From assembly GCA_016234185.1 (NCBI GenBank), contig JACRHA010000035.1:1-39999 (forward strand): a stretch of DNA of 39,999 nucleotides. The letters are read 5' to 3'. This document shows, piece after piece, positions 1 through 39,999 of this stretch. How positions within the stretch are numbered: the first letter of the stretch is position 1; the number at the start of each line of letters is the position of its first letter. This stretch comes from Nitrospirota bacterium. GTDB lineage: Bacteria; Nitrospirota; Nitrospiria; JACRHA01. The notes beneath the pieces were generated by a model. That model worked only from the letters and a program-made list of their open reading frames with translations, was not told the origin of the DNA and did not search any database. Position numbers and translations under genes: made by a program.

Positions 1-327
1 CCAGCTATACTCCCTTGTTGTACCACCAGGAAGGACAATCTGCACGTAAAAGCTCTGATTCCCCACGTAACTAAAAACATGCGAGAAGAGAAACCTCTTA
101 TTGTTGATAGGGCCGCTTGAGGCAACTAAACTGCCATTCACATAGTAATACATGGAATCGATCGGTTCATTTAGTACATCTACATAGTTATAGATCTCCT
201 GATTTAGGGCTGCCCTGTCCGCATGGATGGCGTAGGTGGTAGAATATCCCTCCTTTGGAAACTCTATAAAAAAGGCAAAAGACAAGCATAAGATTAAAAG
301 CAACTTACTTCTTTGTATATATCTCAT
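1..327 (-). CDS. Secreted protein of unknown function, 3'-truncated by window edge (not in ORF track)
   Basis: Open minus-strand frame from ATG at 327 to position 1, reading MRYIQRSKLLLILCLSFAFFIEFPKEGYSTTYAIHADRAALNQEIYNYVDVLNEPIDSMYYYVNGSLVASSG...; signal-peptide-like N-terminus; AGGAGG RBS just upstream. Confidence 0.7.
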   Translation of the reverse strand, partial: MRYIQRSKLLLILCLSFAFFIEFPKEGYSTTYAIHADRAALNQEIYNYVDVLNEPIDSMYYYVNGSLVASSGPINNKRFLFSHVFSYVGNQSFYVQIVLPGGTTREYSW

Positions 328-667
328 ATCTGAACCTCCTTTTAGATCTTAAGTCTCAAGTTGACAGAAACTGACAGCATAAATCCTATTTTTTATTTCA
401 ACTCTTGTAAACATCGCCTTATATCTATCACCTCCTTTCAGTATAGATAAGCAAAACAGATTTTTTATTTCATATTTCCTTGCTCCTCTGCTATTACTTT
501 TTGTAAAGTGAACCCCTTCCCCATGTGAATGTCTAGGTAATCGGAGTCCCTTTCCCCCGCTGGCAGGGGAGAGGGCCTTTACGAATAAAAGCAAACTTTG
601 TGCCAAGAGAAGCTAATGCTAACAGTTTGATTTATAAGCTATATTCCATGATTATAAAAATAGACTC

Positions 668-857
668 GGCTGGAAAATTGTCCCTATCATGGATATATCT
701 TCAAGGAATTACTTTGAATTTTAACGAAATGGAAGATTTGGCTAATTTATTGCCCTAAAGGACAACAAATTGACCGTTTTGCGAAGCGGAATTATGGGGT
801 CTGCCGGGATTTCTTACCCGGATCTACATCCCGACCTTTTCCCTGTATTCGTCCATG
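668..857. repeat. Left copy of ~180-bp direct repeat
   Basis: Near-identical to 4086-4262, e.g. 'atggatatatcttcaaggaattactttgaatttta' and 'cccggatctacatcccgaccttttccctgtattcgtccat' in both. Confidence 0.9.
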
Positions 858-972
858 ACCTCAAATATTGTTGCAAGAATCGTGTCTCGTAATGACAGAT
901 AGGTCTTTTTCAACAGCCTGTCAAGTGCTGACCAATATTTCTACTCTAGAAGGAAGCAATCTGTATGATCTC

Positions 973-1008
973 TATTTAGTATGAAGAATGGCTACAGTTT
1001 GAATCTTT
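973..1008 (-). pseudogene. 3'-end fossil of a small secreted paralogue
   Basis: Minus strand reads KIQTVAILHTK*, matching the C-terminus KNQTVAILPAK* of the 1949-2380 gene; flanking nucleotides also similar (gatctctattta...aagaatggctacagtttga). Confidence 0.7.
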
Positions 1009-1041
1009 ATCATCTCGCTAATGGGGCCCATATTTCCCTAC

Positions 1042-1407
1042 CTATTGTGAGCCGTATTTGCTATCCTTCACCTCAATAGTTTCTTCCCGCACAAGCCATC
1101 CGTAGTAAACCTTCACAACGTAAGTTCCTTGCGCAACCCCTTCAATCACCTTAGAAAACCTCCTGCTCACCCGAGCCGGATCCTCGTGGCCGTTATGTGC
1201 GACAGTTTCAATTGTTACGATGATGCTGTTCTTACCCACCTCAACAAATGAAATCACCTGAGTACCGCTGCCTACCACCATCACACTTCCGGAAATCGTA
1301 ACGGTTGAATCCTTTACATCTATAGTCACAAAGGTTTGAGCAGTCGCCGGCCCCCCAAAAAGAAGGGCCGACGCCAGAATAATTAAATAAACAATTTTTA
1401 TCTTCAT
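1042..1407 (-). CDS. Small secreted Ig-like/beta-sandwich protein, paralogue 1
   Basis: Signal peptide MKIKIVYLIILASALLFGGPATAQ; C-terminal pattern 'G(V/L)..G.Y.VKVYY' shared with next two ORFs. Confidence 0.7.
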   Translation of the reverse strand: MKIKIVYLIILASALLFGGPATAQTFVTIDVKDSTVTISGSVMVVGSGTQVISFVEVGKNSIIVTIETVAHNGHEDPARVSRRFSKVIEGVAQGTYVVKVYYGWLVREETIEVKDSKYGSQ

Positions 1408-1417
1408 GTTTATATCC

Positions 1418-1477
1418 TACGGTTGTTGAAGGGCTTTATAGACATCAATCAGCCCGTACCCAGTCTCGTTATCCTTG
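1418..1477 (-). pseudogene. Fossil of subtilase 3' end
   Basis: Minus strand reads KDNETGYGLIDVYKALQQP*, near-identical to the intact subtilase C-terminus DIETGYGLIDVLKALQQ*. Confidence 0.85.
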
Positions 1478-1495
1478 CTCCTCCTATATAATTCT

Positions 1496-1903
1496 TTATT
1501 TCGTTGGTAATATAGCAACAGATTGTTCCTTTATTGTTCTTCCAAAATAAATCACTTTTACTGAATAGACCCCTGGAGAAAGCCCGGAGATCGTTTGAGA
1601 GAATCGTTGCGGCTCTGGAGATTGCGTACACCCACCACCTATCCTGAACGTCGTTAATAGGATGGTAATTAGGCTGTCTCCCCTCTCTACCTGGGCTGAC
1701 AGTTTATTGCATGGATTTGGGGTAGGCACCGTCCCAAACACTCTTATGAATGAATCGCCTGCCTGAACCCCTACCCAGTCTGCATCGTCTATCCCTGGTC
1801 TAAAAGGCTCAATAGTCTGCCCTTCAGCAAAAGAGATAAGGATGGTGATCGACAATATGACAAGGAACCTATTTATTTTACTACAATTGAGCCTTATAGA
1901 CAT
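1496..1903 (-). CDS. Small secreted Ig-like protein, paralogue 2
   Basis: MSIRLNCSKINRFLVILSITILISFAEGQTIEPFRPGIDDADWVGVQ...; mature N-terminus GQTIEPFRPGIDDA shared with paralogue 3. Start placed at internal ATG homologous to paralogue 3 (ORF track start 1939). Confidence 0.75.
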   Translation of the reverse strand: MSIRLNCSKINRFLVILSITILISFAEGQTIEPFRPGIDDADWVGVQAGDSFIRVFGTVPTPNPCNKLSAQVERGDSLITILLTTFRIGGGCTQSPEPQRFSQTISGLSPGVYSVKVIYFGRTIKEQSVAILPTK

Positions 1904-1916
1904 CGATCGATCTAAT
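1881..1916 (-). pseudogene. Short fossil of subtilase 3' end overlapping start of paralogue 2
   Basis: Alternate frame reads SIDVYKAQL*, comparable to LIDVYKALQQ*; short, so weaker than the 1418-1477 copy. Confidence 0.55.
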
Positions 1917-1948
1917 TGTTGCTTATAGGAAGCAATCATACATGATCT

Positions 1949-2380
1949 CTATTTAGCCGGAAGAATGGCTACAGTTTGATTCTTAATCAGCCTTTCTTGA
2001 CCTAATACGGTATAGTAAACCATGACTGTGTATACCCCGGGAGGGGCTGGGATCAGGTGAAAAAAACGTCTAAAAGCTGGCATCATAATCGTCTTGCCAC
2101 TGGATGGTTTTTCAACTGCTTGTGCTCTGATCGTGATCATGCTACCAGCCTGCTCTGCATGAGATATAATAATATAATGTCGATCTGGGGTGGGCAAAGA
2201 CCCAAAGACCTTAATCGATGAGTCGGCCACCTGAATCTCTACCCACTTTGCATCATCAATTCCAGGTCTAAAAGGTTCAATGGTCTGTCCCTTACAAAAA
2301 GCGGGGTAAGCAAGGAACGACCAGAATAGAATGATCGTTCCTGTGTATTTTATTCTATTGCTGAAGGGCCTTAAGGACAT
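1949..2380 (-). CDS. Small secreted Ig-like protein, paralogue 3, start overlapping subtilase 3' end
   Basis: MSLRPFSNRIKYTGTIILFWSFLAYPAFCKGQTIEPFRPGIDDAKWVEIQ...; first codons overlap subtilase codons DVLKALQQ* in another frame. Confidence 0.75.
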   Translation of the reverse strand: MSLRPFSNRIKYTGTIILFWSFLAYPAFCKGQTIEPFRPGIDDAKWVEIQVADSSIKVFGSLPTPDRHYIIISHAEQAGSMITIRAQAVEKPSSGKTIMMPAFRRFFHLIPAPPGVYTVMVYYTVLGQERLIKNQTVAILPAK

Positions 2381-3965
2381 CAATCAACCCATACCCTGTT
2401 TCGATATCAAACCCAGCCGGGGAGATATCGAAGGCTGTGCTTTTTATTATATCTTCTACCTGGGTCGCAGTGCGTGTCAAGTTTTTTGAAATGATCAAGC
2501 CAGCAAGACCTGCAACATGAGGCGTAGCAGCAGAAGTCCCATCAAAATTCTTGCAATAGTCATTACCAGCCCAATAGTAACCGCCTGCTGCTGAACTACA
2601 GCCTCCGCTGCCAAGGTTATCTGTGGTATAGATATACACACCAGGCGCTACTACATCCAGCTCGGGCCCGTAGTTGCTCCCCCACCAGTATTCCCCATCC
2701 AATCCGCTACAAGCGGTCTTTGTCTTACGTCCGCCACATGGATTGGTAGCACCTACGGCAATGACCTGCGAATTTCTTGCAGGATGAAGGACCCCAAGAA
2801 CATTGCCATTGCCTGAGCCTGCTACTAAGACAGAACCCTTACCCCCTCTTCCCTGGGTTCTGGCACGATTAATGGCAGCGTCTTCAGCAGCAGACGCTGT
2901 GGATCCTCCATAACTCATATTCAACACTGAAGCTCCATGCTGCCAAGCCCAATCTGTTCCAGCAGCAAGCCAACTTGAACCAGTTACGACATCGCAATAC
3001 CCATCATTATCACCATAGCAAGGATCATACATCACTCTGACAGGCATAATCTTGCAATACCAACAAACACCTGAGACTCCTGTACTATTATTTGTCCTGG
3101 CTGCTGCAATCCCAGCTACGGCTGTTCCATGCCAGTCCCACCAGTTTGCCCACCCACCTAGTTGGCCAGAGGTGGCATCATAACCTCCGACAAGGTTATC
3201 TTTGAGATCCCACTGATTTAGATCAACTCCCATATCCAGAATAGCAATAATAACACTTGTCGAACCACGATTTATATCCCATCCCTCAGGAGCATTGATA
3301 TCCGCCCGCCAGCTTACATTGTAGTCCAGATTCCATTGGCTCGGAAAGTATGGATCATTAGGGACGGTTCTGAGAGGTTTTAATACTTTCACAAAATTAG
3401 GCTCTGCAAATTCTACGAGGCCAGATTCCGAGTAGAGATTCGCCACTGCAAGGGCCCGATCGGGATCTCCATCATCGGCAGTTATTATTTCTGTATCGCT
3501 AAAAGGTATAAGGCCTTTATGTGTCATTCGATTCTCCTGGTTTAACTTCTCGATTAAATCACTTTGCGTTGATTCTTTAAATTCGACTAAAATCTCGTCT
3601 GTAAGAATAATCAATCCGTTTCCATAAGTAAAGACAGGACTTACGAACTTGATTTCAGGCCGCCGCTTAAGGTCCTGTAGTAGACTCAATACATTTCCTT
3701 GTAAAAGACCAGGATTCAGGTTAATCAGAAGAAAGTCCGGTGCCGTAAGAGGTTGGCGGACCGAATTTATCTCCCCCCTCTCCCGTTTGATAAATGGTAT
3801 CTCTCTATCTGCCATTCCTTCCTGAAAATGAATCGCAACATGAGAGGTCGAGACCTTTAACTCCTGCCTTTCTCCTCCATAATAGAAAAAGAAGGGCTCT
3901 TGAGCTAAGACAGAATTATTTGCAAATAATAGAACCAATAGAAAGAGAAACATAAATCTTTTCAT
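2355..3965 (-). CDS. S8 family serine peptidase (subtilase) with signal peptide and fervidolysin-like prodomain
   Basis: Catalytic triad contexts AILDMGVDL (Asp), WDWHGTAVAGIAAA (His), FDGTSAATPHVAGLAGLI (Ser); RBS aaggagg upstream of ATG at 3965. Confidence 0.93.
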   Translation of the reverse strand: MKRFMFLFLLVLLFANNSVLAQEPFFFYYGGERQELKVSTSHVAIHFQEGMADREIPFIKRERGEINSVRQPLTAPDFLLINLNPGLLQGNVLSLLQDLKRRPEIKFVSPVFTYGNGLIILTDEILVEFKESTQSDLIEKLNQENRMTHKGLIPFSDTEIITADDGDPDRALAVANLYSESGLVEFAEPNFVKVLKPLRTVPNDPYFPSQWNLDYNVSWRADINAPEGWDINRGSTSVIIAILDMGVDLNQWDLKDNLVGGYDATSGQLGGWANWWDWHGTAVAGIAAARTNNSTGVSGVCWYCKIMPVRVMYDPCYGDNDGYCDVVTGSSWLAAGTDWAWQHGASVLNMSYGGSTASAAEDAAINRARTQGRGGKGSVLVAGSGNGNVLGVLHPARNSQVIAVGATNPCGGRKTKTACSGLDGEYWWGSNYGPELDVVAPGVYIYTTDNLGSGGCSSAAGGYYWAGNDYCKNFDGTSAATPHVAGLAGLIISKNLTRTATQVEDIIKSTAFDISPAGFDIETGYGLIDVLKALQQ

Positions 3966-4085
3966 AGTTATCCTCCTTATGACTAAGTACACAGACCATT
4001 ATATAAAGCAAACAGGATGCCAGGAGGGGCTATCTTTTAACTTCTTGATTTTACTGGGGGTAGATTAAACAATTACAATGGAAGA

Positions 4086-4262
4086 GGCTAGAAAATTAAC
4101 CCTGTAATGGATATATCTTCAAGGAATTACTTTGAATTTTAATGAAACGGAAGATCTGGCTAATTTTTTGTCCTAAAGGACAATAAATTGACCGTTTTGC
4201 AAAGCAGAATTAGGGGGTCTACCCGGATCTACATCCCGACCTTTTCCCTGTATTCGTCCATA
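4086..4262. repeat. Right copy of ~180-bp direct repeat
   Basis: Matches 668-857; its end includes the last ~10 codons of the 4229-4633 ORF. Confidence 0.9.
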
Positions 4263-4633
4263 ATTTTTCCGTTTATCTCCCTTGAGCCTTTCTCCCTTGC
4301 ATAATCCTCTATCCCTTTCCTTGCCATTTGCCTTGCAAAGGAGGGCACATTTAAAATCCTCTTTTCTGCCTCCTCTGTCCAGATGGGGCCAACTGATTTC
4401 ACATCCTCTTTCAGGGAATCCCTTGTCAGCTCAAGGGGCTGGGCAGGCCCGGACCTCCCGCCTATCTGAATTCCTAAGGCATGGACAAGCTGTGTCTCCC
4501 CGGAGTTTGTCACCATTGCAAAGGAACTGCTGCATTTTTTGCATGAGAAGACAAGACCTAGCCTCTGATCAGCCACCTTCTCCTGGTCCTCATAATCCAT
4601 AAAATCGTTGCATTTCATGCATATAAACTTCAT
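4229..4633 (-). CDS. Zinc-ribbon protein with C-terminal PCP_red-like domain
   Basis: N-terminal CxxC pairs (ICMKC, SCKKC); C-terminus WTEEAEKRILNVPSFARQMARKGIEDYAREKGSREI resembles the small C-terminal domain of light-independent protochlorophyllide reductase subunit B. Confidence 0.75.
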   Translation of the reverse strand: MKFICMKCNDFMDYEDQEKVADQRLGLVFSCKKCSSSFAMVTNSGETQLVHALGIQIGGRSGPAQPLELTRDSLKEDVKSVGPIWTEEAEKRILNVPSFARQMARKGIEDYAREKGSREINGKIMDEYREKVGM

Positions 4634-5601
4634 TGACGTGTCTCCTTATTAAGAAATTGGTCAATAATCTTATCGGCTATTGAAATAAAGGATAATGATG
4701 CAGACGCATCAGGAAATTCAATAATAAATGGCAATCCCCTGTCAGCGGATCTGGACATCCTCGAATCGAAGGGGATCTCACCTATAACAGGTATGCCCAT
4801 GGTTCGACCAAGCTCACCACTGGTCTCCTTTGTAGACCCTTCTGGTTCGACCAAGCTCACCACAGGACTAAACAGCCCCGATTTATGCCCGCATTCAGGA
4901 CATATAAAGGATTTCATATTCTCAATCAGGCCAACGATCGGTATCTTAAGCTCTTTAACGGCGAAGGTGACAGATTTTCTTACAATATACTGTGACACCT
5001 CTGTCGGGATGGTTACCATGATGGCCCCATCCAGATCTGGAATAAGATTGGCAATAATAGGAGGTTTGTCACTTGATGCCGGAGGCATATCTATCAGGAG
5101 CAGGTCAAGATCGCCCCATACGACATCTGCCAGGAGCTCCCTGATCACCCCCATCTCCAATGCCCCTCTCCAGACTGCAGAGTCCTGCCATGTCCCCTTC
5201 CATGCTACCGGTGTGTCAGCACCTGCCAGCATCAGGTCCATGGAGGCGACTTTTATGCCAAGGTGGGAGACAGCAGGCATCGCCCCTTCAGGGGTGATAT
5301 TAATAGTTCTTCCGCCTACCCCGAGCATCTTGGGTATGGAAGGTCCGCTGATATCTGCATCCAGGATCCCGACCTTAAATCCCTTCTTTGCAAAGGCAAG
5401 CGCCAGGTTTATTGTCACCGAAGACTTACCAACGCCTCCCTTGCCGGACATCACGGCCATTTTGTGAGAGATCCGGCTGAGCCTTTTTCTGACCCTCTCT
5501 ATCTGATCGCCTACCTGGCCCAGGATATCCGTTACAGAAGCAGGGGCCGCCCCCCCGGACTCTAAATCCTTCACTATCTTGGAGATAACATCTTCATCCA
5601 T
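4630..5601 (-). CDS. mrp: Mrp/NBP35 family P-loop ATPase (Fe-S cluster carrier)
   Basis: MAVMSGKGGVGKSSVTINLALAFAKKGFKVGILDADISGPSIPKMLG; CPECG motif. Confidence 0.93.
   Translation of the reverse strand: MDEDVISKIVKDLESGGAAPASVTDILGQVGDQIERVRKRLSRISHKMAVMSGKGGVGKSSVTINLALAFAKKGFKVGILDADISGPSIPKMLGVGGRTINITPEGAMPAVSHLGIKVASMDLMLAGADTPVAWKGTWQDSAVWRGALEMGVIRELLADVVWGDLDLLLIDMPPASSDKPPIIANLIPDLDGAIMVTIPTEVSQYIVRKSVTFAVKELKIPIVGLIENMKSFICPECGHKSGLFSPVVSLVEPEGSTKETSGELGRTMGIPVIGEIPFDSRMSRSADRGLPFIIEFPDASASLSFISIADKIIDQFLNKETRQ
4801..4863. repeat. 20-bp perfect direct repeat (period 43 bp) inside mrp
   Basis: 'ggttcgaccaagctcaccac' at 4801-4820 and 4844-4863. Confidence 0.95.
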
Positions 5602-5808
5602 TTATATTACCTCTAGCACCTGATTATTTTTTTGAGCATACCTTTTTTTATATCATAGACCTGACTGGGTTGGCAATTAAACTATCAATGCCCGGAAAAT
5701 AATATGGTATACTTTATATATTAGCTATGTAAGTCTTGGTCCTGCTGTTGAAATTTGCTGGCAATAATTCTCTAACCTTTAAATAAAAGGATATCGATTT
5801 GATCTCAA

Positions 5809-6134
5809 TGGTAGACTATCCCGCATTAAAAATTGTTTTGGCCCTGATATCTTTTGTGGTCTTGGTATTTCTTGTTCAGAGGTTTGTGGCAGGCCGTATC
5901 CTTCGTATCTTCATCGGTCTCCTCCTAATATCGATTCTGGGGGCTGTTATTTACAGCCTCTTTATCGAAAAGAAAGAAGGTCCTTCGCCAGGTTCATTTG
6001 AAAGGGCAGTCGAACCCTACCTGCCAAGCCCTGCCCCGATCAACAGGGCCAGGGAACAGGTCAAGAAGCTCGAAGATAGTCAGAAAAAACAGGGGGAGAT
6101 GATCGATTCGGTCCAGGATTCTGAGGGGCATTAA
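5809..6134 (+). CDS. Small membrane protein, two hydrophobic helices plus charged tail
   Basis: Hydrophobic segments IVLALISFVVLVFLV and IFIGLLLISILGAVIYSLF; start uncertain. Confidence 0.55.
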
Positions 6135-6193
6135 AACTGCCAATATCTCCTTGAAACAGCAACTTACTTTAAGGTTGAACCCGAACAAAAGAA

Positions 6194-7462
6194 TTATATT
6201 TCACTATAATGCCTGGTCTGATTTTTTCCGCCCTTTTTTGCATGATATAATGCCTTATCTGCCAATTCTATTAGTTCTTCTTTTTCCCTGGTATCCATGG
6301 GGGTAGTTGCTATACCGAGGCTCAATGTTATGTATGATCTCTTTTCTCCGAACCCAAGCGCCATTTCCTCGACTGTCTTTCTTATCCTTTCCGCTGTAGT
6401 TATGGCCTGTTCCTTTCCGGTATTCACAAGGAGGACCAGGAACTCATCTCCCCCGTATCTTGCAATTATATCTATCTCTCTGGCTACCTGGGTCAGGATT
6501 ATAGCGACCTTCTTTAAGAGAAGATCCCCTCCAGGGTGTCCATGGGTATCATTTATATCCTTAAAATTATCTATATCGGCTATGATGAGCGATAGTGATT
6601 CACGGGACCTTGCTATCCTTTTGAACTCATCCCCCAGGCGGCCTTGGAAGCCTCTATAATTGAGTATTCCTGTAAGGCTATCGGTAATTGCCGAGGTCTC
6701 GAGCGCCCTATGAGACCTTTTAAGCTCGGAGATCATCTGGTTAAAGACATCCGCCATAAAACTAAACTCATCACATGATTTAATCTCGATCCTTGCATCA
6801 AGATCCCCTCTTTCTACCCTCTTCATGTTCAAGACAAAGGACCTGACCGGTTTTTCTATCAAGAAAAATATCATAAAAATGGCAAATAAGCTGACAATTA
6901 CGGCCGGGATCAGAAGGAGATAATGGGCAAGCCTAAGGATGTCCAATTTCTTTTCTGACCCTGATTCAAAAAGGCGAACGGTCTTATCAACCGAGGATAC
7001 ATAAGCAACAACATTATCATTATATCTGGATATCAGTGTCCTGGCTTCATCAGGGGTTTCTACATCAATGACCCTCTTAATCAAGGGGGAGATAACCTCT
7101 TCCCACTCCCTTATAATCATATTCAACTGGTTCAGGATCTTCTTGTTCTTCTCTCCAGGGAGCCCATATTTGGGGTTTCCATCCCTGAGGCCATAGAGTA
7201 CCTCCTTAACAAGACCCCTCTCCTCTTCTATCTCTTTTTTTAACATCGGTCTCTCTTTTTCAGAGGCAGTTTCCATCCTATCAAGAAGAAATCCGATCTT
7301 AAAAGAGCGCATCCTTACGCTTCCGGCGTAATTTATCTCTGCGGCATCCCCGGAGAGTCTCTTCGACGTATAAAGACCTATGATGACGACAATTAAGTGG
7401 ATGGCCAGCAAAAGGAGAATGACACCGCCAAATTTATACAGTATCTTTCCTTTAAGGCTCAT
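6194..7462 (-). CDS. Membrane sensor diguanylate cyclase (PilJ-like N-terminus, HAMP, GGDEF)
   Basis: NYAGSVRMRSFKIGFLLDRM; HAMP-like region; RYGGDEFLVLL preceded by REID (RxxD I-site). Confidence 0.9.
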   Translation of the reverse strand: MSLKGKILYKFGGVILLLLAIHLIVVIIGLYTSKRLSGDAAEINYAGSVRMRSFKIGFLLDRMETASEKERPMLKKEIEEERGLVKEVLYGLRDGNPKYGLPGEKNKKILNQLNMIIREWEEVISPLIKRVIDVETPDEARTLISRYNDNVVAYVSSVDKTVRLFESGSEKKLDILRLAHYLLLIPAVIVSLFAIFMIFFLIEKPVRSFVLNMKRVERGDLDARIEIKSCDEFSFMADVFNQMISELKRSHRALETSAITDSLTGILNYRGFQGRLGDEFKRIARSRESLSLIIADIDNFKDINDTHGHPGGDLLLKKVAIILTQVAREIDIIARYGGDEFLVLLVNTGKEQAITTAERIRKTVEEMALGFGEKRSYITLSLGIATTPMDTREKEELIELADKALYHAKKGGKNQTRHYSEI

Positions 7463-7658
7463 CCTGCATCCCTTTATTCATTCCTGCCTTGTACCATAAA
7501 TTCGTAATCATAATATTTTCTTATTATATTTATCGTCTATTTTTGCAAGAATCTCAAGCCCATCTGCCGGAATTCTCATATTATATTGGCATTTAAGCAT
7601 CTTATCCTTATTGGAAAAGGTAATTGGATGGCAGGCAATAGGGGACTTAAATAGCAAA

Positions 7659-7697
7659 GAAGGCTGAAGTAAGGAAGCCTAACCCCCTTCAGCCTTC
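7659..7697. terminator. Inverted repeat downstream of ChaN-like gene, possible terminator
   Basis: 11-bp perfect arms gaaggctgaag ... cttcagccttc. Confidence 0.4.
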
Positions 7698-7720
7698 AGT
7701 CTAAACCCCAAGGGGGGTCT

Positions 7721-8950
7721 CTACTGACTTAAGGTTGGCTTCATTGCTACCTCAGTATCGATCTCATTTCCGGAGCGTATGATTTTAACCTTGATCCGAT
7801 CTCCAGGTCGTTTCTGTTTAACAGCATAGGTAAGGTCAAAGGGCTCCTTTATCTCCTGGCCATCAAAGGATACTATGATATCCCCTGCCGTGATCCCGGC
7901 CTCATCTGCTGCGGATTTAGGGGAGACGCTGATAATCCGGACCCCGGCCTGAGATTGTTCAATCTGAACGCCGAGTGCAACCTTTTTGTCCTCAAGCTCC
8001 CGGTATTTTACCGCCCATATATAGTCGGCCAATAAAAGAGGGAGATCAGGGAGTTTAACATCCATCATCCTCTGCTCCGTCGGTGTATCTTTTGCGTGAG
8101 GGAGTACAATCTGGTATGGCACCGGAAGGCGCCTAAACACCCTTCTCGGGATGCCAAAGCCATAGTTCACATGAAAACCTCCGGCAAAGACAACTAACTT
8201 TTTATCTACCCCTCCGGGAGATTTAAGGTACCTTGCAACCGTCTCCGCCATCGTCTCATCCCATAGGAGCATAGTTTCGTAAAAAGTCTCAAAACCCGTC
8301 GTATCGTTACTATGTCCTTTGTAGATGGCCATAAGCGCCTTGCGATGGTGTGGATCGTCAGGGTCAACATCTGGCATCTCCTTTTGGTCTTCCGGCGAAA
8401 GCCCTTTAAACCCTTTTGTTTTTATCTTGGTTTCCATCTCCCTTGAGGCATTCAGTGCTATCAGAGGGATCTTATTTTCCCGGATAAACAAGAGGAGGGC
8501 CTTATAATACCCATCATCTATTCCCCAGTTTTCATACCAGATCTTTTGAAATTCTTTATCCTCCATCCCGCCTCCTATCCAGCGGTCTAAGTCGGCTTGA
8601 ACAGGCCTCCGGAACATCTCCATACCGACAGCCACCCTTCCCGGAAAGCGCTTCCAGAGCCCTTTTAATATGGCCAGCTGAATCTGGTGATCCGCCAGGC
8701 TATCGTGGGCCTCTCCCACATAGATTATCCGGGCCGTTGCCAGAATATCCAATAGCCTCTCTTCCGGGACCTCGATCCCGGTAGGAAGATGCACAATCTT
8801 CCCATCTTCGATTTCATCTATATCCTGGTATGGCGACGCGGGAGGTAATACAGAGGCCATGAGATTAGGATTATTCTGCAGGCAAGCGGAGAAGACAGGG
8901 GAGAACATAGCTACCAACATGAGCAATACAAAAATCAACATCCGTTTCAT
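7721..8950 (-). CDS. ChaN-like haem-binding lipoprotein family protein with C-terminal PDZ domain
   Basis: IIYVGEAHDSLADHQIQLAILKGLWKRFPGRVAVGMEMFRRPVQADLDRW; PDZ VRIISVSPKSAADEAGITAGDIIVSFDGQEI. Confidence 0.87.
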   Translation of the reverse strand: MKRMLIFVLLMLVAMFSPVFSACLQNNPNLMASVLPPASPYQDIDEIEDGKIVHLPTGIEVPEERLLDILATARIIYVGEAHDSLADHQIQLAILKGLWKRFPGRVAVGMEMFRRPVQADLDRWIGGGMEDKEFQKIWYENWGIDDGYYKALLLFIRENKIPLIALNASREMETKIKTKGFKGLSPEDQKEMPDVDPDDPHHRKALMAIYKGHSNDTTGFETFYETMLLWDETMAETVARYLKSPGGVDKKLVVFAGGFHVNYGFGIPRRVFRRLPVPYQIVLPHAKDTPTEQRMMDVKLPDLPLLLADYIWAVKYRELEDKKVALGVQIEQSQAGVRIISVSPKSAADEAGITAGDIIVSFDGQEIKEPFDLTYAVKQKRPGDRIKVKIIRSGNEIDTEVAMKPTLSQ

Positions 8951-9063
8951 TACGAGATTCTACATGTAATAAAATCAGGGTGTCAAACTGTCAAACCGAC
9001 TTTATTAGCCTTGACAAAAATTATAGGATTGGCTACTATTTTGAATCCTTTTTGGAGATCTTA

Positions 9064-9528
9064 ATGAATATCGCAATTGCCTCTGACCATGCCGGAGTTG
9101 ACCTCAAGGAGAAGATAATAAAACTTCTTGATGGTATGTCTATTAAGGTTGACGATCTGGGTACAGACAATAAGGACCCTGTAGACTACCCTGATTACGG
9201 TATAAGGGTAGCTGAAGCTGTTTCAGATGGAAAGGCCGGCAGGGGGATACTAATATGTGGTACGGGGATAGGCATGTCTATTGTGGCGAACAAATTTCCC
9301 GGTGTAAGGGCAGCCCTCTGCTATGATACATTTACGGCAAAGATAAGCAGGTTGCACAATGACTCAAATGTCCTGGTGCTTGGAGAGAGGGTGCTTGATT
9401 ACAAGTTAGCTCTGGATATAGTAAAGATATGGCTTAAGACCGATTTTGAAGGGGGCAGGCATACGAGAAGGGTAGAGAAGATCAACGAGATCGAAGAAAG
9501 ATTAATGAAGCAGAGAGAGGCAAAATAG
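9064..9528 (+). CDS. rpiB: Ribose-5-phosphate isomerase B
   Basis: [48 protein letters not shown]. Confidence 0.95.
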
Positions 9529-9535
9529 ATTCAAT

Positions 9536-10774
9536 ATGTCGATACTGAGCAAGAAAGACCCTAAAATATATAAGGCCATAAAACTTGAGGCAAAGAGGGA
9601 ATTGGAGCAGATCATCCTTGTTGCCTCGGAGAATTATGCGAGCAGGGCAGTACTTGAGGCCTCAGGGTCTATACTTACAAACAAGTATGCGGAAGGTTAT
9701 CCGGGCAAGAGGTATTATGGCGGCTGTCAATACGTAGATATTGTTGAATCTATTGCCATTGAGAGGACAAAGGCCTTATTTGGCGCTGAGCATGTGAATG
9801 TCCAGCCCCATTCAGGGTCCCAGGCAAATATGGCCGTATATTTTTCAGTTCTCAAGCCCGGCGATACCATAATGGGGATGGATCTTGCCCATGGAGGCCA
9901 TCTTACCCATGGGAGCGCGGTAAGCTTCTCTGGAAGTCTTTACAGGACATGTTTCTATGGGGTGGACAAGATCTCTGGCCTTATTGATTATGATAAGGTC
10001 CTGACCCTTGCCAAAGAATACAGACCAAGGATGATAATTGCCGGAGCAAGCGCCTATTCAAGGGTACTGGATTTTAAGAGATTCAGGGAGATTGCCGATG
10101 AGGTCGGGGCATATCTTTTAGTGGATATGGCCCATATAGCCGGTCTAGTTGCAGCCGGGTTACATCCAAACCCTATCCCCTATGCCGATTTTGTCACTAC
10201 CACAACTCATAAGACCCTCAGGGGTCCAAGGGGCGGGATAATCATGTGCAGGGGCGAATATGCCAAGGCAATTGATAAGGCGATATTCCCGGGGATTCAG
10301 GGCGGCCCGCTTATGCATATTATTGCCGCAAAGGCCGTTGCATTGAAGGAGGCGGGCACAAAGTCCTTTAAGCGGTATCAGGCACAGGTTGTGACAAACG
10401 CACAGGCATTGGCAGGGGCTATGATCAAGATGGGATTCAAGGTGATATCAGGGGGTACTGATAATCACATGATGCTAATAGACCTGACTGATAAGGACAT
10501 AAGCGGGGATGAGGCGGAGTCGGCCTTAGAGAGGGCGGGTATTACGATTAATAAGAATTCCATTCCATTCGACAATAGACCGCCCACCAAGACAAGCGGG
10601 ATACGGCTTGGTACGCCTACAGTTACATCAAGGGGGATGAAGGAAAAGGAGATGAGGATAATAGCGGGCCTTATAAGTGATGCCCTGGAAGATGTAACTG
10701 ACAGCGGAGTACAAAAGAGGCTGAAGAAGGAAGTAGGCAGGATCTGCAGGCGCTTTCCTGTAAGAATAGACTAA
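9536..10774 (+). CDS. glyA: Serine hydroxymethyltransferase
   Basis: [18 protein letters not shown]-like motif, [24 protein letters not shown]-lysine region [14 protein letters not shown]. Confidence 0.97.
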
Positions 10775-10798
10775 TTAAGCCAAAATAAGGAGTAAAAG

Positions 10799-11257
10799 GT
10801 GAAGTGTCCCTTCTGCAGCACCCTCGAGGACAAGGTGGTTGATTCCCGTTTGAGTAAGGAGGGGGAGGCTATAAGGAGGAGGAGGGAGTGTTTTTCCTGC
10901 AAGCAGAGGTTTACTACCTATGAAAGGGTTGAAGAGATGTCCCTTATGGTCATTAAAAAGGATGGGAGGCGGGAGACTTTTGACAGACAGAAGATCCTCC
11001 AGGGTCTTAAAAAGGCCTGCGAGAAGAGACCCATAAGTGTCATGACCCTCGAAGAGGTTGCAGGCAACATAGAGAAGAGGCTGCTTGAGAGGGGAGATAC
11101 AGAGATACCAAGTTCGATTATAGGAGAAGAGGTGATGAACCGGCTCATGGACCTTGATAAGATTGCATATGTAAGGTTTGCCTCAGTATATAAGGACTTC
11201 AAGGATACAAGCCAGTTTGAAGAGGAATTAAGGGCAATATTGTCCAAGGATGGATAG
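10799..11257 (+). CDS. nrdR: Transcriptional repressor NrdR (GTG start)
   Basis: MKCPFCSTLEDKVVDSRLSKEGEAIRRRRECFSCKQRFTTYERVE; ATP-cone. Confidence 0.96.
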   Translation: MKCPFCSTLEDKVVDSRLSKEGEAIRRRRECFSCKQRFTTYERVEEMSLMVIKKDGRRETFDRQKILQGLKKACEKRPISVMTLEEVAGNIEKRLLERGDTEIPSSIIGEEVMNRLMDLDKIAYVRFASVYKDFKDTSQFEEELRAILSKDG

Positions 11258-11276
11258 AGTCAGTCTTTTACTTTTT

Positions 11277-12458
11277 TTACTTAAAAAGCGAAACAGATCT
11301 ATACCTATTTACCAGTATAAGCGCAGAAACCATGAAGGCCATGGAAGTTCCAAAGGCAGTTTTTACGCCTATACCATTCAATATCATAGGGCCGAGAAAT
11401 GGGGCAGTTGCCCCACGAAAACCTCCTAACAGAATGTGCAGTGCCATATATCGGGGCGTCTCCTTTGGAGATGCCATCCTTGTAATTACAACATAGCCGA
11501 TCAGTTCAATTGCTGAGGAAATAAAACCTAAGATTCCTTGGGCAATGGAGAGGAACCAGAGGTTATATGTCAGAAGATAGATAAACGGTATTGTGGCTGA
11601 GACCAGGAAAAGGAGCGACAATAAACTGGAGAGCGGATGCTTATCTATAAAGCGGCCCCAGAAGAAAAAGCCGATGAGCCATGTACCTGAAAATATGGTT
11701 CCAAAGACGCCTGCTGCCAGATTTGGTATATGCGCCCTGTCCACCTGTATCAATGGGTATAACGGCAGACTCAACAGGAGGCCAAACTCGAAAATAGAAT
11801 AAGTAATCAGAAATGTGCGGAAGGGCATATTTTTTAATGGCGCTGTGATATGGGAAAAGGCAGCAAAGCCCTCCTTTTTCTTTCCTTCTCTCCTCACCTT
11901 AATATTGCCGAATTCTATTGCGGATAATATGCCGAATATTGCGGCAAACGGGAATATATAGCGATAATTGTCTGTCCCTTTTTCCAGTATCCATCCTGAG
12001 GCCATGGAAGAGACTATCCAGAGACATGCGGTCCCGATCCTAATGTAGCCCATTAGCCTTCCCCGCTCCTTCTCAGGGTAATTGGTTTTCATAACAGAGG
12101 CGTAGGAAGGAAAGGCAATCGCTGTTACCAGCATATACAAGAATATGATAATGGTGTAATTAAACGGACTATAGACAAAGAGCATGGCAATAAGGACAGC
12201 CCTACCTATCACATTGGACCAGACTGCGTACCAGACCCTCCCCTTGCCGAAGATATCCTCTGTCCAGAAGATGGAGAATGCGTTGGCTACATATGGCGCT
12301 GATATCAAAAGCGCAATCTGGAATTCGGTAGCGCCTATCTTTCTCCCTACAATTGCAATAAATGGGAGGAATGCGCCGCCGAATATGCCGAATAGCATAC
12401 CGGCCTTCAGGTCATGGTAGAATGTATGTCTTACAAATAATGGGAGTTTTTTTAACAC
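11277..12458 (-). CDS. MFS transporter
   Basis: ~12 hydrophobic segments; YPEKERGRLMGYIRIG loop motif. Confidence 0.8.
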   Translation of the reverse strand: MLKKLPLFVRHTFYHDLKAGMLFGIFGGAFLPFIAIVGRKIGATEFQIALLISAPYVANAFSIFWTEDIFGKGRVWYAVWSNVIGRAVLIAMLFVYSPFNYTIIIFLYMLVTAIAFPSYASVMKTNYPEKERGRLMGYIRIGTACLWIVSSMASGWILEKGTDNYRYIFPFAAIFGILSAIEFGNIKVRREGKKKEGFAAFSHITAPLKNMPFRTFLITYSIFEFGLLLSLPLYPLIQVDRAHIPNLAAGVFGTIFSGTWLIGFFFWGRFIDKHPLSSLLSLLFLVSATIPFIYLLTYNLWFLSIAQGILGFISSAIELIGYVVITRMASPKETPRYMALHILLGGFRGATAPFLGPMILNGIGVKTAFGTSMAFMVSALILVNRYRSVSLFK

Positions 12459-12840
12459 CTGTATGTTCCTAAAAAATAATATTTCGGTCAGATTAACTTA
12501 CAGCACGTGGATATTTCACGTCCTAACATATACTTTTAAGTCTATTCCATGAATGTATGGATTATATAGTAGGCTTATTATGGAGTCAAGTTTTGGAGGT
12601 ATTACAAGACAGCATCAATTTGTTTTATTTTTAATCCATCAGCTAATTAATGCATTATAAGTGTTATGCCTATTTTTTTGAAAGCATTTTGATGATATGC
12701 TTGGCAAGATTTTAGTTTATTTTGTTGTGTCTCGGAATAGGTTGAGAAATTTTAGTTCCTTGATTCTGATACCAATCGTGATTACCACCGTGCCTGATGA
12801 ATATACAACCCATCCCCTCTATTTAGATGGTTAGAAGATT

Positions 12841-13116
12841 TTATTTGTACGTCAAAGGATATTTTCCCGGATTATCTAAAATTTCCGTAGATAAATCCAC
12901 ATCTAATTTTGGCCAGTATAAATGATGATTATGAATTATTTCTACATCGATTATTGACGATATATTTGCATCTTTAAACCATGGATACTCATCAAAAGAA
13001 ACAAAGTATTCTTTTTCTTTTAAAAATATCCAAAATCCATGTTCTGAAATATTAGTTATTTCTGGTTTTGAAATGTTCTTTCCATTTTTTAATAATTTCA
13101 TTTTTATGTTCCTCAA
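12841..13116 (-). CDS. DUF2442-like protein, putative antitoxin partner
   Basis: FWIFLKEKEYFVSFDEYPWFKDANISSIIDVEIIHNHHLYWPKLDVDLSTEIL resembles DUF2442 and overlaps a DUF4160-like gene. Confidence 0.65.
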   Translation of the reverse strand: MRNIKMKLLKNGKNISKPEITNISEHGFWIFLKEKEYFVSFDEYPWFKDANISSIIDVEIIHNHHLYWPKLDVDLSTEILDNPGKYPLTYK

Positions 13117-13300
13117 TAATTTTTTGTAAAGAATTTAATTGGGTTTTGGAAAAACCGGAATAATTAACTAATGCGATAGTAGGCTCTAACCAAAACTTTG
13201 CTTCCCCTTCGGGAGAAATAATATGAACATGAATTCTATTTTCTTCTTTAGAGAAAAAGTGGAACCGGTATTTTCCTATTTTAAATACAGTTGGACTCAA
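13052..13300 (-). CDS. DUF4160-like protein
   Basis: MSPTVFKIGKYRFHFFSKEENRIHVHIISPEGEAKFWLEP. Confidence 0.75.
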   Translation of the reverse strand: MSPTVFKIGKYRFHFFSKEENRIHVHIISPEGEAKFWLEPTIALVNYSGFSKTQLNSLQKIIEEHKNEIIKKWKEHFKTRNN

Positions 13301-13420
13301 TATTTATTCTCCTTTGCTCTTTTGAAGGATTTTACCATATTCTTAATTTTATTTCCTCTTCTAACCGGTTCACAATAAATTGACATTGATATATTTAGAT
13401 GATATATTTAAAATAGATCT

Positions 13421-13819
13421 TTGGAAATGGCCATGAACAAGCAGAATGTTAGAGTGATTACAGCCTTAATTACCGTGGTTTCTATCATCACCCTCTTTTG
13501 CGGAACGATATTTGCCTGCCTCATCCCTGTCAGTATAGATTCTAATAAAGATCTGATGGCTGGATGCGTTTCCAATGGGAGCCAAAAAGGGGATAAGACA
13601 CAAGAGACCTGTTATTCAACCGAGTTTACCCATGCTCAAAGCCATATCAAACTACCCCAGGATATAAGGGAGATAAAGGGATCTACCCTTCCAGATCTGG
13701 ATCAGGCCCTATATCCTGCCAGGGCAATCCTCATTCAGAGGATTGCTAATGCCTTTTTTAGTGATGTTATCCTGCAAAAGATAGATATCTTCACAGAGTA
13801 TCAAAACCTTCGCCTCTGA
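13421..13819 (+). CDS. Small exported protein of unknown function at head of Cus-type operon
   Basis: Signal/lipobox-like N-terminus VITALITVVSIITLFCGTIFAC; same strand and just upstream of cusC-like gene. Confidence 0.55.
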   Translation: MEMAMNKQNVRVITALITVVSIITLFCGTIFACLIPVSIDSNKDLMAGCVSNGSQKGDKTQETCYSTEFTHAQSHIKLPQDIREIKGSTLPDLDQALYPARAILIQRIANAFFSDVILQKIDIFTEYQNLRL

Positions 13820-13909
13820 TTCCCATCTTTTAAATCAATTTAGTTTAAATAATCTTCTGAATTTTTTTATCTAATACTCAGAACTTATAACAATGAGGTT
13901 AATTCTTAT

Positions 13910-15157
13910 ATGAGATACACTAAGTATCTTCTGATTTTATTTCTAATCGCTGGTCCCTGGATCCTAACCCCTCTATTTGCCCAGGAGCCATTATCCCTTG
14001 AGACTCTATTGGAGGAGGCCATGAGGTCAAGCCCTGAGATCGAAGCTGCACGCCAGGAATGGGAGGCGATGAAAGAGGGGATCCCCCAGGCCCGATCCCT
14101 GGAGGATCCACAGTTTAGCATTACCCAATGGTCGATTCCTTCAAATTTTAATATCGGCAATGCCGATGAGACCTGGTATGGGATAGGACAGGCCTTTCCG
14201 TTTCCCGGCAAGCTGCAACTAAAGGGCCAGATCTCGGCAAAAGAGGCGGATATAAGCGGGCAGGGGTATCTGGCAAAGGTTCGTGAGGTGGCGTCTAAAG
14301 TAAAATCATCATATTATCAACTCTCTCTGATCCATAAAGCCATTGACCTTCACCTGGAACACCAGGCCCTACTGGAAGAATTCATCACGATTGCAGAACA
14401 AAAATATGCAGTAGGGCAGGTTTCTCAGCAGGACATCCTCAAGGCCCAGGTCGAGCTTTCCAAGCTTCACAACAGCCTCCTCTTGCTGGAACAAGAGAAG
14501 ATCTCGATCCAGGCAGAGATAAATAGACTGCTCAATCGTTCACCGGAAGGTCTTTTGGGACAGCCTGAAGAATCAAGCTTCAGGCCCTTTACTATGACAT
14601 TAGAAGGGTTAGAGCAGATGGCCCTTAGAGAAAAGCCAGAGTTAATGGCAGCAAATTTCACTATTGAAAGGAGCGAAAAAGCTAAGGCCCTTGCCAAAAA
14701 GAACTATCTTCCTGATTTCATGGTAGAGATCCAGTATTGGGATGTACATATCGGCCCCAACAGGTGGATGGCTATGGGTAAGATCAATCTCCCCTGGATC
14801 TTCAGGGCCAAGTATGATTCCAGGACCAGGCAGGCTAAAGCAGAAGAGGATCGGGCCAGGGCTGATTATATGGCGTTGCGCAACCAGACCCAGTTTGAGA
14901 TCAAGGATCTCTTTGTCAGGATCAAGACATCTGAGCATCTCATCCAGGTTTACAAGGATGGTATACTGCCGCAGGCAGAGCAATCGCTTGCAGCAGCCAG
15001 GATCGCCTATCAGGCTGGTAAGGCAGATTTCTTAAACCTAATTGATAGCGAGCGTACACTGCGTGATTTTCAGTTGGAATACTATACGGCCCTGACCCAA
15101 TATGAGCAGTTTATCGCTAAACTGGAACAGGAAGTAGGGACAGAGCTCAAGTTTTAG
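13910..15157 (+). CDS. TolC-family outer membrane efflux protein (CusC/CzcC-like)
   Basis: LSLETLLEEAMRSSPEIEAARQEWEA; YDSRTRQAKAEEDRARADYMALRNQTQFEIKDLFVRIKTSE; adjacent to RND components. Confidence 0.9.
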   Translation: MRYTKYLLILFLIAGPWILTPLFAQEPLSLETLLEEAMRSSPEIEAARQEWEAMKEGIPQARSLEDPQFSITQWSIPSNFNIGNADETWYGIGQAFPFPGKLQLKGQISAKEADISGQGYLAKVREVASKVKSSYYQLSLIHKAIDLHLEHQALLEEFITIAEQKYAVGQVSQQDILKAQVELSKLHNSLLLLEQEKISIQAEINRLLNRSPEGLLGQPEESSFRPFTMTLEGLEQMALREKPELMAANFTIERSEKAKALAKKNYLPDFMVEIQYWDVHIGPNRWMAMGKINLPWIFRAKYDSRTRQAKAEEDRARADYMALRNQTQFEIKDLFVRIKTSEHLIQVYKDGILPQAEQSLAAARIAYQAGKADFLNLIDSERTLRDFQLEYYTALTQYEQFIAKLEQEVGTELKF

Positions 15158-15194
15158 ACATGTAAAGGATTTTAGAAAGGGAAGGGAGAAGAAG

Positions 15195-16862
15195 ATGAAA
15201 ACCAAGATAATATTATCCTTTGTGGGCGGTTTCTTTGTTGCCATGATCTTGGCCGGGACAGTGTGGCGTTTCCATGGCAGGATAGAGGAGATGATCCCCG
15301 GCTCAATTTTACAAAAGATGCTTGGGATGCCTATCGATGGTTCACCCCAGGCAGTGAAGATGAAGGATATGCCTGACATGGAGATGGGGAGCAGCATGGA
15401 CCAGAAAGGGATTGCACAGGTAGCTGTCATGATTCCTCCTACCAGGAGGCAACTGATCGGGGTGAAGAGTGAGACCATAGAAGAGAGGGCCATTGAAACC
15501 GTGATCCGCACTGTCGGTTCCGTGGACTATGACGAACGGAGGATGCGCCAGATCAATCTGAGGGTTTCCGGTTGGATTACAAAACTATTTGTAGATTATA
15601 CTGGAAAATTAGTTAAGAAAGGGGACCCCCTCTTTAAGCTTTATAGTCCTGATCTCGTCTCTACCCAGGAGGAGTATCTCCTGGCAAAGAGGACCCTGGA
15701 GCGGGTTAAGGCGAGCACAATGACCCATATCCGGAGCAATGCAGAGAATCAGGTGGAGTCGGCCAGGAACAGGCTCCTATTATGGGGCCTTACCGAGAAG
15801 CAGGTAAGCCAATTAGAACAGGGAGAAAAACCGCAGATGGAGACCACGATATATTCACCTATTGATGGTGTTGTTACCAAAAAGACAACCCTCCAGGGGA
15901 TGTATGTGACCCCTGAGATGAACCTTTATGAAGTTGCTGACCTATCTGTTGTCTGGATCTATGCCGATATCTATGAATATGAGATACCTTTAGCCAGGAT
16001 AGGGGATGTGGCAACAGTAACCCTGGCATCCTATCCGGGCAAGGGCTTTAGCGGTAAGGTGGTCTATATCTATCCTTATCTCAGCACAGAGACCCGGACA
16101 GTAAAGGTCAGGATGGAATTCCCAAATCCAGACGGCAAACTTAAACCCGGGATGTATGGGAATGTAGAGATCAGAGTAAAGGCAGGAATAAAGCCGGCTA
16201 TACCGCAAGAGGCTGTGCTCGACTCCGGTATCCGGAAACTCGTCTTCATCGATCGGGGAGAAGGTATGTATGAACCGAGGGAGGTCAAACTTGGCCCTAG
16301 GCTGGACAACTATTATGAGATCCTTGATGGGGTTAAAGCAGGCGATCGAGTGGTCACATCTGCAAACTTCCTGATCGATTCTGAAAGCAAGCTCAGGGCG
16401 GCAACGAGTATGATGGGGGCCCTTGGCATGGGCGGTATCCGGATGGAGCAGGCCCGGATGGGTAAGATGGAGGGAGAGATGGAGATGGGAGGAATGAAGG
16501 GGATGAAAGGAATGAAAGGAATGGAGACAGCCCAGGCGCCGGGGTCTATGGAGCAGACTGTGGATGGCTTAACCCTTACCGTAACCACTATGCCTAAACC
16601 ACCAAAGAAGGGAGAAAACATAATACATCTGTCGATAAAATCAAAGGAGGGTCCTGTCACAGATGCCAAGGTCACAATCTCTTATACCATGGTGATGTCC
16701 GGAATGGGGTCGGAGACGGTCGAGGCAAGACACACAGGAGAGGGGATCTATGAGGCCAAGGTAGACCTCGGTATGAAGGGCGGATGGAATATCGATGTGT
16801 CGATCGAACGGGGGAAGGCAAAACCGGTAAAGGCCAAGTTTACCATCAAGGTAGAAAAGTGA
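15195..16862 (+). CDS. RND periplasmic adaptor (CusB-like) with Met-rich linker and extra C-terminal FixH/YtkA-like domain
   Basis: VRTVGSVDYDERRMRQINLRVSGWITKLFVDYTGKLVKKGDPLFKLYSPDL; MGGMKGMKGMKGMETAQ; C-terminal DGLTLTVTTMPKPPKKGENIIHLSIKSKEGPVTDAKVTISYTMVMSGMG. Confidence 0.92.
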   Translation: MKTKIILSFVGGFFVAMILAGTVWRFHGRIEEMIPGSILQKMLGMPIDGSPQAVKMKDMPDMEMGSSMDQKGIAQVAVMIPPTRRQLIGVKSETIEERAIETVIRTVGSVDYDERRMRQINLRVSGWITKLFVDYTGKLVKKGDPLFKLYSPDLVSTQEEYLLAKRTLERVKASTMTHIRSNAENQVESARNRLLLWGLTEKQVSQLEQGEKPQMETTIYSPIDGVVTKKTTLQGMYVTPEMNLYEVADLSVVWIYADIYEYEIPLARIGDVATVTLASYPGKGFSGKVVYIYPYLSTETRTVKVRMEFPNPDGKLKPGMYGNVEIRVKAGIKPAIPQEAVLDSGIRKLVFIDRGEGMYEPREVKLGPRLDNYYEILDGVKAGDRVVTSANFLIDSESKLRAATSMMGALGMGGIRMEQARMGKMEGEMEMGGMKGMKGMKGMETAQAPGSMEQTVDGLTLTVTTMPKPPKKGENIIHLSIKSKEGPVTDAKVTISYTMVMSGMGSETVEARHTGEGIYEAKVDLGMKGGWNIDVSIERGKAKPVKAKFTIKVEK

Positions 16863-16914
16863 TGATTGCCATCTAGATTGTGTAATGGCCTTAAAGGATA
16901 TTTATATTTAAATA

Positions 16915-16989
16915 CAGCGAGCAAATGCGAGCGTAGGGAGGGGGAGGCTCCATCCGGCTCTGCCGGTGGAGGGGGATGGTCGCTCCCCT
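16915..16989 (+). repeat. Dispersed palindromic repeat, copy A
   Basis: cagcgagcaaatgcgagcgtagggagggggaggctccatccggctctgccggtggagggggatggtcgctcccc; shares framework with 31493-31565 and revcomp of 32961-33031. Confidence 0.85.
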
Positions 16990-17004
16990 AAGAAAGGAAG
17001 TAAG

Positions 17005-20000
17005 ATGATTAATCGTGTCATTGAGTATAGTGCAAAGAACCCATTTATGATCTTCCTGGCTGTTTTATTCCTCTCGGCCTGGGGCTATTGGGCCGTTACC
17101 AGGACACCACTTGATGCGATACCGGATCTGTCGGATGTCCAGGTAATCATCTATACGGAGTGGTCGGGCCGTAGCCCCAACCTGGTTGAAGACCAGATCA
17201 CCTATCCCATCGTTACATCTATGCTGGGGGCGCCTAAGGTAAAGTATGTCCGTGGATCCTCTGACTTCGGTTTTTCTTATGTCTATGTGATCTTCCAGGA
17301 TGATACCGACATCTACTGGGCCCGGAGCCGGGTATTAGAGTATATGAGCAAGATCGCAGGGAGGCTTCCTGAAGGGGTTAATCCGATCCTTGGGCCTGAC
17401 GCAACCGGGGTTGGATGGGTATATGAGTATGCCCTTGTTGATGAGACCGGCCGGCATGACCTGGCAGAGCTCCGCTCTTATCAGGACTGGTATCTCCGCT
17501 ATCAGCTCCAATCCATCCCTGGTGTAGCAGAGGTAGCCTCTATTGGCGGATTTATTAAACAGTACCAGGTCAATGTAGATCCAAACAAGCTCCTGGCCTA
17601 CAACATCCCCTTTAGCAGGCTGACCCAGGCTATCAGGATGAGCAACAATGATGTAGGCGGTCGTTCTATTGAGATGAGTGAGCGGGAGTATATGATCAGG
17701 GGGCGTGGATATATCCGATCGCTGGAGGATCTTGAGGTTATCCCGCTTTCTGTCGGTCAAAACGGTGTCCCTATCATGCTAAGGGATGTGGCTGTTATCA
17801 GCCTTGGCCCTGAGATGCGTCGCGGGCTTGTTGAACTGGACGGCAAGGGAGAGGTAGTGGGTGGCATTGTAGTCATGCGCTATGGCGAGAGCGCACTCAA
17901 TGTTATTAACCGGGTAAAGGCTAAATTGAAAGAGATTGAGCCTGCCTTACCTCCTGGTATTAAGATAGTTACAACATATGACCGTTCAGACCTAATCTTA
18001 CGCGCTATTGCCACACTCAAAGAGAAATTGATCGAGGTTACACTGGTAGTTAGCCTTGTGAGCATCATCTTTTTATTTCACTTCCGCTCGGCCCTTGTGG
18101 CCATCTTGAGCCTCCCCATCGCAATCCTCTTTTCATTCATTGCGATCTATTATCTTGGGCTGACATCAAATGTCATGTCATTAGGTGGTATAGCAATAGC
18201 TATCGGGGCCATGGTGGATGCAGCGATTGTGATGATAGAAAATGTCCACCATAGGCTTGAGCAGATCCGGCCAGGAGAGGATCGCACTCAAGTAATCATT
18301 AATGCCTCCAAGGAATTAGGCCGCCCCCTCTTCTTCTCGCTCCTGATTATCACCGTCTCCTTCATGCCGGTTTTTACCTTAGAGGCGCAGGAGGGCCGCC
18401 TCTTTAAACCCCTTGCCTTCACGAAGACCTTTTCCATGTTCTTTGCCTCGGTCCTCTCGATTTCCCTTGTCCCGCTTCTTATGGTCTATCTTATCCGTGG
18501 AAAGATTACGCCCCTTGCAAGGAACCCGATCAACCGGGCTCTAATTGCCATCTACACCCCGGTGGCCCGCTTCTGCCTGAGGCATGGCAAACTCGTGATC
18601 GTGATGGCGTTAGCCATGGTTGTGCTGACTATACCTGCCTTTCTCCGCCTCGGATCCGAGTTTATGCCGCCACTCAATGAAGGGACGATCCTCTATATGC
18701 CAACGGCCCTTCCTGGTATCTCTGTTACAAAGGCGAGCCAGGTTTTACAGCAGCAAGATACCCTGTTAAAACAGTTTCCGGAGGTGGAGCGTGTCTTTGG
18801 CAAGATCGGACGGGCCGAGACCTCAACCGATCCCGCCCCAATGTCGATGGCTGAGGTCACCGTGAGCCTAAAACCGGAAGAGCAATGGCGGCCTGGGATG
18901 ACATGGGATAAACTCATCGCAGAGATGGACCGGGTAGTGCGCTTTCCCGGTATGCCCAATATATGGTGGATGCCGATTCAAACCCGTACTGAGATGTTGG
19001 CAACAGGTGTCCGGAGCGCGGTAGGGATCAAGATTTATGGCCGGGAACTGGATGAAATAGATCGGATCGGCAAGGAGATAGAGGGCCTGATATCGGGTGT
19101 TCCAGGAACCCGGAGTGCCTTTTCGGAGCGGGTCACCGGGGGATATTACCTCGACTTCGTTGTGGATCGTAAGGAGGCGGCCCGCTATAATCTGACTGTG
19201 CAGGAGGTAGAGGAAGTTATTGAGGCGGCTATCGGCGGGGCAAATGTGACCACTACTGTTGAGGGGCGGGAGCGCTATCCTGTTATTGTGAGATATGCAA
19301 GGGAGTTGCGGGAAGACCCGGAACGGCTTAAGCGCGTACTGATACCTACACCGACCGGGGCCAATATTCCTTTGGGACAATTGGCCGATATCCACGTGAC
19401 TACCGGCCCCCCCATGATCAAGGATGAGAATGGATCACTTGCTGGTATAGTCTATGTAGATGTAGTAAACCGGGACCTTGGGAGCTACGTTGAGGAGGTC
19501 AAAAAACTCATTGCCGAAAGAATAGAGCTTCCATCCGGTTATTCCCTTGGGTGGGCTGGATCCTACCAGTACCTCCTCCGGGCAAAGGAGCGGCTTAAGG
19601 TTGTAGTGCCGCTGACCCTTCTCCTGACCTTTGTCCTTCTCTATCTGAATTTCAGGTCTGTGAGTGAGACGCTGATTGTTCTCCTCTCTATCCCATTTGC
19701 TCTGGTTGGCGGGGTTCTCTTTTTGGGAATCCTGGGTTACAATCTAAGTGTCGCAGTCTGGGTAGGGATCATTGCGCTCGCCGGGGTTGCCGCCGAGACA
19801 GGCGTAGTAATGATTGTTTTCCTGGATGAGGCGTATCATCGATACCAGCAGGAAGGAAGGATGAATACGCGTACAGACCTGGTTGAAGCCGTGATGGAAG
19901 GTGCAGTCCTGCGTGTGCGGCCTAAGGTGATGACCGTGTCGGCGATCATATTCGGACTTCTGCCGATCATGTGGAGCCACGGCACAGGCGCCGATGTGAT

Positions 20001-20142
20001 GAAGAGGATCGCAGCGCCGATGATCGGAGGAATGGTTACGTCTACGTTCCTGACCCTGCTGATTATTCCGATCATCTATGTATGGTGGCGGGGATGGCAG
20101 CTCAAATCTTTGGATCAGAACCAGGAAAAGAGGAGTAATTAA
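17005..20142 (+). CDS. cusA: Heavy-metal efflux RND transporter (CusA/CzcA family)
   Basis: ARNPFMIFLAVLFLSAWGYWAVTRTPLDAIPDLSDVQVIIYTEWSGRSPNLVEDQ-type N-terminus; start at MINRVIEYS (RBS aaaggaag); upstream ORF extension comes from repeat A. Confidence 0.95.
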   Translation: MINRVIEYSAKNPFMIFLAVLFLSAWGYWAVTRTPLDAIPDLSDVQVIIYTEWSGRSPNLVEDQITYPIVTSMLGAPKVKYVRGSSDFGFSYVYVIFQDDTDIYWARSRVLEYMSKIAGRLPEGVNPILGPDATGVGWVYEYALVDETGRHDLAELRSYQDWYLRYQLQSIPGVAEVASIGGFIKQYQVNVDPNKLLAYNIPFSRLTQAIRMSNNDVGGRSIEMSEREYMIRGRGYIRSLEDLEVIPLSVGQNGVPIMLRDVAVISLGPEMRRGLVELDGKGEVVGGIVVMRYGESALNVINRVKAKLKEIEPALPPGIKIVTTYDRSDLILRAIATLKEKLIEVTLVVSLVSIIFLFHFRSALVAILSLPIAILFSFIAIYYLGLTSNVMSLGGIAIAIGAMVDAAIVMIENVHHRLEQIRPGEDRTQVIINASKELGRPLFFSLLIITVSFMPVFTLEAQEGRLFKPLAFTKTFSMFFASVLSISLVPLLMVYLIRGKITPLARNPINRALIAIYTPVARFCLRHGKLVIVMALAMVVLTIPAFLRLGSEFMPPLNEGTILYMPTALPGISVTKASQVLQQQDTLLKQFPEVERVFGKIGRAETSTDPAPMSMAEVTVSLKPEEQWRPGMTWDKLIAEMDRVVRFPGMPNIWWMPIQTRTEMLATGVRSAVGIKIYGRELDEIDRIGKEIEGLISGVPGTRSAFSERVTGGYYLDFVVDRKEAARYNLTVQEVEEVIEAAIGGANVTTTVEGRERYPVIVRYARELREDPERLKRVLIPTPTGANIPLGQLADIHVTTGPPMIKDENGSLAGIVYVDVVNRDLGSYVEEVKKLIAERIELPSGYSLGWAGSYQYLLRAKERLKVVVPLTLLLTFVLLYLNFRSVSETLIVLLSIPFALVGGVLFLGILGYNLSVAVWVGIIALAGVAAETGVVMIVFLDEAYHRYQQEGRMNTRTDLVEAVMEGAVLRVRPKVMTVSAIIFGLLPIMWSHGTGADVMKRIAAPMIGGMVTSTFLTLLIIPIIYVWWRGWQLKSLDQNQEKRSN

Positions 20143-20143
20143 A

Positions 20144-20377
20144 ATGATGGGTAATAACATGATTGGCCAGGGGATGGGGATCTGGATGTTCTTAGGTCTT
20201 ATCTTCTGGATCTTCCTTATTGTTGGGATCATCTTTCTCCTGATCTGGGCAGTCCAGAGGGTCTCAGGAGGAAGGATTGAAAAAGAGGATTCGGCGCTTG
20301 AGATACTAAAGAAGCGGTATGCCAGGGGAGAGATCTCGAAAGAGGAGTATGAAGAAAAGAGGCGGGATCTTTTATAG
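20144..20377 (+). CDS. SHOCT-domain small membrane protein
   Basis: One TM helix plus DSALEILKKRYARGEISKEEYEEKRRDLL. Confidence 0.85.
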   Translation: MMGNNMIGQGMGIWMFLGLIFWIFLIVGIIFLLIWAVQRVSGGRIEKEDSALEILKKRYARGEISKEEYEEKRRDLL

Positions 20378-20389
20378 GAGGGCCTTTCC

Positions 20390-20998
20390 ATGAATAAGAA
20401 TCGTTTGTTCGTGATAGCCGTTATTCTGATATTTGTTGGAATGGCCGGTATCTTTACTACAACCTTATTCGTGAGATCGTACATTTCAGGCAGCGGGATG
20501 TTCCCTGGAAGCAGGATGATGCAGATGATAATGGGCAGCGGTATGATGGGAGGGAGGATGATGCAAGGAGGCATGATGGGGGAGATGATGCGGAACATGG
20601 GAGAGATAAATAAAAAAACCAGCTTTTCTTCCAATGGTGAGAGGATTTTTTATACAGGGGTAAATTCAAATGGCGAGATAATCAAGAACACTCATGGGAT
20701 GCAAGGAGCCGGATGTGCCATGTGCCATGGCGTGGATGCAAGGGGAATGCGTATGATGATGATGGATATTCCGGGCATAAGATGGGATACCCTTACAGAT
20801 CCAAAGGGCCACATTCATCCCAATGGAAGGAGACATCCCCCTTTTACAGAAGAATCATTTAAGGTCTGTGCCCTGATCGGTATGGACCCTGCCGGAAATC
20901 AACTTAATACAATGATGCCGAGATGGGAGATGTCAAAGGAAGATCTAGTTGACCTGATAGGTTATCTGAAGGGTAAGGCAGGAAACAAAGGAGATTAA
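20390..20998 (+). CDS. Met-rich membrane-anchored monohaem c-type cytochrome
   Basis: TM anchor, MMQMIMGSGMMGGRMMQGGMMGEMMRNMG tract, single CAMCH haem motif, distal Met in NTMMPRWEMSKEDLVDLIGYL. Confidence 0.8.
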   Translation: MNKNRLFVIAVILIFVGMAGIFTTTLFVRSYISGSGMFPGSRMMQMIMGSGMMGGRMMQGGMMGEMMRNMGEINKKTSFSSNGERIFYTGVNSNGEIIKNTHGMQGAGCAMCHGVDARGMRMMMMDIPGIRWDTLTDPKGHIHPNGRRHPPFTEESFKVCALIGMDPAGNQLNTMMPRWEMSKEDLVDLIGYLKGKAGNKGD

Positions 20999-21008
20999 CG
21001 CATGAATT

Positions 21009-21116
21009 GCCGCGCCTATAGTAGGCGGGATGATCACATCCACGATTCTCACGCTTGTCGTAATCCCGGCCATCTATGCCTTATGGAGGGGGTGGGGAAT
21101 GAGGGGGAAGGTTTAG
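21009..21116 (+). pseudogene. C-terminal fossil of a second CusA-type transporter
   Basis: Plus strand reads AAPIVGGMITSTILTLVVIPAIYALWRGWGMRGKV*, homologous to but clearly divergent from the intact CusA end AAPMIGGMVTSTFLTLLIIPIIYVWWRGW. Confidence 0.88.
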
Positions 21117-22087
21117 ACGCCTATCTGTATATCCCCAATTAGCGTGTCAAATTCGTCCTCAGTTGCGGCGGTGAGCAACGGAATGCGCAGTTGAGCCTCG
21201 TCCGGCATGCCGTGAATGTATTTGGCCGTATGTTTGCGGAATAGGATCAGTCCGGCCTTTGGGCCGTAGAAATCCAGATTGAGGGCGAGGTGACGCCGCA
21301 TGAGGGCGATCCGCTCCCCGACCGTGACCTGCTCCCGGTCTTTGCGCGCGAAGATCCACGGGTTGCCGATGGCGGCGCGACCAATCATCACCCCATCGCA
21401 GCCGGTATGCGCCTTGATGCGGGAGATGTCGGCCACTGTGCGCACGTCGCCGTTGCCGATCACGGGGAGGCTTACGGCCTGCTTTACCTCGGCAATGGCA
21501 TCCCAGTCGGCCGCGCCTTTGTATGCCTGCGCCTTCGTGCGCCCGTGGACTGCGATCAGGCTCGCGCCGCTCTCTTCGAGGATTTTGGCGATTGTTGTGT
21601 GGTTCCGCGAGATGTCATCCCATCCCAGCCGGATCTTGCCGGTGACGGGAATGCGCAGCGATCGGGAGAGCCGCGTGAACACACGTGTGATCTTGTCCGG
21701 CTGACACAGCATGCCCGATCCCGCGCCGCGCCCGGCGATATCTTTGACGCAGCACCCCATGTTGATGTCAATGATGTCGGGGCCAAACTCCTGTAAACGA
21801 ACGGCTGTCTCCACCAGCCGGTCTTCGTCGTGGCCGTAAATCTGGAATGTCATCGGACGCTCGGCGGTCTGGAATTTCAATTTTTGCCGTGCCTTTACGG
21901 TCGGCCTGCGGCTCCGCAGCTCGTCCACGTTCACGAACTCTGTATACGAGACAGCGCTTCCGAGTTCACGGCAGATGAGCCGGTAGGGGAGGTCGGAATA
22001 GCCGTCCATGGGCGAGAGGATTAGGTCGCCGTAAATGGGGATGTGGCGGATGTGGAATGCAGGAACGATGCTCATGGCAAGGTGCAT
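21113..22087 (-). CDS. tRNA-dihydrouridine synthase (Dus family)
   Basis: LILSPMDGYSDLPYRLICRELG; DIIDINMGCCVKDIAGRGAGSGML; VHGRTKAQAYKGAADWDAIAEVKQ; GNGDV. ORF track start 22168. Confidence 0.92.
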   Translation of the reverse strand: MHLAMSIVPAFHIRHIPIYGDLILSPMDGYSDLPYRLICRELGSAVSYTEFVNVDELRSRRPTVKARQKLKFQTAERPMTFQIYGHDEDRLVETAVRLQEFGPDIIDINMGCCVKDIAGRGAGSGMLCQPDKITRVFTRLSRSLRIPVTGKIRLGWDDISRNHTTIAKILEESGASLIAVHGRTKAQAYKGAADWDAIAEVKQAVSLPVIGNGDVRTVADISRIKAHTGCDGVMIGRAAIGNPWIFARKDREQVTVGERIALMRRHLALNLDFYGPKAGLILFRKHTAKYIHGMPDEAQLRIPLLTAATEDEFDTLIGDIQIGV

Positions 22088-22149
22088 GATACCAAATGAC
22101 TCAAAAATATTCCACTTGAGATTTCGGATGAGAAGAGGAGGGATCTTAT

Positions 22150-22626
22150 TTAGAGTTTTTTGATCCACCCCGGGACCCTTGCCCTTTTAACAAGATCATT
22201 ATCAGGGATATAGGGTTTGATATCGATCACAGGCGTACCATCTATGGCATCAAGCCCTTTTACCGTAAGGCGTGTGCCATCCCTTTTTATGAATCGGCAT
22301 ATTGTTAAGGCAATAGGGTTGGGCCTATGGGGCGAACGGGTGGCGAACATTCCAACTAAGGGTAGATCCTCCCTTCCCTTAGGATGGGTCTGGAGCCTGA
22401 CCCCCTTTTTTGACCTGCTGAAATAGTAGATGACAATGATATGCGAGAAATCCTCAAGCCCTTCTAGCGCCCTGGCCCATTTCTTATCAAGGTGGATCTC
22501 AGATACAATATCATCCCATTCCCGCTTTTCAGGTTCCTTTATGGGGGAATGCACAATACCTATGGGCTTGAGAGAAAACCTTCTGATATCTAGATGATGA
22601 GTTGTAAAACCAGATTTACGTTTCAT
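22150..22626 (-). CDS. TrmO/TsaA-family tRNA m6t6A37 methyltransferase
   Basis: LKPIGIVHSPIKEPE; RLQTHPKGREDLPLVGMFATRSPHRPNPIALT; LDAIDGTPVIDIKPY. Confidence 0.88.
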   Translation of the reverse strand: MKRKSGFTTHHLDIRRFSLKPIGIVHSPIKEPEKREWDDIVSEIHLDKKWARALEGLEDFSHIIVIYYFSRSKKGVRLQTHPKGREDLPLVGMFATRSPHRPNPIALTICRFIKRDGTRLTVKGLDAIDGTPVIDIKPYIPDNDLVKRARVPGWIKKL

Positions 22627-22671
22627 GTTAGGGTTTTGTCATTACGAGCACCGGAAGGGTGCGTGGAAATC

Positions 22672-22995
22672 TTAATCAACCAGCATCTCCTTTATGATCG
22701 ATTTTATCTCGTTAATGGTCTTACGATCAACCCTTCCAAGCCTCTTAATAAATCTTTTTTTATCAACCGTGCGGATCTGATCCAATACCACCCACCCATC
22801 CGTTCTCTTAAACTTGATAGGGATACGGGTAGGGTAGAGGTGCGATTGTGTTGTCATCGGTGCGATTATGACTGTTGAGATATATTTATTCATCTCATCA
22901 GGGGAGATAATAATGCAAGGACGTGCCTTTTTTATTTCGTGTCCGATAGTAGGATCAAGGGAAATAAGGAGGACATCATATTGTTTTATTACCAC
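22672..22995 (-). CDS. MazF/PemK-like toxin
   Basis: VIKQYDVLLISLDPTIGHEIKKARPCIIISPDEMN; VLDQIRTVDKKRFIKRLG. Confidence 0.9.
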   Translation of the reverse strand: MVIKQYDVLLISLDPTIGHEIKKARPCIIISPDEMNKYISTVIIAPMTTQSHLYPTRIPIKFKRTDGWVVLDQIRTVDKKRFIKRLGRVDRKTINEIKSIIKEMLVD

Positions 22996-23237
22996 TCCCA
23001 GCCTTTCATATCTAAATCAATTTGATCATCAATAATTAATCGATCTTCTTTCTCTTCCTCCATCTTTCTAAAATTGTCCTCCCAATCCTTTCTTGGTTCC
23101 TTTTTGAAGGGTTTGATAATTATGTTGTCATCTTCAACTTCCAGATCAACCTCCTTTTCAATGCGACATTGTTCTAAAATTATCTTGGGTATTCTTATTC
23201 CTTTAGAATTTCCGATCGGAACTATTGTTGCCTTCAT
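22989..23237 (-). CDS. MazE/AbrB-like antitoxin
   Basis: MKATIVPIGNSKGIRIPKIILEQCRI swapped-hairpin AbrB motif; overlaps toxin start. Confidence 0.88.
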   Translation of the reverse strand: MKATIVPIGNSKGIRIPKIILEQCRIEKEVDLEVEDDNIIIKPFKKEPRKDWEDNFRKMEEEKEDRLIIDDQIDLDMKGWEW

Positions 23238-23283
23238 ATTCTCCTCACCTCCAAAGTAATTATAATGTAATTACGTAGATGCG

Positions 23284-23468
23284 TCAAGAAAAGGTGGTAA
23301 TTAGGTATTCTATTGGATGAATTTCGGGATTTATATTGATGGATTTGATACCTGCATCAACTGCAAGAGAAAGTCATAACCTAACCCTGTCCTCTTATCT
23401 TCATGCCAGGAAAAGGCTGCCTTTAGATAATCTTCGGCTTCGGGCCTGAGAATGACTCTATATTTCAT
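23284..23468 (-). pseudogene. Frameshifted/truncated RelE/ParE-family toxin
   Basis: Reads MKYRVILRPEAEDYLKAAFSWHEDKRTGLGYDFLLQ then needs a frame change to VDAGIKSININPEIHPIEY...; in-frame stop at about codon 46. Confidence 0.75.
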
Positions 23469-23686
23469 TACCTGCCCAATATCCTTTTATAAACATCCTT
23501 CCATGGAGAGCCTAAATCAGGATTTCTATGATAAGCCTCCAATCGTTCATCAATTATTATTTTTTCATCTTCTGTTAATTCAATAGCCTCAGCTTCTGTG
23601 GCTATTGTATCCCAAATATCTTCTACCAGTTGGATCCTCTCAGGTATGGACAATGCAATAGTATCTGTTGCTGTTATTTTCTTCAT
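23468..23686 (-). CDS. Addiction-module antitoxin (TIGR02574-like)
   Basis: MKKITATDTIALSIPERIQLVEDIWDTIATEAEAIELTEDEKIIIDERLEAYHRNPDLGSPWKDV; TAATG overlap with decayed toxin. Confidence 0.87.
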   Translation of the reverse strand: MKKITATDTIALSIPERIQLVEDIWDTIATEAEAIELTEDEKIIIDERLEAYHRNPDLGSPWKDVYKRILGR

Positions 23687-23767
23687 GGTTATATCCCCCT
23701 TGCTTTGTCTGTTTTGCATCTGCTATCTATTTTAGCAAAAATTTGAAAATCTTTCATGCACAGCGAT

Positions 23768-23814
23768 GCCGTTGAACGCCCAGGTTCAGCGGCCGCTTGA
23801 ACCTGTTGTTGGGC
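23768..23814 (-). other. attC-like recombination site at 3' end of an apparent integron cassette
   Basis: Minus strand: GCCCAAC AA CAGGTTCA A GCGGCCGC TGAACCTG GGC GTTCAAC; R''-type GCCCAAC, near-perfect hairpin with one extrahelical A, 2 nt after a stop codon. Confidence 0.6.
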
Positions 23815-24386
23815 ATCACTTCTGCGCAGGCGAGGGCGGTGGGGGCGGCGCGGGTGGGACGGCAAGTGATGAGTGCCAGTGGGTCCACTTCCAGCCGTCA
23901 TCGCCTTTGTGCAGCACCACCGAATTGCGCGACGGCTGCGACATTGTGTTTCCATCCGCCATCTTCGCAATGAAGTCGAACTCGACTGTGCAATAGGCCA
24001 GCGTCTGGGTCGCACGGCAACTACTCGAGTGGATGTCGAGCTTCAGGCTCGCGCCCATCTTCTTCACCTCCGCAAATGTTGCCTCGACCCAGCGGACAAC
24101 CTCGTCGCGCGACCCGAAACGTACTGGCTTGTTCTCCATGTCCATCTCGAAGGAGACGACGTCCTCGGTGAGGCCTGCCTTGAAGCGCTCCACGTCCATT
24201 GCCACGAATGCGCCCATCGTCCCTTCCACCTGCGTGCGCACTTCCTGCGCTACGGCATCGTTCCACTGCACCTTGGTCGGCGCCTGTGGCGCGGGCGTGC
24301 ATCCGAGTGCGCCGAGCACCGGCAGGAGAAAGGTTATTCGTATCCAGTTCATTTGTTGCCTCCCGTTGGTTTGTGTTGTTGCCTAA
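23777..24386 (-). mobile_element. Probable orphan integron gene cassette (~610 bp)
   Basis: 5' boundary G^TTAGGC (revcomp of gcctaac, 24381-24387), one GC-rich ORF filling the unit, attC-like hairpin at the 3' end. Confidence 0.55.
23816..24352 (-). CDS. Lipoprotein with SnoaL/DUF4440-like (NTF2-fold) domain, cassette-encoded
   Basis: Lipobox VLGALGC; VEGTMGAFVAMDVERFKAGLTEDVVSFEMDMENKPVRFGSRDEVVRWVEATFAEVKK; GWKWTHWHSS. Confidence 0.75.
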   Translation of the reverse strand: MNWIRITFLLPVLGALGCTPAPQAPTKVQWNDAVAQEVRTQVEGTMGAFVAMDVERFKAGLTEDVVSFEMDMENKPVRFGSRDEVVRWVEATFAEVKKMGASLKLDIHSSSCRATQTLAYCTVEFDFIAKMADGNTMSQPSRNSVVLHKGDDGWKWTHWHSSLAVPPAPPPPPSPAQK

Positions 24387-24689
24387 CATTTATTTTAAAA
24401 CTTATTCTGTCAATGTATGAATATTATATTCGACCCATCAGGTTGTCAAGTTTTTTTCTTGAAAACCTGATGGAAATAGGTCAAATCAATCGGCATAATA
24501 ATCTGAAATTTATTATTATAATGAATCGGGATAATTTATAACTTAATTATTATTTTCGGGGACACCATACCTAATCCGGCCCTTCTCGAATTAAATTTCA
24601 TGTATAGTTGTTTTGCAACTTTTAGGAGTACTTTCTGGTTGCCATAATAGACACTTGACGCGCAATCTAAATCGGAGTATATTTGTAAT

Positions 24690-24920
24690 ATGAAAGTAAA
24701 GACATCTATCACACTTTCAGAAGACCTACTGGATGCTATCGATGAAAGGTCAGGCCAGTTTAAGAATCGTTCTGATTTCGTTGAGGCCGCCATTCGCGCC
24801 TATATTGAGCATATGATCCGGGAGGAGCAGAACGCCAAAGACCTTGCTATTATTAACCGGCAAGCCGATCGGCTCAATAAAGAAGCCATAGATGTATTGG
24901 AATATCAGCTGATTCCGTGA
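24690..24920 (+). CDS. CopG/RHH antitoxin
   Basis: [41 protein letters not shown]. Confidence 0.88.
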
Positions 24921-25246
24921 AACGCGGGGAAATCTATCGCGTTGTCCATCCCTCAGCCAGAGACCCCCGGAAACATCGGTTTTTTGTAGTTGTCAGTCGC
25001 CAGGTTCTTATTGATTCGCGCTTCTCAACAGCCATCTGTGCCCCTGTCTATTCTACACATGATGCTTTGTCCACTCAGGTTTTGATTGGTGTCGAAGAGG
25101 GTCTTAAACACGACAGCAGCATTCACTGTGATGAATTAGTTAGCTTGCCGAAATCAGCCCTTACGAATTATGTTGGAACGCTTTCTTCCACGAAAACCAA
25201 AGAACTGAACCGTGCCTTAGGTATTGCATTGGATATTTTTGAATAG
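24917..25246 (+). CDS. MazF/PemK-family toxin
   Basis: [33 protein letters not shown]...[35 protein letters not shown]-type overlap with antitoxin. Confidence 0.87.
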
Positions 25247-25367
25247 CAATTGGGATTAGGCTTTTCCTTCGACATTTTAATCTGCGTAACCAATGTAGTC
25301 ATCTGGAGTGATAGCCTTAAGATCAAATCCTACAAGACGACCTTCTGTTCTGTTTTAGGAGGAGTAA

Positions 25368-26381
25368 TCATCTCTCTGCCATGAACCGCAGAATCCTCTC
25401 ATTGATATACGCCAGCATCTTCCTTGTCGGTATATGAGGCCCATCGAGAATCTCGATTGCTGTAAGATTAGGGATGATCTCCTTCGACCAGATATAGGCC
25501 TGATCAAATGGGACAAAGATATCCTCCTTTGCCAGAAACAGGAGCGATGGTGCGGCAAAGCGCTTAAGGTTCTCAATTGAAAAAGGACCCGGCGGTATCT
25601 GAATCCAATTGACATGGCGGATTATTGTATCAAAGAATTCCAGAACAGGTTCTTCAAATTCGCTCATAAGGGGACGGAGGACACGAATCAGTCTATTGCG
25701 GCTGGGTATCAATCTATATAGTGACCATGGGATAAAGAGATGAAGAAGCAAGTGGGGTGATGATGCGCTTGCAATACCTGCAGGCACGATCAGGGCACCC
25801 CTGGAGATCCGCTCCGGGGCATAGGCTGCCAGATCCAGGAGGATGCCTCCGCCAAATGAGATGCCTGTAAAAGCAGCGCGCTCTAGCCCGAGGTCATCAA
25901 GGATATCCACTAACCATTTTGCATAGTTGTTGCCTAGTGGAGAGATGAGTGTCTTTGCGCTCCGGCCCGGCTGACCGATGATATCGGGTAAGTAGATTCT
26001 GTAATTCCTCGTGAGAGGTAATAGTACCTCAAGGCCAAAAGGCCCGCTGGCATGAATCCCATGTAAGGCTACAAGTGGTGGTGCATTCGCCGGCCCGGCA
26101 ATCAATATATGAGTTGGACCAAAACGGGTATCCAACATCCGGCTCTCACATTTGATGCCGATACGGGAAAGCCGGGCCAGACGGCTCTCATATAGCTCCA
26201 TGAATTTGGCTTCACCCTCTGGGCTCTTGTAAATCAAGGATTTCACGCTATTGTCGGCTATAATGAATTGCGATTTCTGGCCGGGTCTGGAGGCCTGGCG
26301 AGTTAAAAGGCAGGATACCTTTATCCAGCATACCTTGTAACGGCGATTGTCTTCCAGAACCATCTTTAGCGGCAGTAACAA
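25368..26381 (-). CDS. Alpha/beta hydrolase
   Basis: PPLVALHGIHASG, nucleophile elbow FTGISFGGG, acid region LAKEDIFVPF, His in DGPHIPT; start uncertain. Confidence 0.85.
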   Translation of the reverse strand: MLLPLKMVLEDNRRYKVCWIKVSCLLTRQASRPGQKSQFIIADNSVKSLIYKSPEGEAKFMELYESRLARLSRIGIKCESRMLDTRFGPTHILIAGPANAPPLVALHGIHASGPFGLEVLLPLTRNYRIYLPDIIGQPGRSAKTLISPLGNNYAKWLVDILDDLGLERAAFTGISFGGGILLDLAAYAPERISRGALIVPAGIASASSPHLLLHLFIPWSLYRLIPSRNRLIRVLRPLMSEFEEPVLEFFDTIIRHVNWIQIPPGPFSIENLKRFAAPSLLFLAKEDIFVPFDQAYIWSKEIIPNLTAIEILDGPHIPTRKMLAYINERILRFMAER

Positions 26382-26461
26382 TTTCCATTGTGCTACCTTC
26401 TCTAAAAAGGGAAATTAGATTGGACAGGCCATCATGACACCTTTTCAAGCTTTAGTTCTAC

Positions 26462-26887
26462 CTATCCTTTATGTTCCTCAATAATCTTGAGAAGATTTAC
26501 ATAGAAGTCCTTTATATCAGCCAGTTCATTGACCAGGATATCATAAAGCGTCTTTTTATCGATATGGTTATATAGATGGACTATCCTGTTCCTGAACTTA
26601 GACATATCAGTGTATGTCACAATTTTCCCTTCCGGGATGTAACCGGCGTCAGAAAGTATCTTGATAATCTCCGCATTTGAATTAGGTGTTTTAAGTCCGA
26701 GTGAGGCGATAATATAACTGCATATATCAAGTAATGCCTGTATTGATGTCTGGAGTCTATAAAGGGCAGAATCAATGTTTCTGTAATCGAAGATAAAATC
26801 TTCGTATGGCATACTCTTTAGAGGATATAACTTCTCAAGGTTATCGAGTATAACATCAATCTTTGTCTGGATATCCTCTTTTCTCAT
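26462..26887 (-). CDS. HepT-like HEPN toxin (DUF86)
   Basis: FRNRIVHLYNHID contains the RX4HXY HEPN RNase motif; paired with MNT-type nucleotidyltransferase. Confidence 0.9.
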   Translation of the reverse strand: MRKEDIQTKIDVILDNLEKLYPLKSMPYEDFIFDYRNIDSALYRLQTSIQALLDICSYIIASLGLKTPNSNAEIIKILSDAGYIPEGKIVTYTDMSKFRNRIVHLYNHIDKKTLYDILVNELADIKDFYVNLLKIIEEHKG

Positions 26888-27324
26888 AATCTCGCAAGTC
26901 TCCTCTTATACCCCTCAAAATAGAAGTTATTCATAAATCTAAGGGTCGGTTCAAAATCACAGTAATCAGAGATAACCTTAGTAACAAATCTTATTCTGAA
27001 GTCAGGGGCAGCATCATAAATCAACTTGCCGGTTCTAAGGACATTATGTACAAAAATAAGCCCCTGATTATTAAGTTCTATCAAATCTACCTCTTTTGCC
27101 TGCAATGTCTCTTCAATCCTGTATGCCAGATAATCCATTTTGTGTATCAGTTCCCTCCCTTTCGGGGCATTATCTTTTAGGAGGATCGCAATGTCCAGAT
27201 CGCTCATAGGGCTAACCTTTCCTGAGGCATGGGAGCCGAAGAGATAGGCAGAAGCTATATAGGGATAGTCCTTAAATATCTCCTTTAGTTTTTCTAGATT
27301 AGTTATGGATATTTGCTGTCCCAT
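26884..27324 (-). CDS. MntA-like minimal nucleotidyltransferase antitoxin
   Basis: YLFGSHASGKVSPMSDLDIAILL: GSX10DXD motif. Confidence 0.9.
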   Translation of the reverse strand: MGQQISITNLEKLKEIFKDYPYIASAYLFGSHASGKVSPMSDLDIAILLKDNAPKGRELIHKMDYLAYRIEETLQAKEVDLIELNNQGLIFVHNVLRTGKLIYDAAPDFRIRFVTKVISDYCDFEPTLRFMNNFYFEGYKRRLARL

Positions 27325-27388
27325 ATATTATCTCCCCGTCCAGACCGATGTCCTTCGGCCCCATTAATAAATAACGTGGATTGAATTA

Positions 27389-27673
27389 TTAAGCCCTCTT
27401 TTTCTCTGTTAAATAGCCTGATACGTATTTGTGGATGATACTGGATATCAGCGTCTGGTAAGGAATGCCCTCTTGAGCCGCAATAACCTGTACCTGATCT
27501 AAATCCTTTGATGACATCCGAATATTTATTCTCTTATCTTTTTGAAGTGTATTCCTTGCATATTCACGGAGTTTTCTTATTTCCTGTTTTGGATTCTTGA
27601 CAGGTCTCCATTCACCACGCTCGTACGACTCTAAAATATCTTTTTCTTCATCATCTAAAATCATCTTTTTCAT
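27389..27673 (-). CDS. CopG/BrnA-like antitoxin
   Basis: RINIRMSSKDLDQVQVIAAQEGIPYQTLISSIIHKYVSG RHH; directly follows BrnT-like gene with overlap. Confidence 0.8.
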   Translation of the reverse strand: MKKMILDDEEKDILESYERGEWRPVKNPKQEIRKLREYARNTLQKDKRINIRMSSKDLDQVQVIAAQEGIPYQTLISSIIHKYVSGYLTEKKRA

Positions 27674-27948
27674 TCTTCAGCCCTCACATATTTGTTTGTA
27701 GCTTTTCTGCTGGGAATAATGGTCTTTAAGAATATAGCTTCACTTTCCTGTACATAAGGAACAAGATATGCGTAATCATCAATCCTGACTATCGCAATTT
27801 TCTGGCCAGGATACTTATCTTGATTTGGATGTTCAATTGTTTCAAGAACATCTTCTCGTTCCATCAAGATAACAACCTGTTCAAAACTAACTCCTCTGTT
27901 TGTCTTCAACCATTCATTTTTTCCATTATCCCACCGAAAAACCTTCAC
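27670..27948 (-). CDS. BrnT-like toxin
   Basis: FRWDNGKNEWLKTNRGVSFEQVVILME; IIPSRKATNKY. Confidence 0.75.
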   Translation of the reverse strand: MKVFRWDNGKNEWLKTNRGVSFEQVVILMEREDVLETIEHPNQDKYPGQKIAIVRIDDYAYLVPYVQESEAIFLKTIIPSRKATNKYVRAEE

Positions 27949-27958
27949 AATATATTAT

Positions 27959-28297
27959 CTACGACATTGTCTGCCTTTTGTCAATGTTATTATTTTGGAA
28001 TAACGAGTTGCGGCTAACCGGCGCGGCGAAGCCGCGTCCATGTTGACCCTTATAAGGGTTAGGTTTCTTCACAAAGCTCCCACGATACTGGATGGGTACC
28101 GGACATGATTTAATTACATAGCCATGCTTCTCCGCCCATTCCTTTGCTGTGTTAGCAAACTGTGGCTGGCCACCATTGAGATAAGCCTCTGCCATGGTCT
28201 TGTTGCCTTTTGTGTTAAGCTTTTCAATGAGTACAGGAATAATTTCTTCTTTCCCAGCACCTATAAAGGCATATAGGAATATATCCTCTCCTGTCAC
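27959..28297 (-). CDS. Short ORF, possibly a C-terminal fragment of a HEAT-repeat type protein
   Basis: EEIIPVLIEKLNTKGNKTMAEAYLNGGQPQFANTAKEWAEKHGY reads as protein-like; no RBS seen, may be a remnant. Confidence 0.35.
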   Translation of the reverse strand: MTGEDIFLYAFIGAGKEEIIPVLIEKLNTKGNKTMAEAYLNGGQPQFANTAKEWAEKHGYVIKSCPVPIQYRGSFVKKPNPYKGQHGRGFAAPVSRNSLFQNNNIDKRQTMS

Positions 28298-28339
28298 TTT
28301 TTCCAGTTAACGAGAACCGTCCCCTTTAACTTGAGAATT

Positions 28340-28359
28340 CCCTGTAGCTTGCTACAGGG
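28340..28359. repeat. Perfect palindromic hairpin ccctgtagcttgctacaggg
   Basis: 9-bp arms around TT; same family as 28463-28482. Confidence 0.85.
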
Positions 28360-28372
28360 TTACCTTGTTTTT

Positions 28373-28440
28373 GTCATTCCCGTGAAAACGGGAATCTAGA
28401 AAAAGGAGAATACTGGATTCCGCATCAAGTGCGGAATGAC
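28373..28440. repeat. MITE/REP-like element with terminal inverted repeats
   Basis: gtcattcccgtgaaaacgggaatctag ... ctggattccgcatcaagtgcggaatgac: two internal hairpins and GTCATTCC/GGAATGAC ends. Confidence 0.75.
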
Positions 28441-28462
28441 AGTGTTTTTTAGTTTTTGGATA

Positions 28463-28482
28463 CCCCGCAGCTTGCTGCGGGG
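28463..28482. repeat. Perfect palindromic hairpin ccccgcagcttgctgcgggg
   Basis: 9-bp arms around TT; compensatory differences from 28340-28359. Confidence 0.85.
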
Positions 28483-28496
28483 AGGTTCATTGACTC

Positions 28497-28630
28497 TGGA
28501 GTCTGTCTTTGAACTCCTCCATAGACATCTGAATGGCGCCCGGTATAGCATAAGGGGATGCAGCGATATCAAGGGGTGAACGGAGATCGACGATCATAAC
28601 ATCTTCATTGCTATCCAGCATCCTTTTATA
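28497..28630 (-). pseudogene. Rhodanese-like domain fragment
   Basis: Minus strand reads QYKRMLDSNEDVMIVDLRSPLDIAASPYAIPGAIQMSMEEFKDRLQSQ*; upstream stop and no start, catalytic Cys loop absent. Confidence 0.55.
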
Positions 28631-28764
28631 TTGTCATCGGCTTTTGACTTGCCTATATCCATCTGGTAAACTGATGCCTAAATAAAGTTACGAGATTTTG
28701 TTTTAAAGAAGTTCTGCTCTAAAGGTCCTTTAATTTTGAGCCTGTTAGTTTTCGGGAGGGGTCT

Positions 28765-29967
28765 GTGGCCACGAAGATAGTGATGCCCAAGATGACGGAT
28801 ACAATGGAGGAGGGGGTCCTCATCAAGTGGTATAAAAAAGAGGGTGAAAAGGTGGAGGCCGGCGACAGGATTGCGGAGATAGAGACCGACAAGGCAGTTA
28901 TGGACCTGGAGGCATATGGATATGGTATATTGAAGAAGATTCTTATCGGCGAACAGTCAAGGGTCCCTGTCGGGAAACTGATTGGTGTAATAGCGAGGGA
29001 GGATGAGGACATTGAGGCCATACTGGCCGCAGATAAGGAAGTAAAGGAAGTAAAGCCAAAGGCCAGGGTGGTAGAGGCTGAAAAAACTACTACAGAAGAG
29101 ATGCGCAACATAAAGGCAATGGAGGCTGTTAAGGCGGATATAATTGAGGCATCTCCGCGGGCCAGAAAGATCGCCGAGGAGGCAGGGATAGATATAACAA
29201 AGGTCAGCGGGACCGGCCCTGGCGGGAGGATTACACAGAAGGACGTAGAGGCCCATATATCAACGGCCAGGAAGGGGGCTCCTAAAGGGGTAGATTATGA
29301 GGAGGAAGAACTTTCCCTTATCAGAAAGACTATAGCAAGGAGAATGACGAGCTCAAAGGCCCCTGTTCCGCATTTTTACCTTTCATCTACTATTGAAATG
29401 GGGAATGCACTTAAGCTAAAAGAAGAACTAGATCGTGACGGGATTAAGGTCTCTATTACTGATATTATTGTAAAGGCGGCTGCAACTGCTCTCAAGAGGA
29501 ATCATAAGATAAATGCCTCCTTTATAGGTGAGTTGGTCAGATATTATAAAAGGATTAATATAGGCATAGCAGTTTCCCTTGAGGATGGGCTGATATCTCC
29601 TGTTATCAGGGATGCGGACTTAAAGGGATTAAAAGAGATCTCTGATGAGACTAAGGATCTTTTCTCCCGGGCCAGGACAAAGTCATTAAGACCTGATGAG
29701 TATGAGGGCGGCAGTATCACCATATCTAATCTGGGTATGTTTAATATAGAGAATTTTATTGCCGTTATCACGCCACCTGAGGCGGCAGTTATTGCGGTAG
29801 GGTCGATAATAGATGAACCGGTTGTTGCAGGGGGGGTTGTGTCTTCAGCAAAGCGGATGAAGGTAACCCTGTCATTTGATCACAGGGTAATAGATGGTGT
29901 CCAGGGGGCAAGATTCTTGATCGATTTAAAAGGCTGTCTTGAATATCCCGCGAGGATGATCGAATAG
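28765..29967 (+). CDS. 2-oxo acid dehydrogenase E2 (dihydrolipoamide acyltransferase), GTG start
   Basis: Lipoyl domain EIETDKAVMDLEA; E3-binding ASPRARKIAEEAGIDITKVSGTGPGGRI; catalytic SFDHRVIDGVQGARFL. Confidence 0.94.
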   Translation: MATKIVMPKMTDTMEEGVLIKWYKKEGEKVEAGDRIAEIETDKAVMDLEAYGYGILKKILIGEQSRVPVGKLIGVIAREDEDIEAILAADKEVKEVKPKARVVEAEKTTTEEMRNIKAMEAVKADIIEASPRARKIAEEAGIDITKVSGTGPGGRITQKDVEAHISTARKGAPKGVDYEEEELSLIRKTIARRMTSSKAPVPHFYLSSTIEMGNALKLKEELDRDGIKVSITDIIVKAAATALKRNHKINASFIGELVRYYKRINIGIAVSLEDGLISPVIRDADLKGLKEISDETKDLFSRARTKSLRPDEYEGGSITISNLGMFNIENFIAVITPPEAAVIAVGSIIDEPVVAGGVVSSAKRMKVTLSFDHRVIDGVQGARFLIDLKGCLEYPARMIE

Positions 29968-29968
29968 C

Positions 29969-30853
29969 ATGGGAGATATTATAAATAATGACGAGATGCG
30001 GCTCCCCAAATGGTTTAAGGTTAGGATGAAGCATGGTAATGACCTTGCCGATGTCAGGATAATACTCAGGTCTCATCATCTCCATACCGTGTGTGAATCT
30101 GCCGTCTGTCCCAATATCTGGGAGTGCTGGAACAAGAGGACAGCCACATTCATGATCCTGGGGGATATATGCACAAGAAACTGCGGATACTGCGCGGTAA
30201 AAACCGGCAGCCCCGATCCGCCTGAGATTAATGAACCGGAAAGGGTGGCCCTGGCTGCAAAGGAGATGGGCCTTGAATATGCTGTAATCACCTCTGTTGA
30301 CAGGGATGACCTGGATGACGGCGGGGCATCTATATTTGCCATGACTGTGGCGGAGATAAGGAGGGTCTCTCCGGAAACAAAGGTAGAGCTCCTTATTCCT
30401 GACCTGAAGGGGTCTTTTGATGCGCTTAAGGTAGTGGCGGAATCAAGGCCTGATATACTTGGTCATAACCTTGAGACTGTGCCTAGGCTTTACCGGGTGA
30501 TAAAGCCTCAGGCAAGCTATGAGATATCCATTGCTATCATAAAAAAAGCAGGGGTAATGGGTGTAACAACAAAGTCAGGATTGATCCTGGGGATGGGGGA
30601 GGAGATGGATGAGGTGAGAGAGGTCATGGGGCATCTTATTGAGGCCGGCTGCAAGATCCTGACGCTGGGCCAGTATCTAAGGCCGAGCAAGGCGCATCTG
30701 CCTGTTGCAAGGTACTATAATCCCGATGATTTTTTGGTCTTAAAAGAAGAGGGGTGCCTGATGGGTTTTGAGCATGTAGAGGCCGGACCCCTTGTCAGAT
30801 CTTCCTATCATGCCGAGGAACAATATATCCGGATGGGTGGCAAAAATGAATAA
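29969..30853 (+). CDS. lipA: Lipoyl synthase
   Basis: CESAVCPNIWECWNKRTATFMILGDICTRNCGYCAV (both Cys clusters); GLILGMGEEMDEV; TLGQYLRPSKAHLPV. Confidence 0.96.
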   Translation: MGDIINNDEMRLPKWFKVRMKHGNDLADVRIILRSHHLHTVCESAVCPNIWECWNKRTATFMILGDICTRNCGYCAVKTGSPDPPEINEPERVALAAKEMGLEYAVITSVDRDDLDDGGASIFAMTVAEIRRVSPETKVELLIPDLKGSFDALKVVAESRPDILGHNLETVPRLYRVIKPQASYEISIAIIKKAGVMGVTTKSGLILGMGEEMDEVREVMGHLIEAGCKILTLGQYLRPSKAHLPVARYYNPDDFLVLKEEGCLMGFEHVEAGPLVRSSYHAEEQYIRMGGKNE

Positions 30854-31292
30854 AAAAAGATCGGAGATTCTTCCAAAAAAAGTCATTGAGTTCATAAAAG
30901 GCGGCAGGTGCGCTGTTATGGCAACGGAGGATAAAGATGGAAGGCCCTTTACTGCCATCATGAGCTGGCTTGTAGCGAAGGATGAGAAGACCATCTACCT
31001 TGCCGTAATGAAGGGGAGTCAGGCCCTTGCCAATATAGTGGAGAGGAAGGCAATATCCCTGGAAGTCCTTGGAGACAACATCATTTACTGTGTAAGGGGG
31101 AATGGAAGGGTCGTAGGTGGGGAGATGAAGTCAACCCCTATGCCTTCTGCAAAGGTGGAGATGAAGGTATCGGAGGTAAGGGATCATTCAGCCCCTGGTG
31201 TTCTCTTTAAAGGACCTTCCTATTCCTTTGCTAAGGGGAAGGAGCATAGGGCAGACGTAGAAAAGGCAATCTTTGAAGAATTGTATAAATAG
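30846..31292 (+). CDS. Pyridoxamine 5'-phosphate oxidase-like FMN-binding protein
   Basis: GGRCAVMATEDKDGRPFTAIMSWLVAKDEKTIYLAVMKGSQALANI. Confidence 0.7.
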   Translation: MNKKRSEILPKKVIEFIKGGRCAVMATEDKDGRPFTAIMSWLVAKDEKTIYLAVMKGSQALANIVERKAISLEVLGDNIIYCVRGNGRVVGGEMKSTPMPSAKVEMKVSEVRDHSAPGVLFKGPSYSFAKGKEHRADVEKAIFEELYK

Positions 31293-31321
31293 ATACGACG
31301 GTTTTTTTGTGGGTGCCTACT

Positions 31322-31479
31322 CAGCGAGCAAAACGAGCGTTGAGGGGGAGGCGACGATCATCTGTGGGGGCCCGTGCGGTGCAGTTGCTCCTCCGATGCC
31401 CCCACACCCCGCGCTTGCACCGGCAAAGCCGGATGCTCGCTTCGGCTTTGCCGGTCGAAGGGGACGGTCGCTCACCTGC
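31322..31479 (+). repeat. Dispersed palindromic repeat, expanded copy B
   Basis: cagcgagcaaaacgagcgttgagggggaggc at left end, ctttgccggtcgaaggggacggtcgctc at right; 13-bp inverted repeat accggcaaagccg/cggctttgccggt at 31419-31455. Confidence 0.75.
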
Positions 31480-31492
31480 AGAAGGTAGTTCA

Positions 31493-31565
31493 CAGCGAGC
31501 GGATGCGAGCGTTGAGGGGGAGGCTCCAAAGGCTTTGCCTTTGGAGGGGGCGACGCAAGCCCCTT
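31493..31565 (+). repeat. Dispersed palindromic repeat, copy C
   Basis: cagcgagcggatgcgagcgttgagggggaggctccaaaggctttgcctttggagggggcgacgcaagcccct. Confidence 0.88.
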
Positions 31566-31578
31566 TAGAAAGGTTAAT

Positions 31579-32556
31579 ATGATGGCAAGGGTATTCTCCG
31601 GGATGAGGCCTACGGGCAGGCTGCATATAGGGCATCTGTTAGGCGCCCTTGAGAAGTGGGTTGAGCTTCAAAGGGAACATGAGTGCTTCTTCTCCATTGT
31701 AGACTGGCATGCCCTTACAACAGGCTATAAAGATACATCTGAGATGAAGAAGAATATCTCTGAGATGGCGATTGACTGGCTTTCTGTTGGGATTGATTTT
31801 GAGAAGAGCACAGTCTTTCTGCAGTCACAGGTGAAGGAACATGCAGAACTCCATCTGCTCCTGTCAATGATAATCCCCATGGCCTGGCTTGAGAGGAACC
31901 CCACACTCAAATCGATGCTCCAGGATATGCATATTACTACTGTAAATTACGGTCTCATGGGATATCCTGTGCTCCAGACTGCCGATATATTGATGTATAA
32001 GGGAGAGAAGGTTCCTGTTGGCGAGGATCAGGTGCCTCACCTCGAGATGTCGAGGGAGATAGTAAGGTCATTTAACAGGATGTATAAGCCTGTCTTCCCT
32101 GAACCGGAGGCGATCCTGACCCAGACACCCAGGCTCCTCGGTATAGACGGGAAGAAGATGAGCAAGAGCCTTGATAACTGCATCTATATATCTGATGATC
32201 AGGACATTATAAAGAAGAAGGTCCAGATGCTTGTAACAGACCCGCAGAAGATCAGGAAGAATGACCCCGGCAGACCTGAGATCTGCTCGGTCTTTGAATA
32301 TCATAAGATCTTCAACCTAGGCGAGACAGATCAGATTGCCGCTGACTGCAGGGCAGGCAGGTTAGGATGTGTCGCCGACAAAAACCATCTGGCGGAGATA
32401 ATAGACAGGCGCCTTAAGCCTTACAGGGAGAAGAGAAAGGAGTACGCCGAAAAGACCGGGCTTATCCAGGATATGCTTAATGAGGGCTCAAGAAGGGCCC
32501 AGAAGATTGCTGCCAAGACTATGAGTGATGTGAGGGATGCTATGGGGTTGTTTTAG
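31579..32556 (+). CDS. trpS: Tryptophanyl-tRNA synthetase
   Basis: VFSGMRPTGRLHIGHLLGAL (HIGH) and KKMSKS (KMSKS). Confidence 0.96.
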   Translation: MMARVFSGMRPTGRLHIGHLLGALEKWVELQREHECFFSIVDWHALTTGYKDTSEMKKNISEMAIDWLSVGIDFEKSTVFLQSQVKEHAELHLLLSMIIPMAWLERNPTLKSMLQDMHITTVNYGLMGYPVLQTADILMYKGEKVPVGEDQVPHLEMSREIVRSFNRMYKPVFPEPEAILTQTPRLLGIDGKKMSKSLDNCIYISDDQDIIKKKVQMLVTDPQKIRKNDPGRPEICSVFEYHKIFNLGETDQIAADCRAGRLGCVADKNHLAEIIDRRLKPYREKRKEYAEKTGLIQDMLNEGSRRAQKIAAKTMSDVRDAMGLF

Positions 32557-32951
32557 ACTATTGTAATCCCTACCTCTTCTGCCTTCCCGTCAATGATCCT
32601 ATGTGCCCTTATGTCAGGCCGCATAGGCTCGGCTAAGGATAAGATTATATAATATGCATCAGGATAATAGGCGAGCTTAATATCGGTGATGGACGGCTCC
32701 GCATCTGTTTTGGGGTGGGAGTGATAGATGGCTATCATTTCAATTCCCTTCTTCCTCATGTCTTTGAGCGCAACGAACTGCTCCTTCGGTTCCATCAGAT
32801 AGGAGAACGGACTCTGATCAATATTTGTCATCCTGTAGGTGTTGCTTGCTATGCCGCTGTTTCCGGCGAGAAGTCCGCAGCACTCCGTTGGATATGCCTG
32901 TCTAGCATGCGATATCATCTCCTCTATGTTCTTTTTAGGTATCTTTAGCAT
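32553..32951 (-). CDS. JAMM/Mov34-family metalloprotease
   Basis: ECCGLLAG; IYHSHPKTDAEPSITDIKLA (JAMM); start at MLKIPKKN, upstream extension comes from repeat D. Confidence 0.9.
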   Translation of the reverse strand: MLKIPKKNIEEMISHARQAYPTECCGLLAGNSGIASNTYRMTNIDQSPFSYLMEPKEQFVALKDMRKKGIEMIAIYHSHPKTDAEPSITDIKLAYYPDAYYIILSLAEPMRPDIRAHRIIDGKAEEVGITIV

Positions 32952-32960
32952 TTTATTTGT

Positions 32961-33031
32961 AGGGGCTTGCGTCGCCCCCTCCACCGGCAAAGCCGGATGG
33001 AGCCTCCCCCTCATGCTCGCTATGCTCGCTG
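32961..33031 (-). repeat. Dispersed palindromic repeat, copy D (inverted relative to C)
   Basis: Revcomp cagcgagcatagcgagcatgagggggaggctccatccggctttgccggtggagggggcgacgcaagcccct. Confidence 0.88.
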
Positions 33032-33071
33032 GTTAATACCTGTGGGCTTACCCGTAGGTATTACCCCTAAT

Positions 33072-34286
33072 TTATATGTGAAGCACCTCAGGCATCTCCC
33101 TGCCTTCCTTAAACCGGTTTCCACTTAAAGGGGTAAGATCAACGGTAAGGTACCGGCCGTCTATAATGAGCTCTGCCAGGGCAAGGCCGGCAGCATAAGA
33201 CTGCATCACACCCCTGCCGCTGAAAGAGTGTGCCTCGTAGACATTGTCCAACCCTGACACCCTTCCTATAATAGCTGATTTATCCTTTGAAACCTCATAA
33301 AGGCCCGCCCATCCGCGGATATGTCTTAACCGCTCAAGCCTGCTTATCCTGTTGTAGAGCCTCGGCCATATCTCTTTTAAGAAGAAGTCATATCCGTCGT
33401 ACTTAAAATTGTATCCAGGAGGCTCATTGGGAATCGAATAGCCGGCCAGGATATTACCTGCCTCAGGATGGAAATATAGGCCGGACGTATCTACGATCAT
33501 CCCGCATCCAGACAGATCAACGTCCGGACTGTGTGTAACAGAGACCTGTCTTCTGAGAGGATGTGAAGGCAGGTCCGAACCATACATCCTTGCAATCTCA
33601 GGCGCCCAGGCGCCGCCTGTGTTGATAAGGATATTGCATCCATACATCTCATTGGTATAGTGCCCATAGGGCCTTCCTGACTTGAGAATTTCTTCCAGGA
33701 TATTTTCGTCCGGCTCCGCCAGTCTTGCGCACTCGACGCCAATGACCCTCTTATCCATCAGGATAATCCTCTTTACAAGCATCCTGTCGAGAAACTCAAC
33801 ACCCCTTTCTGCCGCTATCTTCCTGTAGTAATTTCTCAGGAGGTTCGGGTTTATCAGTCCATCCATGGGTGAGAATGTGGCGCCGGCTATATCCGATATA
33901 TTATCGATCTCAGGGATCCTCTTGGTTATGTCTGCTGGAGACAGGTCCTCGATATTTAAACCGAACCTGTTCTGAAAGGCTATCATTGTCTCTGCCTTCC
34001 TCCATGTATCAGAACCATGAAGCCAGAGGTACCCGTCCTGCCTGAACCCCACATCTTCTGCAATCTTTTCAAAGAATTTAATCGAATGAAGGGACAGGTT
34101 GATATTTACCTCATCCCACCATGTGGCCCTGACCCCCCCTGCATTATTCTCAGAGGAACTATAGATGCCGGAGAGGTCCGGGTCTAATATTGCGATCTTC
34201 CCGCCCTTTTTGTCAGCGAGGGACATGGCTATACTGCTGCCTATTATTCCTCCACCTATTAAAAGTATATCGTATCGGCCCTTCAT
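33072..34286 (-). CDS. FAD-dependent oxidoreductase (DAO family)
   Basis: DILLIGGGIIGSSIAMSLADKKGGKIAILDPD; VYEAHSFSGRGVMQSYAAGLALAELI. Confidence 0.9.
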   Translation of the reverse strand: MKGRYDILLIGGGIIGSSIAMSLADKKGGKIAILDPDLSGIYSSSENNAGGVRATWWDEVNINLSLHSIKFFEKIAEDVGFRQDGYLWLHGSDTWRKAETMIAFQNRFGLNIEDLSPADITKRIPEIDNISDIAGATFSPMDGLINPNLLRNYYRKIAAERGVEFLDRMLVKRIILMDKRVIGVECARLAEPDENILEEILKSGRPYGHYTNEMYGCNILINTGGAWAPEIARMYGSDLPSHPLRRQVSVTHSPDVDLSGCGMIVDTSGLYFHPEAGNILAGYSIPNEPPGYNFKYDGYDFFLKEIWPRLYNRISRLERLRHIRGWAGLYEVSKDKSAIIGRVSGLDNVYEAHSFSGRGVMQSYAAGLALAELIIDGRYLTVDLTPLSGNRFKEGREMPEVLHI

Positions 34287-34291
34287 AAGGG

Positions 34292-34732
34292 CTACCTTTC
34301 TATGATCCGGTCAAGATCCTTTTTTGCCCCGTCAAGCCTCTTCATTGCCTCAGGATCAAGCCTCTTTAAATCGCTCTCCGCATATGCGAGTTCCTGGGTA
34401 ATGGGCCTAAGCGCAGGGACAAGGCTTTCTCCTGAGAGTCCGATTGCCCTCTCGATAAGCTCCCTGGCCTTTTCAATCTCTTTTCCGGCAGTGCCGAAAT
34501 TTTTCTCGGAGATCTCATTCTTTCCGGCTATAATCCTCTCCCTTGCATCTACAAGGTGCATCCTTACCCTGACATCTGCAAGCTCCTTTTCCAGGCTCGT
34601 GGTCTTTGATAGCACCTCTGTCTTAAGGCCTGTGATATCCTTCCTTATTTCAAGCAGTTTGTGTGATCCAAGGTAATATCCGGTGATGAATACGAACCCT
34701 ACAATAATGGTCAGGACTATCAGTTTTATCAT
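34292..34732 (-). CDS. Membrane-anchored coiled-coil protein of unknown function
   Basis: N-terminal TM helix followed by charged helical region. Confidence 0.65.
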   Translation of the reverse strand: MIKLIVLTIIVGFVFITGYYLGSHKLLEIRKDITGLKTEVLSKTTSLEKELADVRVRMHLVDARERIIAGKNEISEKNFGTAGKEIEKARELIERAIGLSGESLVPALRPITQELAYAESDLKRLDPEAMKRLDGAKKDLDRIIER

Positions 34733-34737
34733 TGTCT

Positions 34738-35937
34738 TTATATCTCCCCGCTATCTTCAAGTTGAATACCCCTCATAATTCTGATGAGGTTTCCTGCCGC
34801 ATAGTTCCTTACAGTTGCGTCATTATCCTTCAATGCCGACTTTAAGGCAGCAACCGCCTCATCACCACCTGTTTTACCGAGCCCCCTTACTGCCCCTACC
34901 CTGACCCGGGCGCTATTGTCTCTTAGGGCCTCTTTCAATATTGGTATATAATCCTTATTTTTAAGTTCACCTAGTAAGCCTACAACCTCATGCCTTACTG
35001 AATAGTCAGGGTTTTTCAATCCCTCTCTGAATATCGCATCGCTGACATCAGCTCCCAATCTCTTTAATGCCGCTGTAACCTTGATCCTGACGGATACGTC
35101 TTTGTCGTCAAGCAGGGTAGAGAGGGCCTTGATTGCGCCTTTGTCTCCGATCCTGCCCAAGGCAGAGATAGCGGCCTCCCTTCCGGATGGATCAGGGTCC
35201 TTCAATGACCGGATGAGAAGAGGTACGGCCTTCTGGTCTCCAATCTCCCCAAGCGAAAGGGCGGCATAGGTCCTCACGAGGGGATCGGCATCCTTCATAA
35301 GGGCACCGATTGTTGGGATAAAAGAACGATTCTTTGCCTTGCCGGCAGAGGCTATAGCCGCAACCCTGACGGAACTATCCTTGTCAGACATGGCATTTTT
35401 AAGCAGGCCCAGCGAGGCCTTGTCTCCATGTGATCCAAGAAATCCAGCTGAAAATAATCTGACCATCATATCCGGATCATTTAACCCTTTTTTCAGAACA
35501 GGAAGGTAGCTCTCATTGCCGGATCGGCCTATCACCTCAATCACCTTTATCCGAACCATAGGATCCTTATCAGCAAGGGCGCTGACAAGGTATTGGGGCG
35601 CATCTTCCCCGCCGAGATTTCCCAGCGCCTCAACTGCAAACAGCCTCACAAATGCCGCATCGTCCTTGAGGAATGGGGCTATGTCCTTTGCCGCACCCTG
35701 CTCCTTAATTTCGCCGTAAGCCCTGATGGCAGACGACCTGACGAAGACATCGGGGTTCTTTAATCCCTCCTTTAATATCCGGTTAGATATCTCCTCGGGG
35801 CCGGCGCTGTCTTTTATCGGGAGCTGGGCCTTTGTATCCTTCTTTGCAGTACAAGAGGTAAAGATGAGGTATGCCCCTGCGGCCAGGATCTGGATGGCCA
35901 TTATTATAAAGAAATATTTTTTTATCTGTAAACGCAT
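34738..35937 (-). CDS. HEAT-repeat lipoprotein-like protein
   Basis: Multiple ~31-aa repeats of type 'VR..A..ALG.IGD..A...L...L.D.D'; N-terminal hydrophobic segment ending FTSC. Confidence 0.9.
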   Translation of the reverse strand: MRLQIKKYFFIIMAIQILAAGAYLIFTSCTAKKDTKAQLPIKDSAGPEEISNRILKEGLKNPDVFVRSSAIRAYGEIKEQGAAKDIAPFLKDDAAFVRLFAVEALGNLGGEDAPQYLVSALADKDPMVRIKVIEVIGRSGNESYLPVLKKGLNDPDMMVRLFSAGFLGSHGDKASLGLLKNAMSDKDSSVRVAAIASAGKAKNRSFIPTIGALMKDADPLVRTYAALSLGEIGDQKAVPLLIRSLKDPDPSGREAAISALGRIGDKGAIKALSTLLDDKDVSVRIKVTAALKRLGADVSDAIFREGLKNPDYSVRHEVVGLLGELKNKDYIPILKEALRDNSARVRVGAVRGLGKTGGDEAVAALKSALKDNDATVRNYAAGNLIRIMRGIQLEDSGEI

Positions 35938-35941
35938 GATC

Positions 35942-37606
35942 TTAAGTCCCCCTTATATCCCTTATGAATGACCATAAAAGCAGGATGGTAAATATTATAG
36001 CAGTTGTCCCGACCAGGATTCCCGCTATTGCCTCCCCATGTCTGTCCAGATAACTATAGGCGAATATAAGAGATACGATAAAGGCAATAATTAATGTCTT
36101 ATATCCCAGCTTGTATATCTTTATCAATACCCCTGTAACATCTTCAGAGGACATTATCGTCTTAAATTCTCCCCTGCTCGCAGTAAAAACAAGGTCCTCA
36201 AGTTCCCTGGAGATTGGGAAGAGACGCCTTGCAAACTCCCGGCCCTTACTGAAGATCCCTGCAATGATCCCCTCCTCATCGGCTATAAATCTCCTGGCAA
36301 ATGGTTTTGCAAGTTCAATTATATTGAGATCGGGATCAAGTTTTGAATTGAGTCCATTTAGCATGCCTACTGTCCTGCCAAACAGGATAAAATTATTGGG
36401 AAGCTGAATATATGGATAGACCCTGAAGATATAATCAAGATCTTCATTAATGTCATCAATGGTAATATCCTTGAACTGCTTCGGTGTTATCTCTCTGTAT
36501 TTCTCCATCAGAAACCCTATTACCCTCTCCACCTCGCCCCTCTTTCCCTCCCTGGCTATGAATCCCAGGTCTATAAGTCCGCCGGCAACCCCCCCTTCAT
36601 CTCTATCTATGATGGCAATGATGGTCTTCTTAATCCCCTTGTGCATCTGGGGCGTGATCCTTTGCATGAGGCCGAAGTCGACAAATACGAGCCTTGGTCC
36701 TTTCTGGACAAAAAGGTTTCCCGGGTGGGGATCACCATGGAAGAAATTATGCTGTAATATCTGTTTCATATATGATTCAACCACAAGTCTTGCCAGCTCC
36801 TTGAGGTCAATCCCCATGGCCTTTATCTGGTCATAGTCGTTGATCTTTGTTCCTTCTACAAATTCCAGTGTGAGTAGGCGGGGTGTTGTGTGTTCCCAGA
36901 TCACTTTTGGGACAATGATACGCTTGTCATCGGCAAAATTTGTATGGAACAGCTCGGCGTTGCGTCCCTCCTGTATATAGTCGAGTTCCCCATGCAGGAC
37001 ACGTGAAAACTCATCATATAGTCTATCAAGTCTGATATTTTTCAGCTGGCTGGAAAGCAGCTTGGAAGCAAGCCTTGCTGCCTTAAGGTCGGCCTCAACT
37101 ATCTTTTCGATGCCTGGATACTGGATCTTGACCGCAACCCTTCGCCCATCCTTGAGATATGCCTCGTGAACCTGGCCAAGCGATGCCGATGCTATAGGTT
37201 TTTCAGAAAACCCGGCAAATACCTTTTCTGGATCAGCCCCGGCCTCCTTAATGAACCTTTCCCTTATCAAAGAGAATTCGCAGGGCGGGACTTGGTCCTG
37301 AAGCTTTGACAGTTCTTCCGTATATTCCTCCGGAAGGATATCAACCCTGGCAGACATAAACTGGCCAAGCTTTATCAGGACACCCTTCAATTCTATTGAT
37401 CTGTTATATAGCTTCTTTGCCATCTTTCTGTGGAGCGAGGATCGCTTTTTCCTGAGCGTTTCTTCGCTGATAAAGAGACCAAAGACAGAAATGAATTTAT
37501 ACCTTAGCGCGATCTCGAGGGCAAGCAATAGAATTTTTATTATTCGACGCCTTAAGGACAGGTTTGAAGCCAAAATACCTCCACTCGATTTATTACATCT
37601 TACCAT
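35942..37606 (-). CDS. ABC1/AarF/UbiB-family atypical kinase
   Basis: KLGQFMSARVDILPEEYTEELSKLQDQVPP; PIASASLGQVHEAYLKDGRRVAVKIQYPGI; FFHGDPHPGNLFV; VFVDFGLM. Confidence 0.94.
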   Translation of the reverse strand: MVRCNKSSGGILASNLSLRRRIIKILLLALEIALRYKFISVFGLFISEETLRKKRSSLHRKMAKKLYNRSIELKGVLIKLGQFMSARVDILPEEYTEELSKLQDQVPPCEFSLIRERFIKEAGADPEKVFAGFSEKPIASASLGQVHEAYLKDGRRVAVKIQYPGIEKIVEADLKAARLASKLLSSQLKNIRLDRLYDEFSRVLHGELDYIQEGRNAELFHTNFADDKRIIVPKVIWEHTTPRLLTLEFVEGTKINDYDQIKAMGIDLKELARLVVESYMKQILQHNFFHGDPHPGNLFVQKGPRLVFVDFGLMQRITPQMHKGIKKTIIAIIDRDEGGVAGGLIDLGFIAREGKRGEVERVIGFLMEKYREITPKQFKDITIDDINEDLDYIFRVYPYIQLPNNFILFGRTVGMLNGLNSKLDPDLNIIELAKPFARRFIADEEGIIAGIFSKGREFARRLFPISRELEDLVFTASRGEFKTIMSSEDVTGVLIKIYKLGYKTLIIAFIVSLIFAYSYLDRHGEAIAGILVGTTAIIFTILLLWSFIRDIRGT

Positions 37607-37721
37607 CCTTATCTACTTTGTCAAGGGGAGCGGCATGGGGCCTGATTTTTATTGACAATAAGGCTGGAATATGAGAGATTTAAGCAAGTTCGGGATATAG
37701 TCTCACTGGCATAAATTAGAT

Positions 37722-39422
37722 ATGTATGAAAAATTTTTCGGTTTTGCCGAAGAACCATTCAGGCTCACGCCGGACCCGCGCTATTTTTTCTTCAGCAAGA
37801 AGCATGAAGAGGCATTCTCAAATGTCATTTACGGGATCAAGGAGCGGAAGGGTTTTATAGTCATTACGGGTGAAGTAGGTACGGGCAAGACAACCCTGTG
37901 CCGCTTCATCTTAAACCGGCTCGATCCCAAGATAAAGACATCTCTGATCTTCAATCCAAACCTTACCACTATAGAGCTCCTGCAAACGATAAACCAGGAT
38001 TTTGGCCTTTCAGGGAAATCTACTTCAAAAAAGGAGCTCATTGACGAACTCAACGGCTTTTTGATCTCGGAGTTGTCCTCAGGAGGAAATGCATTGCTGA
38101 TTATAGATGAGGGACAGAATCTTCCAATAGAGTGCATGGAGGAGATCAGGATGCTGTCAAACCTTGAGACAGAAGACAAGAAGTTGTTGCAGATTCTTCT
38201 GGCCGGTCAGCCGGAGCTGAATGAAAAACTAAAGTTAAACGAGATGAGACAGCTTAACCAGAGGATCTCGCTCCGGTATCATATAGATCCACTTGATCAG
38301 ACTGAGACGAAGGAATATATCATGTTCAGGCTTAAGGTTGCCGGCGGCAGGGAGAAGGTCCACTTTACCAATAAGGCGATCGAAAGGATCTATAGGTATA
38401 GCAGCGGCATTCCAAGGCTTGTCAATATCATCTCAGATAAGGCGTTACTTGCGGCCTATGTGGCAGAGGCAAGGGTAGTTACCCCTCATATAGTAGATGG
38501 GGCGAAAGAAGAACTTGAAGGGATGCACCAGGCGGCCAGGAGATTAGGATACAGTTGGATCAGGCTTCGAGATGATAATGACCGGATCTTTACAAGGTCA
38601 GGTGTTGTGGTAATCATTTTCCTCCTTATATTAACAGCAATTATCTGGTCGTACAGACCCGGGGCTCCGGAAAAAGTTGAGGTTAAGGTCAAGGAAGGAG
38701 GTATGGCCAATATGAGCCAGTCCACTTTGCCGTCTGAACCTCAACCTCAACCTCCTTTCTCGCCGGCCTTTGACAAAGAAGGTATTTTTAGGATCAGGGA
38801 GGCTGGTGGGGCTGAAATTGCGGCATATCTTACATTGATTAAGATCTGGAATAAGGATTTTGATTACAAAGGGAACATTGAGCAGGTGGAGCAGGTGGAA
38901 ATCGATGACCTTTTGGAGGAGGCAGGGCTATACAGAGGTTTTATGCCTTTAGATGTTAACAGGCTCATTGATATTAATTACCCCTTTATTATTAAGGCGA
39001 AGGTCGTGGGGGAGGATAACCCCTATTATGCAGTTGTATCTGAGGTCAAAGGAGATGATCTGGTGCTGTTAGATCCGATACGGGGAAGGAGGGAGGAATC
39101 CATATCCGGAATTAATGGACAATCTGACGGCGAGGTGGTCATACTCTGGAGGGGTATCGGTGAGATTAGTATCCCCTTAGATGCAGATGGCGAGAGTCAG
39201 GCGATAAGCGATCTGCAGGGGTCTCTCAAAGAGGCAGGTCTGTATAAGGGGAGGATAGATGGGGTCATGGGCCGCGGAACAAAAAGGGGGATCAGATCGC
39301 TCCACAAGATGTTTGATATACAGGAAGAAGGTTTTGGTATTGAAAGCTATCTCTTCCTTTCCAGGCTTATCTTCGGTGGCGATATCCCGTCCCTGAAAAA
39401 TGATGCAGGCGAACAGGATTGA
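37722..39422 (+). CDS. ExeA/GspA-like AAA ATPase with C-terminal peptidoglycan-binding domain
   Basis: YEKFFGFAEEPFRLTPDPRYFFFSKKHEEAF; GEVGTGKTT; LLIIDEGQNL; C-terminal DLQGSLKEAGLYKGRIDGVMGRGTKRGIRSLHK. Confidence 0.9.
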   Translation: MYEKFFGFAEEPFRLTPDPRYFFFSKKHEEAFSNVIYGIKERKGFIVITGEVGTGKTTLCRFILNRLDPKIKTSLIFNPNLTTIELLQTINQDFGLSGKSTSKKELIDELNGFLISELSSGGNALLIIDEGQNLPIECMEEIRMLSNLETEDKKLLQILLAGQPELNEKLKLNEMRQLNQRISLRYHIDPLDQTETKEYIMFRLKVAGGREKVHFTNKAIERIYRYSSGIPRLVNIISDKALLAAYVAEARVVTPHIVDGAKEELEGMHQAARRLGYSWIRLRDDNDRIFTRSGVVVIIFLLILTAIIWSYRPGAPEKVEVKVKEGGMANMSQSTLPSEPQPQPPFSPAFDKEGIFRIREAGGAEIAAYLTLIKIWNKDFDYKGNIEQVEQVEIDDLLEEAGLYRGFMPLDVNRLIDINYPFIIKAKVVGEDNPYYAVVSEVKGDDLVLLDPIRGRREESISGINGQSDGEVVILWRGIGEISIPLDADGESQAISDLQGSLKEAGLYKGRIDGVMGRGTKRGIRSLHKMFDIQEEGFGIESYLFLSRLIFGGDIPSLKNDAGEQD

Positions 39423-39999
39423 TTCCGCTAAAGGATGACAATCCCACAAAAACCTTCCCGATAATCACCATACTGATTATAGCAGTAAATATATTTGTCT
39501 ATGTCTATATGTTAACCCTGGATGATGCCTCTGCCAGAAATCTTGTAAATCTTTACGGGGCAACCCCATATGAGCTGATGCACGGGCTTGGACTTAAGAA
39601 TGGGGTCTCTCTGTTGATTGTATTTACAATAATTACGTCCATGTTCCTGCATGGAGGGCTCTTTCACTTGCTGAGCAATATGTTGTACCTCTGGGTCTTC
39701 GGTAATAACATAGAAGACTCGATGGGTCATCTTAGATTTATATTCTTTTATGCCATTTGTGGTTCCGTGGCCGTTTTTGCGCATGCATTAATAAATCAAG
39801 GCTCTACACTCCCGATGATCGGGGCTAGCGGGGCCATTTCCGGAATACTTGGCGGATATCTGATTCTATTTCCCAGGGCCAGGATCCTGACTCTTCTGCC
39901 GCTAGGCTTTTTCATACAGGTAGTCAAGATCCCGGCATTATATTTCCTCGGATTCTGGATAGTCTTTCAGATTATAAACAGCACCTTAAGCATAGGTAA
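39419..39999 (+). CDS. Rhomboid-family intramembrane serine protease, 3'-truncated by window edge (TTG start; not in ORF track)
   Basis: Plus frame reads (M)IPLKDDNPTKTFPIITILIIAVNIFVYVY...SMFLHGGLFHLLSNMLYLWVFGNNIED...MIGASGAISGILGGYLI. Confidence 0.9.
   Translation, partial: MIPLKDDNPTKTFPIITILIIAVNIFVYVYMLTLDDASARNLVNLYGATPYELMHGLGLKNGVSLLIVFTIITSMFLHGGLFHLLSNMLYLWVFGNNIEDSMGHLRFIFFYAICGSVAVFAHALINQGSTLPMIGASGAISGILGGYLILFPRARILTLLPLGFFIQVVKIPALYFLGFWIVFQIINSTLSIG

Follow-up and report, generated by a model that had tools for sequence, protein, structure and literature searches.

An integron gene cassette outside an array, next to a repeated promoter module, in a Nitrospirota genome

The DNA analyzed here (hereafter, the window) is a stretch of 39,999 nucleotides representing one contig of a Nitrospirota assembly (1.98 Mb, 184 contigs, about 86% complete). 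The minus-strand segment from 24386 to 23777 is, nearly certainly, an integron gene cassette of 610 bp, bounded by two G^TT cut points (^ marks the cut). There is good support for the insertion of one cassette outside an array, the mismatch at its right end having come from the recipient. The cassette directly follows the end of a promoter module that recurs in the genome, and the explanation we favor, with moderate confidence, is insertion by an integron integrase (IntI) acting in trans at a dispersed platform that combines a promoter with an attI-like site.

Cassette boundaries and the cassette gene

In IntI-mediated recombination, the bottom strand of attC, in folded form, is joined to double-stranded attI at G^TT, and precise G^TT junctions are expected at secondary sites. 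On the minus strand of the window, the left core, G^TTAGGC (24381-24387), consists of a first G belonging to the recipient and TTAGGC belonging to the cassette; in the present right core, G^TTCAAC (23771-23777), the last six bases are those of the recipient site. Between the two cuts lie the core start, a 34-bp leader, one open reading frame (ORF; 23816-24352) and the attC site. Read-out of the sequence placed all these elements where the first-pass annotation had put them, except that the R'' box follows the stop codon after a single nucleotide, rather than the reported two. The AT-rich surroundings described in that annotation are real as well: GC content is 0.611 inside the cassette and 0.375 and 0.402 in the flanking kilobases (61% against 38-40%). 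The maximum-likelihood breaks in composition, at 23749-23780 and 24314-24369, adjoin the predicted cuts, the second one falling slightly inside the cassette because the leader is less GC-rich.

The cassette ORF encodes a 178-aa protein in which a signal/lipobox-like N-terminal stretch (MNWIRITFLLPVLGALGC) is followed by a SnoaL_3/DUF4440 domain of the NTF2-like fold family (Pfam matches: SnoaL_3, 9.2e-13; DUF4440, 1e-5). Judging from the N-terminal stretch, the product is probably lipid-anchored, that is, a lipoprotein. Within the phylum, the ORF has matches at only about 30% identity; no homolog was detected in the plasmids, viral contigs or genome contigs searched, and the proposed search of integron arrays likewise returned no close homolog in any array or plasmid. 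This isolation of the ORF would fit the alternative that the segment is not a cassette at all, but a GC-rich gene of foreign origin with a hairpin or terminator that follows it by chance. The composition shift at the boundaries speaks against that alternative, which we consider very improbable.

Fold, geometry and scores of the attC site

The cassette attC (23777-23814, minus strand) comprises the R'' box GCCCAAC at 23814-23808, the TTCAAGCGG/CCGCTGAAC hairpin and a GCG end before the cut; at 44 nt, it is unusually short and almost devoid of a variable loop. With the ends joined as in a circle, the junction would read GGGCG^TTAGGC, and R'' GCCCAAC pairs with R' GTTAGGC at six of the seven positions, the 5' core being complementary to the cassette's own R''. 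In this joined form, the bottom strand of attC, which is the strand recombined by IntI, forms a single hairpin (-11.6 kcal/mol, z -2.9) whose L stem has one bulge, A on the top strand and T on the bottom strand. Folding thus bears out the earlier claim of 6-of-7 pairing around a hairpin with one extrahelical A. The right end as it now stands, GTTCAAC, abolishes the R pairing, and the fold weakens to -8.8 kcal/mol. Joining the ends restores this pairing and raises the pair log-odds, calculated on the same alignment, by about 10 bits over the site in place, so that the recipient origin of the right-end mismatch, suggested at first pass, now has good support.

The R''-L'' and L'-R' spacers are 6 nt each and, together with the L'' and L' boxes (TTCAAGCGG and CCGCTGAAC), fit the geometry of real attC sites, such as those of aadA1, aadA2 and aadA5; L boxes and 6-nt spacers also agree with the class 1 and phylum attCs gathered here. 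Unlike those of classic attCs, the hairpin has a central spacer that is paired for the most part, a feature that would again favor a chance hairpin or terminator, but the exact L/R spacing and the complementarity of the 5' core to R'' count against one, as does the score of the site with attC models.

A simple attC motif finder produced many false matches and was dropped in favor of two covariance models, R1, built from 12 outside attCs, and R2, built from 37 attC matches, none of them from the window. Scored in place, with the foreign last box of the recipient, the cassette attC ranked first in the window under both R1 (14.3 bits, next site 9.8; E = 0.22) and R2 (22.8 bits, next site 15.1; E = 0.0022 per 40 kb and 0.107 genome-wide), the E-values being rough because the model calibrations were short. 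The covariance search called for by the first-pass annotation therefore places the site above background. Rfam scans found nothing. One credible attC was counted in the 40-kb window; single-attC matches can be true positives (PMC9024848).

Integrase and other attC sites of the genome

The statement that no integrase is in view holds for the window contig and fails for the genome, the only IntI of which is encoded on contig C28 (positions 2-670); the suggested search for intI elsewhere was thus successful, yielding a gene cut by the contig edge. The C28 gene matches TIGR02249 with 324 bits (cut-off 265) and contains no stops, the IntI-specific insert and the HxxR...H...Y motifs are readable, and its best plasmid matches are 57% identical. 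The window cassette is, therefore, not without a possible enzyme. With IntI on C28 alone, the layout of a complete integron (intI beside attI and cassettes) is not seen around the window cassette. The contig edge cuts off both the 5' start of intI and the attI that belongs to it. Integrons are common in the phylum sample, in which an IntI match passes the strict limit in 73 of the 296 genomes and the curated cut-off in 67; of the 40 genomes searched as relatives, the one analyzed here included, 32 have attC matches.

About a dozen further attC-like sites were detected with R2 on other contigs of this genome. Those on C20, C131, C70, C28, C27 and C94 are strong (40-52 bits, all six being among the 37 training matches), and those on C38, C29, C140, C5, C75 and C91 are weaker, none of these being in the training set. 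The co-occurrence of IntI and many attCs in one genome is another argument against a foreign gene with a chance hairpin. Some of the sites are located at contig ends and probably represent broken arrays; others belong to lone cassettes in the interior of contigs. The C29 cassette closely resembles that in the window, with a left core TAACTGG^TTAGGC, R'' GCCTAAC (7/7 when joined) and a right core G^TTCTCC from the recipient.

Several other features of these contigs were recorded. A lone cassette on the minus strand of C28 (attC 4835-4898, 47.3 bits; ORF 4893-5564), some 4 kb away from the 3' end of intI, has an R'' box, CCCTAAC, that matches the 5'-end TTAGGG, and its left neighbor base is A, not G. 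The same near-palindrome, GCGTTCTCCCTTCGCTCYGCTCANGGAGAACGC, follows two different attCs, on C29 (2362) and on the minus strand of C20 (2457), and is either a recipient that is itself repeated or a repeat that travels with the cassettes. C27 and C91 start with an identical 141-bp sequence (1-141 in both) that contains an attC-like site; this repeated attC is probably what interrupted the assembly.

A repeated promoter module at the recipient site

The joined cassette flanks (reconstructed empty-site junction, AAATAAATG^TTCAACGGC) were used to search the same genome for a paralogous empty site. This search, together with a profile, delineated a module of about 100 bp (24387-24490, minus strand; 104 bp in the window) that ends exactly at the cassette boundary. 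The module consists of a TTGACA-17-TATAAT-type promoter and a 'GAATAAGTNTNAAAATAAATG^TT' end, the sequence before the cut being AAATAAATG^TT. In the window, the sigma-70-like promoter TTGACA-17-TAATAT (24421-24449, minus strand), identified by consensus match only and conserved in other copies, points into the cassette, with the -10 element about 34 bp before the cut. An inverted repeat, CCATCAGGTT...AACCTGATGG (about 24436-24474, minus strand), overlaps the -35 element and could be a possible operator.

Other copies are present at C62:2234-2336, C8:5435-5520 and C149:5252-5339. The C62 match (2225-2336) is 88% identical over 113 bp, its final base being the one that immediately precedes the cut; on C8, identity is 73% and the match stops no more than two bases from the cut point; and the C149 match covers 29 nt across the junction at 90%, reading GAATAAGTATAAAAATAAATG^TTGAACG where the reconstructed empty window site reads GAATAAGTTTTAAAATAAATG^TTCAACG. 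Identity to the window copy is 70-88% on the left side of the cut, with TTGACA-17-TATAAT-type hexamers within the conserved part; on the right side, it is near background. The module profile (A3/R3) recovers the four copies at 54-82 bits, but was made from these same copies, so that only the pairwise joined-flank match is independent; it also detects partial copies at C165:7430-7478 and at 12529-12598 of the window. The genes behind the cut are different in each case: SnoaL-like in the window, an unnamed 151-aa ORF on C62, DUF4160 and DUF2442 on C8, and DUF2283 on C149. An attC is recognizable in only two of the four copies, the well-scored one in the window and a weak one on C62, where a degenerate attC-like hairpin (14.1 bits) lies 9 nt after the stop; C62 has G^GTAGAA in place of G^TT and has lost the R'' box. 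The C8 and C149 copies have no scorable attC.

The same structure bears on the possibility that IntI put a genuine cassette, as a one-off, into a chance secondary (attG-type) G^TT site behind a promoter repeated in the genome. Secondary sites need little beyond GNT, a GNT/GTT triplet being sufficient (PMC10127599), and G^TTCAAC is present in the window; genome-wide attG insertion has been reported in Escherichia coli, as cited in PMC12444791 and PMC12901181; and the other lone cassettes of the genome do not lie beside the module. However, all four copies of the repeat break off at one and the same point, with a different gene behind each, which argues for something more specific, and we regard a one-off insertion as rather unlikely. 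The attI-like platform is preferred because, elsewhere in the genome, other genes occupy this position on the module. By the same token, the first-pass interpretation, insertion of a single cassette at a secondary site, stands as to the single cassette outside an array, but the recipient is not simply a chance site, its left side being a copy of a promoter repeat.

Several attC sites, on C28, C70 and C20, lack the module, which counts against the platform. A second family, on C29 and C94, shares about 250 bp unrelated to the module and ending within the core at AATAACTGG^TTAG before attC-bearing cassettes. One platform for all lone cassettes was rejected, as C28, C70 and C20 show neither module family. 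Furthermore, the module may be simply a repeated promoter, since the partial copies on C165 and in the window precede ordinary genes. The partial window copy (12529-12598, minus strand) is divergent, reads ATATG^TTAGGA and precedes an MFS-like transporter gene after which there is no attC. On C62, a tRNA 3'-end-like fragment, possibly an old integration scar, lies just before the module, at about 1950-2000.

The module was absent from 269 other genomes of the class, from plasmids and, as an exact pattern, from viral contigs. The proposed search for an empty site in relatives, none of them close, found no orthologous one, the downstream flank giving only short or diverged matches. The 18-base empty-site string has 12 matches, in unrelated organisms, about the chance expectation in 257 Gb.

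Genomic neighborhood

Just downstream of the insertion lies a gene with a domain match to the Unstab_antitox family of antitoxins (23468-23686, minus strand), presumably the former neighbor of the promoter. Upstream of the module is a divergent RHH/PemK toxin-antitoxin pair (24690-25246, plus strand; domain match). These genes belong to a run of toxin-antitoxin-like genes around the cassette (22672-28297) that also includes a MazE-like/PemK pair (22672-23237) and, further on, nucleotidyltransferase/HEPN- and BrnT/BrnA-like pairs, recognized by look only. Elsewhere in the window, 668-856 and 4086-4261 form a direct duplication of 189 bp with 86% identity.

This neighborhood is relevant to the idea that the locus is the relic of a former integron, a single-site CALIN in which the module is the old attI and promoter and the integrase and other cassettes were lost. 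Promoter, attI-like site and cassette do reproduce the layout of an integron without intI, and decayed attC-like sites are common in the genome. Yet toxin-antitoxin and other ordinary genes adjoin directly, there is no integrase remnant near any module copy, and four loci with the same module would need repeated duplication and loss; we deem such an origin improbable.

Discussion

In the proposed mechanism, a free circular cassette carrying a gene for a SnoaL-like, probably lipid-anchored protein would be inserted by IntI, the folded attC bottom strand recombining with a G^TT target in double-stranded DNA, at the end of the promoter module of about 100 bp. The module would be recognized by IntI as a site and would function as an attI-like expression platform: with a strong-promoter -10 element some 34 bp ahead of the cut, a cassette gene that has no promoter would be transcribed as soon as it was inserted, provided that the predicted promoter is active. 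Since copies of the module stand at several places, with a different gene following the cut each time, a single IntI from a gene on another contig appears to act in trans on a number of scattered platforms. The more general proposition, that paralogous promoter-attI platforms without an adjacent integrase, each holding one cassette, are loaded in trans by a single IntI and constitute distributed loading sites as opposed to one array, is tentative.

Each of the known systems shares some traits with this locus. The secondary-site cassettes of Recchia & Hall 1995 and Segal & Elisha 1997, as cited in PMC10127599, are single cassettes outside an integron, like that in the window; compared with these cases as cited, the window cassette is on a chromosomal contig and has, on its left, not a unique site but a repeated promoter module. 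attG insertion, documented at numerous scattered loci (Loot et al. 2024, as cited in PMC11023631, PMC12444791 and PMC12901181), likewise places cassettes outside attI and attC with IntI elsewhere in the genome. Going by these citations, attG sites are spread over numerous loci, whereas in the window one defined repeat would be used or reused. The CALIN (IntegronFinder 2.0, PMC9024848; Xanthomonas, PMC12444791) are similar in having attC without a neighboring integrase and intI elsewhere, but comprise at least two clustered attCs by default; the window has a single attC in 40 kb and a linked repeated promoter. With the attI and Pc promoter of an integron, the module shares a predicted strong promoter, an AT-rich half-site and a G^TT where different genes start. 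It differs in its several dispersed copies, with one cassette-like unit per copy, and in lacking an adjacent intI; for the latter reason, and with IntI binding only putative, the module is not filed as attI.

The sequence AAATAAATG^TT behind TTGACA-17-TATAAT is a concrete, testable prediction of the platform. The findings suggest that surveys requiring two attC sites or a neighboring intI miss real integron cargo. Cassettes at scattered attG sites are already known, and their expression there depends on luck; if the platform interpretation is true, some bacteria would maintain, away from the integron, several positions prepared in advance for expression.
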